64,000 bases of DNA. It comes from Balneola sp. Lineage in GTDB: Bacteria; Bacteroidota; Rhodothermia; Balneolales; Balneolaceae. Location: the NCBI GenBank assembly GCA_003712055.1, contig RHLJ01000001.1:186001-250000 (forward strand), in the 5' to 3' direction. Position numbers and translations under genes: made by a program. The number at the start of each line of letters is the position of its first letter. Positions within the stretch are counted from its first letter, which is position 1. A model generated the notes under the pieces. The model saw nothing but the letters and a program-made list of their open reading frames with translations, was not told where the DNA came from and searched no databases. Below, in pieces: positions 1 through 64,000 of the stretch.

Positions 1-355
1 GAACTCCTACAAAAATTGCCTGAACGGTTGACTTAGCTGCGCCTTCAGGATCTTTTTCTCCAATCCTTCGAGCCACAATTGCAGTTGTACCCATAGCAAG
101 TCCAATGGCAATAGCATAAACAATAGTAATAATAGATTCTGTAATACCTACGGTTGCTACTGCATCAGCTCCAAGTTTAGAGACGAAGAAGATATCTACA
201 ACGGCAAAGATAGATTCCATTCCCATCTCAAGCACCATTGGAATGGATAGTAATAAGATGGCTCGACCTATTTTACCTTTAGTAAAATCCTGATGTGTTC
301 CAGAGACAGATGCTTTGATATCTGCCCATAGAGATTGGCTTTTTTCTGTATCCAT
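1..355 (-). CDS. MATE family multidrug/Na+ antiporter, N-terminal part (cut by window edge)
   Basis: The ATG at 355 opens a frame that stays open to base 1, giving about 118 residues of the N-terminus; the rest lies outside the window. After a polar stretch of about 30 residues come two hydrophobic helices. The sequence has the typical MatE start: IPMVLEMGMESIF followed by VDIFFVSKLG, an LGADAVATVGITE segment, and AIGLAMGTTAIVARRIGEKD with its conserved ARRIGE. MATE proteins are inner-membrane cation antiporters that export drugs or organic cations. It runs in the same direction as the lipoprotein gene that starts at 1862. The 82 bases between them contain a 9-bp inverted repeat close to this start. 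The substrate cannot be read from the sequence. Confidence 0.85.
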   Translation of the reverse strand, partial: MDTEKSQSLWADIKASVSGTHQDFTKGKIGRAILLLSIPMVLEMGMESIFAVVDIFFVSKLGADAVATVGITESIITIVYAIAIGLAMGTTAIVARRIGEKDPEGAAKSTVQAIFVGV

Positions 356-367
356 ACAATAAGGATA

Positions 368-394
368 CGAACATTAGTTCTTTAATAATGTTCG
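368..394. promoter_or_regulatory. 9-bp inverted repeat ahead of the MATE gene, possible operator
   Basis: CGAACATTA (368-376) and TAATGTTCG (386-394) are perfect inverted arms around a 9-base spacer. The element ends 13 bases before the ATG of the minus-strand exporter. No T-run follows on the minus strand, so it does not look like a terminator. A repressor site or a 5'-UTR hairpin fits the position. No regulator gene is visible nearby. Confidence 0.3.
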
Positions 395-437
395 CTCCGT
401 TTAAAAATTCAAATAAAAGAGTAGACTTAAGGTGAAC

Positions 438-1862
438 TTATTTCCTTAATGTCTTAGCTCTGGTACCAGTAAGTGTAGCGGAAGTCTCATTTCCGGAAGG
501 AGTAGTTACCGTAACTGTTACCGTTGCTGCTTGAGTAGAAGCATCCGTATCGTCTATATCAGAAACTGTAACTGTGAATTCTGTTCTACCGGGACCGCCG
601 GTAAAATAATCACCTAATGTAATATCAGAATCACCAGTAACTTCTATATCAGAAAGGGAAGAAACATTAATAGTAGTACCTGCCGCCATTGGTCTCCCGT
701 TCAAATCGGTAACAGTAAATGTAACATTATCTGATCCATTAGAAGGGATATCAAAAGCGCCTGAGGTAAAAGTGATAGTTGCTTCTCGGGTAGTAAATAG
801 AAGTTCTACATCTCTTGTAATAAAATCATTGTTTTCATCAACAGTTTTAGCAGTTACTGTAAAGAAACCCACATCAGAGGTACCAATACCCGGAGTACTA
901 CCATCGGGACTTAGAACCACAGAAGCAAATCCCCGGTCGTTGGTTAATGCAGATCCATCTATTATACCTGCTTCTGTTCTAAAGTCTACAGCAGTTCCTT
1001 CCTTCACAGGATTTCCCCATCTATCTCCGACACTTGCAGATATTGAATACTCTAGAGAAGCATCAAGGAGTGAGTAACCTTCCAGATTAAAATTAACCGG
1101 AGCTACAAAAAACCTATCAGGAGACGGAAAGCCTCCATGGATTGCAATCACAATTGGTGATGAAGAAATTCTTATTCCATCAGTCCTATTTATGAATGCC
1201 TCAATACGAACAACACCTGCAGAATCTCCACTAAATAAATTAGAAACAACAGCTCCATTTGAATTAGTTGTTACTCTGTTAGGTACTACTGATTCACCAC
1301 CTCCAGGTCCTTTGAGAATTTGGAAGTTTACATCAACAGGAGTCTCTTCATTCATGCTCCTTCCCGATGAATCCTGAACTTCAAAGCTAAACGTAGAACT
1401 AACAGTACCCCCGGTTTGTCTTATGTTGATAGATTCTTCAGAAACATTAGTTAAAACAATTGCAGCAGGTATACCAGGTTCACCAAGAACTTCGTCATCA
1501 TCTTCGTCTCCAGAACCAGATCCTTCTTCCGATAAATCAAAATCTAAACTAATGGTTTGCCCAGGAAGTGCCGTAATTGTTGTGCTTTCTGAGATATATC
1601 CTGTTTGGGATGCTCTTATAGTAATATCTGTGGCATCGGAGATATCAATATCTCCAAAAACATAATTACCAACAGAGTCTGTACTTGTAAATGTCCCACT
1701 CAGCGAAGAAGGTGAATCGATAATGAGAGCTGCTCCTGGAAGTGCATTACCACTGCTGGCATCCGAAACATTGCCTCGAATTGTCACAAAATCATCGCTT
1801 GAAGATTGACAAGCCGTACCAACCGAAAATAGAACTAATGCGTAGAAGAAAATTCGCTTCAT
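438..1862 (-). CDS. Surface/periplasmic lipoprotein with carboxypeptidase-regulatory-like and invasin-type Ig-like domains
   Basis: 474 residues. It begins with a lipoprotein signal peptide whose lipobox is near VGTAC, with Cys18 as the lipidated residue. Residues about 27-110 resemble a CarboxypepD-regulatory beta-sandwich (IRGNVSDASSG, then ISLDFDLSEEG). An acidic SGSGDEDDDE linker follows, and then two or three Big_1/invasin-like Ig domains, recognisable by VQDSSGRSMNEETPV, VGDRWGNPVKEGTAV and VTDLNGRPMAAGTT. Such proteins are usually anchored in the outer membrane and act as adhesin or scaffold stalks; the ligand is unknown. No catalytic motif is seen. It stands alone between two transporter genes on the same strand. 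Confidence 0.75.
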   Translation of the reverse strand: MKRIFFYALVLFSVGTACQSSSDDFVTIRGNVSDASSGNALPGAALIIDSPSSLSGTFTSTDSVGNYVFGDIDISDATDITIRASQTGYISESTTITALPGQTISLDFDLSEEGSGSGDEDDDEVLGEPGIPAAIVLTNVSEESINIRQTGGTVSSTFSFEVQDSSGRSMNEETPVDVNFQILKGPGGGESVVPNRVTTNSNGAVVSNLFSGDSAGVVRIEAFINRTDGIRISSSPIVIAIHGGFPSPDRFFVAPVNFNLEGYSLLDASLEYSISASVGDRWGNPVKEGTAVDFRTEAGIIDGSALTNDRGFASVVLSPDGSTPGIGTSDVGFFTVTAKTVDENNDFITRDVELLFTTREATITFTSGAFDIPSNGSDNVTFTVTDLNGRPMAAGTTINVSSLSDIEVTGDSDITLGDYFTGGPGRTEFTVTVSDIDDTDASTQAATVTVTVTTPSGNETSATLTGTRAKTLRK

Positions 1863-1948
1863 AATTTTTTTACTTAGAGAGATGATATGACTAATAAAGT
1901 TACAAGTCCTTACCAGTAAATGGCAAAATTGTGAATAAAATAGACTTT

Positions 1949-3178
1949 TTACTCTGCTACTTCCAAAGTTTCTTGGACAGTGTTGTTTTTTAACTCTGGT
2001 TCAGGGACAAATCTCATTACTATATAAGCGGTAAGAATGATGGTATAGGCACCAAATAAAGTATTACTTACATAACCTAGTTCGTCATAAAGAGGTCCTG
2101 CTATTGCTCCTGCTAATCCAGAACCAACATTGCCTATGGCAACTAATAAACTCATTAAAGAACCTCTGTTATTAGATTTTACCAATTCAGATGACAAAGC
2201 CTGGAAAGGACTTATTCTCATTGCAATTAAAAGCATTGCTACAGGAAACGCGATATAGGCAATCCAAAAAGAAGTAATGATATAGGTTGTAAGCGCCATA
2301 AGAGTAGCCAAGCCTAAACATGAAAATATGATCATATTCTTTCTTCCAATACGATCTGAAAGCTTGCCAGCATTAGGTCCAGTAATGGCATTAACAATTC
2401 CACCTGCAAAGAAAACCCACCCTATCTCTGATAGACTTACATCAAACTCTTCAACTAACCAATCGGGTAAATAGATCAAAAAGATTGATAAACTGAGAAA
2501 CATTAACAGGTATGAAAAAGCAACAGATCTAATCTCCCCAACCCTTAATAAGTTTCCGTATTTAGTAAATGTACTTTTCAGAGTAATTTTTGAGATTTGT
2601 AGTTCTACATTGGGCTGTGGAAGTCGAAAGAATATAAGTATTGTAGTTACCCCCATTATTGCACCAAATAGAATGAAGGGAAATTTAAAACCATAAAATT
2701 CTGCTAAAAAGGTTCCTAGTGGGATCCCTAATATCTGTCCCATAGCAATTCCACTCATAATCCAACCATTGGCCCATCCTCTTCTTTCATAAGGGAAGTA
2801 ATCACCAACATAGGATACTGCTGATCCGCTTAACACGCCCCCGGCCATTCCCGCAAAAGCTCTTAATATCAATAAGGAAACAAAATTATCAGCCATGCTG
2901 TGTAAGAGAAGGGCTATGGTCATCCCCGAGCTTCCTATCAATAAGATCTTTCTTCTACCTATTTTATCGGATAAGGGCCCCATTATGATGGCACACACAC
3001 CAATCATAGTTGCGTATACTGTAATCAAATACCCAAGGAGACTTTTAGCAGTATTCAGCTCTGACGCAATCTCAGGAAGAATAGGGGAGATGATCATTAC
3101 CTGGCTACTGGAGGCGAAAACCATTAGCCAGAGTGAGAATATTATAAAGTAGTCATTAGTCTTTACCTGTGAAGTCAT
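1949..3178 (-). CDS. Major facilitator superfamily transporter
   Basis: About 409 residues with roughly 12 hydrophobic segments. The family loop after TM2, MGPLSDKIGRRKILLIG, is present, with a second copy at the half-way point (AGKLSDRIGRKNMII), as expected for the duplicated 6+6 MFS fold. It most resembles the drug:H+ antiporter/arabinose-efflux-like group, but the substrate is open. I chose the ATG at 3178. A longer frame would begin with TTG at 3196, but AAGGAG lies directly before 3178. It is divergent from the pilin-like gene at 3389, so the 210-base spacer should hold both promoters. Confidence 0.85.
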   Translation of the reverse strand: MTSQVKTNDYFIIFSLWLMVFASSSQVMIISPILPEIASELNTAKSLLGYLITVYATMIGVCAIIMGPLSDKIGRRKILLIGSSGMTIALLLHSMADNFVSLLILRAFAGMAGGVLSGSAVSYVGDYFPYERRGWANGWIMSGIAMGQILGIPLGTFLAEFYGFKFPFILFGAIMGVTTILIFFRLPQPNVELQISKITLKSTFTKYGNLLRVGEIRSVAFSYLLMFLSLSIFLIYLPDWLVEEFDVSLSEIGWVFFAGGIVNAITGPNAGKLSDRIGRKNMIIFSCLGLATLMALTTYIITSFWIAYIAFPVAMLLIAMRISPFQALSSELVKSNNRGSLMSLLVAIGNVGSGLAGAIAGPLYDELGYVSNTLFGAYTIILTAYIVMRFVPEPELKNNTVQETLEVAE

Positions 3179-3388
3179 AAACTCCTTAGACGTCAATAAA
3201 GCTTTTTTTATAGCGTCAGATATTACAATATTTATTTAATAGTTTTCTCACTCGTTATCATTAGATTGTAACATCATCTACTGAACAGACTCATTAAACA
3301 GGCAATAAGAAATTCTAATTTTCTTTCTTTCAAGTATTTGTGAACTTTGTTCAATAACAACAAAAACAAAAAAACCTAGGAGATCATC

Positions 3389-3835
3389 ATGGGTCAACAA
3401 CAATTACTTCTTGTAATTCTAGTAACAATAATCGTTGGTATCGCTACTGTAGTTGCTATCAACACTTTTTCAAGTTCTGCAGATTCTGCAAACCTTGATG
3501 CTGTAAGAAATGACGTGGCTTCTATCGCTGCTGCTGCTCAAGGCTATTATATTAAGCCTTCTATGCTTGGTGGTGGTGGAAATGACTTTACTTCACTTTC
3601 TTTCAACACTATCGCTTTTGCTGCTGATTCTGTAGCTGACGATGGAGCTACTGCTAGAAACACAAATGGTGTTTACGTAATTAGTGGTGGTAATGCTACT
3701 CAGTTTACTGTTACTGCACACCCAACTAGCCGAATTACAGGTACTCCAACCCTTACTTCTACTGCTAGTGAAGGTGGAGCAGAGTTGGTTGCTGTTATTA
3801 CCGAGAGCAATGTTTCTTGGACAGATAACAACTAA
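3389..3835 (+). CDS. Pilin-like protein A, probable major subunit of the T4P-like machine
   Basis: 148 residues. It starts MGQQQLLLVILVTIIVG, a hydrophobic N-terminal helix (about residues 6-27) like a pilin stalk, followed by a polar head of about 120 residues. No long positively charged leader and no GFTLIE-type cleavage site are present; if Gly2 is the cleavage point the mature protein would start with Gln and lack Glu5. A central motif, YYIKPSMLGGGGNDFT, recurs in the next gene. The head is rich in Ala, Ser and Thr with many GCT codons, which hints at strong expression. AGGAG at 3378-3382 sits 6 bases before the ATG. A hairpin terminator follows the gene. The role as pilus/pseudopilus subunit is inferred from topology and from the PilC/B/T/M/Q genes downstream. 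Confidence 0.7.
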   Translation: MGQQQLLLVILVTIIVGIATVVAINTFSSSADSANLDAVRNDVASIAAAAQGYYIKPSMLGGGGNDFTSLSFNTIAFAADSVADDGATARNTNGVYVISGGNATQFTVTAHPTSRITGTPTLTSTASEGGAELVAVITESNVSWTDNN

Positions 3836-3853
3836 GACCGCTTTTGTCTTAAC

Positions 3854-3886
3854 AAAAAAGCTTTCCACATTATGGAAAGCTTTTTT
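3854..3886 (+). terminator. Intrinsic terminator/attenuator between the two pilin-like genes
   Basis: Arms AAAAAAGCTTTCCA (3854-3867) and TGGAAAGCTTTTTT (3873-3886) enclose a 5-base loop, and the T-run continues to about 3889. It lies 18 bases after the first pilin-like gene and 32 bases before the second. Partial termination here would give much more transcript of the first subunit than of the machine genes that follow. Confidence 0.85.
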
Positions 3887-3917
3887 TTTATCTCAGTAAA
3901 AATTTTGGTCGACAGAG

Positions 3918-4286
3918 ATGGGACAACAACAATTACTCCTTATCATATTAGTTACGATCATTATAGGACTAGGAACCGTTTTTGGACTAGTCTTATTTGA
4001 AAATTTTAGAGACGAGTCCGTCAAAGACATGATCAAACAGGATATGATGGAAGCCGCAAACTATGGACAGGCTTACTATCGTAGACCTAGAGCAATGGGA
4101 GGTGGAAGCGAAGATTACACCAACATTGATATGAATATATTATCATTAGATACTCTTACTGCCATTACTAGATTTTCAATCACTGAAACTTCGACCGAAT
4201 ATTTCAAAATCACTGCTGATCCTTTAAGTAGTCTTGAGGATTTTTCTATAATTGTGTACAGTGATAGGGTTGAATGGGAAGAATAG
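3918..4286 (+). CDS. Pilin-like protein B, paralogue of the preceding gene
   Basis: 122 residues. The first 17 residues match protein A at 15 positions (MGQQQLLLIILVTIIIG), and the head contains YYRRPRAMGGGSEDYT, the counterpart of the YY-x-[KR]P-x-x-[LM]GGG motif in A. The rest of the head differs and is acidic (DRVEWEE at the end). One hydrophobic N-terminal helix spans about 6-26. It could be a minor or tip pilin, or an alternative major subunit. No classical prepilin cleavage site is seen. It follows the attenuator and precedes pilC by 23 bases. Only a weak purine stretch precedes the ATG. Confidence 0.65.
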   Translation: MGQQQLLLIILVTIIIGLGTVFGLVLFENFRDESVKDMIKQDMMEAANYGQAYYRRPRAMGGGSEDYTNIDMNILSLDTLTAITRFSITETSTEYFKITADPLSSLEDFSIIVYSDRVEWEE

Positions 4287-4309
4287 GTTATTACTAATTA
4301 AAGTATCAA

Positions 4310-5647
4310 ATGGCACAGTTTAGGTTAAAAGCAGTTTCTAAGACCGGCAAGTCTATTCAGACTGAATTTGAGGCCGACAACAAAAAGGAGGCTCAGTTAA
4401 AAGTCGATCGACTTTCAAAAACAAATGGATTAACAATTCAAGCCTTAGATCAAAAACATCTTTTTCTCTATAAAGTTAAAAGGCCGGGTAAAAAACCTCT
4501 CAATGGAGAACAGGAAGCTTATAACAAAGAAGAATTAGAACGTGCCCTGGTAAAACTTGGGTACCAGGTTGTAAGTATCAATAAAAAGCTATTCACTTTT
4601 AAGGGCGGTGTTCCAATGGGAGAAGTAGTTTCTTTCATAAGAATGTCGGCCGATCTACTGAAGCAACAGCTTACTTTCGATGAAATCCTAAATCTTCTAA
4701 TTGAAGATTCTACTAATAAAAGGATGAAGGAGGTTGTTAAAGAAATACAGAAAGATCTTAAAGATGGTAAAGAAGGGACTCAAGTATATGGTAAGCATGA
4801 AGATATTTTTGGGAAATTCGCAGCTTATATGTTAAGTGTTGCTTCTACTTCTGGGAATATGGCACTTGTTTTTGATAGCACCGCTAAATTTCTTGAGCGT
4901 GACGCAGAGTTTAAAAAGAATTTAAAAAGATCGTTAATGATGCCAGCAGTGACTGTACTGGCTGTGATCGGTGTAGTTCTATTTTATGTAGGCTATATTT
5001 TTCCTTCTACTGCAGAGCTTTTTGTGGAGATGAATATTGCACTGCCACCTATGACAAAATCTACTCTTGATTTTAGTTATTGGTTAGCTGATTACTGGGT
5101 TTTTGTTTTATTGGCATTTGTACTACCAATTACCGGGTTTATATTTTTCGCAAGAACTGTCCGAGGTAAATTAATTATCGATAAGTATATAATTCACTTA
5201 CCGGTAATGGGAGACCTATTACATAAGACTAGTATCGAGATCTTCTCAAGAGTGTTCTACACACTTTATAGCGGTTCTGGACAAAATATTGAGGTAATTC
5301 GTGTTGCTGCCGAAGCATGTCGAAATAAATACATAGAGAAACAGATCAAAGAAGTTGCTATCAAAATGATGTTAAAAGATGGTGCTGGCCTTATTGAGTC
5401 AATGGAAGCCACAGGTGTTTTCCCTCACACCGCAATTAGTAGATTTAGGTTGGGAGCTGAATCGGGCGCACTGCGAGATAATGCGAAACAACTTGCTGAG
5501 TATTATGAAATCCAGACTACATATAAAATGCAGTCAGTAATTGATACTATAAACTTATTCATTAACTTATTCATCATGATAGCCCTAATTGCTATCACAG
5601 TTGTTTCTTCTGAATCAGCAACAATTAACCCAAGTAGTTCGCAATAA
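4310..5647 (+). CDS. pilC: Type IV pilus/type II secretion inner-membrane platform protein (PilC/GspF family)
   Basis: 445 residues, somewhat longer than the usual ~400. Two T2SSF helical domains (about 105-210 and 305-410) alternate with three membrane segments, about 211-231, 262-281 and 412-432, the family topology. The C-terminal half has the typical LHKTSIEIFSRVFYTLYSGSG and RLGAESGALRDNAKQLAEYY segments. The extra length is at the N-terminus, where the short GspF entry motif seems present twice (1-48 and 50-96). PilC-type proteins sit in the inner membrane and couple the cytoplasmic ATPases to pilin insertion or extraction. It is followed after 13 bases by pilB. Confidence 0.92.
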   Translation: MAQFRLKAVSKTGKSIQTEFEADNKKEAQLKVDRLSKTNGLTIQALDQKHLFLYKVKRPGKKPLNGEQEAYNKEELERALVKLGYQVVSINKKLFTFKGGVPMGEVVSFIRMSADLLKQQLTFDEILNLLIEDSTNKRMKEVVKEIQKDLKDGKEGTQVYGKHEDIFGKFAAYMLSVASTSGNMALVFDSTAKFLERDAEFKKNLKRSLMMPAVTVLAVIGVVLFYVGYIFPSTAELFVEMNIALPPMTKSTLDFSYWLADYWVFVLLAFVLPITGFIFFARTVRGKLIIDKYIIHLPVMGDLLHKTSIEIFSRVFYTLYSGSGQNIEVIRVAAEACRNKYIEKQIKEVAIKMMLKDGAGLIESMEATGVFPHTAISRFRLGAESGALRDNAKQLAEYYEIQTTYKMQSVIDTINLFINLFIMIALIAITVVSSESATINPSSSQ

Positions 5648-5660
5648 TTAATCCAGAAGG

Positions 5661-7436
5661 ATGGGCAAAATAAATATCCGAAGACACATCGGTGATATTT
5701 TGGTTAGTAAAGGAGTAGTCTCAGATGATCAACTCCAGGAAGCCCTTAATATCCTAGAGGAAGAGCCTCCAAATAGCTCACGTAGGCTAGGTCAAATATT
5801 GTATCAGGAGGTTGGGTTAAACAGGCATATAGTAATGAAAGAAATTTCAAAGGTATATGCTTTTAGAGAAGTATTACCTGATGCCGATGTCGTTCCTGAT
5901 GATATTATTGAGCATATAAAAAAGAACGTTGAGAACCTCCCGGAAGAAATCATTGATGAATTAGTTCATCATAAAGCTATTCCTTACCAAAGGACAAATG
6001 GGGCATTAACTATCGCTGCAGCAGACCCTTCCGACCCCAATATTCAACCCATACTCAACCGACTCACTTTTAAGAAAACAGAACTTGTTTATTGCAATTA
6101 TGAACTTGTTGACCACATCCTTTCAAAAGTATATGAGCAGAAAAATGAGTTCCTGGACCTACTTGAAGAGATTGATTACGAAGAAACAGATATAGATGCT
6201 GGCGATGAAGAAATTGATGAAGAAGAGATTGATGCTGAAATCAACCAGAGTATGCTTAACTCACTGGTTGAAGGGATGCTTGTTGAGTCTGTTCGACAAG
6301 GGGTAAGTGATTTACATATTATTCCAAGCGGTCCAACATCTACTGATATTCGATTCAGAATTGATGGAAAACTTCAGCTTTGGTATCAACAAAAAAATGT
6401 AAAGCCAGAAGCTATCTCTGCCGTAATTAAAGATAAAACCAGAAATGTAGACCGTTTTGAGCGCGATTCTTCTCAGGATGGTTTTATCCAACGTCAAATT
6501 GATGGGTACAATATTCGGTACAGGGTTTCTATTATGCCTATTGTTGGAAATCAATATGATCGGAAATTTGAGTCTATTGTAATCCGAATTCTTGACGATA
6601 GAAAAGTAATACGTGACCTGGATTTACTTGGACTTCAAAAAGTGGCAAAAGACAATTTTACCAAGTCCATACAAAAACCCTCAGGTATTGTAATCATAAC
6701 AGGTCCAACAGGTAGCGGTAAATCAACTACTCTTGTAGCCGCTCTTTATTATGTAATTGATCCTACTAAGAACGTACTGACAGTTGAAGAACCTGTAGAG
6801 TATATCATCGATGGAGCTCGACAGCTCAAAATAAGTCCTTCAATGTCCTTTGATCAAAGTATTCGTGGTATTCTGCGTCATGACCCTGACATTGTTTTGG
6901 TAGGTGAGATTCGAGACTTAAAAACTGCAGAAATTGCTATTAAACTCGCTAATACAGGTCACTTAACCTTTTCAACATTACATACCAATGATGCTCCAAG
7001 TGCAGTTTCTCGTCTATTTAAAATGGGAGTGGAACCATTTCTTATTGCCAACGCAGTTAATCTTGTAATGGCACAGCGTTTAATTAGACGATTATGCAAA
7101 GAATGTAAAGAAGTATATACTCCTCATCCGGAAACAGCGAAAGGAATTGGTTTTACAGATGAAGAGATTGAGACAACTACATTCTATAAGGCTGTAGGTT
7201 GTGAAAAGTGCAGTGAAACCGGATATAAAGGACGTTCCGCAATCCATGAAGCTCTTTACTTCTCAAAGGAAATTAAACAGATGGTATTGGATGCTGGTGG
7301 AGATATTGATGAAGGTGCAATTAAAGATTTGGCGATTAGCCAAGGTATGTTAACCCTGCGAGGATCAGGAAGGGAACGTATCAAAGAAGGGATATCTACA
7401 ATTGAAGAAATTGTAGCAGCAACAATTGAAGATTAA
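5661..7436 (+). CDS. pilB: Assembly ATPase of the PilB/GspE family
   Basis: 591 residues. An N-terminal MshEN-like domain (about 1-160) is followed by an acidic linker (about 168-195) and a T2SSE ATPase domain. Visible motifs are Walker A GPTGSGKST (348-356), Asp box VEEP (375-378), Walker B DPDIVLVGEIRD (408-419) and His box HLTFSTLHT (434-442). A zinc-type tetracysteine module, C479/C482 and C514/C517, is characteristic of GspE/PilB and absent from PilT. MshEN domains can bind cyclic di-GMP; whether this one does is not established. It should drive polymerisation of the pilin-like subunits from the cytoplasmic face. Confidence 0.95.
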   Translation: MGKINIRRHIGDILVSKGVVSDDQLQEALNILEEEPPNSSRRLGQILYQEVGLNRHIVMKEISKVYAFREVLPDADVVPDDIIEHIKKNVENLPEEIIDELVHHKAIPYQRTNGALTIAAADPSDPNIQPILNRLTFKKTELVYCNYELVDHILSKVYEQKNEFLDLLEEIDYEETDIDAGDEEIDEEEIDAEINQSMLNSLVEGMLVESVRQGVSDLHIIPSGPTSTDIRFRIDGKLQLWYQQKNVKPEAISAVIKDKTRNVDRFERDSSQDGFIQRQIDGYNIRYRVSIMPIVGNQYDRKFESIVIRILDDRKVIRDLDLLGLQKVAKDNFTKSIQKPSGIVIITGPTGSGKSTTLVAALYYVIDPTKNVLTVEEPVEYIIDGARQLKISPSMSFDQSIRGILRHDPDIVLVGEIRDLKTAEIAIKLANTGHLTFSTLHTNDAPSAVSRLFKMGVEPFLIANAVNLVMAQRLIRRLCKECKEVYTPHPETAKGIGFTDEEIETTTFYKAVGCEKCSETGYKGRSAIHEALYFSKEIKQMVLDAGGDIDEGAIKDLAISQGMLTLRGSGRERIKEGISTIEEIVAATIED

Positions 7437-7505
7437 ATGATCTTAGGAGTTGTTTTTATGCTTTATTTTAAACCATATTAAGATGCTTTAGGAAAAGAGG
7501 ATACT

Positions 7506-8009
7506 ATGAGTACAGGAAATGATGGTACGGGTGATTTATTATCCAATCATGTGAAAAAGTTTTTGAAGGAACCCCCTTTACTGTTGAAGAATTTCCACTA
7601 CGAAGATGTGTTAGAATTTCTTGAACTTGGAATCGAAGAAAGGTTCAATGCTGATGACGTAATTCTGAATGAATCAGAGTATGTAAATTCAGCATATTTA
7701 GTAGCAGAAGGCAAAGTAGCTATCTGGAAAGATAATATTCAATTGGCTACTCTTTCGGATGGCAATTTTCTAGGCGAGGCTTTTTTATTTAGTAAAAATA
7801 ATAGAATGGCAAAGGTAACTGCTGCCGGAGGTTGTGTTCTTTTACGCTATGAACGATACGATGCTTTAAGTTTTTTCAGAAAAAAACCTGAAAAATTATT
7901 CAACATTTTTACTAAAAATATCATCGAAATACAGCAACGTAAAATCAGCAATATGAATGTTCAGTTATTAAATCTAAAAAAAAGATTATTGAACGACTCA
8001 AACTGGTAA
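7506..8009 (+). CDS. Single-domain cyclic-nucleotide-binding protein
   Basis: 167 residues with a CRP/cAMP-type beta-roll (about 30-135) and no DNA-binding helix-turn-helix. The phosphate-binding cassette is recognisable at 88-101, with Gly90, Glu91 and Arg100 in the positions of the CRP ligand-binding Glu and Arg, the loop being one residue shorter than in CRP. A charged C-terminal helix (about 135-163) may mediate dimerisation or partner binding. It lies 69 bases after pilB and 83 before the PilT-like gene, on the same strand. That makes a regulatory or motor-adapter role plausible, but this is inference. Some family members bind no nucleotide. Confidence 0.75.
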   Translation: MSTGNDGTGDLLSNHVKKFLKEPPLLLKNFHYEDVLEFLELGIEERFNADDVILNESEYVNSAYLVAEGKVAIWKDNIQLATLSDGNFLGEAFLFSKNNRMAKVTAAGGCVLLRYERYDALSFFRKKPEKLFNIFTKNIIEIQQRKISNMNVQLLNLKKRLLNDSNW

Positions 8010-8092
8010 TTGCCAGGCATTTATTTTCAGATTTTTCGTAACAAAACACTATTAGTTTAATCTATTATGTCCATCACAATGATGGCTAATAC

Positions 8093-9334
8093 ATGGCGGC
8101 AATAGATTTAGATAAAATTGCGGAGCTTACTAAGCCCTTAGTGCAGCGAATTCCTCAGACTGCACGTGGAATCGATTTGCACAAAAGAATTGGAGATCTA
8201 CTTGAAGAATCTGATATAAGTTTACGTGTCGATTTAAAGGCTATTCTAGACTCCTTTTTATTAAATATGATCAAAATCGACGCATCAGATATCGATATGG
8301 GAGGAGATGGGTGTGCTGGAAAGGTGTGGTACCGGGTATTTGGAAATAAAAGTCCCTTAAAGGTTTCTAAAAAATTTACACTACTCGAAACGGATATCTT
8401 ACTTCATAATGCTCTATTAAGTACACAAAGAGATCGTTTATTAGAAGATAAAAATCTTGATTTTTCGTATTCCATTAACTTAGTGGATGGTTCAAAGCAA
8501 CGTTTTCGTGCAGATATCTATTTCGATCTGGACCACCTGGCATTAAATATGCGAAAGATCGATAACACTATACGTCCCTTTAAATCTCTAGGGGTACATG
8601 CTGAGGTTGCGAAGTCGGTAAGTCTAAAATACTATAAATACGGGCTCTCTTTAATAACAGGAATTACCGGATCTGGAAAATCCTCAACTTTAGATACAAT
8701 AATTGACGCTAATAATCGAACAGTAGACTCTCATATTGTGATTATTGCTTCTCCAGTCGAATTAATCCACGAACCGATAAGATCGGTAGTAAGACATAGA
8801 GAAGTAGGAGCGGATGTACTTTCCTTTAAAGACGGAGCTATTCAAGCGCTTAGACAAGATCCTGATATCATTGTGATTGGTGAGTTAAGAGACCCAGAAA
8901 CCATCATGACTGCACTTGAAATCACAGATTCAGGTCATAAGACTTTCGGAACTCTTCATACTTCTTCTGCTATGGAGAGTATCGAGCGGATTTTAGGTGA
9001 AATGCCTGCAGAAGAACAAAACAGGGTTCGAACTCGATTGGCGGATGTGCTTACTTGCGTAATTAGTCAAAAACTGGTTCCTAGCCTCGATGGTAAGAGA
9101 GTATTAGCAAAAGAAGTTCTTCTCGCAAATGCTTCTGTAAGGGCAGCAATAAGAAATAATAATATTGGTGAAATCTATCAGATGCTTATGGAAGGCAGGG
9201 AGCGTGGAATGAATACAATGGAACAGGATCTGAAGAGATTATTTGAAGAAGGTAAGATTTCTAAAGAAACTGCCTTAAATTATTCAAACAATAAAACTAA
9301 AATGTTGCAACTTCTAAGTGAAGTTTCCTATTAG
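8093..9334 (+). CDS. pilT: PilT/PilU-like ATPase of the pilus machine
   Basis: 413 residues. A diverged N-terminal PAS-like region (about 45-160) is followed by a RecA-type ATPase core: Walker A GITGSGKSS (190-198), Walker B DPDIIVIGELRD (256-267) with catalytic Glu264, and His box HKTFGTLHT (282-290). The C-terminal region has an equivalent of the PilT AIRNLIRE helix (SVRAAIRNNNIGEI), then MNTMEQDLKRLFEEGKIS, typical of PilT. It has no tetracysteine module, unlike PilB. The usual Asp box EDPIE reads ASPVE (219-223), losing its first two acidic residues. The expected role is retraction or depolymerisation; reduced or altered activity is possible. Confidence 0.88.
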   Translation: MAAIDLDKIAELTKPLVQRIPQTARGIDLHKRIGDLLEESDISLRVDLKAILDSFLLNMIKIDASDIDMGGDGCAGKVWYRVFGNKSPLKVSKKFTLLETDILLHNALLSTQRDRLLEDKNLDFSYSINLVDGSKQRFRADIYFDLDHLALNMRKIDNTIRPFKSLGVHAEVAKSVSLKYYKYGLSLITGITGSGKSSTLDTIIDANNRTVDSHIVIIASPVELIHEPIRSVVRHREVGADVLSFKDGAIQALRQDPDIIVIGELRDPETIMTALEITDSGHKTFGTLHTSSAMESIERILGEMPAEEQNRVRTRLADVLTCVISQKLVPSLDGKRVLAKEVLLANASVRAAIRNNNIGEIYQMLMEGRERGMNTMEQDLKRLFEEGKISKETALNYSNNKTKMLQLLSEVSY

Positions 9335-9339
9335 ATTAG

Positions 9340-11094
9340 ATGGCTAAAGGAAAAGAATATATCGGGATTTCTTTAGATGGTGATGCACTAAAAGTAGTTG
9401 TATTAGGCATTTCTGGTAAAAAACTTACCCTTAAACGCCTAGATAAATATACCCTCCTTAAAGCAATTGAAAGTGATACCGTACAGAATATTCAAGATGA
9501 TGTATTTGGAGACCTTGATGATGCTTTGACTGATGATTCTGTATTTGATCTGGATCTGGAAGCTTCTCTTTCACAAGATACTATTGAAGATGAGTTAGAC
9601 TCATTAGACCTTGATAGTGATGTATTAGGCGATATTGATGATGATATCGATCTCGAATTAAGTGAACTGGAGCAAGGAGAAGACGAGCTTGTAGACGTGG
9701 ATATGGTAGATGAAACAGAAGTACCTACTTCTAATGAGATGTTGCTCTACAATATCCTTTCAAGTATTGACCCAAAAAAAATTGCTTTAGGGTTAAACAT
9801 ACCTGCTGGTGTTGCTATCTATCAAATCCTGAAGGATGTCAATTTTGAAGAGGTCAAAAAGAAGGATTTACAAATTATTATAGATGATCGTCTTGAATCC
9901 TTACATGGCTCGCCAAAAGCAGAAGACTTTTACTCATATGGTATTAGAGATGATGGAGCTCTATTAATCTCTTCTATAGAAGAAGAGCCCAAGCTATTAC
10001 AGCTTCTAAATAGAACCCTTTCATTATACCGGGGAAAACTTACTGTAGAAGAAATACTTCCAGATGAAGCTGTTGTTCTTGGGCTAGTTAGAGCAAACTA
10101 TGAGCTTGAAAATGAAGCTATAAGTTGTGTAATCCAGTTTTCTGAGCAAACTTGCAGAGTAATTTTCATGAAAGGGCCAAGGGTATGGCTTGTTTCTCCA
10201 GTAATTACAGAGGGAACTCGATCAAAAAAATTCCTCAACACGGTTTTTAGTAAAATCTTATTCCAATTAGATACAGGAGAAGTTCCAAACCTGGATAGAC
10301 TTATCATTTGCAACAACTCGCTTGGAGAAGAAGCTATTTCTTTCTTTCAGGATAGATTTCCCGATGTAGAAGTAAGTAGCTTTACTTTTTCGGACAATTT
10401 CTTGGATCCTGGTGAATATACAAGCGAAACCCTATCGTCTTTCACTACCGCTATTGGAATGGCATGGGCCACCTCACCCTTTGAGAAAAAGAATCTCCCG
10501 GATATTTCATTTATTCCAAAATATGTACGGGATAGGCAAAAGATATTCAAACTAGAGTGGCATGGATTTATTCTTCTGTTTATGATCATGATTTCTTTCC
10601 CTTTATTAGATAGTGTCAGACAATCTGCAAATACAGAAATTGATTCTTTAAGAAATGAAGTGTCTCTACTTGACACTCAAATTAATTCATTCAATTCAAC
10701 AGTTAGGAACTATAACCAAATCAGTTCACAGCTTACTCAAATTCAGGATAAACTTGATCTGTTAAATACCCTCTCAGAAAATTCCATTACCTGGTCTACC
10801 AATTTTGACATTATAAACTCAGGAATAGATGAGATTAATTCTGTCTGGTTTACAAGTATTTCAACAACTGATGAACCTAATACTCTTGAGATTCAAGGAA
10901 TTTCAAGAAATAGAAGCAGTATTCCTTTAGTAGCAGAAATGTTTTCTAATGCTACTTTAATAAGTGTTTCTACTATCCAAATCAGATCAGCAGATGTTTA
11001 TGCATTTAGTTACCAAATAGAAGAAATAGTATCCGATTTAAGTAGATATACACCGGATAACTTACAAGGGCTGGAGGACCTAACAGGCAATTAA
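9340..11094 (+). CDS. PilM-PilN fusion: actin-like cytoplasmic domain, acidic linker, membrane anchor and PilN domain
   Basis: 584 residues. It opens with an actin/FtsA-like start (YIGISLDGDALKVVVL), as in PilM, interrupted at about 48-130 by a highly acidic Asp/Glu/Leu-rich insertion. The actin-like fold resumes at about 133-380 (NMLLYN-type start, SCVIQFSEQTCRVIFM, TTAIGMAWA). A single membrane helix lies at about 408-424. The remainder (425-584), a coiled coil plus a small alpha/beta domain, matches PilN/GspL layout. PilM and PilN are normally separate proteins joined by PilN's short cytoplasmic tail, so this gene covalently joins the alignment-complex ring to its cytoplasmic partner. It starts 5 bases after pilT and overlaps the next gene by one base. 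Confidence 0.8.
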   Translation: MAKGKEYIGISLDGDALKVVVLGISGKKLTLKRLDKYTLLKAIESDTVQNIQDDVFGDLDDALTDDSVFDLDLEASLSQDTIEDELDSLDLDSDVLGDIDDDIDLELSELEQGEDELVDVDMVDETEVPTSNEMLLYNILSSIDPKKIALGLNIPAGVAIYQILKDVNFEEVKKKDLQIIIDDRLESLHGSPKAEDFYSYGIRDDGALLISSIEEEPKLLQLLNRTLSLYRGKLTVEEILPDEAVVLGLVRANYELENEAISCVIQFSEQTCRVIFMKGPRVWLVSPVITEGTRSKKFLNTVFSKILFQLDTGEVPNLDRLIICNNSLGEEAISFFQDRFPDVEVSSFTFSDNFLDPGEYTSETLSSFTTAIGMAWATSPFEKKNLPDISFIPKYVRDRQKIFKLEWHGFILLFMIMISFPLLDSVRQSANTEIDSLRNEVSLLDTQINSFNSTVRNYNQISSQLTQIQDKLDLLNTLSENSITWSTNFDIINSGIDEINSVWFTSISTTDEPNTLEIQGISRNRSSIPLVAEMFSNATLISVSTIQIRSADVYAFSYQIEEIVSDLSRYTPDNLQGLEDLTGN

Positions 11095-11957
11095 TGTCTT
11101 ACGCGATAAGAAATACCATTATTCTTCTTGTGACTTTATTTCTAATTGTTGGTTTAGGACTTGGTTACAATAATTTCTTTCAGGAAAGTTTAATTGAAGA
11201 TCTACAGTTAGAAATTACCAGTAAACAACAGGATCTAAACTCAAAGCAAAACATTAATAACGAGTTTTCTGAACTTAACGATCGTTATCAAAGTGCTTTA
11301 GGAATTATCTCTAACTATGATAAGATGTTGTTTACATCAAATAAGCCGGATGATGTTTACGATTTCATGAATGAGATCAATAAGGATGGGGGGAGCAGGC
11401 TTTTCTTTGACTTTGTTTATTCCGACTCTATCCCAAATAATCAATATGGTGTTATACGCTCAAACATTTCGGGATATAGCGACTATGATGCGCTTGTATC
11501 ATTCATTAATAAAATTGAGAATAGCCAGCTTTTAAATAAAGTGAGTAATGTTACCATATCGCCCGGAAGATCCGAAGATGGCTTAAACTCAGTAAATTTT
11601 GCATTTAATCTTGAAAGCTATTATCAAAAAACTCAACTCTTTGATTCACTTTCAACGGACTATAGAATCGTAGAGAATAACGAAATATCATCATTCAACC
11701 CGTTTTATCCCCTAATTCAGAACTCAATACCACCTAATTCTGATGGATTAGTAAATGCGGAGGCTTCCAGAATTGTAGGTATTGCTGGAAATCGAATCTT
11801 TGTTATTGGACAAGATGGCAAAATCATTTCCCTTAAAGTTGGTGACCGAGTTTACCTAGGTTATCTTTCTGCTATTGACCTAAATAATAAAACGGCTACA
11901 TTTAACTTAAATAAAGGCGGCATTGAAGAAGTCGTTACCTTGGAGGTAGTACGATGA
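11094..11957 (+). CDS. PilO-like inner-membrane protein with a C-terminal PilP-like beta domain
   Basis: 287 residues. One membrane helix (about 8-24) is followed by a coiled coil (28-65) and a ferredoxin-like periplasmic domain (about 85-180), the architecture of PilO/GspM. After a linker, residues about 225-287 form a small beta-rich domain (VGIAGNRIFVIGQDGKIIS, then LKVGDRVYLGYLSAID) like the HR/PilP domain that touches the secretin. I infer a PilO-PilP fusion that links the inner-membrane ring to the secretin. The start overlaps the stop of the previous gene (TAATG), and its own stop overlaps the next start (ATGA), with GGAGG upstream of that start: strong translational coupling. Confidence 0.7.
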   Translation: MSYAIRNTIILLVTLFLIVGLGLGYNNFFQESLIEDLQLEITSKQQDLNSKQNINNEFSELNDRYQSALGIISNYDKMLFTSNKPDDVYDFMNEINKDGGSRLFFDFVYSDSIPNNQYGVIRSNISGYSDYDALVSFINKIENSQLLNKVSNVTISPGRSEDGLNSVNFAFNLESYYQKTQLFDSLSTDYRIVENNEISSFNPFYPLIQNSIPPNSDGLVNAEASRIVGIAGNRIFVIGQDGKIISLKVGDRVYLGYLSAIDLNNKTATFNLNKGGIEEVVTLEVVR

Positions 11958-13858
11958 AAAAAATGGCAATGAAGTTTTACCAAATTACATTTTATAGTAT
12001 TTGTATAGGTATTTGGTTAATGCCATTTACCACAGCTGATGTATTTGCTCAAGATGAGTATCCTCGCGAATACACTGATCCAAATCAAATAATCGCTTTT
12101 GATAAATCCACCCCATATGTAGAAGCTATGGAGGTTATTAACCAGTTCTTACAGGAGTATCAGAACAAGTTTATTATTGATCAATCAGGAGCGGGGGGGA
12201 CGATAGGAGTAAATTTACCAGCTATGCATTGGGAGGATGCCTTAAAGTTTATCCTTCGTTTAAAAAATCTTGGAACAAGAGAATTTAGCGATTATGTTGA
12301 AATTGTACCTTTGAGTGAACTTGAAGCTGAAGCAAATGCTGCTGCTTCAACAAATCCTGCACAATCTGTAAATCCCAATGCAGCCGCTGCGGACGATTAT
12401 GATCTAAGCACCCGTGAAATCAGGATTAATGCTACATTCTTTGAAGGGAACAAAAGAGCCCTCCAGGAAATCGGGATTGATTGGTCAACCTTAACTTCAA
12501 ATGTACCTGATAATATAAATGACATTGTAACAGGAGAAGGAATTGACCCAGATCAAGGGGTTCCACAAGGCACCGATTTTACTGATCAATTCGTTTCTGT
12601 TAACTCATTTAATGCCTCAGGAGTATCTCAAAATGTATTCAACGCACTGGTAAACTTAGGAGAAATTGGACCAGGAGTTAGAGTACAAGCTCTTTTTAGT
12701 GCCTTTGAAGCGGATAACCTTGGTGAAGTAATTGCAAGTCCATCAGTAAAAGTAATTGATGGACAAGAGGGTAGAATACAAGTAGGACAAGATTTTTCTA
12801 TTAAGCAGCGTGATATAGCTGGGAATGTTACCGACCAATTCTTTAGTACCGGAACCATTCTAACTGCTACGCCAAGGTTAATAGAGGTAAATGATACTAC
12901 ATTCATCCATATTGAGCTAAACGTTGAACGATCTTCCGCTTTACCAGATGCGGTAAGTACGATCATTAATAAGCAGACAGCCTCTACACAAGCCTTACTA
13001 TTAGACGGAGAAGCCACCTCAATAGCAGGATTATATAGAACTGAGGAAAATACTGTGAGAAGAGGTATACCTATTCTAAAAGATCTTCCACCTTGGTTTT
13101 TCGGTTTAAGATATCTTTTTGGATATAACTCTAATGACTACGTCGAGAATGAGTTAATAATTATTGTACAGGCTAAACTCGAAGAATCACTAGAAGAGCG
13201 TCTTACTCGACGATCTTTTGAGTCTCAGCGAGAAGTTCTTGACAGAACAAGGGAAGAACATCGAAGTGCATTAGACAAAGTCTTTGATAACCCTTTTACA
13301 ACTACCCAGGATACATCAGAAGTTCAGACTGAAAATATACCTGAACAAAAAGAAGAGGATCTGATGACTGAAACTAATTCTGATTCGGTAGATAATAGAC
13401 CAGAGATGAAGCCAGAAGAGTTAGATACTACTCCAGTTATTGTTGAGAATCCATCAGAGGAAACTTCGGAAGAACTTACCGAAGAACAGAAAGAATTAGC
13501 TCAGGAACTCAGTCTACCTGTAGATAATCCCGAATTAATGGTAGTCGTTCCAAGAGCCTTCAGTCTGGATGAATACCTAACTCAAAAAGAGAGTGGTACT
13601 GAGATTAATGATGAATCCTCTATAAATATGAGATTTTTTGTTATCGGCGGCTCATTCATAGTTCAAAATAACGCTGATAGGTTTCATCAAGGACTCGTTG
13701 ATTTGGGATATGAAGCAAAGATTCTATTTCATCCTGAATCAAGATTTAACTTTGTAGCTTACAAGGGATTTTCAAGTTTTGATGAAGCTGTGAGCTATTT
13801 GCGAGAAGCTAGATCCGAACTAAATTCCGAGGCTTGGTTGTTTACAAAACCCAATTAG
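11954..13858 (+). CDS. pilQ: Outer-membrane secretin (PilQ/GspD family) with C-terminal SPOR domain
   Basis: 634 residues with an N-terminal signal peptide ending about FAQ (33). An N0/STN-like domain (45-120) and a short N-domain (153-180) precede the secretin core (about 240-410). In the core are GEVIASPSVKVIDGQEGRIQ, TGTILTATPRLIEVND and the family signature near the channel, GIPILKDLPPWFFGLRYLFG (371-390). A long acidic, proline-containing linker (about 415-545) leads to a SPOR domain at about 558-634 (FFVIGGSF at its start, AWLFTKP at its end). SPOR domains bind denuded peptidoglycan glycans. It is the last gene of the pilus cluster and forms the outer-membrane exit channel. Confidence 0.92.
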   Translation: MKKMAMKFYQITFYSICIGIWLMPFTTADVFAQDEYPREYTDPNQIIAFDKSTPYVEAMEVINQFLQEYQNKFIIDQSGAGGTIGVNLPAMHWEDALKFILRLKNLGTREFSDYVEIVPLSELEAEANAAASTNPAQSVNPNAAAADDYDLSTREIRINATFFEGNKRALQEIGIDWSTLTSNVPDNINDIVTGEGIDPDQGVPQGTDFTDQFVSVNSFNASGVSQNVFNALVNLGEIGPGVRVQALFSAFEADNLGEVIASPSVKVIDGQEGRIQVGQDFSIKQRDIAGNVTDQFFSTGTILTATPRLIEVNDTTFIHIELNVERSSALPDAVSTIINKQTASTQALLLDGEATSIAGLYRTEENTVRRGIPILKDLPPWFFGLRYLFGYNSNDYVENELIIIVQAKLEESLEERLTRRSFESQREVLDRTREEHRSALDKVFDNPFTTTQDTSEVQTENIPEQKEEDLMTETNSDSVDNRPEMKPEELDTTPVIVENPSEETSEELTEEQKELAQELSLPVDNPELMVVVPRAFSLDEYLTQKESGTEINDESSINMRFFVIGGSFIVQNNADRFHQGLVDLGYEAKILFHPESRFNFVAYKGFSSFDEAVSYLREARSELNSEAWLFTKPN

Positions 13859-13867
13859 TATTACAAC

Positions 13868-14662
13868 TTAACTAGCTTCTATACTGTATTTTTTTAGAAA
13901 GCCGATTGATACATCATTAAACTCAGTCGGCTTTTCTACATTACATACATGTCCGCATTTTTCAATTACGGCCAAAAAAGCTTGCTTATGTCTTTCTACT
14001 ATTTGTTGAACAGGGGGGAGGAACATGTAGTCTTCATCTCCCATCACATAAAGCATTGGGGTTTCTGTCTCTTTCTCTTTGAAATACTTCAATAATGGGT
14101 TTACTGTATGAGTAAGTTTAAACCATCTCAAGAATTCTTTCTGATAAAGTTTTTTTGCTTCCCTAATAAAGAGATTTCTGGCTTTTGCATGCCGTTTACG
14201 AGGCATGATAATCCAGGCAAAGAAGCTGTATAACCACATGTACGGAATTACTCGTTTAAACAGATTCCCAATAAATACGAGAAATCTAGAGCGTACATTA
14301 AGTCTGGTAATAGCTCCACATAAAATAGCCGATTGTACCCTTTCAGGTTTTAATTCATTCAAATTCCTGATTATGATTGTGCCTAATGAGACACCTATAA
14401 AATGAGCCGTCTGAATCTCCAGATGATCCAAAACCTCAAATATATCCGAACTTATATCATCAAAAGTATATTCACTATCATAATACCTGTGTAGCAAGTC
14501 CTTAGATTTACCATGCCCCCTTAAATCGACAAGAAGCACATTGAATACCATGCGAAAAGCTTTCAACTGCTGAAACCAAATTGAAGAACTCCCTCCGGCA
14601 CCATGAATAAAAACCACCCAATCCTTACTAGATGAGTGCTCGTATTTTTTATAATAAAGCAT
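13868..14662 (-). CDS. Alpha/beta-hydrolase fold enzyme
   Basis: 264 residues. The oxyanion loop HGAGGSSSIW (20-29), the strand VDLRGHGKS (45-53) and the nucleophile elbow GVSLG (Ser92) are typical of alpha/beta hydrolases. The acid is probably Asp209 or Asp211, and the base is His238 in CGHVCNVEKP. A basic, aromatic cap region (about 125-185) suggests a lipid-like or membrane-associated substrate, which is inference. It converges with the secretin gene and diverges from the OlsB-like gene across a 103-base spacer, so it may share regulation with that lipid-type operon. Substrate unknown. Confidence 0.8.
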   Translation of the reverse strand: MLYYKKYEHSSSKDWVVFIHGAGGSSSIWFQQLKAFRMVFNVLLVDLRGHGKSKDLLHRYYDSEYTFDDISSDIFEVLDHLEIQTAHFIGVSLGTIIIRNLNELKPERVQSAILCGAITRLNVRSRFLVFIGNLFKRVIPYMWLYSFFAWIIMPRKRHAKARNLFIREAKKLYQKEFLRWFKLTHTVNPLLKYFKEKETETPMLYVMGDEDYMFLPPVQQIVERHKQAFLAVIEKCGHVCNVEKPTEFNDVSIGFLKKYSIEAS

Positions 14663-14765
14663 TAAAGGTGTATTCTTTGACTTTATTAGATAATCAGTTT
14701 ATATATTGTTAATGCTAAGATAATACTGACTTGCTAAACTAATTTACTGAATATTAACAAGTGAT

Positions 14766-15548
14766 ATGAGTACAGTAAAGAATCTTAACTTACAAACAAA
14801 TGTAGACGGTTTATTAATTCCCGGTCATAAATATTCTGTAAAGATTGCTCAGAATAGAGAGGAAATAGAGAAAGCGTTAAGGCTGCGATTTGATGTTTTC
14901 AACATTGAGTTGGGAGAAGGATTGGAATCATCCTTTGAAAATAAAATGGATGAAGATGAATTTGATGCTCAATGTGATCATCTCCTTGTAATCGAAAACT
15001 CTACGGATGCTGTGATTGGAACTTATCGAATGCAGGACAATGCAATGGCAAAGTCTGGTAACGGTTTTTATACACAGTCTGAGTTTGATATATCCCGTTT
15101 TTCGGATCAAATTCTTGATAATGTAGTTGAATTGGGAAGAGCATGTATCCACATAGATCACCGAAGTGGAAGGGTACTATACCTTTTGTGGAGAGGCTTA
15201 GCTAAATATCTGGCATTATCTAACAAAAGGTACCTGTTTGGCTGCTGTTCAATTACAAGCCAAAATCCTGCGGAAGGTCAGGCTGTATATACTCATCTTA
15301 TAAATGAAAAATACCTTCACCCTGATTTTGATATTCCTGTGCAACCTGCTTTCGAATGCTCCAATGAGAAAGGTTTAGTATTTGATGAAGTAGTTAAATT
15401 ACCTCAGCTTTTTCGTCTTTATCTGGATATTGGAGTAAAAGTCTGTAGTGCACCAGCTTTAGATTCTACTTTCAAAACCATTGATTTCTTGATTTTATTA
15501 GATAAAGAATCACTTTCGGAACAGTCAAAAGCACTCTTTTTGAAATAA
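14766..15548 (+). CDS. OlsB/hemolysin-type N-acyltransferase (acyl-ACP-dependent GNAT, PF13444-like)
   Basis: 260 residues. It shows LRLRFDVFNIELGEG, then DAQCDHLLVIE, VELGRACIHIDHR and LFGCCSITS, the conserved blocks of the ornithine-lipid enzyme OlsB and related acyl-homoserine-lactone-synthase-like acyltransferases. OlsB transfers a 3-hydroxyacyl group from ACP to the alpha-amine of ornithine, producing lyso-ornithine lipid; related proteins use glycine or other amines. It is the first gene of a plus-strand group and is followed after 19 bases by a PlsC-like acyltransferase, the OlsB-OlsA arrangement. The exact amine substrate cannot be read from the sequence. Confidence 0.82.
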   Translation: MSTVKNLNLQTNVDGLLIPGHKYSVKIAQNREEIEKALRLRFDVFNIELGEGLESSFENKMDEDEFDAQCDHLLVIENSTDAVIGTYRMQDNAMAKSGNGFYTQSEFDISRFSDQILDNVVELGRACIHIDHRSGRVLYLLWRGLAKYLALSNKRYLFGCCSITSQNPAEGQAVYTHLINEKYLHPDFDIPVQPAFECSNEKGLVFDEVVKLPQLFRLYLDIGVKVCSAPALDSTFKTIDFLILLDKESLSEQSKALFLK

Positions 15549-15567
15549 TTTTTAGCTACTTTCTTTC

Positions 15568-16359
15568 ATGAGAAAGATCATTGCAGTAGGAAAAATTTTT
15601 CTTTTCTTAATTACCACCTTTTATCACTATTCATTAATCATTCTTGGAAAGCTCTTTTCTTTTTTAGGCTACGACGAAATCAAGTGGGCAGCTTTACAGA
15701 GAAGAAAATGGGGACAATCAGTAATAAAGGTATTGGGTATCAATATTTCAGTTAAGGGCACCCCACCTAAACCACCTTTTTTTATGGTTTCAAATCATTT
15801 GAGTTATGTAGATGTTTGGCTCTTCTTTTCTCAACTTGATTGCACTTTCATTGCTAAAAGTGATGTCAAAGATTGGCCTGTAATTGGGTTCGTGCTTGCT
15901 TCTTCAGGTGTATTATTTATTGACAGAGAAAAAAGGTCAGATGTAGCCAGAGTAAATGAAGAAGTATCAAAAAAGCTCAATTCTTCGCAGGGTATTGTAC
16001 TTTTCCCCGAAGGTACCACAAGTGCTGGTGTAGAAATACTACCATTCAAGTCATCGTTGTTTCAATTTCCTGCTAGTCAAAATCTTCCTGTTCATTGTGC
16101 TTCAATTCACTATGAAACTCCGGAATATGAAAAACCAGCTTATCAATCTATATGCTGGTGGGACGATACACCCTTTTTTGACCATTTATTTTATCTTTTT
16201 ATGATGAAAGAGTTCTCAGCAACCATTACCTTTAGCGCTGATGTGGTTACGAACTCAGATAGAAAGGTTCTTACACAATCATCCCAAGAGATTGTAAGAG
16301 AGTCTTTTGTACCGGTAATAGATCCCGAAAAATATGCACAAGCACACCCTGGTAATTGA
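15568..16359 (+). CDS. PlsC-family acyltransferase (OlsA/AGPAT-like)
   Basis: 263 residues. The catalytic HX4D motif reads NHLSYVDVW, the second block is FIDREKRSD, and the third is FPEGTTSAG, all as in 1-acylglycerol-3-phosphate acyltransferases. A hydrophobic N-terminal helix (about 5-35) anchors it to the inner membrane. By position it should add the second acyl chain to the product of the OlsB-like enzyme. A general glycerolipid role is equally possible, and a second PlsC-like gene lies at about 51.4-52.0 kb. The last 26 bases overlap the start of the DinB-like gene, which indicates one transcript. Confidence 0.85.
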   Translation: MRKIIAVGKIFLFLITTFYHYSLIILGKLFSFLGYDEIKWAALQRRKWGQSVIKVLGINISVKGTPPKPPFFMVSNHLSYVDVWLFFSQLDCTFIAKSDVKDWPVIGFVLASSGVLFIDREKRSDVARVNEEVSKKLNSSQGIVLFPEGTTSAGVEILPFKSSLFQFPASQNLPVHCASIHYETPEYEKPAYQSICWWDDTPFFDHLFYLFMMKEFSATITFSADVVTNSDRKVLTQSSQEIVRESFVPVIDPEKYAQAHPGN

Positions 16360-16876
16360 TTCAAATATCTTTTTCCTAAACCAAGGAATTGAACTTCTGT
16401 CAGATGTTTCAGATGACCAATATTCAGCTAATGATGGGAAATACAATAAGAGCGGAATTGGTCGTCATTTCAGACATATTATCGAGCACTATATAAGCCT
16501 GATTGAAGAAAAAGACGGTTTAGTGGATTATGACGCCAGAGAAAGAAACCTTTCACTTGAATTGGATCGATCTTATATGATCGAATCAATTGGGAGGGTC
16601 ATTGAGAGCTTAAGATCTCTTTCCGAAAAAGCCGTTGTTCTGGACAAGACTATATCTGTAAGAAGTAATGAAGGAATTGGGGAAGAAGGAGCTCCATTGA
16701 GTAGCTCTACGATACGAAGAGAGCTTCAATTCTTAATTAGTCATACTGTTCATCACTACGCCTTAATTGGTTTGATTTTAAAAACTATGGGTTTTAATCC
16801 TTCTCCTGAGTTTGGAGTAGCACCTTCTACACTTAAGCATGAGCGTAGTAAAGAAATAGAAGCCGCAGCTTCGTAA
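16334..16876 (+). CDS. DinB-fold protein
   Basis: 180 residues predicted as a four-helix bundle. Histidines appear in two helices: His45/His48/His52 (GRHFRHIIEHY) and His137/His140/His141 (SHTVHHYALIG). The DinB/YfiT group binds a metal through three such histidines and often uses thiols such as bacillithiol or mycothiol. The ATG is inside the preceding acyltransferase gene (26-base overlap), and the next gene follows after 9 bases, so it belongs to this operon. Its function is not known; within a lipid locus it might be a transferase or hydrolase acting on a head group, which is speculation. Confidence 0.7.
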   Translation: MHKHTLVIDSNIFFLNQGIELLSDVSDDQYSANDGKYNKSGIGRHFRHIIEHYISLIEEKDGLVDYDARERNLSLELDRSYMIESIGRVIESLRSLSEKAVVLDKTISVRSNEGIGEEGAPLSSSTIRRELQFLISHTVHHYALIGLILKTMGFNPSPEFGVAPSTLKHERSKEIEAAAS

Positions 16877-16885
16877 TCTGAAGTA

Positions 16886-19327
16886 ATGGACTCCAATAGA
16901 GCTCCATTTCGATTTAGATGGACGCTAGGGTTTTTTGTTTACTTAATTCTCACCTTAGTATCTGTTGTATTTATACAACTGAATAGCACATTAAATTCAA
17001 AGTACAAGCTCGTCCCATATGATGGAGAAAAGCCGGTCTTACTTTTCTTTAATGATCCAATCCTTGATGTAGATTTTTCCGAAACTAATATAGAAGATGA
17101 GTTTTTTGTTCTAAGCCCGGATTACAGGAATGTTAAGAATCCATCTTTTCATTCCATCTCAGAATATGCTAAACACCTAATTGATTCTCTTAACATAGCT
17201 AGTGTTCATGTCGGTGGAAAAGGAATTGGAGGAGCAGTTGCAACCGAATTCTCTTACACATATCCTGAAAGGGTCTCTTCTACAACTTTAATGTCCGCTA
17301 ATGGAGTAGTGGAGTTAGAACTACTTGGAGGATATCATTTAAATCATGCTGTTTACAGCGCTAAATATTTAGGTTATTCATTATTCAAATTCCTCACGCC
17401 TAATTTTGGGATGTTTGAATCTGTAGATAGACAGATTCTTAGAGCTAAAATCCAGAGGAAATCAGATCAAAGAGAGTTAAGGGGAAAACTCGGGTTATTA
17501 TCTGGTAATGTCTTAATTCAGCATATCGAAGGGGATAAAATTTCGTATGAAGCTTCAAAAGAACATTCCCGAATCATCCCACAAAGTGAATTAAAAAGCT
17601 ACCCCATTAATTCATCAAGTGTAAATCAGGATTTTTATTCTTTTTTGACAAGAAATGAGTTTCAGCAACATTCATCTCCTGCTATTTCTGCTTCAAGAAA
17701 GATTCAGTCATTACTTCCTTTTGATGAAACAAATTCAGTAAAGGCAGAGGGGAGGGCATTAATCATCTTAATGCTTGTAATCATCTTATCTACTTTAATA
17801 TCCGAGGATCTAACATGTATTGGAACAGGCTTACTTATAGCTAGAGGTTTAATTGGCTTTGGCCCTGGAGTATTAGCATGCTTAATTGGCATATTTGTTG
17901 GAGATATACTTCTATATCTTTCTGGCAAATGGCTAGCTTCCAGTACGTTACACAGAGCACCTTTAAAATGGTTTATCAATGAAAAGGATATACAAAAATC
18001 TTATCACTGGTTCGAAGCGAGGGGACCAGCAATCATCATTGCCAGCCGCTTTATTCCTGGAACCAGATTTCCAACCTACTTTTCAGCAGGAGCTATTGGA
18101 GCTAGTTTCTGGATGTTCATTTTTTACTTTGGAGTAGCTTCTATTATCTGGACTCCAATATTAGTAGGCCTTGCTGTATTACTTGGTCAGGAAATGATTA
18201 ATTACTTTAACGTGTATCAGGATTATGCTTTATGGGTGTTAGGCGGTGTTTTAGTTACCCTTTATCTAATCTTTAAAATTTTAATCCCTTTTTTCACTTT
18301 CAAAGGAAGACGGCTTTTGATAGGCAAGTGGAAACGATTGACCCAGTGGGAGTTCTGGAGTCCGTTTGTAATCTACTCCTTTGTAGTGTTGTATTCATTT
18401 TGGCTATGGGTCAAATACAAACGACCAGGTATTTTCGTACATGCTAATCCTGCAATCCCATATGGTGGATTTATAAAAGAAAGTAAGCATGACATTCTCA
18501 ATGGTATTAAGGATAGAGACTCTGTAGCCAGATATTCATTTATCAGAGCTTCTATGGAATCCAAAAAAGAGGCTGTAATTGAGTTTATGAAAGAAAATGC
18601 CCTTGAATATCCTATCGTAATAAAGCCAGATATTGGAGAAAGAGGGAAGGGGGTACAAATAGTCAAAGATGAAGCAGAATTGGACGCACTTATCCCAACA
18701 TTAGAAAGCGATCATATACTTCAAGAATTCATCCCCGGAGAAGAATTCGGAGTGTTTTACTATCGATTTCCAAATGAGACAAAGGGACGTATTCTGTCTA
18801 TAACCAGAAAGAAATATCTCAGCCTTATTGGAGATGGAGTTCATACCCTTGAAGAACTTATTTTAAAAGACAAGAGAGCAGTTTGTATGGCTGAGGTGCA
18901 CTTCGATAATCATATCGATAAACTTTATTCTATTCCTGCTAAAGAGGAAAAGATTACCCTTGTAGAACTAGGAACACACGCCCGTGGAGCTATTTTTTAT
19001 GATGCTTCAAATTTACTTACAGATGAATTAAGGGACGAATTGGATAGAATCAGTTCCAGCTTTGATGGATTCCATTTCGGCAGATACGACATAAAGGTAC
19101 CAACTGAGAGCGACTTAAAGCTAGGCAAGAACTTAAAAGTTATCGAATTAAATGGCGTTACTTCCGAGTCCACCAATATTTATGATCCTTCTCATTCATT
19201 CTTTTTTGGAGTAAAAACTCTAATAAATCAATGGAAAATAGCTTATGAAATCGGGCATCAGGTTAAGAAATCTAATCCTGATCTCAATACTCCATCTTTA
19301 GTCCGAATGCTTTCACTACTAAGCTAG
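16886..19327 (+). CDS. Three-domain fusion: degenerate alpha/beta hydrolase, DedA membrane domain and ATP-grasp ligase
   Basis: 813 residues. An N-terminal membrane helix (11-31) leads to an alpha/beta-hydrolase-like domain (about 45-260). Its elbow reads GGKGIGG (110-116), with glycine where the nucleophilic serine should be, so it is probably inactive. A DedA/SNARE-associated domain covers about 288-470, with Glu307/Asp308 and the signature RFIPGTRFP (388-396). Another helix (about 490-508) leads to an ATP-grasp domain (about 515-790): Lys580 and the Gly-rich loop ERGKGV (585-590), QEFIPGEEFGVF (613-624), and metal ligands Asp735, Glu754, Asn756. DedA proteins transport or flip polyprenyl phosphate and phospholipids; ATP-grasp enzymes ligate carboxylates to amines. 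A coupled lipid-modification and translocation role is my inference. Confidence 0.85.
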   Translation: MDSNRAPFRFRWTLGFFVYLILTLVSVVFIQLNSTLNSKYKLVPYDGEKPVLLFFNDPILDVDFSETNIEDEFFVLSPDYRNVKNPSFHSISEYAKHLIDSLNIASVHVGGKGIGGAVATEFSYTYPERVSSTTLMSANGVVELELLGGYHLNHAVYSAKYLGYSLFKFLTPNFGMFESVDRQILRAKIQRKSDQRELRGKLGLLSGNVLIQHIEGDKISYEASKEHSRIIPQSELKSYPINSSSVNQDFYSFLTRNEFQQHSSPAISASRKIQSLLPFDETNSVKAEGRALIILMLVIILSTLISEDLTCIGTGLLIARGLIGFGPGVLACLIGIFVGDILLYLSGKWLASSTLHRAPLKWFINEKDIQKSYHWFEARGPAIIIASRFIPGTRFPTYFSAGAIGASFWMFIFYFGVASIIWTPILVGLAVLLGQEMINYFNVYQDYALWVLGGVLVTLYLIFKILIPFFTFKGRRLLIGKWKRLTQWEFWSPFVIYSFVVLYSFWLWVKYKRPGIFVHANPAIPYGGFIKESKHDILNGIKDRDSVARYSFIRASMESKKEAVIEFMKENALEYPIVIKPDIGERGKGVQIVKDEAELDALIPTLESDHILQEFIPGEEFGVFYYRFPNETKGRILSITRKKYLSLIGDGVHTLEELILKDKRAVCMAEVHFDNHIDKLYSIPAKEEKITLVELGTHARGAIFYDASNLLTDELRDELDRISSSFDGFHFGRYDIKVPTESDLKLGKNLKVIELNGVTSESTNIYDPSHSFFFGVKTLINQWKIAYEIGHQVKKSNPDLNTPSLVRMLSLLS

Positions 19328-19806
19328 GAGGTTAATCTTTTAGACTGAAAAAAAGATTTTAGGAGGTACTCACAGTCCTGTTCTAATATACCTTGAATAG
19401 TTTCAATTCTATGATTCAGGTGTTGGTTATCTGTAATGTTGAATACACTTCCACAACCTCCTGATTTTATATCAGAAGCTCCAAATACTACCCTTCCTAT
19501 TTTACTCCATACTAACGCTCCAGCGCACATAGGACATGGCTCTAACGTTACATATAGGGTACAATCACTAAGGTATTTTTCATTTAAAGTATCACAAGCA
19601 GCAGTAATTGCAAGAATTTCAGCATGCGCAGTTGGATCTGTTAGTTTTTCTACCTGATTGTATCCCTTTCCTACTATTTTGTTTTCATACACTACAACTG
19701 CACCTACGGGTACTTCTCCTTCCTCAAAAGCCTTCTCAGCAAGAAATAAGGCTTGAGCCATGAATTTTTGATGCTGTTGCCAAATAGGCGCTTCTGGTTG
19801 ATCCAT
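19324..19806 (-). CDS. tadA: tRNA-specific adenosine deaminase TadA (nucleoside deaminase family)
   Basis: 160 residues. The zinc-deaminase motifs are HAE (with catalytic Glu) and PCPMCAGA, preceded by VPVGAVVV. TadA converts adenosine 34 to inosine in tRNA-Arg(ACG), and its length fits. It ends convergently with a 4-base overlap of the fusion gene and diverges from apt across 56 bases. A guanine-deaminase-like specificity cannot be fully excluded, but the bacterial TadA pattern around the PCPMC motif is good. Confidence 0.85.
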   Translation of the reverse strand: MDQPEAPIWQQHQKFMAQALFLAEKAFEEGEVPVGAVVVYENKIVGKGYNQVEKLTDPTAHAEILAITAACDTLNEKYLSDCTLYVTLEPCPMCAGALVWSKIGRVVFGASDIKSGGCGSVFNITDNQHLNHRIETIQGILEQDCEYLLKSFFQSKRLTS

Positions 19807-19862
19807 TTACTTGATTGAAGGGTTACGTTTTCTCTACCTTATCGCGAACTTAAAACAATTCG

Positions 19863-20405
19863 ATGCAAAAAGAAGAAGAAAGAATTATTCATTATATCGC
19901 TGAGAGTATTAGAACCATTCCGGATTTTCCAAAACCGGGAATACAATTTAAGGACATAACTACTCTTCTAAATGATAGAGAAGCACTAAAACTTACCACT
20001 CAAATGTTGGCTAAGCCTTTTGAGAACCTAGATATTGACTACGTTCTTGGATTAGAGTCGAGAGGTTTTCTTTTTGGGACGAATATAGCCTCGAAACTAA
20101 ATGCAGGTTTCGTACCCATTCGAAAACCAGGGAAATTACCAGCTGAAGCAATTTCTGAATCCTACGAGCTCGAATATGGTCAAGATTCTCTTGAAATTCA
20201 TAAGGATGCCTTTCCAGAAAACTCTAAAGTCATCATTCATGATGATCTTATTGCTACAGGAGGTTCAGCGGCTGCAGCTACTCGATTAGTTGAACGACTT
20301 GGAGGAGAAGTAATTGGCTATTCTTTCATCATTGAATTGGGATTTTTAAATGGGAGGGATGCTTTAAAAAAACATATAACTGTAGAATCTCTGATTATCC
20401 TTTAG
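19863..20405 (+). CDS. apt: Adenine phosphoribosyltransferase
   Basis: 180 residues, the usual size. The PRPP-binding motif reads [16 protein letters not shown], the start contains [18 protein letters not shown], and [11 protein letters not shown] is the conserved Apt block. It makes AMP from adenine and PRPP in purine salvage. It shares the upstream spacer with the divergent tadA. Confidence 0.95.
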
Positions 20406-20468
20406 CAAGAAACAAAAAGTCGATTCAGGTCTATAATTGATTGAATGATCAACAATCAAGGAGGACCT

Positions 20469-20945
20469 ATGACTATTCAAAGAAAAATTATAGTACCGAT
20501 AGTATTGGTTGGCATGTTGATGTTCCAGGCTTGCTCTAAGTCAATGGTAGTTCAAGATGTTAATTATGCACAAAAAATTGAGTCGGTTCTTATCCCAAAT
20601 GATGAAGGTTTAGTACAGGATATTAGGCACGGAATCAGCTATTCTATACTCCCTTTTCAACTAGAAGAATTCCAGGATACCACTCAAATTTTGGTATCCG
20701 AAATACGAATGATTAGGAATCATCAGGGCTATTATTTCATAACAGCAGATGGATTTAAAAATGTTTATGTAATGGAGCCTCGAAGAAATGAACTAAAGCT
20801 CAAGAGAAAAATTGAAGTATCCGAATTCGGACTTCAATCACCTGCATTTAATTGGCGGGCCCCATCAGTTCAATTACTTAGTACCAATAATGAAGCTGTA
20901 CTACTAACAGAAAAAGGTATTTATAAAAAGGAGGATGCATCATGA
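20469..20945 (+). CDS. Small lipoprotein of unknown function
   Basis: About 158 residues. The ATG at 20469 is preferred over the in-frame 20445 because AAGGAGG at 20458-20464 sits four bases before it and the resulting protein begins with a clean lipoprotein signal (MLMFQAC lipobox). The mature part is mostly beta-rich and polar, with no motif I recognise. Its stop overlaps the ATG of the next gene (ATGA), so the two are translationally coupled and probably act together. Confidence 0.65.
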   Translation: MTIQRKIIVPIVLVGMLMFQACSKSMVVQDVNYAQKIESVLIPNDEGLVQDIRHGISYSILPFQLEEFQDTTQILVSEIRMIRNHQGYYFITADGFKNVYVMEPRRNELKLKRKIEVSEFGLQSPAFNWRAPSVQLLSTNNEAVLLTEKGIYKKEDAS

Positions 20946-22180
20946 GAAAAGCAATCAAACTTAGCGGTCTTTATATAGTATTTATGTTGGCATCAAGTGG
21001 GTATTTACTTGCTCAACAAAGTGACTATGAAACTCAGAAAGAGTTTGTAGATTCCTATCAAACGTTAACAGCTGAAGTGACTAATGCTTCCAGTGTAGAA
21101 GAAATCGACAGTATTTATTCCAAGATTAGTTCTCTAAAAGCTGAGTATGAAACTCATGAAAGTCTCTTGAATAATGCATTATTCCCGAGCAACTTTGAGC
21201 AGAAAATGGAAGCTCTGATCAAAAGAGCAAGAGTTAATGAAGAAAAGCTTTTGGTAATCGAACACCAGATTGATCAATTGGCTCAGTTATCCGATCAGCT
21301 TATTAGCTACCAGTCGGAATTAGTAATTCTTTCACAACAGAGAGACTCTCTTTATAAGGCCATTCTAAAGTCCGAAGAAAGTGAGCAAAAACTCGCTAGC
21401 ATGGTACGAGAGTATCGAAAGAGTCTGGAATTAAGGGATTCCATTGTACTTAATGTAATTGATTCAATGATGGTGGTATATGATCGTCAGGAACAAGGTT
21501 ACAAAAGTATCTTGGGTGAGACATTCTCCCCAGAGAGAAAACTTGGAAGTGACAACCCTTTAGAACTAATCGCAAAAATCATTGATGAAAACAATGAATT
21601 CTTAAGTACTAATAATCAATTACTTTCGGTTGAAGATCATCTTAGAATGTATGTCTTACAACGACACTTTCAGACCAAATGGGAAAGTATACAAACCAAC
21701 ATGCTCCAGGCTTACGCAGATAAGAACAGAACCGAATGGGAAAACCGCATCGATAAAAAAATGAAAGAGTGGCGAATGACCGCTTCTCAAAAAATGTGGT
21801 CCTCCATGGATCGATATCTCGAATTTAGTGAACTTGAACTGGATGCATTTGATAATAGCTCTAGCTTTTTCGCCGCATTAGATAGTTTTGTAAAAGAAGC
21901 CTATAAAAAAAGCGAAGAAGAAATGCTTACTGCTGATAGCTACACTCAGTTCAAAGCCTTTCATAGTTTTTGGTCTGGAAAAATAAAGAATGACTGGGGA
22001 GCCTTTATTCATGACGCAGATGTATTAACGGTTACACAAATATCATCTATCGATGATCAATTAGTAGGTTGGGAAGAGCAAGCAAGACCAATTCATCCTA
22101 TGATCATTGTTTTTATTGTGATTATTGCAGTATTAACAATCGGTTTTACTATGGCCATGTTTAAAACGCAGAAGGCCTGA
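20942..22180 (+). CDS. Exported coiled-coil protein with C-terminal membrane anchor, unknown function
   Basis: 412 residues. A signal peptide ends near YLLAQQ (about 25). Long charged helices follow (about 30-190), probably coiled coil, then a Trp/Lys-rich helical region (240-370) and a membrane helix close to the end (about 386-404) with a short basic cytoplasmic tail. The layout suggests a periplasmic helical protein anchored at its C-terminus. No family recognised. It is coupled to the preceding lipoprotein gene and followed by a strong terminator. Confidence 0.65.
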   Translation: MRKAIKLSGLYIVFMLASSGYLLAQQSDYETQKEFVDSYQTLTAEVTNASSVEEIDSIYSKISSLKAEYETHESLLNNALFPSNFEQKMEALIKRARVNEEKLLVIEHQIDQLAQLSDQLISYQSELVILSQQRDSLYKAILKSEESEQKLASMVREYRKSLELRDSIVLNVIDSMMVVYDRQEQGYKSILGETFSPERKLGSDNPLELIAKIIDENNEFLSTNNQLLSVEDHLRMYVLQRHFQTKWESIQTNMLQAYADKNRTEWENRIDKKMKEWRMTASQKMWSSMDRYLEFSELELDAFDNSSSFFAALDSFVKEAYKKSEEEMLTADSYTQFKAFHSFWSGKIKNDWGAFIHDADVLTVTQISSIDDQLVGWEEQARPIHPMIIVFIVIIAVLTIGFTMAMFKTQKA

Positions 22181-22197
22181 ACGCAAAAAAATGATTA

Positions 22198-22227
22198 AAA
22201 GCCATGCTATTGAGCATGGCTTTTTTT
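22198..22227 (+). terminator. Intrinsic terminator after the coiled-coil gene
   Basis: Perfect stem GCCATGCT (22201-22208) / AGCATGGC (22213-22220) with loop ATTG, preceded by AAA and followed by seven T's. It lies 17 bases after the stop at 22180 and 16 before the next ATG, so it isolates the downstream phosphatase gene. Confidence 0.92.
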
Positions 22228-22243
22228 ATATACCTCAAAAAAC

Positions 22244-22759
22244 ATGAGAAAAAGCTTTCAAACACTTATTCTGCTATCTCTATTTATTCTTGCTGGTAGC
22301 AGTGCATTACAAGCATTTCAAATAGAATCTACCACGCTAATTTTTGTTCGACATGCGGAAAAGGCAAGCGACGGAACAAGAAACCCACCCTTGGATGAAA
22401 AAGGGGAAAAGCGAGCCTCAAATCTATATAAATCACTTTCTGATTTTGATATTAAAGCCGTCTTTAGTACTCCTTACAAGCGAACAGAAATGACGGCAAA
22501 ACCAACGGCCGATTCGCTAGATTTAGAAATCAATACTTATGGTTTTGAAAATATTGAGCAATTCTTGGAAAATATAATAGTGGAGTATAGGGGAGGGGCT
22601 GTTTTAATTGTAGGACACTCCAATACTACCCCTGCTCTGGTTAATATGGTTTTAGGAAGCAAAGAATACGAGCAAATAGATGAATCTCAATATGGAGATA
22701 TGTTTATCGTAACTACGAAAGAGCTTGGAAACGCTACTGTTGATTTAAAAAGCTTTTAG
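22244..22759 (+). CDS. Exported histidine phosphatase (SixA/phosphoglycerate-mutase superfamily)
   Basis: 171 residues. A signal peptide (about 1-24) is followed by the catalytic motif FVRHAEKASDG (RHG-type with Ala for Gly) and the second catalytic His in VGHSNTTP. The short length fits the SixA-like branch. With a signal peptide it should act in the periplasm, unlike cytoplasmic SixA, so a small phosphoester substrate is more likely than a phosphohistidine protein. It starts right after a terminator and thus needs its own promoter. It ends one base before the convergent VWA gene. Confidence 0.8.
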   Translation: MRKSFQTLILLSLFILAGSSALQAFQIESTTLIFVRHAEKASDGTRNPPLDEKGEKRASNLYKSLSDFDIKAVFSTPYKRTEMTAKPTADSLDLEINTYGFENIEQFLENIIVEYRGGAVLIVGHSNTTPALVNMVLGSKEYEQIDESQYGDMFIVTTKELGNATVDLKSF

Positions 22760-24865
22760 CTAGGGAAGCGCATAATATTTTCTTGTGAGCCATTCTACTC
22801 CGAGAAGGGAGAGCACTAAAACAAACCACCAAAAAGAACGAACCGGAAAATGATAGCTTTCCACCAATTCCTGGTTTTGCTGTAATATATTATCGCTATT
22901 TAAGGCCTGCCAGAAATCACTAACGTTTTCGAATTCAAAGAATCTTCCTCCTGTTTCGTTTGCAAATGATTGAAGTAGATTATCATTTCTTATCGAGTTA
23001 ACTAATTCTGAATTGGTTTGCTGTATCAAGAACTCTCCTGTTTGTGTATCAATCTCTCGGTTTCCTTTCCTGGCAACTGCTGTATATGAATACAACCCAG
23101 GACCCAAGCTTTCAGAACTAAGTTCATAGGCGCCGCCACCAACATTCGACATATTATAAGGCTGTAAAAAACCATCCTCAGTACTAATATTTAATTCAAT
23201 TGAAGCTTCTGATTCTGACTCACCACTTTCATTATTGAGATTCGCATTTATTATAACCTCTTCTGATAGGTTAAATACGGGCTTTGAAGGAGAAATTTTT
23301 AACCTTCTATTATCAGGGTTGTTAGAAGTCCAACCTACAAGATTATTGACAAGCTGGATAACAAATTCACGTTCCTGCTCATTAGGGCTTTGATACATTT
23401 TAAACCATCCCCAAGCTGCAACTGTACTTCGGCGGACTCCACCTCTTTCTACAATACTTAGTATTGAATTAGGAGTCTTAACGTTTTGAAAGCTACTATT
23501 GATCAAATCAACTGCATCAGGTACAGTTGAAATAGATCTTAAAGAGCTTACAAGGGGAGGAGCATTTTGATAAACAATTTCCGGAAGTTCTAAAATTGGA
23601 TGAGTATTGCTTTCAGAATTAGGTGAAAGTTGAACCTGAAATAATTGATTTCCCGAATTCTGAATCATGAAAAGCTCGGGAAAAATTCCTTCCTGGTTAA
23701 TCCTGCTTTTTGGGAGCTGAAAATAAAGTGTAGAAGTGGTTGACAACCCTTTAAATAATGCCTGATCAATATTTCCATAAGGAACCCCATGCATAATAAT
23801 GAGATCAAAATCTTCCATAGAGGGTATTTCATTTTCAATGACTTGGTTTGATCCAAACCAAGTCATTGTTGAAAGTTCAATATTTTGATCTTCCTCTAAG
23901 ACAGAACGAACGGTTTTCACATCAGGGTGAACCTCAAAAGATATATGCAGAACTTTCGTTTTACCGTCTAGCACATCAATTGAAAAAAAGGAAGAATTAT
24001 TTTCGGTACTCCATTCTTCCTCTAACTCACTTACAATAATTGAGTATTGATTTAGCCCAGGCTCTTCTAAGCTCAATGAAAAATCTATACTTTTTATTTC
24101 CTCTCCTGAGCTAAATGTTGCTTGCTCAGTAGCCAATGTATTTCCCTCACTATCTTTTAAATCGATAGTAATTGATTCTCCTTCATACCCATTCTGAGAT
24201 ATGTCAACTCTTACATTATGAAATGTATTAGTATATCCTGTTGGATTCGAAACAATGTTATTTACTGCGATATCCTTAACAGTAGTTGTATCACCTAGTG
24301 CTATAGAGTAAATAGGTATTGTTAGGTCTAAAGCGAGAAGGGCAGGGTTTCTGCCAAAAGTAATTATTCCATCAGAAAGCAAGACAACACCATCAAAATC
24401 ATCTTCAAGTTCCTGAACCTGAGATAATGCTGAGTAGAAATTACTTTCACCCTCGTTAAATGTTAGTTGATCAACACCTGACAATTGAGCGGTACTGCTC
24501 CCAATACTAAAAAACTCCAAATCTATATTATTCCTTGAATAAATAGATAGTTGATCCAAAACCGATTGATATGACTCTATTCCCTGATAACTGCCTTTAT
24601 TTATCGAAACGCTCTCAGAATTGTCAAGGAGGAATAGTAACCGAGGATTCTTTCGAACCAATTCAGAAGAGAAGAAATATGGATTAAGAAAAAGAACAAA
24701 GACAAGTAATAAGGCTAGTGTTCTTAGTGTTATTAATCCTATTCGAGGAAGTAAAGAGAGAGCCGTAATTTTTCGATATGAAAAAAAAGAAACAGCAATA
24801 AGGGAAATTGCTATTAAAGCAATTACAAAGTCTGGTAGGTTATGTTGGAAGCCCTGGAATTCCAT
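22760..24865 (-). CDS. Membrane protein with von Willebrand factor A domain
   Basis: 701 residues. Two N-terminal membrane helices (about 10-29 and 42-60) and one at the C-terminus (about 675-693) bracket a large periplasmic region. The VWA domain (about 74-200) keeps the metal-site motif DNSES (81-85) and VVLLSDG. Downstream come Ig-like beta domains and a segment resembling glutamine-amidotransferase-like VWA proteins (FDLIIMHGVPYG). Proteins of this type accompany MoxR ATPases, and the MoxR gene lies just upstream on the same strand (8 bases apart). The pair may form a chaperone-type module acting on envelope proteins; the target is unknown. Confidence 0.75.
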   Translation of the reverse strand: MEFQGFQHNLPDFVIALIAISLIAVSFFSYRKITALSLLPRIGLITLRTLALLLVFVLFLNPYFFSSELVRKNPRLLFLLDNSESVSINKGSYQGIESYQSVLDQLSIYSRNNIDLEFFSIGSSTAQLSGVDQLTFNEGESNFYSALSQVQELEDDFDGVVLLSDGIITFGRNPALLALDLTIPIYSIALGDTTTVKDIAVNNIVSNPTGYTNTFHNVRVDISQNGYEGESITIDLKDSEGNTLATEQATFSSGEEIKSIDFSLSLEEPGLNQYSIIVSELEEEWSTENNSSFFSIDVLDGKTKVLHISFEVHPDVKTVRSVLEEDQNIELSTMTWFGSNQVIENEIPSMEDFDLIIMHGVPYGNIDQALFKGLSTTSTLYFQLPKSRINQEGIFPELFMIQNSGNQLFQVQLSPNSESNTHPILELPEIVYQNAPPLVSSLRSISTVPDAVDLINSSFQNVKTPNSILSIVERGGVRRSTVAAWGWFKMYQSPNEQEREFVIQLVNNLVGWTSNNPDNRRLKISPSKPVFNLSEEVIINANLNNESGESESEASIELNISTEDGFLQPYNMSNVGGGAYELSSESLGPGLYSYTAVARKGNREIDTQTGEFLIQQTNSELVNSIRNDNLLQSFANETGGRFFEFENVSDFWQALNSDNILQQNQELVESYHFPVRSFWWFVLVLSLLGVEWLTRKYYALP

Positions 24866-24873
24866 TCATTAGA

Positions 24874-25863
24874 TCAATGGACGTCATCCAGTAGCAGATT
24901 GATTAGTGATACAACTGTATGACCTTCAGCCTCAGCAGCATAATTATTCACTATCCGGTGCCTTAAAACTGGTACAGCAAGTGCCTTTATATCCTCTTCA
25001 GTTACATTATATCTTCCTTGTGATAGTGCTCTTGCCTTACCACCGAGTATCAGATATTGCGAAGCACGAGGGCCAGCTCCCCAGCTCATATACTTTTTAA
25101 TATAATCGGGAGCTAAATCTGAATTGGGACGAGTCATACCAACCAACTTGACGGTATAATCAAGCACACTTTCAGGTACTGGTACTTCAAGAACCAAAGA
25201 CTGGAGTTCTTCAATTTCTTCACGGGTTAAGATAGGAGACAGATTAACATCTCTTTTCGATGTTGTCTTGCTAACAATTTCCTTCTCTTCTTCAAAGCTT
25301 GGATAGTCAACCCAAATATTGAACATGAAGCGATCTAACTGAGCCTCAGGAAGGGGGTAGGTGCCTTCCTGCTCAATTGGGTTTTGTGTAGCAAGTACAA
25401 AGAAAGGAGTATCCAAATCATAAGTAACGCCGGAAGCTGTTACATGATATTCTTGCATACCTTCCAAAAGTGCTGCCTGAGTTTTAGGAGGTGTACGATT
25501 AATCTCATCGGCTAATATTATATTCGCGAAAATAGGGCCCTTAATAAATTTAAACTCTTTAGTTCCTTCTTGTTTATTCTCTTCAATAACCTCAGTTCCG
25601 GTTATATCTCCAGGCATTAAATCAGGGGTAAACTGAATTCTATTAAAAGAAAGACCAAGCGTATCAGCCAAGGTTCGTATTAAGAGTGTTTTTGCTAAGC
25701 CAGGCACGCCTACTAACACACAGTGCCCTCTGGAAAAAAGGCTTATAAGTAATAGGTTAATAATATCTTCCTGACCTATTACTGCTTTATGGATTTCTTT
25801 TTTTATTGCTGCAAACGATTCTGTGAATTTATCTGCAAGTTTAACCGGATCGTCTGCTATCAT
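24874..25863 (-). CDS. MoxR family AAA+ ATPase
   Basis: 329 residues. Walker A reads GVPGLAKT, Walker B ILADEINRTPPKTQAALLEGMQE begins the second motif, followed by sensor region ATQNPIEQEGTYPLPEAQLD. This is a classic MoxR/RavA-group sequence. MoxR proteins are cytoplasmic chaperone-like ATPases that act with VWA-domain partners on maturation or stress response. Here the VWA protein follows directly, while the parvulin-type genes precede it, the nearest overlapping by one base (TAATG). The DUF58 gene usually present in MoxR operons is not here. Confidence 0.93.
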   Translation of the reverse strand: MIADDPVKLADKFTESFAAIKKEIHKAVIGQEDIINLLLISLFSRGHCVLVGVPGLAKTLLIRTLADTLGLSFNRIQFTPDLMPGDITGTEVIEENKQEGTKEFKFIKGPIFANIILADEINRTPPKTQAALLEGMQEYHVTASGVTYDLDTPFFVLATQNPIEQEGTYPLPEAQLDRFMFNIWVDYPSFEEEKEIVSKTTSKRDVNLSPILTREEIEELQSLVLEVPVPESVLDYTVKLVGMTRPNSDLAPDYIKKYMSWGAGPRASQYLILGGKARALSQGRYNVTEEDIKALAVPVLRHRIVNNYAAEAEGHTVVSLINLLLDDVH

Positions 25864-27224
25864 TAATTTGTCTCCATATTTGGTACCGGAATTCTATACT
25901 CTATGTAAAACTCGGACTTAAGCTCTTCAATCCATTTCGAGTATTCTGAGAATTGTTTTTGCTGCAGTGCTATTGCTTTAAGCCGATCATAGTCTTGTTC
26001 AAAATTGGCAACATGTTCCGGAATCTGCTTGTCAAGACGTACAATCCTGAATGCTTTACCAGCATTAGCATTGTTTGGATTAAATGGGCGAGGCTCAGAA
26101 ATGGTTCCCTCTTCATCCATTAATAAAGCTATTCGATAAAGTGCAGGATCTAATCTGTTTAAAGGGATTAGTCGTTCTCCAGTCTGCGGGTCTAAAATTT
26201 TACCCCCTGAAATCTTTGTACTAGGATCTTCACTTAGTCTTTGTGCAAAAGCAGAAAAGCTTAACTCCGCATCAGCCATTAAACTATCCCTGATTTCTGT
26301 AAGTCGATTAATTGCAAAATCATCATCCAATTCAGAAGCGTCTACAGAAATAAGAATGTGTCGGGTTTCAATCTGATCTCCAACTCGTTCAATTAATTGG
26401 ATTACATGAAAACCAAACTCAGTTTCAACAACGCTGGATATTTGTCCTGGCTGAAGGGCAGAAGCGGCGGCTGAATACTCAGAAACCAGATCACCCAAGG
26501 CCATCATAGGTAGTAAACCACCTTTTGGTGCCGAAGGGCCATCACTATGTCGGCGAGCTAGCTCATCAATGGATTTTCCGTGGTTAATTGCTGAATCTCT
26601 TAAAGCTTCTGCAAATTCACGAGCAGTTTCCCGGGCATCATCTTTAGGAGGAGGAAGGATTACAATTTGAGAAAGAGCAACTTGCTCAGGTATAGTAGGA
26701 AGAGAATCTTTAGGGATGGATTCAAAGAAGTCTAGTACTTCTGGCCTCGTAATAGTAATAGATGAGAATTTATTCTGGCGAACCATTTCGGTTAACATCT
26801 GCTCCCTGAAACCATCTCTAAACTCATCTTTTAGTTGAAGAATCGACTTTCCAAATACTTGCTCGAGAGCTTGTTCACTACCAGCTTGCTGTATAAGCTG
26901 GTTCACACGTTGATCCATTTGTCGGTTTACCCGTTCCAGAGGCACTGTAATAGAATCAACCCTTGCTTTTTCAATAAGTATGTAATTCTCAATAGATGCG
27001 TCGAAGAACTGATACCAGAGCTCTTCACTAAATTGAATAGGATTACCGTAGCTTTGAGCCTGCCTTATGTAATTCGCTACATCCGAATCGATATCAGATT
27101 TTAGGATCGCGTGATTGTTTACTAATGCTACAATTTGATCTGTAGGCTGTAAATTTTGTGCATTTAGTGAAGAAAATTGTCCCGCAACAAAAAAGGCTAT
27201 TAATATACTTAGAGCTGTTTTCAT
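25863..27224 (-). CDS. Periplasmic SurA-like peptidyl-prolyl isomerase
   Basis: About 453 residues. The ATG at 27224 is preferred over an adjacent TTG at 27227. A signal peptide (to about AQN, 24) is followed by a SurA N-domain (DQIVALVNNHAILKSDIDSD) and two parvulin/PpiC domains; conserved tails are SEFGFHVIQLIERVGDQIETRHILIS and GGKILDPQTGE in the second. SurA chaperones outer-membrane beta-barrel precursors. It is the last of three parvulin-related genes in the run. Confidence 0.9.
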   Translation of the reverse strand: MKTALSILIAFFVAGQFSSLNAQNLQPTDQIVALVNNHAILKSDIDSDVANYIRQAQSYGNPIQFSEELWYQFFDASIENYILIEKARVDSITVPLERVNRQMDQRVNQLIQQAGSEQALEQVFGKSILQLKDEFRDGFREQMLTEMVRQNKFSSITITRPEVLDFFESIPKDSLPTIPEQVALSQIVILPPPKDDARETAREFAEALRDSAINHGKSIDELARRHSDGPSAPKGGLLPMMALGDLVSEYSAAASALQPGQISSVVETEFGFHVIQLIERVGDQIETRHILISVDASELDDDFAINRLTEIRDSLMADAELSFSAFAQRLSEDPSTKISGGKILDPQTGERLIPLNRLDPALYRIALLMDEEGTISEPRPFNPNNANAGKAFRIVRLDKQIPEHVANFEQDYDRLKAIALQQKQFSEYSKWIEELKSEFYIEYRIPVPNMETN

Positions 27225-27248
27225 CAAAATCTATGTAACGATATTTAT

Positions 27249-28094
27249 CTAATTTCTTGAATGAACGTCGAAAGTTTCTATTTCATTATTCGCTTGAGCC
27301 TGAAGATAAAGATTCTTTACATAGGTATTGAAGGTCCGTCTTCTTTTTTCAAGGATTAACCATTCCTTGATTTGATCGATTAGCCACTCCAAATCTGGAT
27401 GATCTCCTTTAGCTCGCTCTTCCATCAATTGAACAAAGTGATACTGGTCACCAAGATTTTCGATTACCGTTATTTCGGATAACCCAATTACTTTTATATA
27501 TCGGTTCATAATTTCTGCTTCACCAGCTGCTATTGATTCAGGCCAAAACCTCTCCGATTCACGGATTGCCAACTCTGGATTAACAGAGAAAGCTTGAGCA
27601 ACATCATTCCATTCGATACCTCTTAACAAGTCATTCCTAGCCCTCTGAGCATCTTCATAGGAGTTGGTAATCATGTGCCTGTACCTAACGTAGCGCTCCT
27701 CAAGTACAAAACTGTCTTTATTTTCTTGGTAATAGGTTCTTGCTTCTTCATCTGTAACCTGAATTTCCTCTTCCATTTCAGCTAGGTAGTATTCCTGGGC
27801 CACTTTGGTTAAATAATCCTCTCTTACTTTTTCTAGGCGATCTTGAATTTCAGGTTGTCGGTGTATTCTAAGCCTATAGGCATCTTGTAAAATAATCTGA
27901 TTCTCTATCCACTCTTCTCTAAAAGTGGTATATGCAGCAATACTATCTTCCTTGAACACAAATTCAGGAATCGAGCTTTTAGCTTCAGAAAATGTAAGAG
28001 TTGCATTACCTACTCTGGCAAGGATAGGCTCTGCATTGTCCGATTTCCTGGTACAGCTTACCAATAAAAGTATTATCAGTAAGGTCGTTCTCAT
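27249..28094 (-). CDS. Parvulin-like lipoprotein with degenerate isomerase domain
   Basis: 281 residues. The lipoprotein signal ends with LLVSC (Cys14). A SurA-type N-terminal helical region (about 25-105) precedes a parvulin-like segment (RYVRYRHMITNSYEDAQRAR onward). In that segment the usual GG-x-LG-W-F-x(n)-F core is replaced by FSVNPELAIRESERFWPE, so catalysis is doubtful. It probably works as a chaperone at the membrane. Its ATG overlaps the stop of the preceding parvulin gene (ATGA). About 20 bases separate it from the surA-like gene. Confidence 0.75.
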   Translation of the reverse strand: MRTTLLIILLLVSCTRKSDNAEPILARVGNATLTFSEAKSSIPEFVFKEDSIAAYTTFREEWIENQIILQDAYRLRIHRQPEIQDRLEKVREDYLTKVAQEYYLAEMEEEIQVTDEEARTYYQENKDSFVLEERYVRYRHMITNSYEDAQRARNDLLRGIEWNDVAQAFSVNPELAIRESERFWPESIAAGEAEIMNRYIKVIGLSEITVIENLGDQYHFVQLMEERAKGDHPDLEWLIDQIKEWLILEKRRRTFNTYVKNLYLQAQANNEIETFDVHSRN

Positions 28095-30046
28095 TCATTA
28101 GTTCCGTTGTTATACAATTCCTCTAGTTTAGAAGGATATACTGAAACATTATACTCATTGCGTAACCGATTTAACCAGTTCTCTTCTCTTATCGGCTGAT
28201 AATCTGATAAAAGCTTATTGAAAGCTTCTTTAAAGGTCATCCTTCTTGCAGGAAGGATATCGTTTAAATAAAAGACCGCTTTTCTATTATTATATTCAAA
28301 AATCTCAGAAAAGGTTTCTTTTTCCATACTATTAAGCATATCAAATGGTTCTCCCTGAAATGTTCCCGTCGAATCAGATACTACTCCAACAGGGATATTA
28401 TTTGCACGAACACTGTCTGGAGAATTACCAGCCTTGATAAAGTCAATGGCCTTCTGGAGCGTAGTATCTCTACTAGAAGTAATCAAATGATAGGAATAGC
28501 GGGTAGGGTAGGAGTAAGAATCGGAATCGTTCTCATAAAGGCTAAAGAGTTTAGTTGTATCAACTGTAGCTGCACTCCATACAGAATCTTCATTTATCTG
28601 ATATACAACGAGCCCGCTCTTATAGTTATCAGTTTGATCCGAAAACTCCGGAAATTCACCTAATGCAAGGTCCGTTATTTTTGAATCAATAATTTCTTCT
28701 TTGAAATCATCAAACCAGGAATCACCATAATTAGAACTAAATGGACCTCTTTCGTTATTTATCAAATAGCTCAAAAAATCTGATACAGTTGCATTAGTCT
28801 CTGAAAAAGAGAATAAAGATTCATTCCCAAGGCTTTGATCCAGATTAATATCTTTGAATTCTGTCGAGTCTTGGCCTTTTGCAAATTCAGAAAAAAGCAT
28901 GAGTGCTGAATCATTTACCTCACCGCCATAATACTCTTCAAGCCAATCAACGATAAAGCCATTACTCTTTCTAATAGTTCTTGAAGACTCAAGTAAACCC
29001 ATCAGAAAATCATCTCTCTCTTGTTCACTCGAATATGTTCTTACGGAATCAATCTTAAGAAGATGGTAACCATAGGTTGTACTTATAGTTTCCGTGAATG
29101 GGAGAGAGGGATCTGAAGTCATTACCTGGTCAATAAAACTAGCATCATATCTGGAACCATACTCTATCCAACCTATCCGACCTCCGTTACCTGCTGAAGG
29201 GGTGTCTTGAGTATACTTTTTAACTGTTTCACTCCAGTCTGAGCCTTCGGCTAATTCTTTATAAGCACTATCCAACCTGGATGGCGCCTGGTTTCCTCTA
29301 AGGAATATATGGGATACTAATCGAGCTGGTTGGCGCTCCCTTTTCTCTTCCAATTGTACTATGTGATATCCAAACTGGGTACGAAAAGGAGTAGAAATCT
29401 CACCGACATCTAAACTATACAATACATCTTCAAACTCTTTTACAGTAGCACCTACTGAGAACCAGGGTAAATCACCCCCCATAGATCTACCATTTCTTTT
29501 GGAAGAATATTCTCCATCTAGTTCTGCAATGGTAGCGCCCGCAAGTATCTTTTCTCTTGCTTCCATAAGCCTATTGTAGGCTTCAAGAGTATCTTGTGGG
29601 GAAGCAGCCTGATCAACAGCAATTAATAGGTGTGAGGATTTTAGTTCATGGTCGTACCTAAACTTGAATTCATCGAAAAGGGTAGGGCGGATTTTATTTT
29701 CTAACCAGAAAGAATAAGCGGCTTGCTTAGCATAAACCTCATATTCGCTTAAAATTCCTTCGTTCTCAAAGTATCCAGCATCCTGGGCTGATAGGATTTT
29801 TGCTTTATAATCCAGGTAAATTGGCAAGAATTCCTGGAGTTCCTCCAGTGTGAATTCTCCATTAATGTTTCCAGACCTATAGTTCTGAACCAACTCATCG
29901 TAGCTTACCGGCTGGTTTCCAGCTACTCCTACCGCATCAATTGGCATCTGTTGAGGTGATTCTATGGTTTGGTTGCTTCCTGCACAGGAGATAAAAACTG
30001 CTGCAAATAGCGCGCATAGTAGTCTCATAAATCCTGGTTTTCTCAT
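28091..30046 (-). CDS. Large parvulin-domain lipoprotein (PpiC/SurA-like folding factor)
   Basis: 651 residues. A lipoprotein signal ends VFISC (about Cys21). Two clear PpiC domains: the first has SSHLLIAVDQ, GGDLPWFSVG and FRTQFGYHIVQLEE; the second has VSHIFLRG, GGRIGWIEYG and STTYGYHLLKID. A further region (about 380-640) looks like an additional degenerate parvulin/helical chaperone repeat. Its size is close to PpiD, but it is anchored by lipid instead of a membrane helix. It is the first gene of the parvulin run, 33 bases after the divergent-side neighbour nupC ends. Confidence 0.85.
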   Translation of the reverse strand: MRKPGFMRLLCALFAAVFISCAGSNQTIESPQQMPIDAVGVAGNQPVSYDELVQNYRSGNINGEFTLEELQEFLPIYLDYKAKILSAQDAGYFENEGILSEYEVYAKQAAYSFWLENKIRPTLFDEFKFRYDHELKSSHLLIAVDQAASPQDTLEAYNRLMEAREKILAGATIAELDGEYSSKRNGRSMGGDLPWFSVGATVKEFEDVLYSLDVGEISTPFRTQFGYHIVQLEEKRERQPARLVSHIFLRGNQAPSRLDSAYKELAEGSDWSETVKKYTQDTPSAGNGGRIGWIEYGSRYDASFIDQVMTSDPSLPFTETISTTYGYHLLKIDSVRTYSSEQERDDFLMGLLESSRTIRKSNGFIVDWLEEYYGGEVNDSALMLFSEFAKGQDSTEFKDINLDQSLGNESLFSFSETNATVSDFLSYLINNERGPFSSNYGDSWFDDFKEEIIDSKITDLALGEFPEFSDQTDNYKSGLVVYQINEDSVWSAATVDTTKLFSLYENDSDSYSYPTRYSYHLITSSRDTTLQKAIDFIKAGNSPDSVRANNIPVGVVSDSTGTFQGEPFDMLNSMEKETFSEIFEYNNRKAVFYLNDILPARRMTFKEAFNKLLSDYQPIREENWLNRLRNEYNVSVYPSKLEELYNNGTNE

Positions 30047-30079
30047 AGTATTGATGAATATTTCTTTTGTGTTAGTTTA

Positions 30080-31411
30080 TTAAAAAAGCATTCCTGCTAT
30101 AGTAGCAGTCATTAGGTTTGCAAGTGTTCCTGCAAAAACTGCTTTAAGTCCAAATTTTGCTAAGTCTGATTTCCTGCTTGGCGCTAGCCCTCCAATACCT
30201 CCAATTTGAATGGCAATTGAGGAGAAGTTAGCAAAACCACACAGTGCAAACGTAGCCATGGCTATTGTTTTTGCACTTAATGCGGTAGCAGCAACTCCCT
30301 CAGCGAGTTTAAGATATGCTACAAACTCGTTCAGAACGATTTTAGTACCTAGTAAAGATCCCATGGTTGTTGCGTCTTCCCATGGCACACCAATTAACCA
30401 TGCCAGAGGAGCCAAAATCCAGCCAAGTAACATTTCTATGGATAATGGAGATCCTATCAATTCAGTAAGTCCTGTAAAGTCACTAATAGCTCCAAAAAGG
30501 CCATTAAACATAGCAAGTAACGCTATGAACGCCAATAACATAGCACCAACATTTGCAGCTAATTTCAAGCCTACTCCAGCGCCTGAAGCAGCGGCGTCAA
30601 TACCGTTTGCATCAGTTTTCTCAACAACCATTTGAACCGAACCAGCAGTAACCGACTCTTCTGTTTCTGGATATAGTATTTTCGCAATAACCAGAGCTGC
30701 AGGGGCTGCCATTAAACTGGCTCCAAGTAAACGTTCAGCAAAGAGTTGTTGAGCTACCTCTATTTCTAAGCCATTAGCAGCAGCAAAAGAAGAACCCAGC
30801 ATGGCCACATATGCAGCCATCACTCCTCCAGCTATAGTAGCCATACCCCCGGTCATAACTGCAAGAAGCTCAGATTTTGTCATCCTGTCAATGAATGGCT
30901 TAATAACTAGTGGCGCTTCAGTCTGGCCTACAAAAATATTTGAAATTACAGATAGAGTTTCTGCTCCGGAAGTACCCAGAAGCTTTTGCATGCCCCTTGA
31001 AAATACTTTGACTACAAATTGAAGGATCCCATAGTGATATAGAATAGCAGTAAGAGAGGCAAAAAAGATAATAGTGGGAAGAACCTGAAAAGCAAAAATT
31101 ACCCCCATACTATCTTCATATTCCGGGCCATGGGCTAAAAAACTAAATAAGAATTCAGCTCCAGCCGTAGTGTACTGTAAAACTATTACAAAGAAGCTCG
31201 CAACTAATTCAAAAAGCAATGTTGGCCACCCAAGAGGAGCCCAAAAATTGGCCAGAACTTCTGATTTCAAGATAAAAATAGCCAAGACAAACTGAATACC
31301 TAAACCCGTGATAACCAACTTCCAATTAATGTGCTTTTTGTTATTACTTAATAAATAAGTCGCACCAATTATTACTACCATTCCTAAAATGCCGCGAAGG
31401 ATATTTTCCAT
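30080..31411 (-). CDS. nupC: Concentrative nucleoside transporter (NupC/CNT family)
   Basis: 443 residues, very hydrophobic, with the CNT fold. Conserved segments are FAFQVLPTIIFFASLTAILY, GTSGAETLSVISNIFVGQTE with the substrate-contacting Gly-Gln-Thr-Glu, and the C-terminal ALCGFANFSSIAIQIGGIGG. It imports nucleosides with Na+ or H+. It is 5 bases downstream of tdk, so uptake and phosphorylation of thymidine are on one transcript. Confidence 0.95.
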   Translation of the reverse strand: MENILRGILGMVVIIGATYLLSNNKKHINWKLVITGLGIQFVLAIFILKSEVLANFWAPLGWPTLLFELVASFFVIVLQYTTAGAEFLFSFLAHGPEYEDSMGVIFAFQVLPTIIFFASLTAILYHYGILQFVVKVFSRGMQKLLGTSGAETLSVISNIFVGQTEAPLVIKPFIDRMTKSELLAVMTGGMATIAGGVMAAYVAMLGSSFAAANGLEIEVAQQLFAERLLGASLMAAPAALVIAKILYPETEESVTAGSVQMVVEKTDANGIDAAASGAGVGLKLAANVGAMLLAFIALLAMFNGLFGAISDFTGLTELIGSPLSIEMLLGWILAPLAWLIGVPWEDATTMGSLLGTKIVLNEFVAYLKLAEGVAATALSAKTIAMATFALCGFANFSSIAIQIGGIGGLAPSRKSDLAKFGLKAVFAGTLANLMTATIAGMLF

Positions 31412-31416
31412 AAGAG

Positions 31417-32058
31417 TTAGTTAGTTGGGTGTTCTTCAGTTTCGACGTCCACATGTGTAAAAGGACGTATGGGTTTCCCTCTACGTGTATCTACGCTAGG
31501 TCTGAAACAGTGCCGAGCCCTTGGTTCATATGCGTCATATTCTCCAACAAGTACAGTATTGGTGTTATCAACCACTCTTTGGGAATAATTGGCAAGTGCA
31601 CCACTTTCAGAACAAACAGCGTGAAGCTTTGTCACAAATTCAGCAACAGCTAATAGATAGGGCATTGGGCCAAACGGTCTGCCTTCAAAATCCATATCCA
31701 AACCCGCTACAATAACTCTCTTTTTATCATTAGCAAGGCTATTTGCAACGTCTACTATTCTATCATCAAAAAATTGTGCTTCATCTATGCAGACAACTTT
31801 TGCATTTCCGGTGAGCAGAACTATTTGATCTGCAGTATCTACTAGAATACTTGGAAGAGCAGTTTCATTGTGAGATACTACTTCGGTTTCACTATATCTT
31901 TTATCAATTGCAGGTTTTACTACTACTACATTTTGTCCTGCTATATGTGCTCTTTTCGCCCTTCTTATTAGCTCCTCGGTTTTACCACTAAACATGCCTC
32001 CACAAATAACTTCGATCCAGCCGAAATCTTTAGGAGCCAACGATGGTTCGTTTGTCAT
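31417..32058 (-). CDS. tdk: Thymidine kinase (type II, TK1-like)
   Basis: About 213 residues from the ATG at 32058. A longer frame from 32130 adds an unlikely N-terminus, because family members start shortly before WIEVICGG. P-loop GGMFSGKTEELIRR, Walker B-like VVCIDEAQFFDD and the lasso-region residues are present. The two zinc-binding pairs of TK1-like enzymes are damaged: CxxC reads AVCSES and the second pair reads RARHCF, so one cysteine of each pair is lost. It phosphorylates thymidine to dTMP in salvage and is coupled to nupC. It is divergent from the UvrD-like gene. No Shine-Dalgarno sequence helps decide between the two starts. Confidence 0.9.
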   Translation of the reverse strand: MTNEPSLAPKDFGWIEVICGGMFSGKTEELIRRAKRAHIAGQNVVVVKPAIDKRYSETEVVSHNETALPSILVDTADQIVLLTGNAKVVCIDEAQFFDDRIVDVANSLANDKKRVIVAGLDMDFEGRPFGPMPYLLAVAEFVTKLHAVCSESGALANYSQRVVDNTNTVLVGEYDAYEPRARHCFRPSVDTRRGKPIRPFTHVDVETEEHPTN

Positions 32059-32186
32059 GAATTTCTTGATTGAATTATTGAAGGGGAATATATCGGGGTT
32101 AGTACCAAATGAAAAGCAAAGAATTCTCATTTAAATAAGATGTACACATAATTTTTACATACTCCACAAATTGATTACTTTCGATC

Positions 32187-34205
32187 ATGAAAAAATTCAT
32201 TCTAAAGAAGGAATCATTAAGTCTTCGCTCTGAAGATTATTCAATCTCATATGAAAAACTACTAAATCCTCAGCAATTAGAGGCAGTTTTTCATAATGAA
32301 GGTCCTGCCTTAGTTGTAGCAGGCGCAGGAACAGGCAAAACGAGAACACTTGTATATCGGGTAGCTCGTCTGGTTGAAAGCGGAGTACATCCTTCTGAAA
32401 TTTTGCTTCTCACTTTTACCAGAAGAGCAGCAAATGAAATGCTGCAACGAGCAAGCTCTATTTTAGATGAACGTTGTAAGCAGGTAAGAGGAGGGACCTT
32501 TCATTTTTATTGTAGTCAGATTTTGCACCAATATGCAGAGCAAATTGGATACCAGAAAAACTTCACTATTGTCGACTCTTCAGATGCATTGGAAATAATT
32601 CAGCTCATAAGAACACAACTCAACCTGCATAAAAATAAAAAGAGATTTCCGAATAAGAACACGCTCTATTCCATAATTAGCACTAGTAAAAATAAATCTC
32701 TTGATACTAGGGTAATCCTATTAGATCGATATCCTCAATTTGCCGAGTATGAAGAAACCATAGAAGAAGTTGCAGAAAGGTATGAGGCATATAAGAAACA
32801 GAATTCAGTAATGGATTTTGATGATTTGCTGACTAATACCTGTACTCTTTTGAATAATAATGAAGAGATAAGGCATGCTATTTCTAAGAAACATCGCTTT
32901 GTTATGGTTGATGAGTACCAGGATACCAATAAGCTTCAAGCTCAGCTTGCGCAACTTTTTTCAAGCGTTCATGGAAACATAATGGGAGTAGGGGACGATG
33001 CTCAGAGCATTTATTCATTTAGAGGAGCAGAGCATCGAAATATCATTGAATTCCCTGCACTTTTTCCTGAAACTAAAATTATCAAACTGGAAGAAAATTA
33101 TAGATCCACTCCTGAAATTCTTAATACCGCAAATGAGCTTTTAAAACAGGCTCATTTTAAATACGATAAACAGCTCTATTCAAAAAAGGATACATCAGAC
33201 TTACCTGCTTTAGTAAAGGCGTCTACGGTTAGCGAACAAAGCCGATTTGTGACACAAATGGTAGCTGTACTAAGAGAACAAGGGATACCACTCAACTCAT
33301 GTGCAGTTTTATTTAGAAATGGGAGGGACTCCTATGATCTTGAAGTTGAGCTGAATCGAAAAAATATACCCTTCACTAAATATGGAGGTCAGAAATTTAC
33401 CGAAGCTGCCCATGTCAAAGATATACTTGCTCATATCCGGGTTATAGTAAACCCAATGGATACAATTGCATGGAATAGAATACTTATGCTTATAGATGGA
33501 ATTGGTCCGAAAACAGCCGAGGATTTATTTACATGGGTAAGATCCTCAACGAATCCATTTGATCTAGAAAAATCTGGAGTAGTCAGTAAAGGATACCTCA
33601 AACAAATAAAATCCTTGAGCAAATTACTGCTTGAACTGAAAGAAAACGAGAAGGGTATTTCACAAGGCCTTGAAATTCTGGTTCAGTATTATAAATACTT
33701 TTGTGAAAAAAGATATGATGACTACCCAAAGCGCATCAAAGATTTAGAAGCATTTGTTCAATTATCTGTAAACTATTCTTCATTCGAAAAAATGGTTAAA
33801 GAATTAACCTTAGATCCAATCAATTATACATCTGTAGATACTGAACAAAAACAGAACGAAGAACCTCCTCTGGTCTTGAGTACAATTCATTCTGCTAAGG
33901 GATTAGAGTGGGAACATGTTTTTATAATTCAGTGCCTTGATGGTATTATACCTTCTGCGTACTCAGTGGAAGAAGAAGATCAATTAGATGAAGAGCTTAG
34001 GTTGTTATACGTGGCTACAACAAGAGCGAAGGCCATGCTTTATTACAGTTATCCTGCAATTGCACCTTCGGTACATGGAGATTACTTCACAAATCCTAGC
34101 CGATTTATTGAAGCTATTGAGGAAAGTAGTTTAGAAAACTGGCAATTAGTGGAAGAGGAATCGAACCAACTATCAGAAACGAAAAATTCCTATTTAGAGA
34201 GTTAG
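32187..34205 (+). CDS. UvrD/Rep/PcrA-type superfamily 1 DNA helicase
   Basis: 672 residues. Motif I AGAGTGKTRTL (45-55), motif II near MVDEYQDTNK, motif III GDDAQSIYSFRGA, and motif V/VI STIHSAKGLEWEHVF and LLYVATTRAKAML are all present, so the enzyme should be active as a 3'-5' helicase. The length is close to Rep/UvrD, and the C-terminal tail is short. Such proteins act in repair or fork restart. The last 4 bases overlap the small convergent membrane gene. Confidence 0.93.
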   Translation: MKKFILKKESLSLRSEDYSISYEKLLNPQQLEAVFHNEGPALVVAGAGTGKTRTLVYRVARLVESGVHPSEILLLTFTRRAANEMLQRASSILDERCKQVRGGTFHFYCSQILHQYAEQIGYQKNFTIVDSSDALEIIQLIRTQLNLHKNKKRFPNKNTLYSIISTSKNKSLDTRVILLDRYPQFAEYEETIEEVAERYEAYKKQNSVMDFDDLLTNTCTLLNNNEEIRHAISKKHRFVMVDEYQDTNKLQAQLAQLFSSVHGNIMGVGDDAQSIYSFRGAEHRNIIEFPALFPETKIIKLEENYRSTPEILNTANELLKQAHFKYDKQLYSKKDTSDLPALVKASTVSEQSRFVTQMVAVLREQGIPLNSCAVLFRNGRDSYDLEVELNRKNIPFTKYGGQKFTEAAHVKDILAHIRVIVNPMDTIAWNRILMLIDGIGPKTAEDLFTWVRSSTNPFDLEKSGVVSKGYLKQIKSLSKLLLELKENEKGISQGLEILVQYYKYFCEKRYDDYPKRIKDLEAFVQLSVNYSSFEKMVKELTLDPINYTSVDTEQKQNEEPPLVLSTIHSAKGLEWEHVFIIQCLDGIIPSAYSVEEEDQLDEELRLLYVATTRAKAMLYYSYPAIAPSVHGDYFTNPSRFIEAIEESSLENWQLVEEESNQLSETKNSYLES

Positions 34206-34441
34206 TTCTTTTTCATAAACCTATGTTGTGCAATAATATCGCTGATAAACCAGAAAACGGGATAAATAGGAATTAATATAGCTGCTACAACCTGCCATTT
34301 ATTGTACTTAGCTTTTCCTCCGTCTACAGGAAGGGTAATGCCCGCGATTCCTCCAATCCAAAAAATGAAGAAAAGGAAAAACACTAAGGAGAGCGTTAGT
34401 GAGCCAAAAAAACCTGTGTATTCATAAAAGCTTTTAAGCAT
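34202..34441 (-). CDS. Small two-helix membrane protein
   Basis: 79 residues with two hydrophobic segments, about 11-36 and 49-66, separated by a polar Lys-rich loop (GGKAKYNKWQ). No motif recognised. It diverges from der with 65 bases between and overlaps the end of the helicase gene by 4 bases. The steady codon usage and clean hydrophobic pattern suggest it is real, but it could be a spurious frame. Confidence 0.55.
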   Translation of the reverse strand: MLKSFYEYTGFFGSLTLSLVFFLFFIFWIGGIAGITLPVDGGKAKYNKWQVVAAILIPIYPVFWFISDIIAQHRFMKKN

Positions 34442-34469
34442 GTAGAGCTATTAAATCCTAAAATTTCCT

Positions 34470-34477
34470 TACTTTTG
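34470..34477 (+). promoter_or_regulatory. Candidate Bacteroidota-type -7 promoter element for der
   Basis: TACTTTTG matches the TAnnTTTG consensus of Bacteroidota housekeeping promoters exactly and lies 29 bases before the der ATG. No good -33 TTG is visible at the expected distance, which lowers the score. Confidence 0.35.
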
Positions 34478-34506
34478 CAGGCCAAATTAATCATTCACAA
34501 ACAAAT

Positions 34507-35814
34507 ATGCTCCCAGTTGTTTCCATTGTAGGCCGACCTAATGTGGGGAAGTCGACCATTTTTAATAGACTAATAGGTGAGAGAAAGGCGATCGTCCATG
34601 ATGAATATGGCGTAACCAGAGACCGCCACTATGGAGAATCCTATTGGAATGGCAGGGATTTCACGGTAATAGATACCGGAGGGTATTTGCCAGATGATAT
34701 GGATGTAATGGTTTCCGGAATCAGAGAACAAGTCCATATTGCTTTAGAAGAATCTGACCTTGTTCTTTTTGTTGTGGATACCGATTCAGGAATAAATACG
34801 CTGGATAAATCTGTTGCTAGTATACTTCGACAACAGGAGAAACCAGTATTAGTGGTTACAAATAAAGCAGATAATGAAGAAAGAAGACTTAATGCTTCCG
34901 AATTCTATGAGCTAGGTTTTGATGATCTTTTTCCAATATCTGCTATTAGCGGGTCCGGGACAGGAGAACTCCTTGATAGAGTTGTAGAACTATTACCGGA
35001 ATCAATTGCAGAGGAAAAGGAAGAAATTCCGCGTCTTGCTTTTATCGGAAGACCAAATGTTGGAAAAAGTAGTCTTGTTAATGCTTTACTTAATGACGAA
35101 CGATGCATAGTAACTGACATAGCCGGAACTACACGGGATACTATCGATAGTCGATTTACTTTTGAGGGAAGAGATTATATACTCGTAGATACAGCGGGAC
35201 TTAGAAAGAGAGTTAAAGTCAAAGAAAACATTGAGTTTTATAGCACAGTTCGGACAGAAAAAGCAATTAGAGAATGTGATATTGCGGTCCTGATTTTAGA
35301 TGCAGAGAGAGGTTTTGAAGATCAGGATAAACGCGTTCTACGAGAAGCCGAAAAATTTAATAAAGGCTTGATCATTGTCCTCAATAAATGGGATTTAATA
35401 GAAGACAAGGACACAAACACTGTTCGAGAATTTGAAAAATACATCTATGAAAGTGTTCCACAATTTGATTTTGTTCCGATACTGACTATCTCAGCTTTAA
35501 ACAAAAAAAGAATCCATAAAGTGATTGAACTCGCTGATTTAGTAATGAGCGAGAGAAAGAAGCAAATTGGTACTTCGGAACTAAATAACTTTTTAGAGGA
35601 AATATTGAGGGATCGGCCACTTCCAATGAAACGAGGTAAGCAGCTAAAAATACAATATATAACTCAGGTCAAATCCGAGCCTCCTGTTTTTAAGCTTTTC
35701 ATGAATAACCCACAGGATATGCCTCCTAATTATCGACGTTATATTGAAAACAAACTTCGAGCCAGATACAGCTTTACCGGTGTTCCGGTCACTTTCGTAT
35801 TTAGGCAAAAGTAA
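34507..35814 (+). CDS. der: Ribosome-assembly GTPase Der (EngA)
   Basis: 435 residues with two tandem Era-like G domains. The first G1 is GRPNVGKST (9-17), its G3 is DTGG and its G4 is TNKAD. The second has [13 protein letters not shown] and NKWD. The C-terminal KH-like domain ends with [13 protein letters not shown], the Der hallmark. It acts in 50S subunit maturation. It is followed by a membrane protein gene and a peroxiredoxin gene with short spacers (14 and 7 bases), probably one transcript. Confidence 0.97.
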
Positions 35815-35828
35815 TTATAGGCTCATTT

Positions 35829-36449
35829 ATGGAAGGTTTGAATTGGGTTAGTATTTTATTTTTGTTAGCTGGTATTCCATCTTTAGTTATCCTGGCTCTA
35901 AGTGGATCTAAAACTAAAGAACTTTCTACCATACTATTCGGAGCCGCGTTGGCTAGTTTTTTAACTGGTATAACTGTTGATTTAATATATTTCGAAGTGG
36001 AGAGAAGTAGGTTTAGGGATTGGCTTGAACTAATCAGTATAGCTTCGGTTTTATGCGCCCTATTTATAAAAGCAAGAAATTCAAAGCCGATATTTGCCAG
36101 GTTCCCAATACAACTAACTTTTTTGCCATATATCGTTCTTTTCTTCTTTCCAATGGCTGTTGATACTCTTGTAGTCAAAAACTTATTACAAATAATTTAC
36201 CAAGGAGGAGGGATCATTGTAGCAATTTTATTGTTTTCAATTAATCACTATTTATATAAAAAAAGAGAGCTCTTATTAATCTCAAGTATACTTTTTTTAG
36301 CAGCTTATATACTTTTTTGGATTATCCCAGCTGATATAAGTAACGTAGATCTTAAACTGATATCTAATATTGTGTTTACTGCGGGAATTATTTCTTCATC
36401 TCTAGGATTGAAGAAACTGTCAGAAATTAAATCTAAGGATCTAACTTAA
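35829..36449 (+). CDS. Polytopic membrane protein, unknown function
   Basis: 206 residues with about six or seven hydrophobic helices (starting at about 5, 35, 70, 95, 120, 150 and 178). No family recognised and no conserved catalytic-looking residue seen. It lies 14 bases after der and 7 before the peroxiredoxin gene. Confidence 0.6.
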   Translation: MEGLNWVSILFLLAGIPSLVILALSGSKTKELSTILFGAALASFLTGITVDLIYFEVERSRFRDWLELISIASVLCALFIKARNSKPIFARFPIQLTFLPYIVLFFFPMAVDTLVVKNLLQIIYQGGGIIVAILLFSINHYLYKKRELLLISSILFLAAYILFWIIPADISNVDLKLISNIVFTAGIISSSLGLKKLSEIKSKDLT

Positions 36450-36456
36450 AATTATT

Positions 36457-36927
36457 ATGCCTATTTCAGTAAATGACAAAGCACCTGACTTTAAACTGCA
36501 AAACACAGATAGGGATTTTATTTCCTTATCAGATTACGAAGGAAAGAAGAATGTTGTTTTGCTTTTTTACCCTTTGGCTTTTTCATCTACATGCACCGAA
36601 GAGCTATGTTCAACCAGGGATAATCTAAAAATCTATGAAGCTTTCAATGCAGAAGTTCTAGGAATAAGTATTGATAGTTTCTTTGTACAAAAAGCATTCA
36701 AGGAATCTCAGAACCTTAACTTTAAGCTGTTAAGTGATTTTAACAAAGATGCTTCAGAGAGCTATGGGATTCTTTATGAAGACTTTTTCGGAATGAAAGG
36801 GGTATCGAAAAGGTCAGCATTCGTAGTTGATAAAAATGGTGTGATTAAATATTCAGAGGTATTAGAAGATGCATCTCAGGTTCCTGACTTTAATTCAATA
36901 CAAAAGATCTTAGCAGAGTTAAGCTAG
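36457..36927 (+). CDS. Peroxiredoxin (AhpC/TSA superfamily, BCP/AhpE-like)
   Basis: 156 residues. The peroxidatic motif is P39-x3-S-x2-C46, with Cys46 in YPLAFSSTC and a possible resolving Cys51 five residues later, the BCP arrangement. KAPDFKLQN at the start and SAFVVDKNGVIKY near the end are typical. It reduces hydroperoxides in the cytoplasm using thioredoxin-like donors. Confidence 0.92.
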   Translation: MPISVNDKAPDFKLQNTDRDFISLSDYEGKKNVVLLFYPLAFSSTCTEELCSTRDNLKIYEAFNAEVLGISIDSFFVQKAFKESQNLNFKLLSDFNKDASESYGILYEDFFGMKGVSKRSAFVVDKNGVIKYSEVLEDASQVPDFNSIQKILAELS

Positions 36928-37072
36928 TTTTAAAGCTAATTGAAAGTATAAGATAGTAGAGATAGATATATGTAACTTTACATAATATAAATTATAGGGC
37001 TAATATATCATTCGTTACTTTTAAAAATGAATTATTTCAGTAACTTGCAATCTGTGCAGTAAAAAAGTTTAA

Positions 37073-37429
37073 ATGAAAGTATTAGTTGTAGAAGATGATA
37101 AGGTGCTATCACTTCTTCTTTCAAAAATGGTAGAGAAAATGGGACTCTCCGTAATAGGAACAGCCGTGGCTGGTCATGAAGCTATTACAAAAGCAAAAGA
37201 GCTTATACCTGACTTAATCCTGATGGACATCATGCTTGAAGATGATATCGATGGCATCGACGCTATGCGACAGCTTAGAAAAGAAAAAATCGGAATTCCC
37301 GTCATTTTTATTACCGGGAATTCCGATGTCTATAACCGTGAAAGAGCTAAAGAAACTAACTATACCGATTATTTAGTTAAGCCAATTAGTTTTGACCTTC
37401 TGAAGGAAACAATAAGTAAAGTTAACTAG
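37073..37429 (+). CDS. Stand-alone response-regulator receiver domain (CheY-like)
   Basis: 118 residues, receiver domain only. Acidic pocket Asp8/Asp9, phospho-acceptor Asp52 (LILMDIML), Thr81 and Lys103 (LVKPIS) are all in place. No kinase or output gene is adjacent, and it converges on tonB with an 8-base overlap. A 145-base upstream spacer is AT-rich and probably contains its promoter. It may serve a histidine kinase elsewhere. Confidence 0.9.
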   Translation: MKVLVVEDDKVLSLLLSKMVEKMGLSVIGTAVAGHEAITKAKELIPDLILMDIMLEDDIDGIDAMRQLRKEKIGIPVIFITGNSDVYNRERAKETNYTDYLVKPISFDLLKETISKVN

Positions 37430-38108
37430 TCGCTTCTTTCAATTTAAAGGTAACTGGTAATGTATACTTAACACTTACTGGTCTACCTCTCTGTAATCCG
37501 GGTCTAAATTTCAATTCCTTAACCACTCGAACTGCTTCCTGATCACATCCACCTCCGATTCCTCTAACTATGAAAGGATCAAGCACATTTCCATCCTTAT
37601 CAATTACAAACTGAACGATAACTTTCCCTTCTATTCCGGCTTTTACAGCCATTTCAGGATATTTTACCTTCTCTTGAACCGCTTTAATGCCACCAAGTAA
37701 TACAGGAGGTGTTTCTACAACTACAAAGATTTCTTCTTCCTCGATATCTTTTTGGTCAATTGGCCTAGGAGGTAGTGGAATTTCAGGGATATTAGTGAAA
37801 TCAATTTCAGCATCAATTTCTAATATCTCCTCTTCAAGTACTTCATCGTTAGGAACCTCAATTGGAACTGTTGGCCTGGGTGGAGCCGGAGCTTTGAGTT
37901 CCTGCCTTGTTTGAACAATATCCTGGATAATTACTTCTTCCTGTGTTGTCAGGATTATTTCTTTTTCTGTTTCGGATGGGATTATATGAACAGAAAATAT
38001 AGTTATTAAAGCACCAAGTGAGAGTATTAAACCGAATTCAAACTTAAGTTGGTAACTTGTGAAAGAAATACGGTCTAGTAGAGTGCTATGTTTTCCAACC
38101 TTTTTCAT
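37422..38108 (-). CDS. TonB family energy-transducing protein (copy 1)
   Basis: 228 residues. A membrane anchor (about 25-46) is followed by a proline/acidic linker (PAPPRPTVPIEVPNDEVLEE region) and a C-terminal TonB domain: LLGGIKAVQEKVKYPEMAVK, then EGKVIVQFVIDKDGNV and GRPVSVKYTLPVTFKL. AGGAGG lies 7 bases upstream of the ATG at 38108. It couples the proton motive force to outer-membrane receptors. The paralogue follows 5' of it. Confidence 0.9.
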   Translation of the reverse strand: MKKVGKHSTLLDRISFTSYQLKFEFGLILSLGALITIFSVHIIPSETEKEIILTTQEEVIIQDIVQTRQELKAPAPPRPTVPIEVPNDEVLEEEILEIDAEIDFTNIPEIPLPPRPIDQKDIEEEEIFVVVETPPVLLGGIKAVQEKVKYPEMAVKAGIEGKVIVQFVIDKDGNVLDPFIVRGIGGGCDQEAVRVVKELKFRPGLQRGRPVSVKYTLPVTFKLKEATS

Positions 38109-38161
38109 TAGACACCTCCTTTCTTTGCTTTAAGGTGGATATCCAATGTGAAGATTAAATG

Positions 38162-38189
38162 AAAAAAAAGAACCCCTGAAAAGGGGTTC
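38162..38189 (-). terminator. Intrinsic terminator of the second tonB gene
   Basis: GAACCCCT (38170-38177) and AGGGGTTC (38182-38189) form an 8-bp stem with a 4-base loop. On the minus strand a run of T's follows (the A's at 38162-38169). It lies 33 bases after the end of the upstream tonB copy and separates the two tonB genes, which are therefore probably independent transcripts. Confidence 0.9.
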
Positions 38190-38222
38190 CTAAACAATAA
38201 AGAATATGAAAAAGGTCGAGGT

Positions 38223-38888
38223 CTACCCTTCCAGACTAAAGGAAATTGGAATGCTATAGCTTACACTAACAGGTCTCCCTCGTTGCATACCTGGCTGGAA
38301 CTTAGCACCTTCAAGAGCTTTGAGAGCGGCTTCATCACAACCTCCGCCGATTCCTCTAACAACTCTTGGGTTTACAATATTTCCTTGTGGATCCACAACA
38401 AACTGGATAATTACTCTTCCTTCGATACCAGCTCTCCTGGCCATCTCTGGATAAACAATTCGCTTTTGTACGCCTGCGATTCCCCCAATTAATACGGGAG
38501 GTTGTTCTACAACAACAAAAACCTGGTCGTCAAATTCATCGTCAGACGGCGGCGGTGGCGGTGGCAAGTCCAACGGACCATCCAAATCCAGCTCGGCATC
38601 TAGCTCAAGAATCTCATCTTCCAGAATCTCGTCATTGGGTACTTCAACAGGTACAGGAGGTCTTGGTGGAGGTGGTGGTGTTTCAACTTGTTTAGTTTGA
38701 ACAACTTCCTCCATTATTATTTCTTCCTGTACTTCAATTGGAATTATTTCTGGTGGTTCAGACTCAATCGTAATCCTAAATGCGATTAAGAATATTACCA
38801 AACTCGAAATTAGCCCTATTTGCAAATGAAGCTTATAGTTCTTCCGGTAGTCTTTCAACCGTCTCATTCTTTTAACTGGTTCTCTCAT
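38223..38888 (-). CDS. TonB family energy-transducing protein (copy 2)
   Basis: About 221 residues from the ATG at 38888, chosen because AAAGGAG sits 6 bases before it; a longer frame from 38921 adds 11 residues. A basic N-terminal stretch and membrane helix are followed by a PPPPPRPPVPVEVPNDE linker with a second poly-proline block, then the TonB C-terminal domain (VYPEMARRAGIEGRVIIQ and GRPVSVSYSIPISFSLEG). Its linker and C-terminal domain closely match copy 1, indicating tandem duplication with a different proline linker, and perhaps a different receptor set. Confidence 0.9.
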   Translation of the reverse strand: MREPVKRMRRLKDYRKNYKLHLQIGLISSLVIFLIAFRITIESEPPEIIPIEVQEEIIMEEVVQTKQVETPPPPPRPPVPVEVPNDEILEDEILELDAELDLDGPLDLPPPPPPSDDEFDDQVFVVVEQPPVLIGGIAGVQKRIVYPEMARRAGIEGRVIIQFVVDPQGNIVNPRVVRGIGGGCDEAALKALEGAKFQPGMQRGRPVSVSYSIPISFSLEG

Positions 38889-38977
38889 TTTAGCTCCTTT
38901 ATGTTTTTTAAACCGGAGCATTATCCGAAAGTAAGATTATTAAGTTGCGTCCAGAATATGAAGAAATGTTAAAATAC

Positions 38978-39850
38978 TTAGGCTATTACTTGAAGTTCTT
39001 TCTTAATTAATTCGATATCAAAAACACTGGCCTGCTCTAAAATCTCTCCATCTTTATGTATATAAACTGGTTCTGATAACTTTATGCTAAAATTTGAACC
39101 CTTTATCATGCTGAACATTCCTTCCGAAACAGCAACTCCAGCTGAAAGTTTCAAAAACTCCAGAACTAATCTTACAGTTGAAACTTTATTCGCATAGATT
39201 AACTCAAGAATCCCATCATTAGGATCTGAAGAAGGTGAAATCAAGTACTTCCCTCCTTCCCATTTGCCATTCGCTAACACGATCATTTTGGTTTCAGTAA
39301 CAATTAGGTCTTCTAATGAGGCCGACTTTATTTTGGCTGTAAATACTTTTGCCCGGAACAATGTCAACATACCTGCGAGTACGTACCTAAAAACAGATAA
39401 ACATGAAGGTAATGTAGTAGCTATAAAATTTGTTTGACCATCGAAGCCTATTCCTAATGTATTTATAAAATAGGTGTCATTGACCCGAACTAGATCAACT
39501 GATATAAACTCAGCTTTTTTTAAAACTGCTAAATTTTCTTCCAGAGACTTTTTGAGACCCAAAGACTTTGCAAAATCATTTCCTGTACCTATCGGAAGTA
39601 CCCCAAGCAATAGGCTCCTATTTCTAATTGCTGATGCTACAGCGCTTATAGTTCCATCACCACCACAAGCTACGCAAACATCGAATCCCTCCTCTATCCC
39701 AGATACTATTTCCTCAATTCGATCCCCCTCTTCCAGAAATCTGATTTCAGAATTCGGCAGGTATTTCTTGATAAGCTGAAAATGATTTTGAATTACCGCT
39801 TTGGATTTACCTGAGTTCGAAAACGTATTTACCAGTAAGAAATAATTCAA
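38978..39850 (-). CDS. Diacylglycerol/lipid kinase family protein (YegS/DgkB-like)
   Basis: 290 residues. It has VNTFSNSGKSKAV at the start, the kinase signature ACGGDGTISAVAS and GVLPIGTGNDFAKSLG. It should phosphorylate a lipid such as diacylglycerol, although substrates vary in this family. The frame starts with TTG at 39850 and no ATG lies nearby upstream or at a plausible position inside. It is the last gene of the rimB-rimK run. Confidence 0.85.
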   Translation of the reverse strand: MNYFLLVNTFSNSGKSKAVIQNHFQLIKKYLPNSEIRFLEEGDRIEEIVSGIEEGFDVCVACGGDGTISAVASAIRNRSLLLGVLPIGTGNDFAKSLGLKKSLEENLAVLKKAEFISVDLVRVNDTYFINTLGIGFDGQTNFIATTLPSCLSVFRYVLAGMLTLFRAKVFTAKIKSASLEDLIVTETKMIVLANGKWEGGKYLISPSSDPNDGILELIYANKVSTVRLVLEFLKLSAGVAVSEGMFSMIKGSNFSIKLSEPVYIHKDGEILEQASVFDIELIKKELQVIA

Positions 39851-39861
39851 AACCTAGTGTA

Positions 39862-40209
39862 TTAGTCGAAGTGCTTAACCTTCACCGAAAAATCTCCTTT
39901 TTTGCCTTTTCTGAGAACTATACGATCAATAATGGCATCAATTGAAAAGCTTCCATACACGTTTGGATAGGTTTGATCTCCTTCCTTTTCGTGCTTTATT
40001 GGTACCTGAAGCCTGAGAGGATCAATTACGATTAATAGTAAATCATTTTCTTTTGAAAAGAATGAATTAGCCGCTTCCTGGATCTGACTCCCTAAAAAAC
40101 ATTGTATATATCCTTGTTCTTCAAGAGAATCAGGTTCAAAAATCCCTGATTCTGAAAAAGCTTTCCAGTCTTCTTTTCTTATTAGAGTAAATAAAAGATC
40201 GATTTCCAA
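39862..40209 (-). CDS. DUF952 family protein
   Basis: 115 residues. The layout matches DUF952: a start like LLFTLIRKEDWKAF, the GYIQCFLGSQIQEAANSFF block and LLLIVIDPLRL. The fold resembles ADP-ribosyltransferase-like domains, but a function has not been shown to my knowledge. It starts with TTG at 40209. Spacing is 7 bases from the upstream gene and 11 to the downstream one, so it is part of the operon. Confidence 0.75.
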   Translation of the reverse strand: MEIDLLFTLIRKEDWKAFSESGIFEPDSLEEQGYIQCFLGSQIQEAANSFFSKENDLLLIVIDPLRLQVPIKHEKEGDQTYPNVYGSFSIDAIIDRIVLRKGKKGDFSVKVKHFD

Positions 40210-40216
40210 TAGTTTC

Positions 40217-41158
40217 CTAATTATATGCTATATGAATAAGGGCATCCCCTTTGTGTACAATTGGATTGTTGTTCTGCCCTATTATAATCCCTGGTTCTGA
40301 AAATACTACTTTTGTCTTTTTGCCTCCAAATGGATCCGAAATAAAACCAAGGCTTCGTTTCTTTTCTATGGAAGTTCCAAGCTCGAACTCAGGCGAAAAA
40401 AGCCCCGCAGTTTTAGCTCTTACCCAGCCAGATTTTCTGAACATCCTGGTTCCTTTTATTTCTGGAGCCTGAAATTTCATACCCAAGTGCTTCATTAATT
40501 TCAAAGTGCCTTCAATCCCAAGGCCAATTCCATGTTCATCAAACCGTAAAGATTCACCGGTTTCATAAACTAGAATTGTCTTTTTCTTTTTATTAGAAGC
40601 ACTTCGAAAAGACTTTGGGATTAACGTAGAATGCAAGGTAATAGGAGCATCAAAAGCTTTGGCTAGTTCTTTGGCTCCCTGTAAATTAAACGAGCAACGT
40701 ATTTGAGGGAAATTGGCTTTGCTTGCCCCTCCAGTATGAAAATCAACACCACAGTCTATTTGTGGAATAATTTGAGTCATTAAAGTGTAAGCTAACAACC
40801 GGGCCAGAGAGCCTCCTTTAATTCCGGGAAAGCTTCTGTTTATATCTTTTCCATCAGGAACACCTCTCACATTTAAGAGAAAACCATAAATATTTACTAT
40901 AGGTAAAGCAATAACTGTTCCTACCTTCGGCAATATTTGCTTTGTGGAAATAAGCCTTCTAATAATCTCTATGCCATTAATCTCATCCCCATGAAGCCCT
41001 CCGGTAAGGAGCAATACAGGCCCGTCTTGTTTTGCCCGGTATACATGAACCGGAAGATCTATACTTGTATACGTTGGTAGACGAGCGATATTCAAATTGA
41101 TTTTTCGGTTTTCACCTATACCAATTTTCTGATCTTTAATGGTAATGTAATCAGGCAT
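40217..41158 (-). CDS. Succinylglutamate desuccinylase/aspartoacylase family zinc carboxypeptidase
   Basis: 313 residues. Zinc-ligand motif [12 protein letters not shown] (His and Glu) and the third ligand in GVDFHTGG are present, with a M14-like fold. It has a C-terminal extension typical of the group often found beside RimK. The ATG is inside the rimK 3' end (8-base overlap). The probable chemistry is deacylation or hydrolysis of an N-acyl or gamma-glutamyl-type bond, perhaps reversing or preparing the RimK product; this is inference. Confidence 0.85.
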
Positions 41159-42080
41159 TACTCTTTATTTTCCTTCGCCTTACTGGTCTTGCTTTTATCT
41201 TCTCAGTTTCTGAAGCCACATAACGGATAATCGCCCCTGCAATATCTTTGCCAGTAGTTTTTTCAATGCCTTCTAAACCGGGAGATGAATTCACTTCCAG
41301 AATAAGTGGGCCCCTTTCAGATTGTAGCATGTCAACCCCGGCAATTGGAAGTCCCATTGCCTGGGCTGCCGTTAATGCCGCTTCTCTCTCTTTTTTGTTT
41401 AGTTTGATTAGTGAACTGGTTCCTCCCTGATGCAGATTAGATCGAAACTCTCCTTCTTTCCCTTGCCGTTTCATTGCCCCAACTACTTTGCCGTGAACTA
41501 CAAATACCCTTAGATCAGCTCCTTTCGACTCAGAAATAAACTCCTGTACAATTACCCGAGCCTTCATACTATGGAATGCCTCTATGATAGATTGCGCAGC
41601 TTTTTTTGTTGGAGCTAATACAACTCCATAGCCCTGCGTGCCTTCCAAAAGCTTGACGATAAGAGGAGCTCCACCAACCGAGTCAATAAGCTTGTCAACT
41701 TCCTTTGAGTAATTTGTAAATACCGTTTTTGGAAGTCCGATTCCTGCTCTAGCCAAAATCTGCAGGCTTCTTAGTTTGTCTCTGGATCGAACTAATGCCT
41801 GAGATTGTACAGCAGTAAACTTATTCATCATTTCAAATTGCCGAACTACTGCTGCACCATAGTAAGTTACAGATGCTCCAATTCTGGGAATTACAGCGTC
41901 TATATCACTTAAGCTTTCTCCTTTATAAAAAATATCTGGTTTGTCTTGCTCGATTATGATATCACATTTAAGATGATCTATCACTTTTGCTTCATGCCCC
42001 CTCGATTCAATAGCCTCGACTAACCTCTTAGTTGAATAGAGCGCTGGATTTCTGGAAAGTATTCCAATTTTTAAACTCAA
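41151..42080 (-). CDS. rimK: RimK-type ATP-grasp ligase
   Basis: 309 residues. Features are [20 protein letters not shown] at the start, then an ATP-grasp core: [20 protein letters not shown], the VQEFI segment, and [19 protein letters not shown] at the metal site. RimK adds glutamates to ribosomal protein S6 or forms poly-glutamate. The start codon appears to be TTG at 42080, overlapping the stop of rimB (TTGA), with AAGGT upstream; no ATG fits. Partner genes rimB and the aspartoacylase-like gene flank it. Confidence 0.92.
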
Positions 42081-42526
42081 TGTACCTTGTTTTGTTTAAC
42101 TGATAAGTTTCGTTTAGAAACATCAACAATAAATTTCTTTGAGAGGAATTTACGGCCTAATAATAGAGGATATTTCATCTCAGATCTATCTGTTAATGAA
42201 AATTCAATTGTGTACTCCTCTTTGAAAAAACTGATTGAAGTTTGAACAAAAATCCTCACCTCGCTTAATCCATTTGAACTTTTAACCTCTCTCCTGTCAA
42301 AAACAGGAAGCTCAATAAGCTTACCGTTATATGCGGGGTGTTCAGGATCTAATAGATTGAACCTTACCCACTCCTGTTTTTTATTTAGGAATGTTTCAAT
42401 ATGATGACAGTGCAAGCTTGACGAGTATGCTCCCGTATCTATTTTAGCTTCTATTTCTTCAATATCCCATTTTGGTAGGTCAACCAGCTCGTTGCGGCCT
42501 ATAGTATGGAGTTGATGTTTTTTCAT
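42077..42526 (-). CDS. rimB: RimB/retropepsin-like zinc-protease-family protein (ATP-dependent zinc protease domain)
   Basis: About 149 residues from the ATG at 42526, preferred over an upstream TTG at 42535. Shows [20 protein letters not shown], the aspartic-protease-like D-T-G/A motif, and [14 protein letters not shown]. RimB-type proteins accompany RimK and process its poly-glutamate product on S6. The stop overlaps the TTG start of rimK. It is divergent from the PLP enzyme at 42596 across about 70 bases. Confidence 0.85.
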
Positions 42527-42595
42527 TAATTTCAAAAATAAGAGATATGTTTGGGAATTGTTACCCCGCTTAAATTAAATGCATTTAATCTATTT

Positions 42596-43705
42596 ATGTC
42601 CTTAGAAAAGTATAGTACTCCGGTTTTAATCCTGGATGAGCTAAGAGCAAAAAAGAACATCTTAGCTATGTTAAAAAAGGGGAATGATGCTAATGTCGAT
42701 GTTCGGCCGCACTTCAAAACTCATCAATCAATAAAAATAGGAGAATGGTTTGAAAAAGCGGGAGTAACCGGGATTACAGTTTCTTCCCTAGTGATGGCTG
42801 AGTATTTTGCTGATGCAGGCTGGAAAAGCATCACTGTTGCATTCCCGGTAAGTTTTCTACAGGCAAATTTGATCAACCAACTAGCATCGAACATAGAGCT
42901 ACGGATTTTGGTAACTGATACAGAAAGCGTCGAAAAACTCGATGGCCTAATAAGCTCAAAAGTTAAGGCGTATATAGAAGTTGATCCCGGTTATAATCGA
43001 AGTGGCCTCCCGACTAATGACTACAATAAATTAAACAAATTGAAAAAAGTCATTGAAGATTCCGCTAACCTGGAGTTTTATGGCTTTTATACTCATGCCG
43101 GTCATAGCTATACATGCAGATCTAAATCAGAAATAAATGAACTTACTGCATCGATAACCCCCCTACTCCGTGATCTAAAAAAAGAGTTTCGAGCTCCTAT
43201 TTGTTTTGGTGATACACCAATTTGTTCAACGATAGAATCATTTGACTTTACAGATGAGATTAGCCCAGGTAATTTTGTTTTTTATGATTGGACTCAAGTG
43301 GAAATTGGCTCCTGTTCACATCAGGAAATAGCAGTAGCTATGAGCTGTCCGGTAGTAGGAAAATATGCGGAGAGAAATCAATTGCTGATTCATGGAGGAG
43401 CGATTCATTTTTCAAAAGACTCTTTTACAGATAGTTCGGGCGTGACCCAATTTGGGAAAGTAGCCGAACTGAATGAAAATGGAATTGGAACGCCAATTAA
43501 AGGGAATTTTGTCAAATCATTGTCTCAAGAACACGGGATTGTTCAATGTACCGAGGACTATTTTAACAGCGTATCCATAGGAGACTCTATAGCTATTCTT
43601 CCTATTCATTCCTGCTTAACTGCAGAAGCTATGGGAATTTATCAAACGGTTAAAGGTGATCAAATTGAGCACATGAGTAGAAAACAATCTAATGTGTTCA
43701 GATAA
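42596..43705 (+). CDS. D-threonine aldolase/D-serine dehydratase-like PLP enzyme
   Basis: 369 residues from the ATG at 42596; a longer frame begins with TTG at 42551. Alanine-racemase-type barrel: TPVLILDEL, PLP-lysine motif RPHFKTHQ (Lys41), HAGHSY and the DTPICST phosphate region. Near the C-terminus, His338 and Cys340 (LPIHSC) match the metal site of D-threonine aldolase and D-serine dehydratase. It should act on D-beta-hydroxy amino acids with PLP plus Zn2+ or Mn2+. Exact substrate not decided. Confidence 0.85.
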   Translation: MSLEKYSTPVLILDELRAKKNILAMLKKGNDANVDVRPHFKTHQSIKIGEWFEKAGVTGITVSSLVMAEYFADAGWKSITVAFPVSFLQANLINQLASNIELRILVTDTESVEKLDGLISSKVKAYIEVDPGYNRSGLPTNDYNKLNKLKKVIEDSANLEFYGFYTHAGHSYTCRSKSEINELTASITPLLRDLKKEFRAPICFGDTPICSTIESFDFTDEISPGNFVFYDWTQVEIGSCSHQEIAVAMSCPVVGKYAERNQLLIHGGAIHFSKDSFTDSSGVTQFGKVAELNENGIGTPIKGNFVKSLSQEHGIVQCTEDYFNSVSIGDSIAILPIHSCLTAEAMGIYQTVKGDQIEHMSRKQSNVFR

Positions 43706-43721
43706 GAAGTACAGTTGAGTA

Positions 43722-44735
43722 CTAACGAACTGCTGCTTCCAACAATTGAATGGTTTTTAATTCTGCGTCCATTTGGGCCTTAATTCCAATTGGTAGTGTA
43801 ATATTTCTATCCTCATGACTGATCATAGCACCATAAAAAGCAGGTATGTTTAATCCACCAATATGATCATTGAGCACTTCTTTTAAAGGCAGACTGTTTG
43901 AACCAGAAGAGCAGTCAGTACATTTACCAAATACAAAACCATTTATCTTATTAAGAATACCCGAGAGCTTTAACTGGGTAAGCATACGATCTACCCGATA
44001 TACATCTTCTCCTATATCTTCGAAAAAAAGAATCGCTCCTTCAAAATCTGGTAAGTAATCTGAGCCAATCATTGAAGTGAGTACTGTTAAATTTCCACCC
44101 AGTAATATCCCCTCTGTTACTCCCGGTGTAATAGTAAACGTGTCTTCCTGATCTTCGGGAATCTCATAATGAGCTTTTTTAGCATTAATGAGCACTTCAT
44201 CCCATGAATCTACAGTAAATGAATTCCAATCTGATTTTCCTACAGGGCCATGAAAAGTGATTAATCCTGTATTCTTATAAATAGCTAATAACAGGGAGGT
44301 GATATCGCTAAAACCTATGAATGGTTTGGGATTATTTTTAATAAGTTCAAAATCTACCATAGGCAGAATCCGATTACTTCCCCACCCTCCTCTTGTACAG
44401 AGAATAGCGTCAATGGTATCATCTGAAAACATATCCATTATATCCTGAACACGATCTTCATCTTCACCGGCTAAATACCCCTTTCTGTCTTTTACATGCT
44501 TGCCTAATACCAAGGTATATCCAAGTCCTTCCAGACTGGTAATCATATTTTCGAAATCATTGGGATTATAAATCGGACTACCGGGTGCTACAAGACCTAA
44601 TGTAGCTCCCCTTTTAATTCGCTTTGGCTTTATGATCTCGGACGAAGAACTCTCAAAACCAGAGAAAGCTGGCAATATTCCAAATAAAGAAAAAGCACCT
44701 AACCTGGCAATAAAATCCTTTCTTGAAAAAGCCAT
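43722..44735 (-). CDS. LD-carboxypeptidase (peptidase S66)
   Basis: 337 residues. A signal-like start (SRKDFIARLGAFSLFGILPA) suggests export, possibly through Tat, though the pair is Arg-Lys. The S66 motifs are LVAPGSPIYNP, ILCTRGGWGSNRILP (with catalytic Ser) and FIGFSDITSLLLAIY. The enzyme cleaves the L-Lys/DAP-D-Ala bond of muropeptides in recycling. It lies 4 bases after nadD and ends the minus-strand run. Confidence 0.85.
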   Translation of the reverse strand: MAFSRKDFIARLGAFSLFGILPAFSGFESSSSEIIKPKRIKRGATLGLVAPGSPIYNPNDFENMITSLEGLGYTLVLGKHVKDRKGYLAGEDEDRVQDIMDMFSDDTIDAILCTRGGWGSNRILPMVDFELIKNNPKPFIGFSDITSLLLAIYKNTGLITFHGPVGKSDWNSFTVDSWDEVLINAKKAHYEIPEDQEDTFTITPGVTEGILLGGNLTVLTSMIGSDYLPDFEGAILFFEDIGEDVYRVDRMLTQLKLSGILNKINGFVFGKCTDCSSGSNSLPLKEVLNDHIGGLNIPAFYGAMISHEDRNITLPIGIKAQMDAELKTIQLLEAAVR

Positions 44736-44739
44736 GGTG

Positions 44740-45336
44740 TTATTTTTTTTGCTTATACAATGCTTCTTCTTCTATGATACCCAATACCTCATCTGGTACT
44801 AAATGGCTAGGAACTTCCCCATCTCCCATAATTTCTTTTACCATCGTAGACGAGACATCAAAGGGAACATGTTCAACAAATAAAGTCTTATCCAATATAT
44901 ACTCTTTCACTTCAGAGTGATTGGCTCCGGGACGTTCAGCTACAAGTAGCTCGACTTCTTCTATAATTTCCTCATGGAGCCTCCACTTGTGAAAGCTAGC
45001 CAAACTATCTTCTCCCATACAGAAATAAGGAAAATCGAAATCTGGATTCTTTTCTTTTAGAAATTTAATCGTCTTGACAGTATAAGACGGTTTTGGTAGC
45101 TCATTCTCAATAGTAAGAATTTTGAGGCGATCAACCCCGGTAAATGCTTGTTGGAGCATTTTAAGCCGCATTGTATATGGTGCATGATCCTTTTCTGTCT
45201 TATGAGGAGGGTATGGAGTTAAAAGGACCCAGAGTTCATCAATCTTACCGGATGTAATAAAAGAATGAGCTATCGAAACGTGCCCCGAATGAACAGGGTC
45301 GAAAGTTCCTCCAAATAATCCGATACGAGGTTTCAT
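44740..45336 (-). CDS. nadD: Nicotinate-nucleotide adenylyltransferase
   Basis: 198 residues. The nucleotidyltransferase signature GGTFDPVHSGHVSIA and the SSTMVKEI motif (ISSTxIR-like) are present. Makes nicotinate adenine dinucleotide in NAD synthesis. Its start overlaps the stop of bamD by one base. Confidence 0.95.
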   Translation of the reverse strand: MKPRIGLFGGTFDPVHSGHVSIAHSFITSGKIDELWVLLTPYPPHKTEKDHAPYTMRLKMLQQAFTGVDRLKILTIENELPKPSYTVKTIKFLKEKNPDFDFPYFCMGEDSLASFHKWRLHEEIIEEVELLVAERPGANHSEVKEYILDKTLFVEHVPFDVSSTMVKEIMGDGEVPSHLVPDEVLGIIEEEALYKQKK

Positions 45337-46163
45337 TAATTATCGCCTAGCGCTACTCCTTCTACTGAAGGAGATAGTTTAGACAACTTATCCTGGGCTT
45401 CCAAATAAAGACTTTCTGCCTTCCCCCTGTCCTGGCTTTGGGGGAATAACTGGATAAATTTTTCATAAGTAGAGACCGCAAGATTATAACGCTCATTCTG
45501 TTTCTCAGTGATGCTATTATCAGCATATGTTATGTAGGTCTCAATTTGCCTTACTAGCGCTCTTTCAGCCCAAACTGACTCAGGATACTGATCGATAGTT
45601 TGATCAAAATAGATAGTTGCTGCGAGGTATCGTTGTGTTCTTAAATAAAATTCAGCCGCTTCAAAGTTTTTTCTCGCCAATTTATTTCTGAGCTCATCAA
45701 TTCGTTGAGCAGATTCTTGTACATACTCTGAATCAGGATATTTGCTATTGAACAACTGAAATAACTCTATAGCTCTTAATGTTGAGGATTGATCTAATCG
45801 ATATCTGGGACTTTGCATATAAAGACATACTGCCCTTTTGTAATCCACTTCCTGTACCCGAGCGTTTTGCGGATAATAAGCCAAAAATCGATCGTACTCG
45901 GAAGCAGCCAGGATATACTGCTTATTTAGAAAATAACTCTCAGCTAGATAAAATTGAGCTTCTTCAGCATAATTTGACCCTCTACCTAAACGAGTTACCT
46001 GATCAAAACCATAAGCTGCGTCACCGTATTTCTCTTTTTCAAAAAGAGCCACTGACTTATCAAACGCTACATTAATAGGCTCTCCGGGTCGGACAAGATC
46101 TTTATTTCTACACCCTGTAATTAAAAAAACTGCTAAAAGCAGATAAACTGGCAAACGATTCAT
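45336..46163 (-). CDS. bamD: Outer-membrane assembly lipoprotein BamD
   Basis: About 275 residues from the ATG at 46163; a GTG at 46193 would add ten residues and disturb the signal peptide. The lipobox is LITGC. TPR-type repeats follow (KYGDAAYGFDQVTRLGRGSN and later YILAASEYDRFLAYYPQ), the YfiO/BamD pattern. BamD is an essential partner of BamA in inserting beta-barrel proteins into the outer membrane, matching the SurA-like chaperones elsewhere in the window. Confidence 0.88.
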   Translation of the reverse strand: MNRLPVYLLLAVFLITGCRNKDLVRPGEPINVAFDKSVALFEKEKYGDAAYGFDQVTRLGRGSNYAEEAQFYLAESYFLNKQYILAASEYDRFLAYYPQNARVQEVDYKRAVCLYMQSPRYRLDQSSTLRAIELFQLFNSKYPDSEYVQESAQRIDELRNKLARKNFEAAEFYLRTQRYLAATIYFDQTIDQYPESVWAERALVRQIETYITYADNSITEKQNERYNLAVSTYEKFIQLFPQSQDRGKAESLYLEAQDKLSKLSPSVEGVALGDN

Positions 46164-46182
46164 TTTGAAAAAGGAATATCTT

Positions 46183-47175
46183 TTAGTGATCACGATTTTG
46201 TAAGAAGATAAGTAGATTTTTTAGTTCAGTCTTGTATTTGGAATCAGAAAAATTAGCAAGCAATTCATAGGCCCTGTTGTATCGGTCTGAGATTTCCTGA
46301 ATTGCGTCTTCCAATACATTTAATTTTTTAAAGATGCTCAACACTTCATTAACCGATTCTTCGGTGGGCAATTCAGCGTCTAAGGTTTCATTTATTATTT
46401 TAGATTGATCTTCATCTGCACGCTCTAACGCAAGAATAGTTAGATATGTTTTCTTTCCTTCAAAAATATCCCCACCTGGTTTTTTGCCAAACCTTTCAGG
46501 ATCGGCAGTAGCATCTAGCAAATCATCCTGAATTTGAAATGCCAATCCCATACAAAGTCCAAGCTCTTTTAGATTACCTCTTTGTTCAGGTGAAGCGTGC
46601 CCCGCAATCCCTCCCATTTCAAGTGCTCCACTTAACAATGCTGCTGTTTTGCCGGCAATCATTTCTAAATACTCTTCATGAGATACAGAATCTCTGGTCA
46701 CAAACTCCATATCCAGAGCCTGACCTTCACATACCGTAACTGTCGAGTTCAAGAAAACCTCATTAATATCGCTGAATTCTTTTTTACTGTAGCTTTCCTC
46801 ATTACCATAGTATCCAAGCTGTTGCGCGGCTTTAGCAAACATAACATCACCACCTAATATGGCGATGTTTTGATCCCATTTTTTATAAACACTTGCTCTA
46901 CCTCGTCTGGTCTCAGCAGAATCCATTATATCATCATGAACCAGTGTAAAGTTATGAAGTATTTCTACCGCAATAGCAGCTGGCAAAGCTTCATTAGTTT
47001 GCCCACCACACATTCCACATCCTAAAAGACTAAGAATGGGACGAATCCTTTTGCCTCCCCCATTTAGTGCGTACTTGAAGGATTGGTAAAGAGTTTCTGG
47101 AGTTTGCGGTAATTGTAGATGATTAAGACCCGACTCTATTTCAACGAGCAGCTCTTTATGTAATGAATGACTCAA
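46183..47175 (-). CDS. Polyprenyl synthetase (geranylgeranyl/farnesyl diphosphate synthase type)
   Basis: 330 residues. The first aspartate-rich motif is DDIMDSAETRRG and the second is QIQDDLLDATAD. GGKRIRPIL is the conserved start block. It condenses IPP with allylic diphosphates; the product length cannot be read reliably. fni lies 44 bases upstream, so precursor supply and chain elongation are linked. The CrtC-like/glycosyltransferase genes nearby may use its products. Confidence 0.92.
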   Translation of the reverse strand: MSHSLHKELLVEIESGLNHLQLPQTPETLYQSFKYALNGGGKRIRPILSLLGCGMCGGQTNEALPAAIAVEILHNFTLVHDDIMDSAETRRGRASVYKKWDQNIAILGGDVMFAKAAQQLGYYGNEESYSKKEFSDINEVFLNSTVTVCEGQALDMEFVTRDSVSHEEYLEMIAGKTAALLSGALEMGGIAGHASPEQRGNLKELGLCMGLAFQIQDDLLDATADPERFGKKPGGDIFEGKKTYLTILALERADEDQSKIINETLDAELPTEESVNEVLSIFKKLNVLEDAIQEISDRYNRAYELLANFSDSKYKTELKNLLIFLQNRDH

Positions 47176-47219
47176 TGCGGTTTTAAAATTTCATCAAAGA
47201 TAACAAATATAGAAGCTCT

Positions 47220-48251
47220 TTATTTGTCTGTTTTTTCAATCAAATGGGTACTATTTAGTTCTTTTAAAGTACTACATCCCAAAAGAGTCAAAATGATCTT
47301 TAGATCCTTTTTCCATACCTCGAACAAGATTTCAAGCCCTTCCAATCCCGACTCAGAGATTGCCTTTATGACGGGTTGAGCACTTGCGGTGAATGTTGCT
47401 CCTAAACAAAGTGATTTCGCTATGTCATGTGCCGTTCGTATACCACCTGATGCTATTAATTCAAAACTTCGCTCCCATTGTAACGAACTTATATCCCGTA
47501 TACATTGCGCTGTTGGAATTCCCCAATTATCGAAACTATGGTTTGGATTCTTATTCGAAGAGCGGTAATTCTCTACTTTAGCCCAACTGGTACCCCCAGC
47601 ACCTGCAACATCAATAACTTCTACTCCTGCATTCAATAAGCGTTTGGCAACATATTTGGAAATCCCTGCGCCAGTCTCTTTTACCAAAACCGGTACATGA
47701 GCATCGTTTACCAGTTGCTCAATGCCTTCCAAAACCCCTTTGAAATTAGTATCTCCCTCTGGTTGCATAAGCTCCTGAAGCGGGTTTAAATGAATGATGA
47801 TAGCATCAGCTTCGATACTACCGGTAATTTTCATAATAGCGTCTTTGGAAAAGCCACCAACCAGCTGAGCTCCTCCAATATTGGCAGCAATAAATGCCGT
47901 TGGGGCTTTTTCCCGAACTATAGAAAATGTTTTGATTACAGAGACATCTTCCAGCATCGCTCGTTGGCTACCTACTCCAAATGGGAGATTAAACTGCTCA
48001 CAAAACTCGGCGATAATCGCGTTTACAGGACCTGCTTCAGCGTACCCCCCAGTCATTGATGAAATGAATAAAGGAAAAGCAAAGCTTCGACCTAATAGTG
48101 TGGCTTCTGTGGATACTTCATTATAGTCCACTTCGGGAAGAGCATTATGTACAAAGTTAAATCGGTCAAAACCAGAAGATTGGCTGTATTGAGTACCTTC
48201 GGTCACTGTTAGTTCAACGTGGTCTTTTTTTCGCTGTCTGATGTCTGCCAT
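47220..48251 (-). CDS. fni: Type 2 isopentenyl-diphosphate delta-isomerase
   Basis: About 343 residues from the ATG at 48251; the longer frame starts with TTG at 48272. Conserved blocks are RKKDHVELTVTEG, FISSMTGGYAEAG, VGSQRAMLEDVS, then VKETGAGISKYVAKRL, VAGAGGTSW and ELIASGGIRTAHDIAKSL (FMN-binding). It interconverts IPP and DMAPP using reduced FMN. It is the first gene of the minus-strand run 48251-43722. Confidence 0.95.
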   Translation of the reverse strand: MADIRQRKKDHVELTVTEGTQYSQSSGFDRFNFVHNALPEVDYNEVSTEATLLGRSFAFPLFISSMTGGYAEAGPVNAIIAEFCEQFNLPFGVGSQRAMLEDVSVIKTFSIVREKAPTAFIAANIGGAQLVGGFSKDAIMKITGSIEADAIIIHLNPLQELMQPEGDTNFKGVLEGIEQLVNDAHVPVLVKETGAGISKYVAKRLLNAGVEVIDVAGAGGTSWAKVENYRSSNKNPNHSFDNWGIPTAQCIRDISSLQWERSFELIASGGIRTAHDIAKSLCLGATFTASAQPVIKAISESGLEGLEILFEVWKKDLKIILTLLGCSTLKELNSTHLIEKTDK

Positions 48252-48380
48252 AAAAGAACTTCTTGATTCCAAGAGTTAATTCCAATTCAATTCTATGTCA
48301 TCCTTGTATAAGTCAGGTAATTTGTTGACAACTCTGAATACTGGGATTTCATGAATCTATACTAAATGTTCTATTTCAGG

Positions 48381-48544
48381 GTCATCCCGAACTTGTTTCG
48401 GGATCTTTGTGAGGATTGGAGCTATAGAGCTCCTCAAAATATAACAAGGGATGTATCGAAAGAGTGTTCTTCTCGGTGTAAAGAGTAACGATGATAGTAC
48501 ATTTCCGGCCATTCCATAAGATCCCGAAACAAGTTCGGGATGAC
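48381..48544. repeat. Pair of inverted REP-like repeats in a 386-base gene-free spacer
   Basis: A 27-base unit (48381-48407) recurs as an exact inverted copy at 48518-48544. Each unit has its own hairpin core: ATCCCGAA and TTCGGGAT. The spacer between fni (48251) and the SDR gene (48638) has no credible coding frame; apart from this pair I see nothing in it. The core resembles a dispersed intergenic repeat I associate with several bacterial genomes. It may act as a bidirectional terminator or a mobile palindromic unit. Confidence 0.85.
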
Positions 48545-48637
48545 TTCATTAAGAAGCGGTGGGAAGTGAATTATGACTAACTGAGTTTAACCAAAATTGT
48601 CAACAAATTACTTGACTTCTCAAGGATGACGTAAAAG

Positions 48638-49357
48638 TCAAGGTAAGTACGACCCAGAATTGATATGAAAAGTTTGACCAGTTGCGTGAGCGAGTTTACC
48701 TTCGGCTAGCAGCAGAACCAGGTTCGCTATTTCACCGGTTGGAGCAATAGAATCTAAGGCTAAGCCCTGTGTAAGGTATTCCTCTCCATATACTTCAATA
48801 GATTCTCTGGCCATATCAGTATCTACAAAACCAGGTGCTATCGTATATGCGGTGATACCAGCTTTTCCAAAGCTGCGGGAGATACTTTTTGTTAAACCAA
48901 TCATTCCTGCTTTACTCGCTGAATATGCAGCATACTCTTGTGTATCTCCCCTCTGCCCTGCTCTGCTCGAGATATTTATGATTCGTCCTTCTATTCCCTG
49001 TTCTTTCCATGCGTTTATAGCCCATTTGCAGAGAAGAGCAGACGATCTAAGGTTTACTTGCTGAGTAATGTCCCATGTTTCTAACCACTCTTCATCAGAA
49101 ATATCAAAATCAGCTTCCCTAAACATTCCCGCATTGTTTATTAATACTTCGGGGATCGCTTTTTCTGAGAACTCTTGCTTTATCCTTTTAAGCTCTTGTT
49201 GATTGGATAAATCACATACTATATGCCGGAATTTGCTATTGTTTGATTGGTTTACGGTTGATGTGGAAGTTCCAATAACCTCAAATCCATTAACCAATAA
49301 TAGATCACAAATAGCTTTGCCAATTCCGCGGGACGAGCCTGTTAAAAATGCTTTCAT
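48638..49357 (-). CDS. Short-chain dehydrogenase/reductase (FabG-like)
   Basis: 239 residues. Cofactor motif TGSSRGIGKAI, NNAG equivalent (INNAGMF), catalytic Ser in INISSRAG and YAAYSASK (Tyr-x3-Lys), with the C-terminal ALDSIAPTGEIANLVLLL typical of FabG-type reductases. Substrate unknown. It starts divergently 38 bases from the nucleotidyltransferase gene. Confidence 0.9.
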   Translation of the reverse strand: MKAFLTGSSRGIGKAICDLLLVNGFEVIGTSTSTVNQSNNSKFRHIVCDLSNQQELKRIKQEFSEKAIPEVLINNAGMFREADFDISDEEWLETWDITQQVNLRSSALLCKWAINAWKEQGIEGRIINISSRAGQRGDTQEYAAYSASKAGMIGLTKSISRSFGKAGITAYTIAPGFVDTDMARESIEVYGEEYLTQGLALDSIAPTGEIANLVLLLAEGKLAHATGQTFHINSGSYLP

Positions 49358-49394
49358 ACCTGTTAATCAGTCTTTATTGATATATCTTAAGTTC

Positions 49395-50162
49395 ATGGAA
49401 AAGGAAATTAAAAAAGAGTTACAGAAATTAGAGCATGAAATGGAAATAAAAATCCTATATGCAGTTGAATCAGGAAGCAGAGCATGGGGATTTCCTTCCA
49501 AAAATAGTGATTGGGATGTAAGGTTTATATATATACACAATCAAGAATGGTATTTATCAATTGATGACAAAAAAGATAGTTATGTAAGGATTTTACCAAA
49601 TGAAATAGATTTAAGTGGTTGGGAGCTTAGAAAAACTCTAAAGCTATTTCGTAAATCGAACCCTCCTTTTATGGAATGGCTTGATAGTCCAATTGTCTAT
49701 AAAGAAGATTTTTCAACAATCAGTAAACTTAGAAAAGCTTCAAAAGAATATTTCAACCCGAAATCTTGTATGTACCATTACCTAAGTATGGCAGAAGGTA
49801 ATTTTCGAGAGTATCTGAAAGGTGAGAAAGTAAGAATCAAAAAATATTTCTATGTCCTGAGACCTGTATTGGCGTGTTCTTGGATAGAAAGAACAAATAA
49901 AATGGCTCCGATGGAATTTGAGACAATGGTAGAATCTGAGATTAGAGAAGATAATTTGAAAGCTGAAATTCTTAACCTACTTACCCGAAAAAAATCAGGT
50001 GAAGAACTAGATTGGGAACCCAAAATTGAAACTATTGATAACTTTCTGGAGGAAAGAATTACTTACTTCAAAGCTTTTTTAAAAGACTTTGATTTTAAGA
50101 AGTACCCAGATACTGAAAAGCTAAACAGAATTTTTAGAGAGACACTTGAAGAAACAGCCTAA
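49395..50162 (+). CDS. RlaP-type predicted nucleotidyltransferase (PF10127-like)
   Basis: 255 residues from the ATG at 49395; an open frame upstream lies antisense to the SDR gene and is discarded. The nucleotidyltransferase motif reads VESGSRAWGFPSKNSDWDV, i.e. G-S followed by the paired aspartates. A helical C-terminal part with MEWLDSPIVY and MYHYLSMAEG is typical of this family. Substrate unknown; family members have been linked to RNA ligase-associated and other roles. Confidence 0.85.
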   Translation: MEKEIKKELQKLEHEMEIKILYAVESGSRAWGFPSKNSDWDVRFIYIHNQEWYLSIDDKKDSYVRILPNEIDLSGWELRKTLKLFRKSNPPFMEWLDSPIVYKEDFSTISKLRKASKEYFNPKSCMYHYLSMAEGNFREYLKGEKVRIKKYFYVLRPVLACSWIERTNKMAPMEFETMVESEIREDNLKAEILNLLTRKKSGEELDWEPKIETIDNFLEERITYFKAFLKDFDFKKYPDTEKLNRIFRETLEETA

Positions 50163-50170
50163 ATGGCAAG

Positions 50171-50677
50171 CTACGCCTTCCAAACAGGGACAAAGCTGCA
50201 CGCTTCTCCATACATTATCTTTTTAGCTGTGCCCAGTAATTTGTTGGTAACCAATAAGTAAATTGAATCCGGAATATGTATATCTCCACACCCTTTTAGT
50301 AAGATAAATTTGCCCTGATATTGCTCCCATTCATGATTTTCAACCCTTTTTCGATATAAGTCATGAAGTACTTCTTCAGGAGATAAATGGAAAACTTCTT
50401 TAGCAGGTTCTGATGCATATGAAGTAATCAACATCCATGCCCAGGGAGCAATAATGGCATCTGTAGAACAGAAGACTGACAAATACTTCCCCTTATACTG
50501 AGACCAGTCGTGATTGACTAAATGCTCCCTAAAGTCATTCTCTTTAAGCAGTAAACCCATGTGCAGAAAATCCTTGATATCCAATGTTTCTATTGGAGTG
50601 GGATCATGAAATAGTTTAGCCAGATCTAAAGTGATCAGCTTTTCATTTGCCTTTACCTTGTTTACAATTTCAGCCAT
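50171..50677 (-). CDS. DUF2480 family protein
   Basis: About 168 residues from the ATG at 50677, chosen because the family begins with an AEIVNKV-like sequence; a longer frame from 50713 overlaps the upstream gene. Two similar halves each have a DW/EW-x-Q-Y-x-G-K-x-x motif, LVNHDWSQYKGKYLSVF and ENHEWEQYQGKFILLKG, suggesting an internal duplication. Function unknown; the family is characteristic of Bacteroidota and relatives, a weak taxonomic hint. Confidence 0.8.
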   Translation of the reverse strand: MAEIVNKVKANEKLITLDLAKLFHDPTPIETLDIKDFLHMGLLLKENDFREHLVNHDWSQYKGKYLSVFCSTDAIIAPWAWMLITSYASEPAKEVFHLSPEEVLHDLYRKRVENHEWEQYQGKFILLKGCGDIHIPDSIYLLVTNKLLGTAKKIMYGEACSFVPVWKA

Positions 50678-50684
50678 TCTTTGA

Positions 50685-51344
50685 TTATTTCTTTCTGATG
50701 ATGGAAACGCCATCCCTAATTGGCAGTAAAACCTGTTCTACCCGCTCATCGTTTGTTACATGAGCATTAAAATCCGCAATTGCTTGTGCTTTATGATCTT
50801 TTGGTTCTAATACGGTAGCATCCCACAATACATTATCAGCTACAATTAGGCCTCCGGGCTTAAGCTTAGCCAGAGACTGCTCGTAATAAAACGTGTATCT
50901 CAATTTATCGCCATCAAGATAAATTAAATCAAAACTTCCTTCCTGCATTTTAAGGGTTTGTTGAGCGTTTCCCTTCACTAGAGTGATCTTGTGTCCAACT
51001 TTCGATGCTTCAAAATGCTTTTTGGCCAAATCGTGATACTTCATGTTCATCTCTAGTGTGAACACCTCTCCATTTTCTGGCAATGCCTCAGACATCATAA
51101 TTGCGGAGTATCCTGTAAAAGTACCTATTTCAAGTACACGTTCAGCTCCTGATATTTTGATAAGCATCTTAAGTAATTGCCCAACCAGACGACCACTTAG
51201 CATATCGATGTATTCCAAAGCCTGATCGGAAGTCTCCATCAATGATTTGATCTCTTCAGATTCAGAAGTGGTATTCCTCTGGGCATACTCTTCAACCTCC
51301 GAATGTGTGATTGTGACCACTTGTTCTCCTCTGTGCTTCTTCAT
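50685..51344 (-). CDS. Class I SAM-dependent O-methyltransferase (caffeoyl-CoA/catechol type)
   Basis: 219 residues. SAM motif VLEIGTFTGYSAIMMSEALP, the acidic strand VFTLEMN, and the metal-site block LIYLDGDKLRY (usually DADK) with VADNVLWDATV. The family methylates phenolic or carboxyl oxygens using Mg2+. It overlaps, head to head, the 5' region of the acyltransferase frame. Confidence 0.88.
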   Translation of the reverse strand: MKKHRGEQVVTITHSEVEEYAQRNTTSESEEIKSLMETSDQALEYIDMLSGRLVGQLLKMLIKISGAERVLEIGTFTGYSAIMMSEALPENGEVFTLEMNMKYHDLAKKHFEASKVGHKITLVKGNAQQTLKMQEGSFDLIYLDGDKLRYTFYYEQSLAKLKPGGLIVADNVLWDATVLEPKDHKAQAIADFNAHVTNDERVEQVLLPIRDGVSIIRKK

Positions 51345-51392
51345 AATTGGAAGATACGGTTCCTTGTCCTATCATCCCCAAAAAAGAAAATT

Positions 51393-52019
51393 TTGGAATT
51401 TATTCCCGCGAAGGAATCCAGGTTTATTATTTGGTTTTTCTATTGGTACACGCGCTTGCTTTTAAAACTCCGCTTTCGATCGGTGAGCATTTCGCAAAAG
51501 TATACTCCATCCAAAGAATCCAGCACCGTTTACTTTATCAATCACAATTATTGGTGGGATGGACTATTGCCTCTTTACCTGAATAATAAACTGTTTAAAC
51601 AGAAAGCCAGGGCCTTAATGGAAGACAAGCAGATGAAAGAATATCCCTTCTTTTCGAGGATTGGAGCCTTTTCTATTAATCTGAATGACCCAAAGTCTTC
51701 TATTAGCTCCTTACGTTATGCAGTTAAGTCATTGCAAAGACCTCACTCCTGTCTTTTTATTTATCCGGAGGGAGAACTTGTCCCACCCTCAAATGACAAC
51801 CCAACATTTAAACCGGGGCTAAGCTGGATGTATAAAAAAACTAAAGGAATAGATTTTGTACCGATAGTATTTAGGATAGACCATTCAAAAGCCAGCAAGC
51901 CCGATTTATTTATCTCAATTGGAGAGAAAGTTAATTTTGATAAAAATATGGACAGCAATGAATTAACAATCCTATTTGAAAAGGAAATAATGCTCCTTAT
52001 TAATCAGGAGACCGAATAA
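51393..52019 (+). CDS. PlsC-family acyltransferase (CruD-like candidate)
   Basis: About 208 residues if the TTG at 51393 is the start. The open frame extends to an ATG at 51303, but that would overlap the divergent methyltransferase start by 42 bases, and homologous sequence seems to begin near IPAKESRFIIWFFYW. HX4D reads INHNYWWDG, and the second block is FIYPEGELVPP. By position next to a CrtC-like gene and a glycosyltransferase, it may add a fatty acid to a carotenoid glycoside, as CruD does. A phospholipid role remains possible. Confidence 0.75.
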   Translation: MEFIPAKESRFIIWFFYWYTRLLLKLRFRSVSISQKYTPSKESSTVYFINHNYWWDGLLPLYLNNKLFKQKARALMEDKQMKEYPFFSRIGAFSINLNDPKSSISSLRYAVKSLQRPHSCLFIYPEGELVPPSNDNPTFKPGLSWMYKKTKGIDFVPIVFRIDHSKASKPDLFISIGEKVNFDKNMDSNELTILFEKEIMLLINQETE

Positions 52020-52052
52020 ACGTTGAACTTCGAACTTTGAACATTCAACGTT
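52019..52052. repeat. Short palindromic repeat downstream of the acyltransferase gene
   Basis: AACGTTGAA (52019-52027) and TTCAACGTT (52044-52052) are perfect inverted arms; the loop contains further GAAC/TTCGAA pieces. Related half-copies follow to about 52070. It fills most of the 55-base gap to the convergent CrtC-like gene, looks like a small intergenic repeat, and might act as a weak bidirectional terminator. Confidence 0.55.
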
Positions 52053-52074
52053 GAGAGTTCAATGTTAGATGTTC

Positions 52075-53142
52075 TCACCAGGTCCATTGATACAACATCT
52101 TAGATCTTTGTACCCAATGTGGTTTTTGAGATAGGAATCGCAACCTCATCCGAACCATCCACCAGTATTTTTCTTCATAAATCCGATCGGGTTTGATGTA
52201 TTCAGTAATCCCTTTTGCTTTGAAGCTTCCTTCCTGATCTGTTAGCGTAGCATCTGCCAGAAATCGTTGGTAAAAAGGCCCATTATCTAAAACTCTAGAC
52301 TGATTTAAAGTTATTGAAGTATCTCCGGATCCAAGGCGTATGCTGCGAGCAGAATTCAATCCTAGTTTTGTTTTGGAAAAATCGGATAACTCAAGATTTT
52401 CGAAGGTTCTTGAAATAATCTGTTCTTCTTTTGAAATCAGCCATGCTTCATGCTGTTGCTTTCCATTCAAGCCGTTCATGATATAGTATACTAAGGTATA
52501 CTGGGGAAAATGAATTCTGCCCCAATACCAGTCTTCAAAACTATCCTTTAAAGGTTCATACCCTGTGTTATGATCATGATACCCCACCCCATTAAACAAC
52601 ACACTATGATCCCTTCTACCTTCTAATATTATTGAACCTGTGACTTCAGCTCTGGGTTGCAAAAGGTTCCAGAAGTGACGGTCATCAGAACTATGTTCAA
52701 TTAATCCTTCACTGAGCTCAGTACTTTTGAAAAGTAAATTGGCTTGTATTGAGTGATTTGAATCCAATTGCTGTGCAATAAGCAACCGATATTCAAGAGA
52801 TTTATGATCTTGTTTCCATTGAAAAAAATTACTCCCGATTCTTGCACTTCCTTCTTCTTCGTTCCAATGAAAAGAACCTGGCTTGTATTCTACAAAGCTG
52901 TAGTATTCAGGTTTATCTTTATGATATACTGATATACTAATAGCCGGGAACTGATCTGGGGTTGCTTCTTCATCCCTTAGAGCTTCGATATATCGAGGCG
53001 AAAACGGATTCCCTTCATAGAAAATAATCACAAACGACCATTGCTTATCAAAGCTTAGACCATCAAAATACCACCACTCATATCCTGATGAGGGTTTCTC
53101 GGGATCAATATGTTCATCTTTGAGTTTAGTGGAAATGTTCAT
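52075..53142 (-). CDS. CrtC/AttH-like protein, probable carotenoid 1,2-hydratase
   Basis: 355 residues. It shows the lipocalin-like fold signature of hydroxyneurosporene synthase CrtC: SGYEWWYFDGLSFDKQWSFV at the start and GVGYHDHNTGYEPL, close to the CrtC block, then FEDWYWGRIHFPQYTLVYYI. CrtC adds water to the psi end of carotenoids, producing tertiary hydroxyls that can be glycosylated. The neighbouring GT2 and acyltransferase genes support this reading. It diverges from the glycosyltransferase gene with 61 bases between. Confidence 0.75.
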   Translation of the reverse strand: MNISTKLKDEHIDPEKPSSGYEWWYFDGLSFDKQWSFVIIFYEGNPFSPRYIEALRDEEATPDQFPAISISVYHKDKPEYYSFVEYKPGSFHWNEEEGSARIGSNFFQWKQDHKSLEYRLLIAQQLDSNHSIQANLLFKSTELSEGLIEHSSDDRHFWNLLQPRAEVTGSIILEGRRDHSVLFNGVGYHDHNTGYEPLKDSFEDWYWGRIHFPQYTLVYYIMNGLNGKQQHEAWLISKEEQIISRTFENLELSDFSKTKLGLNSARSIRLGSGDTSITLNQSRVLDNGPFYQRFLADATLTDQEGSFKAKGITEYIKPDRIYEEKYWWMVRMRLRFLSQKPHWVQRSKMLYQWTW

Positions 53143-53203
53143 CCCTAAATAAACGGTTGTTCATGGTGATGGTCAACCAAGCGTTCAGTACCTTTCGTTC
53201 GAT

Positions 53204-54355
53204 ATGATTTACATTCTTTACTTTGCCCTGGCATACCTGATTATTACTTCAATTGTCTTAATTCGAAACCTATTTGAATTTAAGAGCCTGGTCAGTATTG
53301 ATTCAAAAAACTCATCATCAGAAGCACTTGTAAGCATATGCATACCTGCCAGGAATGAAGAAGAAGTAATAGAAAAATGCATTACCAGTGTTCTAAAACA
53401 AGACTATCCTTCATTCGAAGTATTAGTGCTTGATGATAATTCCACAGATCAAACCTCATCTATTATCTCTGGTATTGCTTCATTTGTATCGAATCTAACC
53501 CATATTAGAGGCAACCCAAAACCTGATGATTGGCTGGGCAAACCCTGGGCTTGCCACCAGCTCTCAGAAGCAGCAAATGGAGATATCTTAATTTTTATTG
53601 ATGCTGATGTTTGGCTAGAAAAAGAAGCTGTTTCAAAGGCGGTTCATGCACTACAGGAAAAAGATGTCGTTACAGTATGGCCCCAACAGAGGCTCGGCTC
53701 GTTTTGGGAAAATATGATTGTTCCCCTTGTCTATTTTACTCTCTACACATTACTCCCCGCTATTTATGTAGAACAGAATCCAAAATGGATGCCATCATTT
53801 ATGGCAGAACGCCTTAATAAAAAATTCGCTGCAGCTTGTGGACAATTCATAGCCTTCCATAAACGATCCTACCAAGAAATTGGCGGACATGAAGTAGTAA
53901 AAAAGGAAGTAGTTGAAGATGTTGAGTTAGCCCGTTTAATCAAGCGAAAAGAACTTTCGCTACAAATGTTTGATGGAATAGACACCGTGTATTGCAAAAT
54001 GTACAGCTCACATAAAGAGATTTGGAATGGGTTTAAGAAGAATTTTCTGGCTGGTTTTGGCAATTTTTTTGAATTCTTTTTTATGTGGGCTATCCATACT
54101 GTTGTATTTATAGTGCCATGGATTACATTGTGTTATGCCATTTTATCGGGAGCTAATTCAATTCTTATTTTGAGCAGTATAGTAATCGCTTCACAATATC
54201 TTCAAAGAACGATTCTTAATTATAAATACGGCTGGAGTTTTATCACAGGTTTCTTGCATCCACTTTCAGTTCTATGGTTTCATGCTTTAGCTGTTGTTTT
54301 GATTGTGGATAAACTAAGCGGAAGAAAAGCGATTTGGAAAGGCCGTGAAGTATAA
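53204..54355 (+). CDS. Membrane-anchored family 2 glycosyltransferase (CruC/CrtQ-like)
   Basis: 383 residues. An N-terminal helix (1-20) precedes a GT-A domain: VSICIPARNEEEVIEKCI, the nucleotide-binding VLDDNSTDQT and the metal motif FIDADVWL. A later block is VVEDVELARLIKRKEL. Three or four C-terminal membrane helices (from about 285) complete it. This architecture is shared by CruC-type carotenoid glycosyltransferases and similar polyprenyl-sugar transferases. The carotenoid role is inferred from the neighbours. Confidence 0.82.
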   Translation: MIYILYFALAYLIITSIVLIRNLFEFKSLVSIDSKNSSSEALVSICIPARNEEEVIEKCITSVLKQDYPSFEVLVLDDNSTDQTSSIISGIASFVSNLTHIRGNPKPDDWLGKPWACHQLSEAANGDILIFIDADVWLEKEAVSKAVHALQEKDVVTVWPQQRLGSFWENMIVPLVYFTLYTLLPAIYVEQNPKWMPSFMAERLNKKFAAACGQFIAFHKRSYQEIGGHEVVKKEVVEDVELARLIKRKELSLQMFDGIDTVYCKMYSSHKEIWNGFKKNFLAGFGNFFEFFFMWAIHTVVFIVPWITLCYAILSGANSILILSSIVIASQYLQRTILNYKYGWSFITGFLHPLSVLWFHALAVVLIVDKLSGRKAIWKGREV

Positions 54356-54409
54356 AAATTGAGATTTATACTGTTTCTTTTTGTTGTTCAGATAAACATA
54401 TTCCAAGCA

Positions 54410-55327
54410 ATGAAATCTGTAGTAGAGAAATATCTGAAATACCTTCAGGTTGAACGTAATGCTTCCCCTCATACTATTCTCTCTTATGAAAATGATCTCA
54501 ATTCATTTCTAAAATTTTGTGCCAGTCAGCAAGAGATTTCTATAGAAGAAGTTGGAATTAAAACAATAAGCAGACTTACTATAAGACTTTGGCTTGGAGA
54601 TTTATCCGATGCGGGTCTTTCGAAAAGTTCGATAACACGTAAAGTTGCTGCTCTTAGATCATTTTTTAAATATGCATTCAAACGAGGCTTTATAGAAAAG
54701 AACCCTGCTCACCTCTTGGTTGTACCCAAAAAGGATAAAGTATTACCTAAAACGGTTACTCCTGAGGATTTAACAAGAATGCTTGAAAATATTGAATTGG
54801 ATTCTACAAGGAACCTTCAGGATCGAGCTATTCTTGAAGTATTTTATGGTACTGGAATCCGGGTAAGCGAGCTTGTTGGGCTAAACATTTCTGACGTTGA
54901 TCTGAGAAATGGTCAAATCACAGTTACTGGAAAAGGAAACAAAGAGCGTATTATCCCTCTTGGAAGTACTGCAGTTTCTATTCTAAAAACTTTTATATCA
55001 AAGCGCCCGGAGTTATATGGTGAACGTACCGATGCAGATGCTCAAGGGGCTTTATTCTTAGCTCCTAGCGGACAACGAACATATGATCGCTCAGTAAGAT
55101 ACATGGTAGAGAAATACCTGAAGAAAGAGAGTGAAGTCACTCAGAAGAGCCCACATGTATTACGGCATAGTTTTGCTACCCACATGTTAGATAATGGAGC
55201 CGATATACGATTAATCAAGGAATTTTTGGGACATGCGAACCTGGCTGCAACCCAGGTGTATACACATACTAGTGTTGAGCGCCTAAAGAACGTTTACGAA
55301 CAAGCACATCCAAGAGCAAAAACTTAG
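54410..55327 (+). CDS. xerC: Tyrosine recombinase XerC/XerD
   Basis: 305 residues from the ATG at 54410; the frame extends upstream to a TTG at 54359 but the family starts like VEKYLKYLQVERNASPHT. Catalytic residues are Arg in GTGIRVSELVGL, Lys in TGKGNKERIIPLG, HVLRHSFATHML (His-x-x-Arg), a further His in GHANLAATQ and Tyr in VYTHTSVERL. It resolves chromosome dimers at dif; no dif-like site is claimed here. XerC-like from the helical N-domain, but XerD cannot be excluded. Confidence 0.9.
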   Translation: MKSVVEKYLKYLQVERNASPHTILSYENDLNSFLKFCASQQEISIEEVGIKTISRLTIRLWLGDLSDAGLSKSSITRKVAALRSFFKYAFKRGFIEKNPAHLLVVPKKDKVLPKTVTPEDLTRMLENIELDSTRNLQDRAILEVFYGTGIRVSELVGLNISDVDLRNGQITVTGKGNKERIIPLGSTAVSILKTFISKRPELYGERTDADAQGALFLAPSGQRTYDRSVRYMVEKYLKKESEVTQKSPHVLRHSFATHMLDNGADIRLIKEFLGHANLAATQVYTHTSVERLKNVYEQAHPRAKT

Positions 55328-55340
55328 AAAAGGAGAAATC

Positions 55341-55640
55341 ATGAATATCCAATTTACAGCACGTCATTTTGAAGCAAGCACTGAACTAAAAAACTACTGC
55401 GAGGACTCCGTAGCTAAGCTTAAGCTTTTCTATGATAGAATTGTGAGTTGTAGTATTGTACTAAATCCAAACGCAGATAATGACAATCCTCAACAAGCGG
55501 AGATCATAATTCAGATACCAAATAAAGTACTTACCGCTTCAGAAAAAGCCCCAAAGTATGAACAGGCAGTACTTGCTGCAGTCGAGAACCTCTCTCGTCA
55601 ATTGAAACGCTATAAAGAAAAAAAATTCAGCACTCATTAA
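55341..55640 (+). CDS. hpf: Ribosome hibernation-promoting factor (short HPF/YfiA)
   Basis: 99 residues, the short form without a dimerisation tail. Starts NIQFTARHFEASTELKNYCE, then a beta-alpha fold with a basic C-terminus (NLSRQLKRYKEKKFSTH). It binds the 30S decoding centre and inactivates ribosomes in stationary phase. GGAGAAATC precedes the ATG. It lies 13 bases after xerC and 6 before hprK. Confidence 0.92.
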   Translation: MNIQFTARHFEASTELKNYCEDSVAKLKLFYDRIVSCSIVLNPNADNDNPQQAEIIIQIPNKVLTASEKAPKYEQAVLAAVENLSRQLKRYKEKKFSTH

Positions 55641-55646
55641 TTAGAT

Positions 55647-56678
55647 ATGCCATTTTCACCACAGCCAGCTATACCTATTAAGGAAAAGATCTCTGTTACC
55701 TACCTCATTAAGAGACTGCAAGAACGTGTACATATAAATTTAGTAGCATGTGCAGCAGGAGATTGCGGAGATCACAGATATGTAACTGAAGCCGAACTTA
55801 CGCGGCCAGGACTGGCATTAGCTGGGTATTTAAAGCTGTTCACTTTCCAACGGATACAGGTAATTGGGAATACCGAAACTCAATACCTCGAAAACTTACC
55901 TGAAGACAAACAGAAAGAAGCTTTTCGAAATATTACTCAGTTTCAAATTCCGGTAATTTTCCTAACCGATGGGAACTTACTCCCAAAGTATCTTTTAGAT
56001 ATAGCTGAAGAAGCAGGAATTCCGATATTCATGACACCTTATGAGACAACTCGTTTCATGTTTCTCTTGAGGGATTTCCTGGACGATCAATTCGCTTTGC
56101 AAACTATCGTTCATGGAGCAATGGTGGATGTTTACGGTATTGGTATACTTATAGCCGGAAGATCCGGTATTGGAAAGAGTGAAGTTGCTCTTGACCTGGT
56201 AGAGCGAGGACATCGATTAGTAGCTGATGATGTTGTTATGCTTACTAAAAAAAGTAGTGTGTTAATGGCTTCTGCTACTGAGATGAGTAAGCACTTTATG
56301 GAAATTCGAGGCCTCGGTATAGTAGATGTTATGTCTATGTTCGGCATACGATCTATCCGTTACCAGAAAAGATTGGAAGTGGTAATGGAATTAATGCTCT
56401 GGGACGATGAGGAAGACATCAATAGAACAGGGTTGGATCATGATACATTATCCATTCTGGATCTGGAAATCCCTTATATAAAATTACCTATCACACCTGG
56501 AAAAAATATTACGGTAATCGCAGAAGTAATAGCAATGAATCATTTGTTAAAACACTACGGTTACGATCCGGCAAAAGCTTTTCAAGATCGAATACAATCA
56601 AGTATTGCAAAAAAAACAAAAGGAAAGGACAAATCAATCAAACGCGCAATCGAGTATTTTGAAGGTGATATGGAGTAA
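55647..56678 (+). CDS. hprK: HPr kinase/phosphorylase
   Basis: 343 residues. His156 (VHGAMVDVYG), Walker A GRSGIGKS (171-178), Asp195 in LVADDVV, and the C-terminal signature MEIRGLGIVDV are all in place, so both activities look intact. HprK phosphorylates Ser46 of HPr; many organisms without sugar PTS keep it for other signalling. No HPr or PTS gene is in this window. Confidence 0.95.
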   Translation: MPFSPQPAIPIKEKISVTYLIKRLQERVHINLVACAAGDCGDHRYVTEAELTRPGLALAGYLKLFTFQRIQVIGNTETQYLENLPEDKQKEAFRNITQFQIPVIFLTDGNLLPKYLLDIAEEAGIPIFMTPYETTRFMFLLRDFLDDQFALQTIVHGAMVDVYGIGILIAGRSGIGKSEVALDLVERGHRLVADDVVMLTKKSSVLMASATEMSKHFMEIRGLGIVDVMSMFGIRSIRYQKRLEVVMELMLWDDEEDINRTGLDHDTLSILDLEIPYIKLPITPGKNITVIAEVIAMNHLLKHYGYDPAKAFQDRIQSSIAKKTKGKDKSIKRAIEYFEGDME

Positions 56679-56753
56679 CATTAGAGTTTTGGATTACTCT
56701 TTTATCAAGAAATTATAGTCGTTAACTTATTTCGCTGTAAGATTATTGATTAG

Positions 56754-57728
56754 ATGTCTTTAGAAAATCATTACTACTACGACGAGAAATCTTGTGAATT
56801 TATTCCCATAAGTTATAACCGCAAAGAGCAGGTTATCTATAATTTATCAATCTGGATTTTAACTGGGATTGTTTTTGCTGGTATTGGAATTATCCTTCTT
56901 TCAACTAAAATAGGTACTCCAGCCGAACTTGCTCTGAAAGCCGAGAATGAAGCGTTAAGTGAGCAGCTTGAATCTACTAAGGGAGCCTTGGTTGAGCTTG
57001 ATGAAAGCCTGGAAGAATTAGCAAATCGTGATAACGAAGTTTACCGATCCATTCTTGGACTCAATGAAATTTCCCTTGATGAACGACAAGCAGGTACAGG
57101 TGGAGTCAATCCGAATGAGGAATTTGATATTTACAGTAAGTCTACAGCTGAACTTTTAAGTTGGACTTCCAATAAAGTTGAAACCCTTGAGCGCAGAATA
57201 GGGATCCAAAATCTGAGCTTTGAAGAAATCAAAAACCAATACAATCTCAATAGAGATAAATTAAAGCATATACCTGCAATAAAGCCTGGTAGCGGTATTC
57301 TTATCAGTGGATATGGTCTACGATTTCACCCAGTTCTTCAATATAGCCGTCCTCATAACGGAGTTGATTTCCGTGCCGAAATTGGTTCTCCTGTTTATGC
57401 CACTGGTGATGGTACTATTAAATATGCAGGACGAAGGGGGAATCTCGGAAGAATTGTAATTATTGACCATGGATATGGATTTGAAACTCTTTATGCTCAT
57501 TTATCAGCATATGGGAATGGAATTAAAGTTGGAACCGAAGTTAAACGAGGTGAAGAAATTGCTAAATCAGGGAATTCGGGATTAGTTGAAGGGCCTCACC
57601 TTCACTATGAAGTTCATCTCAATGGTATTGCGGTTGACCCTCTCCTCTACCTTTTTGCTGATACCTCACCAGAAGAGTATATGATGTTCAGAAGAATTTC
57701 TGAAACCAATGTAAATTCCCTTGATTGA
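56754..57728 (+). CDS. Membrane-anchored M23 (LytM-type) endopeptidase
   Basis: 324 residues. A membrane helix (about 27-48) precedes a coiled coil (60-105), then a LytM domain with GYGLRFHPVL, zinc ligands His and Asp in HNGVDFR, the GRIVIIDHGYGFETLYAHLS block and HLHYEVH. All catalytic residues are present. It should cut peptidoglycan cross-bridges in the periplasm or activate another hydrolase. Confidence 0.92.
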   Translation: MSLENHYYYDEKSCEFIPISYNRKEQVIYNLSIWILTGIVFAGIGIILLSTKIGTPAELALKAENEALSEQLESTKGALVELDESLEELANRDNEVYRSILGLNEISLDERQAGTGGVNPNEEFDIYSKSTAELLSWTSNKVETLERRIGIQNLSFEEIKNQYNLNRDKLKHIPAIKPGSGILISGYGLRFHPVLQYSRPHNGVDFRAEIGSPVYATGDGTIKYAGRRGNLGRIVIIDHGYGFETLYAHLSAYGNGIKVGTEVKRGEEIAKSGNSGLVEGPHLHYEVHLNGIAVDPLLYLFADTSPEEYMMFRRISETNVNSLD

Positions 57729-57731
57729 TTT

Positions 57732-57755
57732 AATCCCGACATGTCGGGATTTTTT
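57732..57755 (+). terminator. Intrinsic terminator after the M23 gene
   Basis: AATCCCGACA (57732-57741) and TGTCGGGATT (57742-57751) form a perfect palindrome, and further T's continue to 57755. It follows the stop codon by 3 bases and lies 64 bases before the M28 gene. Confidence 0.9.
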
Positions 57756-57819
57756 ATTTCAAATATTTTCATTTCTCCTCTCCTCTTTTTTATTTCTTTA
57801 GCCGAATAAAACATAAACT

Positions 57820-59202
57820 ATGAAACGATCTGCTTTTCTATTTCTATCACTCACCATCTTTATTAGCATACCTATTGGCAATCTAAACGCTCAATCTTCC
57901 ATTTCGGCAACTTTTGCAAGTGAAGCTGAAGCGTTGATAAAAGCCTCTGTAGAAAATGAACTCGGTTGGGAGCGACTGACTTATCTGGGAGATTATTATG
58001 GGCCTAGATTAAGTGGTTCTCAAACTTTAGAAAATGCAATAGATTGGGTAGTTGAAGAAATGAAAAAGGATGGTTTTGATCGAGTATGGACTCAACCAGT
58101 AACAGTTCCACATTGGGTACGAGGTAAAGAATCAGCTACGCTTAATATCCCAGTTGAGAGAAACCTCCCAATGCTTGGGTTGGGTGGTAGTATCGGAACT
58201 CCCCATGAAGGGATAACTGCAGAGGTGCTGGTTGTTAAAAGCTTTGATGAACTACAGGAACGCAGTGATGAAGTAGAAGGAAAAATTGTCCTTTTTAATG
58301 CGGAATTTACTACCTATGGCCAAACCGTTTCTTATAGAGTAAATGGAGCTGCTGAAGCAGCCAAGCACGGCGCTGTAGCAAGTATGATTGCCTCTGTCGC
58401 TTCCTATTCAATGCAGACTCCTCATACTGGAGTTATGCGGTACCAGGAAGGTATTCCAAAAATTCCCCACGCTGCTATCACTGTTGAAGACGCTCTATTA
58501 ATGCAACGTTTTGCAGATCGAGGAGAAACTCTTGAAGTCACGTTGAAGATGGAAGCTGAAAACTTACCGGATACTCAATCAAGAAACGTAATCGCGGAGA
58601 TTAAAGGTTCAGAATTCCCAGACGAGATTATAGTGCTTGGTGGTCATATAGATTCCTGGGATGTTGGTGCTGGAATGATGGACGACGGAGGTGGTTGTGT
58701 TGCCGCATGGGAAGCTCTTAGACTAATCAAGAAACTTGGGCTTACTCCAAAAAGAACTATTCGGGTTGTGCTATGGACTAATGAAGAAAATGGTCTAGCT
58801 GGTGCAAATGAGTATAAACGCTGGGTGGAAGAAGATGAAAAATCGTTAGACAATCATATTCTGGCTATGGAATCAGATGCCGGAGTTTTTGATCCTATAG
58901 GATTTGGTTTTTCAGGTAGTGATGAAGCCTTTGAAATTCTTACTGCCATGGGATTACCCCTAAAGGAAATCGAATCGGGTGAAGTAAGTAGAGGTGGCGG
59001 CGGAGCTGATATCGGCCCCCTAATGAGAGCAGGAGTTCCGGGAATGGGATTACGTGTAAATGGCGAGCAATACTTTTGGTACCACCATACCGACGCCGAC
59101 ACCATCGATAAACTCAATATTGATGACTTCAATGAGTGTATAGCAACCATGGCTATATTCGCATACGGTACTGCCCAACTTGAGGAACGTTTACCTAGGT
59201 AG
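57820..59202 (+). CDS. Exported M28 family aminopeptidase/carboxypeptidase
   Basis: 460 residues. A signal peptide (to about NAQS, 25) is followed by a PA-domain insert (about 130-250) and the di-zinc M28 core: GGHIDSWDVGAGMMDDGGG (His and Asp), WTNEENGLAG (Glu-Glu pair), MESDAG and HHTDADTIDKLN (last His). The length and PA domain match plasma-glutamate-carboxypeptidase-like exported peptidases. It overlaps the end of the convergent methyltransferase gene by 8 bases. Confidence 0.9.
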   Translation: MKRSAFLFLSLTIFISIPIGNLNAQSSISATFASEAEALIKASVENELGWERLTYLGDYYGPRLSGSQTLENAIDWVVEEMKKDGFDRVWTQPVTVPHWVRGKESATLNIPVERNLPMLGLGGSIGTPHEGITAEVLVVKSFDELQERSDEVEGKIVLFNAEFTTYGQTVSYRVNGAAEAAKHGAVASMIASVASYSMQTPHTGVMRYQEGIPKIPHAAITVEDALLMQRFADRGETLEVTLKMEAENLPDTQSRNVIAEIKGSEFPDEIIVLGGHIDSWDVGAGMMDDGGGCVAAWEALRLIKKLGLTPKRTIRVVLWTNEENGLAGANEYKRWVEEDEKSLDNHILAMESDAGVFDPIGFGFSGSDEAFEILTAMGLPLKEIESGEVSRGGGGADIGPLMRAGVPGMGLRVNGEQYFWYHHTDADTIDKLNIDDFNECIATMAIFAYGTAQLEERLPR

Positions 59203-59890
59203 ATGTTCTGAATTCTTCTTCGAATTTTTGAACGAGTTTATCGGAAGCTTTGATGGTATTCTTAAGCCAAAGCAAGGCAAGCTCTGTTTTATAATCTTCA
59301 CTAAGCTGCCAGTTTATATTCCCACTTCGAAGTTTATTAGTTAAATCGTATAGGCAAATTGCAGCACTCACTGAAATATTAAAACTCTCACTGAAACCGT
59401 ACATAGGAATCTTAACAAAACCATCTGCCAAATCTCTAACACGGTCACTTATCCCCTCTCTTTCAGAACCGAATACCAATGCTGTTTTATCAGATACCGA
59501 AAGTTGATGTAGGTTTACATCTCTTTCGTGTGGAGTAGTTGCAATGATTGTATACCCTTCCCCCTTAAGATTTTTGAAGCACGTCTCTACATTATCCTGA
59601 CTTTCATCGTTGTATTTGTGAAGTGTTAACCATTGATGAGCTCCGATAGATACTGTGCTTTCTGTATCAAATGCGGTTCGGTTTTCTATAATATGGATAT
59701 CCTGTATTCCAAAACCGTCGCAACTTCTTAGTACTGCATTTGCATTATGGGATTTGTGCAAATCTTCGAGCACAACAGTCAGATGAGTCGTTCTTTTTGA
59801 CAACACATCCTGGATGGTATTCCACCGGGCTTCAGTAGTGAACTCCTTGAGGTAGTCTATTAATTTTTCAGTGTAAGTGTCCTTATCCAT
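59195..59890 (-). CDS. tRNA (guanosine-2'-O)-methyltransferase, TrmH/SpoU family
   Basis: About 231 residues from the ATG at 59890. SpoU motifs: NANAVLRSCDGFGI, ALVFGSEREGIS and MYGFSESFNISVSAAICLYD, matching TrmH closely. It should methylate G18 of tRNA. An upstream GTG at 59908 would fall inside a terminator hairpin. The ribosome-binding sequence GAGGG (in the arm at 59903-59907) is part of that hairpin, so initiation may depend on its folding. Confidence 0.88.
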   Translation of the reverse strand: MDKDTYTEKLIDYLKEFTTEARWNTIQDVLSKRTTHLTVVLEDLHKSHNANAVLRSCDGFGIQDIHIIENRTAFDTESTVSIGAHQWLTLHKYNDESQDNVETCFKNLKGEGYTIIATTPHERDVNLHQLSVSDKTALVFGSEREGISDRVRDLADGFVKIPMYGFSESFNISVSAAICLYDLTNKLRSGNINWQLSEDYKTELALLWLKNTIKASDKLVQKFEEEFRTST

Positions 59891-59891
59891 A

Positions 59892-59928
59892 AACAAAAAA
59901 GCCCTCACACTAAAAAAGTGTGGGGGCT
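59892..59928 (-). terminator. Intrinsic terminator of the OmpR-type regulator, overlapping the trmH ribosome-binding site
   Basis: On the minus strand AGCCCCCACACT (59928-59917) pairs with AGTGTGAGGGCT (59911-59900), one G-T wobble, loop TTTTT. A T-run follows directly (59899-59894). It terminates the response-regulator gene, which ends at 59950. The 3' arm carries GAGGG, the only Shine-Dalgarno-like sequence ahead of the trmH-like ATG at 59890. Confidence 0.88.
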
Positions 59929-59949
59929 CAAAACTTGTGTATGTTTAAA

Positions 59950-60621
59950 TCATTCGCAACGGAACATGAATCCTTTTTTTCGGATGGTCTCGATGTAATC
60001 AACCTCAGAATACTCACGGATTTTTTTCCTGAGGTAACTGATATATACGTTGATATAATTTGTTTGAGTGTCAAAATGAATATCCCAAACCTTTTCAGCA
60101 AGTTCTTCTTGCGTTACGATCTTATTCTTATTCTTGAGGAAGTAAACTAGAAGATTAAATTCGTTATTGGTGAGTTGAACCTTCTCATTGTTGATAGAAA
60201 ACTCACGTTTCAATAAATCAACTTTAAGTTCACCACAAGTAAGAAGCTGATCGCTACCAGATTCTGATCGGCGCTGGATAGCTTCCATCCTTGCTATAAG
60301 TTCTTCGGTATTAAATGGCTTTGTAAGGTAGTCATCTGCACCAACTTTAAGGCATTTTACCTTAACGTCTGTTTCTTGTTCTCCTGAAAGAATAAGAACC
60401 GGTGTCTTTACATTTTTATCCCTAATATTTTTACAAACCTCATAGCCGTCGCCATCCGGGAGCCCCAAATCCAAGATGATCATATCAAAGTCACCTCCAA
60501 TAGCTGCCGCTTCTCCAGATGCTGCGGTATCTTTAGCTTGTACGGAGTTACCGTTATGCTCAAGAACAGCTTTTACCAGAGTACGTACCGAAGGATCGTC
60601 TTCTACAACTAATATGTTCAT
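59950..60621 (-). CDS. OmpR/PhoB-type two-component response regulator
   Basis: 223 residues. The receiver has Asp8/Asp9, phosphorylation site Asp51 (IILDLGLPDGDG) and KPFN (Lys near 102). The C-terminal winged helix shows LTNNEFNLLVYFLKNKNKIV and YINVYISYLRKKI. No histidine kinase is adjacent, so it is an orphan in this window. A terminator follows. Confidence 0.92.
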   Translation of the reverse strand: MNILVVEDDPSVRTLVKAVLEHNGNSVQAKDTAASGEAAAIGGDFDMIILDLGLPDGDGYEVCKNIRDKNVKTPVLILSGEQETDVKVKCLKVGADDYLTKPFNTEELIARMEAIQRRSESGSDQLLTCGELKVDLLKREFSINNEKVQLTNNEFNLLVYFLKNKNKIVTQEELAEKVWDIHFDTQTNYINVYISYLRKKIREYSEVDYIETIRKKGFMFRCE

Positions 60622-60819
60622 TGGCTAAATCCTAAAAAAATCCTGTTAAAGTTGTTCAAGCGTAAGCATTTATGAGCTTCCGATCAATAGATTGATTAAG
60701 AAAAGTTAATAAACATTAGAAAGAAAATCCTATTTAGCATTAACAGGAGATGGTTTTTGGGCGTTGGGTTTTGAAAGGAATCCTCTTACTTTCTTCTCAA
60801 CTTAAAACGATTGCACCCT

Positions 60820-61812
60820 ATGATTGAAGTAAGAAACGACTGGACGCTAGAAGAAATTTCCGAAATCTACCACTCCCCTCTTATGGAGCTTATTTACCGG
60901 GCCCAAACGGTTCACAGAGAGTTCCATGAAACCGGAGAAGTCCAGGTTTGTACATTACTATCGATCAAAACTGGTGGTTGTTCAGAGGACTGTTCTTACT
61001 GCCCTCAATCGGCTCGTTATAACACAGGAGTAAATAACGAGAAGCTAATGCCTAAAGAAATGATTGTTGCTGCTGCTGAGAGAGCTAAAGCAGCCGGAAG
61101 CACTAGATTCTGTATGGGTGCAGCCTGGAGAAGTGCTCGACAAAACAAAGACTTTGATCAGGTACTCGAAGTAGTTACGGAAGTAGCTGATTTGGGCCTC
61201 GAAGTTTGTGCTACATTGGGAATGCTTACCGATGATCAAGCTGAGAAACTTAAAGATGCTGGACTATATGCATACAACCATAACCTGGACAGCAGCGAAG
61301 ATTTCTACAAGAAGATTATTACTACCCGTACTTATGAAGATCGGTTAGACACAATCAAAAGAGTTCAGGATAACAATATTTCTGTATGCTCCGGAGGTAT
61401 CATTGGAATGGGTGAAACTCATGAAGATAGAATTGGACTCCTTCATACCCTATCTAACCTCGATACACATCCTGAGTCAGTTCCGGTTAACGCCTTAATT
61501 GCTGTTGATGGAACCCCAATGGAAGGTCAGCCCAAAGTACCAAGCTGGGAGATGGCCCGAATGATTGCCACTGCGCGTATCCTTATGCCGGAGTCTATGG
61601 TTCGTCTTTCTGCAGGTCGTGTTCGAATGAATTTTGAAGAGCAAGCTCTTTGCTTTATGGCCGGAGCCAATTCCATTTTCACAGGTGAAAAGCTGCTTAC
61701 TACAGACAATAATGCCCTGGATGAAGACATGCATATGTTTGAGCTTTTTGGATTGAAGCCACGCCCTGCTTATAAAGATGCCAAGCCGGAGCATGTACCG
61801 GAGATGGCATAA
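60820..61812 (+). CDS. bioB: Biotin synthase
   Basis: 330 residues from the ATG at 60820 (a TTG at 60811 is also open). Radical-SAM cluster ligands Cys54, Cys58 and Cys61 (GGCSEDCSYCPQS), then YNHNLDSSEDFYKKI and NALIAVDGTPM. BioB inserts sulfur into dethiobiotin. No other biotin gene is in the window. No BirA-type operator was recognised in the 198-base upstream spacer. Three bases separate it from the AT-rich orphan gene. Confidence 0.95.
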   Translation: MIEVRNDWTLEEISEIYHSPLMELIYRAQTVHREFHETGEVQVCTLLSIKTGGCSEDCSYCPQSARYNTGVNNEKLMPKEMIVAAAERAKAAGSTRFCMGAAWRSARQNKDFDQVLEVVTEVADLGLEVCATLGMLTDDQAEKLKDAGLYAYNHNLDSSEDFYKKIITTRTYEDRLDTIKRVQDNNISVCSGGIIGMGETHEDRIGLLHTLSNLDTHPESVPVNALIAVDGTPMEGQPKVPSWEMARMIATARILMPESMVRLSAGRVRMNFEEQALCFMAGANSIFTGEKLLTTDNNALDEDMHMFELFGLKPRPAYKDAKPEHVPEMA

Positions 61813-61815
61813 GTG

Positions 61816-62706
61816 ATGGATAATATGGATTTCAAATTCAAGGAATTAGAAGTCTTATTAGATCCCAATACTCCCGATCACCAAGCTTCAAAAAAATTAG
61901 AGATTGCTAAAAGGTACTTTCAAGCATGTGCAAACTGTATTAATACTGAAAAATTTTTCATTGAAGATAGAGATGGTTTTTTATTAAAATTTGAGGAGTG
62001 CTTCTTTGCCACAGTACAAATTGCAGAGCAATTCAATACAGAGATATGTAATAGAATTAAAGAAACTGAAGAGAAATTAAACCTTTCTCAAAATGCTGTA
62101 AAACTGGGATTACTATCGAATCGAAAGCTAAGATCTTCTTCTTTTTTTAACACTTTATTTAACGAGATTAGAATTTCTAGTTTTTCCTTATCACTTCCAG
62201 AACAAAATGAGACAAGAATTACTTCTCAACTTCTTTTGGATATTACAACTGCATTAATTCGACTTTCAAATATGTCTGGTGCAGTATCAAAACAAGCCGA
62301 ACAATGGTGGGTTAAAAATGAAGATGTACTGATCATAAATGATTTATATGACCCAAGAAAGATCAATAAAACTCATTTAAAAAAATTAGTTGAAGAATAT
62401 AAACAAAGCATTGTAAGTATATCTAGCACACTTCCTGGGGCTTCTTCAGAAGTTTTAGAAAACGAATTACAAGATGTTATAGACGAGCTGAATAAGAAAA
62501 AGACATCTTGGAATAAAGTCTTATCTAAAATATCTCAAACAATCCTAATTATTGCCGCCCTTACTACAATTTCGGCCAATGTTGATAAAGCCTACGAAAA
62601 TGGCGTAAAGGTTTTTAACTATATATCAAGTCGGTCAATTGAAATTCTAAAATCGAATGAGAATAAACCTCTACTCCCTAGCGATTTAAAAAATAGTAGC
62701 GAATAA
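61816..62706 (+). CDS. AT-rich orphan gene: helical protein with C-terminal membrane segment
   Basis: About 296 residues from the ATG at 61816; a GTG at 61813 is also possible. Mostly charged helices with Lys/Glu-rich coiled-coil potential (about 150-250), then one hydrophobic segment (about 243-262: ILIIAALTTISAN) and a short tail. No family recognised. Codon use is clearly more A/T-rich than in the bioB gene it follows after 3 bases, which may point to acquisition. Function unknown; no catalytic motif seen. Confidence 0.6.
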   Translation: MDNMDFKFKELEVLLDPNTPDHQASKKLEIAKRYFQACANCINTEKFFIEDRDGFLLKFEECFFATVQIAEQFNTEICNRIKETEEKLNLSQNAVKLGLLSNRKLRSSSFFNTLFNEIRISSFSLSLPEQNETRITSQLLLDITTALIRLSNMSGAVSKQAEQWWVKNEDVLIINDLYDPRKINKTHLKKLVEEYKQSIVSISSTLPGASSEVLENELQDVIDELNKKKTSWNKVLSKISQTILIIAALTTISANVDKAYENGVKVFNYISSRSIEILKSNENKPLLPSDLKNSSE

Positions 62707-62815
62707 AGAAGTTTATCGGATTGATACTAAGTCGCTTTACTAGATATTAAATTCACACCATTTTCACACTTCTTTGTTAACTCATAGATGTCCTTTAACC
62801 AATAAGGAGGTACCT

Positions 62816-63061
62816 ATGAATATCGAAATGCTCTATGAATTCTTTAAATGGTGCAGCATTTTCAATATTACCATTCTAGCCTGGTGGGCAGTTTGGATTA
62901 TGGCTTTCCCCGGCTTTGTATACAAAATGCATAGCCAATGGTTCGAAATGCCCCGTGAGCAATTCAATCTAATCCACTACAAAGCCATTACCTTTTATAA
63001 ACTGTCTATTATTCTGTTCAATGTTATTCCTTGGCTGGTACTTATGAAAATGCAATTATAG
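62816..63061 (+). CDS. DUF6868-like small membrane protein
   Basis: About 81 residues from the ATG at 62816, chosen because AAGGAGG at 62804-62810 lies five bases before it; a longer TTG frame at 62774 is unlikely. Two membrane helices (about 10-35 and 55-78) flank a motif HSQWFEMPREQFNLIHYKA, which I recall from the DUF6868 family. The function of this family is unknown. Confidence 0.75.
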   Translation: MNIEMLYEFFKWCSIFNITILAWWAVWIMAFPGFVYKMHSQWFEMPREQFNLIHYKAITFYKLSIILFNVIPWLVLMKMQL

Positions 63062-63093
63062 CTTTTAGTCTTCACTTCTTAGCACAAAAAAAA

Positions 63094-63154
63094 GAACGTG
63101 ATCACCTGATGTTCACCATTTTACTAGTACGTTGATCACCTAAAGTTCACGTTC
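63094..63154. repeat. Two direct repeats around GATCACC with outer inverted arms, possible operator
   Basis: ACGTGATCACCTGATGTTCAC (here split: ACGTGATCACC at 63096-63106, then TGATGTTCAC) recurs as ACGTTGATCACC then TAAAGTTCAC at 63129-63150. The outer ends GAACGTGA (63094) and TCACGTTC (63147) are inverted arms of 8 bp. It occupies the 172-base gap ahead of the last lipoprotein gene. It could be an operator or a terminator-like hairpin, without a T-run. Confidence 0.5.
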
Positions 63155-63233
63155 AAAGCTCAATAAGCTTCGTAACCTTGTTCGTTCTAAAAACGCCTGT
63201 TATAGGCTTTAAATCAATAAACAAGGAGAAAAC

Positions 63234-63947
63234 ATGAAGTTTAAACTATTCATTATCTGCAGCGCATTCGCACTCTTAATCAACGCGTGTGATAGCACCT
63301 CAGGGAATAAGTATGAAGAACCAGAATTAGAGATCAACAACCCTGCTAGCGGGAGTTTTATTTATGGTTCAACTACTATTGAAGTTGAATTACTTAATCC
63401 GGAGTCATCCAATGTTTCTGAGATCGCGATTATCATCAATGATAGCCAGATTGGAGCCCTATCAGAAGCTCCCTATGAGTTTGAATTCGATAGCGAAGAC
63501 TTTCCAAACGGAGAAACCAGCATTACAGTAATAGCAACAAGTGATGGTGAAGAATACGAAACAGTAACCTCTGTAGTCATAAACAACGCATTAGGCGAGA
63601 TTTATGGAGACTGGATGTATACAACCTCTACTACCCGGTTCTATGAAAACGATGTATTGGTAAACACCGAATCAGTTGATATGAGTATCCTGGACACTGT
63701 ATATGGATTCGAAAGACAAGGTGATCTCAAGATAAGTGTTGGATTTTCTGATACCGTAGTTGTTACTCAGTATGAAATTATTGACGGGATGCTTCAACTA
63801 TTCACCGATCCTGAAAGTGATCCAATACAAATCGAATGGAAAGCCGCTGATCAGTTTAACCTGATTACTGACAATGGAGAGTATATAGAAGACGGTATTC
63901 TCAAGAGAGAAGAAATGGTATCTGAGCTTTACAGAGACTTGGATTAA
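63234..63947 (+). CDS. Lipoprotein with N-terminal Ig-like domain
   Basis: 237 residues. Lipoprotein signal ending LINAC (Cys19). An Ig-like/cadherin-type domain (about 30-112: NNPASGSFIYGSTTIEVEL, then SEAPYEFEFDSEDFPNG) is followed by a beta-rich C-terminal domain (about 115-237) resembling the lipocalin-like domains of Bacteroidota lipoproteins. AAGGAG precedes the ATG. Exported to the outer membrane; role unknown. A terminator follows. Confidence 0.75.
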   Translation: MKFKLFIICSAFALLINACDSTSGNKYEEPELEINNPASGSFIYGSTTIEVELLNPESSNVSEIAIIINDSQIGALSEAPYEFEFDSEDFPNGETSITVIATSDGEEYETVTSVVINNALGEIYGDWMYTTSTTRFYENDVLVNTESVDMSILDTVYGFERQGDLKISVGFSDTVVVTQYEIIDGMLQLFTDPESDPIQIEWKAADQFNLITDNGEYIEDGILKREEMVSELYRDLD

Positions 63948-63954
63948 GCATTAT

Positions 63955-63983
63955 AAGCGAGGGCTCATAGCCTTCGCTTTTTT
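63955..63983 (+). terminator. Intrinsic terminator after the last lipoprotein gene
   Basis: GCGAGGGCT (63957-63965) pairs with AGCCTTCGC (63969-63977), one G-T wobble, loop CAT, followed by a T-run to 63983. It starts 8 bases after the stop codon. Confidence 0.88.
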
Positions 63984-64000
63984 CATTTCACTAATTCCAA

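What the first reader, a model, noticed from the sequence alone, without database searches (positions are those of the whole stretch)
3389..13858. Compact, fused type IV pilus/T2SS-like machine with atypical subunits
Nine plus-strand genes encode two pilin-like paralogues, PilC, PilB, a cNMP-binding domain, a PilT-like ATPase, PilM-PilN, PilO-PilP and a SPOR-bearing secretin. The set is a whole envelope-spanning machine, yet it differs from textbook T4P in subunit signal, in the fusions and in having no prepilin peptidase, minor pilins or PilY1 in the cluster. It may be an undescribed filament or secretion system of Balneolota-like bacteria.
Basis: partly seen in the sequence, partly recalled or inferred. 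Interest (0 to 1): 0.88.

Follow-up and report, generated by a model that had tools for sequence, protein, structure and literature searches.

The report
Type IV pilus with leaderless pilins
This locus encodes a type IV pilus-like surface filament machine whose subunits are made without the leader peptide that pilins are thought to need, and most genomes that carry it lack the enzyme that removes that leader, so a step held to be universal in this family seems to have been lost in a large group of bacteria.

Summary
The nine-gene cluster at 3389-13858 is real and closely related to the type IVa pilus. PilB, PilC, PilT, PilN, PilO and the secretin all match known families, and the predicted pilin fold matches solved type IV pilins (Z up to 8.9).

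The surprise is the subunits. Both pilins start MGQQQLLL..., directly at the mature-pilin helix; an in-frame stop lies within a few codons upstream, here and in nearly all relatives, so there is no class III leader. Pilin genes of this family occur in 137 of 392 sampled genomes of the phylum. Only 15 of those 137 have an A24 prepilin peptidase over the cut-off, the same 11% as in genomes without the pilins. Canonical prepilins were found in all 6 tested genomes with the peptidase and, over the cut-off, in none of 14 without it. A dispersed minor-pilin trio (PilV/PilW/PilX-like; the PilW-like one has a GspJ/XcpW fold) is leaderless too.

Gene order is conserved in Ignavibacteria and KSB1. A Melioribacter roseus genome paper noted pilB, C, T and Q but 'no pilA, no pilD'.

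Best reading: a retractable type IV pilus that does not depend on a prepilin peptidase. No filament has been seen. The window's own genome does hold one A24 enzyme, encoded with a separate T2SS-like system.

The parts
3377..3388 (+). In-frame TAG stop and AGGAG ribosome-binding site just before pilin 1; leaves no room for a leader peptide
   Evidence: Sequence read directly; same stop within a few codons in ~40 related genes and in 89 of 106 others within 7 codons
3389..3835 (+). Major pilin candidate, 148 aa, MGQQQLLLVILVTIIVGIATVVAIN, leaderless
   Evidence: AlphaFold2 pLDDT 92, N-helix 3-55 plus beta sheet; the top 20 VIA-align entries are pilins or pilin fusions, best PilA4 6xxd Z 8.9; homologues in 39 of 59 relatives
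3854..3886 (+). Terminator-like hairpin with T run after pilin 1, as expected for a highly expressed major subunit upstream of low-expressed machine genes (inference)
   Evidence: number of such sites in the region is not above chance, so only a candidate
3918..4286 (+). Second, probably minor pilin, 122 aa, MGQQQLLLIILVTIIIGLG, leaderless
   Evidence: Aligned with pilin 1 family; in-frame stop 7 codons upstream
4310..5647 (+). PilC/GspF-like inner-membrane platform protein
   Evidence: PF00482 E 5.6e-29; TIGR02120 157 bits, NF052607 PilC 144 bits
5661..7436 (+). PilB-like assembly ATPase with N-terminal MshEN-type domain
   Evidence: TIGR02538 437 bits over GspE 405 bits; best solved relative Geobacter PilB 6olj 329 bits
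7506..8009 (+). Cyclic-nucleotide-binding-domain protein, candidate regulator; seen only in order-level relatives
   Evidence: PF00027 E 1.6e-11; order-level clusters
8093..9334 (+). PilT-family retraction ATPase
   Evidence: TIGR01420 E 4e-91, 306 bits against cut-off 319
9340..11094 (+). PilM-like plus PilN fusion
   Evidence: Profile of relatives hits PilN 3jc8_Na E 5.4e-11; 10 of 21 members hit NF045709 PilM-like
11094..11957 (+). PilO with a C-terminal extension read as PilP-like
   Evidence: Profile of relatives hits PilO 3jc8_Oa E 1.8e-5; PF04350 PilO in 6 of 19 members, best E 0.0036; PilP part by eye only
11954..13858 (+). PilQ-type secretin with family-specific C-terminal extension (SPOR-like by eye, about 13610-13855)
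   Evidence: PF00263 E 1.3e-25; profile best hits PilQ 3jc8_Qa E 2e-24; SPOR not confirmed

Best explanation
The locus encodes a type IVa-like, probably retractable pilus whose pilins are made in their final N-terminal form. Shown: the pilin gene starts at the mature hydrophobic helix (MGQQQ), with no leader and no acidic residue in the first 24 positions; the minor pilins are leaderless as well; the machine genes are PilB, PilC, PilT, PilMN, PilO and PilQ homologues in conserved order; most genomes with the system have no detectable A24 prepilin peptidase. Inferred: the ribosome/SRP/Sec route inserts the pilin as an N-in signal anchor; no leader is cleaved, at most the initiator Met is removed by methionine aminopeptidase because residue 2 is Gly; the neutral Gln3-4-5 cap takes the place of the cleaved N-terminus and Glu5; PilB and PilC extract pilins from the membrane into a helical filament primed by the PilV/W/X-like trio, PilMN-PilO(P) aligns it with the PilQ gate, and PilT retracts it; the MshEN domain of PilB and the cNMP-binding protein regulate it. 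The likely use is adhesion or surface motility.
For: Start codons fixed by in-frame stops: (about 40 genes), 89 of 106 more, trios. Protein-level constraint: 23 of the first 27 positions of 26 major pilins are invariant while codons vary. Pilin fold; PilW-like minor pilin matches GspJ/XcpW/TTHA1219 at Z 10.2-11.6, next entry 3.4. Peptidase: MGQQQ pilins in 137 of 392 genomes; A24 over cut-off in 15 of these and in 28 of the 255 others (Fisher p 1.0); A24 over cut-off in 4 of 26 named genomes; own A24 enzyme as query finds no intact homologue in 14 tested A24-negative genomes. Canonical prepilins over cut-off in 6 of 6 genomes with A24, 0 of 14 without (p 2.6e-5). Synteny. Independent literature: M. 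roseus has pilT, Q, B, C but no pilA or pilD found (PMC3534657).
Against: No filament, protein or motility has been observed; everything is sequence and predicted structure. A non-A24 enzyme could trim the N-terminus and would not be seen by these searches. Some genomes, including the window's own, do have an A24 enzyme. Foldseek alone gave no E-value under 0.001 for the pilin; the fold evidence rests on VIA-align and the model. The sequence profile of the pilins hits solved pilins only weakly (E 0.06). The PilB clade separation has moderate support (88/81). Counting MGQQQ positions used sequences chosen for MGQQQ, so invariance of residues 1-5 is partly by construction.
Confidence: 0.77

Rival explanations
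1. The pilins are processed after all: residues M-G act as a two-residue leader and a peptidase cuts between Gly2 and Gln3 (the new N-terminal Gln could cyclise). In genomes with A24 that enzyme could do it; elsewhere an unknown, non-A24 enzyme would.
For: Gly precedes the hydrophobic helix as in prepilins, and Gly2 is invariant in A1. Own genome has an A24 enzyme.
Against: A24 occurs no more often in genomes with these pilins than in those without. Reported leaders are 6-26 residues (PMC4471445). The V- and W-like minor pilins do not share the Gly2 start. No alternative peptidase was found, though none was systematically sought.
Confidence: 0.12
2. It is a type II-like secretion pseudopilus rather than a surface pilus.
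For: PilC scores slightly better with GspF (157) than PilC models (144); the minor trio resembles GspI/J/K; Bacteroidota have a T2SS-like system (PMC5553014).
Against: A PilT retraction ATPase is part of the conserved cluster; PilB and secretin prefer the T4P models; the same genome has a separate T2SS-like system with canonical prepilin and A24 enzyme.
Confidence: 0.1
3. An ordinary type IVa pilus with a mis-called start codon: a leader exists upstream.
For: None found beyond the general frequency of wrong start calls.
Against: In-frame stops directly upstream of MGQQQ in nearly all of about 150 genes examined and a ribosome site at the right distance.
Confidence: 0.01

Closest known systems
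Type IVa pilus (Myxococcus xanthus / Geobacter PilABCTMNOPQ)
   Same: PilB, PilC, PilT, PilN, PilO, PilQ homologues; best solved relatives are T4aP components; pilin fold
   Different: No class III leader, no Glu5, no A24 peptidase in most hosts, PilM-PilN fused, minor pilins leaderless and away from the cluster
Bacteroidota T2SS-like system of Cytophaga hutchinsonii (CHU_3191-3202; PMC5553014)
   Same: Phylum-level neighbour; PilM/N/O/P-like inner-membrane parts
   Different: Has Peptidase_A24 (CHU_3197) and pseudopilins recognised by the canonical N-terminal helix; the window genome's second operon (L008), with its own prepilin and A24 gene, resembles that kind of system
Akkermansia Amuc_1098-1102 type IV pilus proteins
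   Same: PilM-like half matches NF045709 Amuc_1101 family; secretin weakly matches NF042912 Amuc_1098
   Different: Not compared further here; no claim about their pilins
Unassigned 'generic' type IV filament systems of Denise, Abby and Rocha 2019 (PMC6668835)
   Same: ATPase, platform, secretin of the superfamily
   Different: Their generic model required a major pilin found by profiles; the passages read do not mention leaderless pilins
Melioribacter roseus 'incomplete' T4P genes (PMC3534657)
   Same: Probably the same system: pilT, Q, B, C present and pilA, pilD reported missing; M. roseus bins carry the cluster (L126, L138)
   Different: Authors did not recognise the pilin and judged the set incomplete

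Membership tests
Type IV filament superfamily | Traffic ATPase plus PilC/GspF platform protein | tested here: met
Type IV filament superfamily | Subunits with the lollipop pilin fold | tested here: met
   Model pLDDT 92; top 20 entries pilins or pilin fusions, Z 4.0-8.9; minor pilin matches GspJ/XcpW Z above 10
Type IV filament superfamily | Class III signal peptide: 6-26 residue leader ending in Gly (PMC4471445) | tested here: not met
   Translation starts at MGQQQ; in-frame stops upstream
Type IV filament superfamily | Glu at mature position 5 (nearly invariant in bacteria) | tested here: not met
   No acidic residue in positions 1-24 of 170 MGQQQ pilins; rare variants MGNRE and MGQKE exist
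Type IV filament superfamily | Dedicated prepilin peptidase (A24) | tested here: not met
   None in the cluster; over cut-off in only 15 of 137 genomes with the pilins. Own genome has one in another operon
Type IVa pilus | PilT retraction ATPase | tested here: met
   TIGR01420 306 bits, slightly below curated cut-off 319; syntenic in distant relatives
Type IVa pilus | PilM, PilN, PilO, PilP alignment complex | tested here: inconclusive
   M-like, N and O supported; P not confirmed
Type IVa pilus | PilQ secretin | tested here: met
Type IVa pilus | PilY1/PilC tip adhesin | not tested
   No search left; a T9SS-sorted adhesin lies next to a minor-pilin trio
Type IVa pilus | Phylogenetic placement inside the T4aP clade | tested here: inconclusive
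   PilBs of the system fall on one side of a branch with 88/81 support, against few and partly long-branched references
Type II secretion system | GspC/L/M set, GspE-type ATPase, no PilT | tested here: not met
   PilT present, PilB model preferred over GspE

The most novel reading that the evidence does not exclude
An ancient branch of the type IV filament superfamily, spread through Bacteroidota in the wide sense and neighbouring phyla, builds pili entirely from leaderless pilins (one or two major plus a PilV/W/X-like trio) with no prepilin processing at all, so leader cleavage is not a universal requirement for type IV filament assembly.
Probability: 0.7. Interest if true: 0.9.

Novelty: new variant of a known kind. 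Interest (0 to 1): 0.82.

Why it matters
The class III leader and its A24 peptidase are used as the defining marks of this superfamily and as the search key for finding it. A widespread system that lacks both means surveys have missed or misread pili in hundreds of species, explains why genomes such as Melioribacter roseus looked like they had a pilus machine without a pilin or pilD, and gives a natural test of what leader cleavage, N-methylation and Glu5 are needed for in filament assembly.

Tried and rejected
Mis-annotated start codons: rejected by in-frame stops. Own A24 enzyme as the pilins' processor: rejected as a general need because relatives, including a single-contig genome of the same genus (G002), lack it while their canonical prepilins are absent too. 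Cytophaga T2SS identity: rejected on A24 and canonical pseudopilins. Foldseek alone on the pilin was not significant, VIA-align resolved it. Pfam and NCBIfam give no significant pilin match for the MGQQQ proteins. No match to the pilins in phage or plasmid collections. Promoter scan uninformative. Literature searches for leaderless or peptidase-independent pilins found nothing relevant; subscription papers are not in that library. Balneolota and Rhodothermus searches: nothing on this system.

Full report
What is there. Family scans identify PilC/GspF, PilB, a cNMP-binding protein, a PilT-family ATPase and a PilQ-type secretin. Single-sequence scans fail on the fused proteins, but profiles of relatives hit the PilN and PilO chains of the M. 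xanthus type IVa pilus machine model (3jc8), and 10 of 21 members of the first fusion match a PilM-like family. The SPOR domain and the PilP half remain unconfirmed.

The subunits. Pilin 1 (148 aa) and pilin 2 (122 aa) both start MGQQQLLL, and a third, orphan copy lies on another contig. Upstream of pilin 1 the reading frame is TAG GAG ATC ATC ATG: the stop sits inside the ribosome-binding site. The same was seen in about 40 genes of relatives, and 89 of 106 further MGQQQ genes have an in-frame stop within seven codons. So there is no room for a leader. Across 26 major pilins, 23 of the first 27 residues are invariant while codons vary, so the N-terminus is under selection as protein. No acidic residue occurs in positions 1-24 of 170 MGQQQ pilins (the first five positions are invariant partly because sequences were picked by that motif), whereas bacterial pilins almost always have Glu5 (PMC4471445). 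Rare variants MGNRE and MGQKE put Glu at position 5, a hint, no more, that position 5 of the unprocessed chain stands for Glu5.

They are pilins. AlphaFold2 gives a confident model (pLDDT 92): one helix 3-55 and a beta sheet. VIA-align's top 20 entries are type IV pilins or pilin fusions, best Thermus PilA4 at Z 8.9, and most full-length pilins (PilA4, FimA, PAK) align so that model residue 1 to 4 meets mature residue 1. Foldseek alone was not significant, and a sequence profile hits solved pilins only weakly.

No prepilin peptidase. In 392 genomes of the phylum at least 90% complete, the pilin family occurs in 137 and an A24 peptidase over the curated cut-off in 43. The overlap is 15: 11% of genomes with the pilins and 11% of those without, Fisher p 1.0. 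The negatives include single-contig genomes, one in the window's own genus (G002). In 20 genomes checked for the canonical prepilin motif PF07963, it was over the cut-off in all 6 with A24 and in none of the 14 without (p 2.6e-5). Searching those 14 with the window genome's own A24 enzyme found no intact homologue; one genome (G167) has a fragment with three stops. Among 26 named genomes with the system, 4 have A24. The window's own genome has one A24 gene, in an operon with a canonical prepilin, another PilMN fusion, PilO, PilP and secretin: a separate T2SS-like system.

Minor pilins. In some relatives three further leaderless proteins with an N-terminal helix lie between pilB and pilT. Profiles of these find dispersed PilV/PilW/PilX-like trios in the other genomes tested: the X-like one in 13 of 14, the V-like one in 14 of 14, three trios in the window's genome. 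The model of the W-like member matches GspJ, XcpW, EpsJ and TTHA1219 at Z 10.2-11.6, with the next entry at 3.4. X-like members often carry DUF4900 or DUF7305. So the whole pilin set found is leaderless.

Spread and order. The order pilin(s)-PilC-PilB-PilT-PilMN-PilOP-PilQ is kept in the family, the order and other classes and in Ignavibacteria and KSB1 genomes, with partial clusters on Kryptonia and Calditrichota contigs. A scan of 84,980 species' genomes found 478 matching stretches, of which 79 loci were returned. The cNMP gene and the long secretin extension are lineage-specific additions. PilBs of the system form one side of a branch with moderate support, apart from the few reference PilB and GspE proteins used.

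Literature. The M. roseus genome paper reports pilT, pilQ, pilB and pilC but neither pilA nor pilD (PMC3534657), which fits an unrecognised pilin and a truly absent peptidase; the type strain itself was not searched here. The Cytophaga T2SS-like system has A24 and ordinary pseudopilins (PMC5553014). No description of leaderless pilins was found in the open library; absence there is not proof.

How it probably works. Shown: anatomy, predicted fold, absence of leader, absence of A24 in most hosts. Inferred: insertion as a signal anchor, possible removal of Met only, assembly by PilB/PilC from a PilV/W/X-like primer, passage through PilQ, retraction by PilT, regulation through MshEN and cNMP domains, use in adhesion or surface movement. 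The strongest remaining rival is trimming by an unknown enzyme.

Noticed in passing
L111:430-10275 (own genome, contig C1 near 617.9-627.8 kb): A very large T9SS-sorted adhesin (2518-aa open frame; Invasin_D3 and Por_Secre_tail domains) ends just before the first of two leaderless minor-pilin trios, and small secreted proteins, two with weak DUF4402 matches, follow. Large and small secreted neighbours also occur in L112 and L115. Candidate tip or surface partners of the pilus.
   Followed up: partly
L007 and L008 (own genome, contigs C6 and C5): The genome's second, canonical system (prepilin, A24, secretin on C5; ATPase on C6) is flanked on both contigs by several related proteins ending in a conserved 'PDYVFHADYEL..LPEVPSA' region, possibly its cargo.
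   Followed up: no
L071:14733-16178: A polytopic membrane protein resembling O-antigen ligases (by eye) lies between the two pilin genes of genome G008; it could be a pilin glycosylase.
   Followed up: no
G167 contig C1:3597772-3598116: A degenerate A24-like stretch with three stop codons (E 6e-4) in a genome with only leaderless pilins; it may be a relic of a lost peptidase or chance.
   Followed up: no
L081:7208-9043 and L190 (second PilB): Some genomes carry a second PilB-like ATPase just upstream of the pilin gene; the two copies seen group together on a long branch.
   Followed up: no
L080:2637-3017, L084:587-949, L087:18622-18993: A single-domain response regulator follows pilQ in several distant relatives, suggesting linked regulation.
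   Followed up: no
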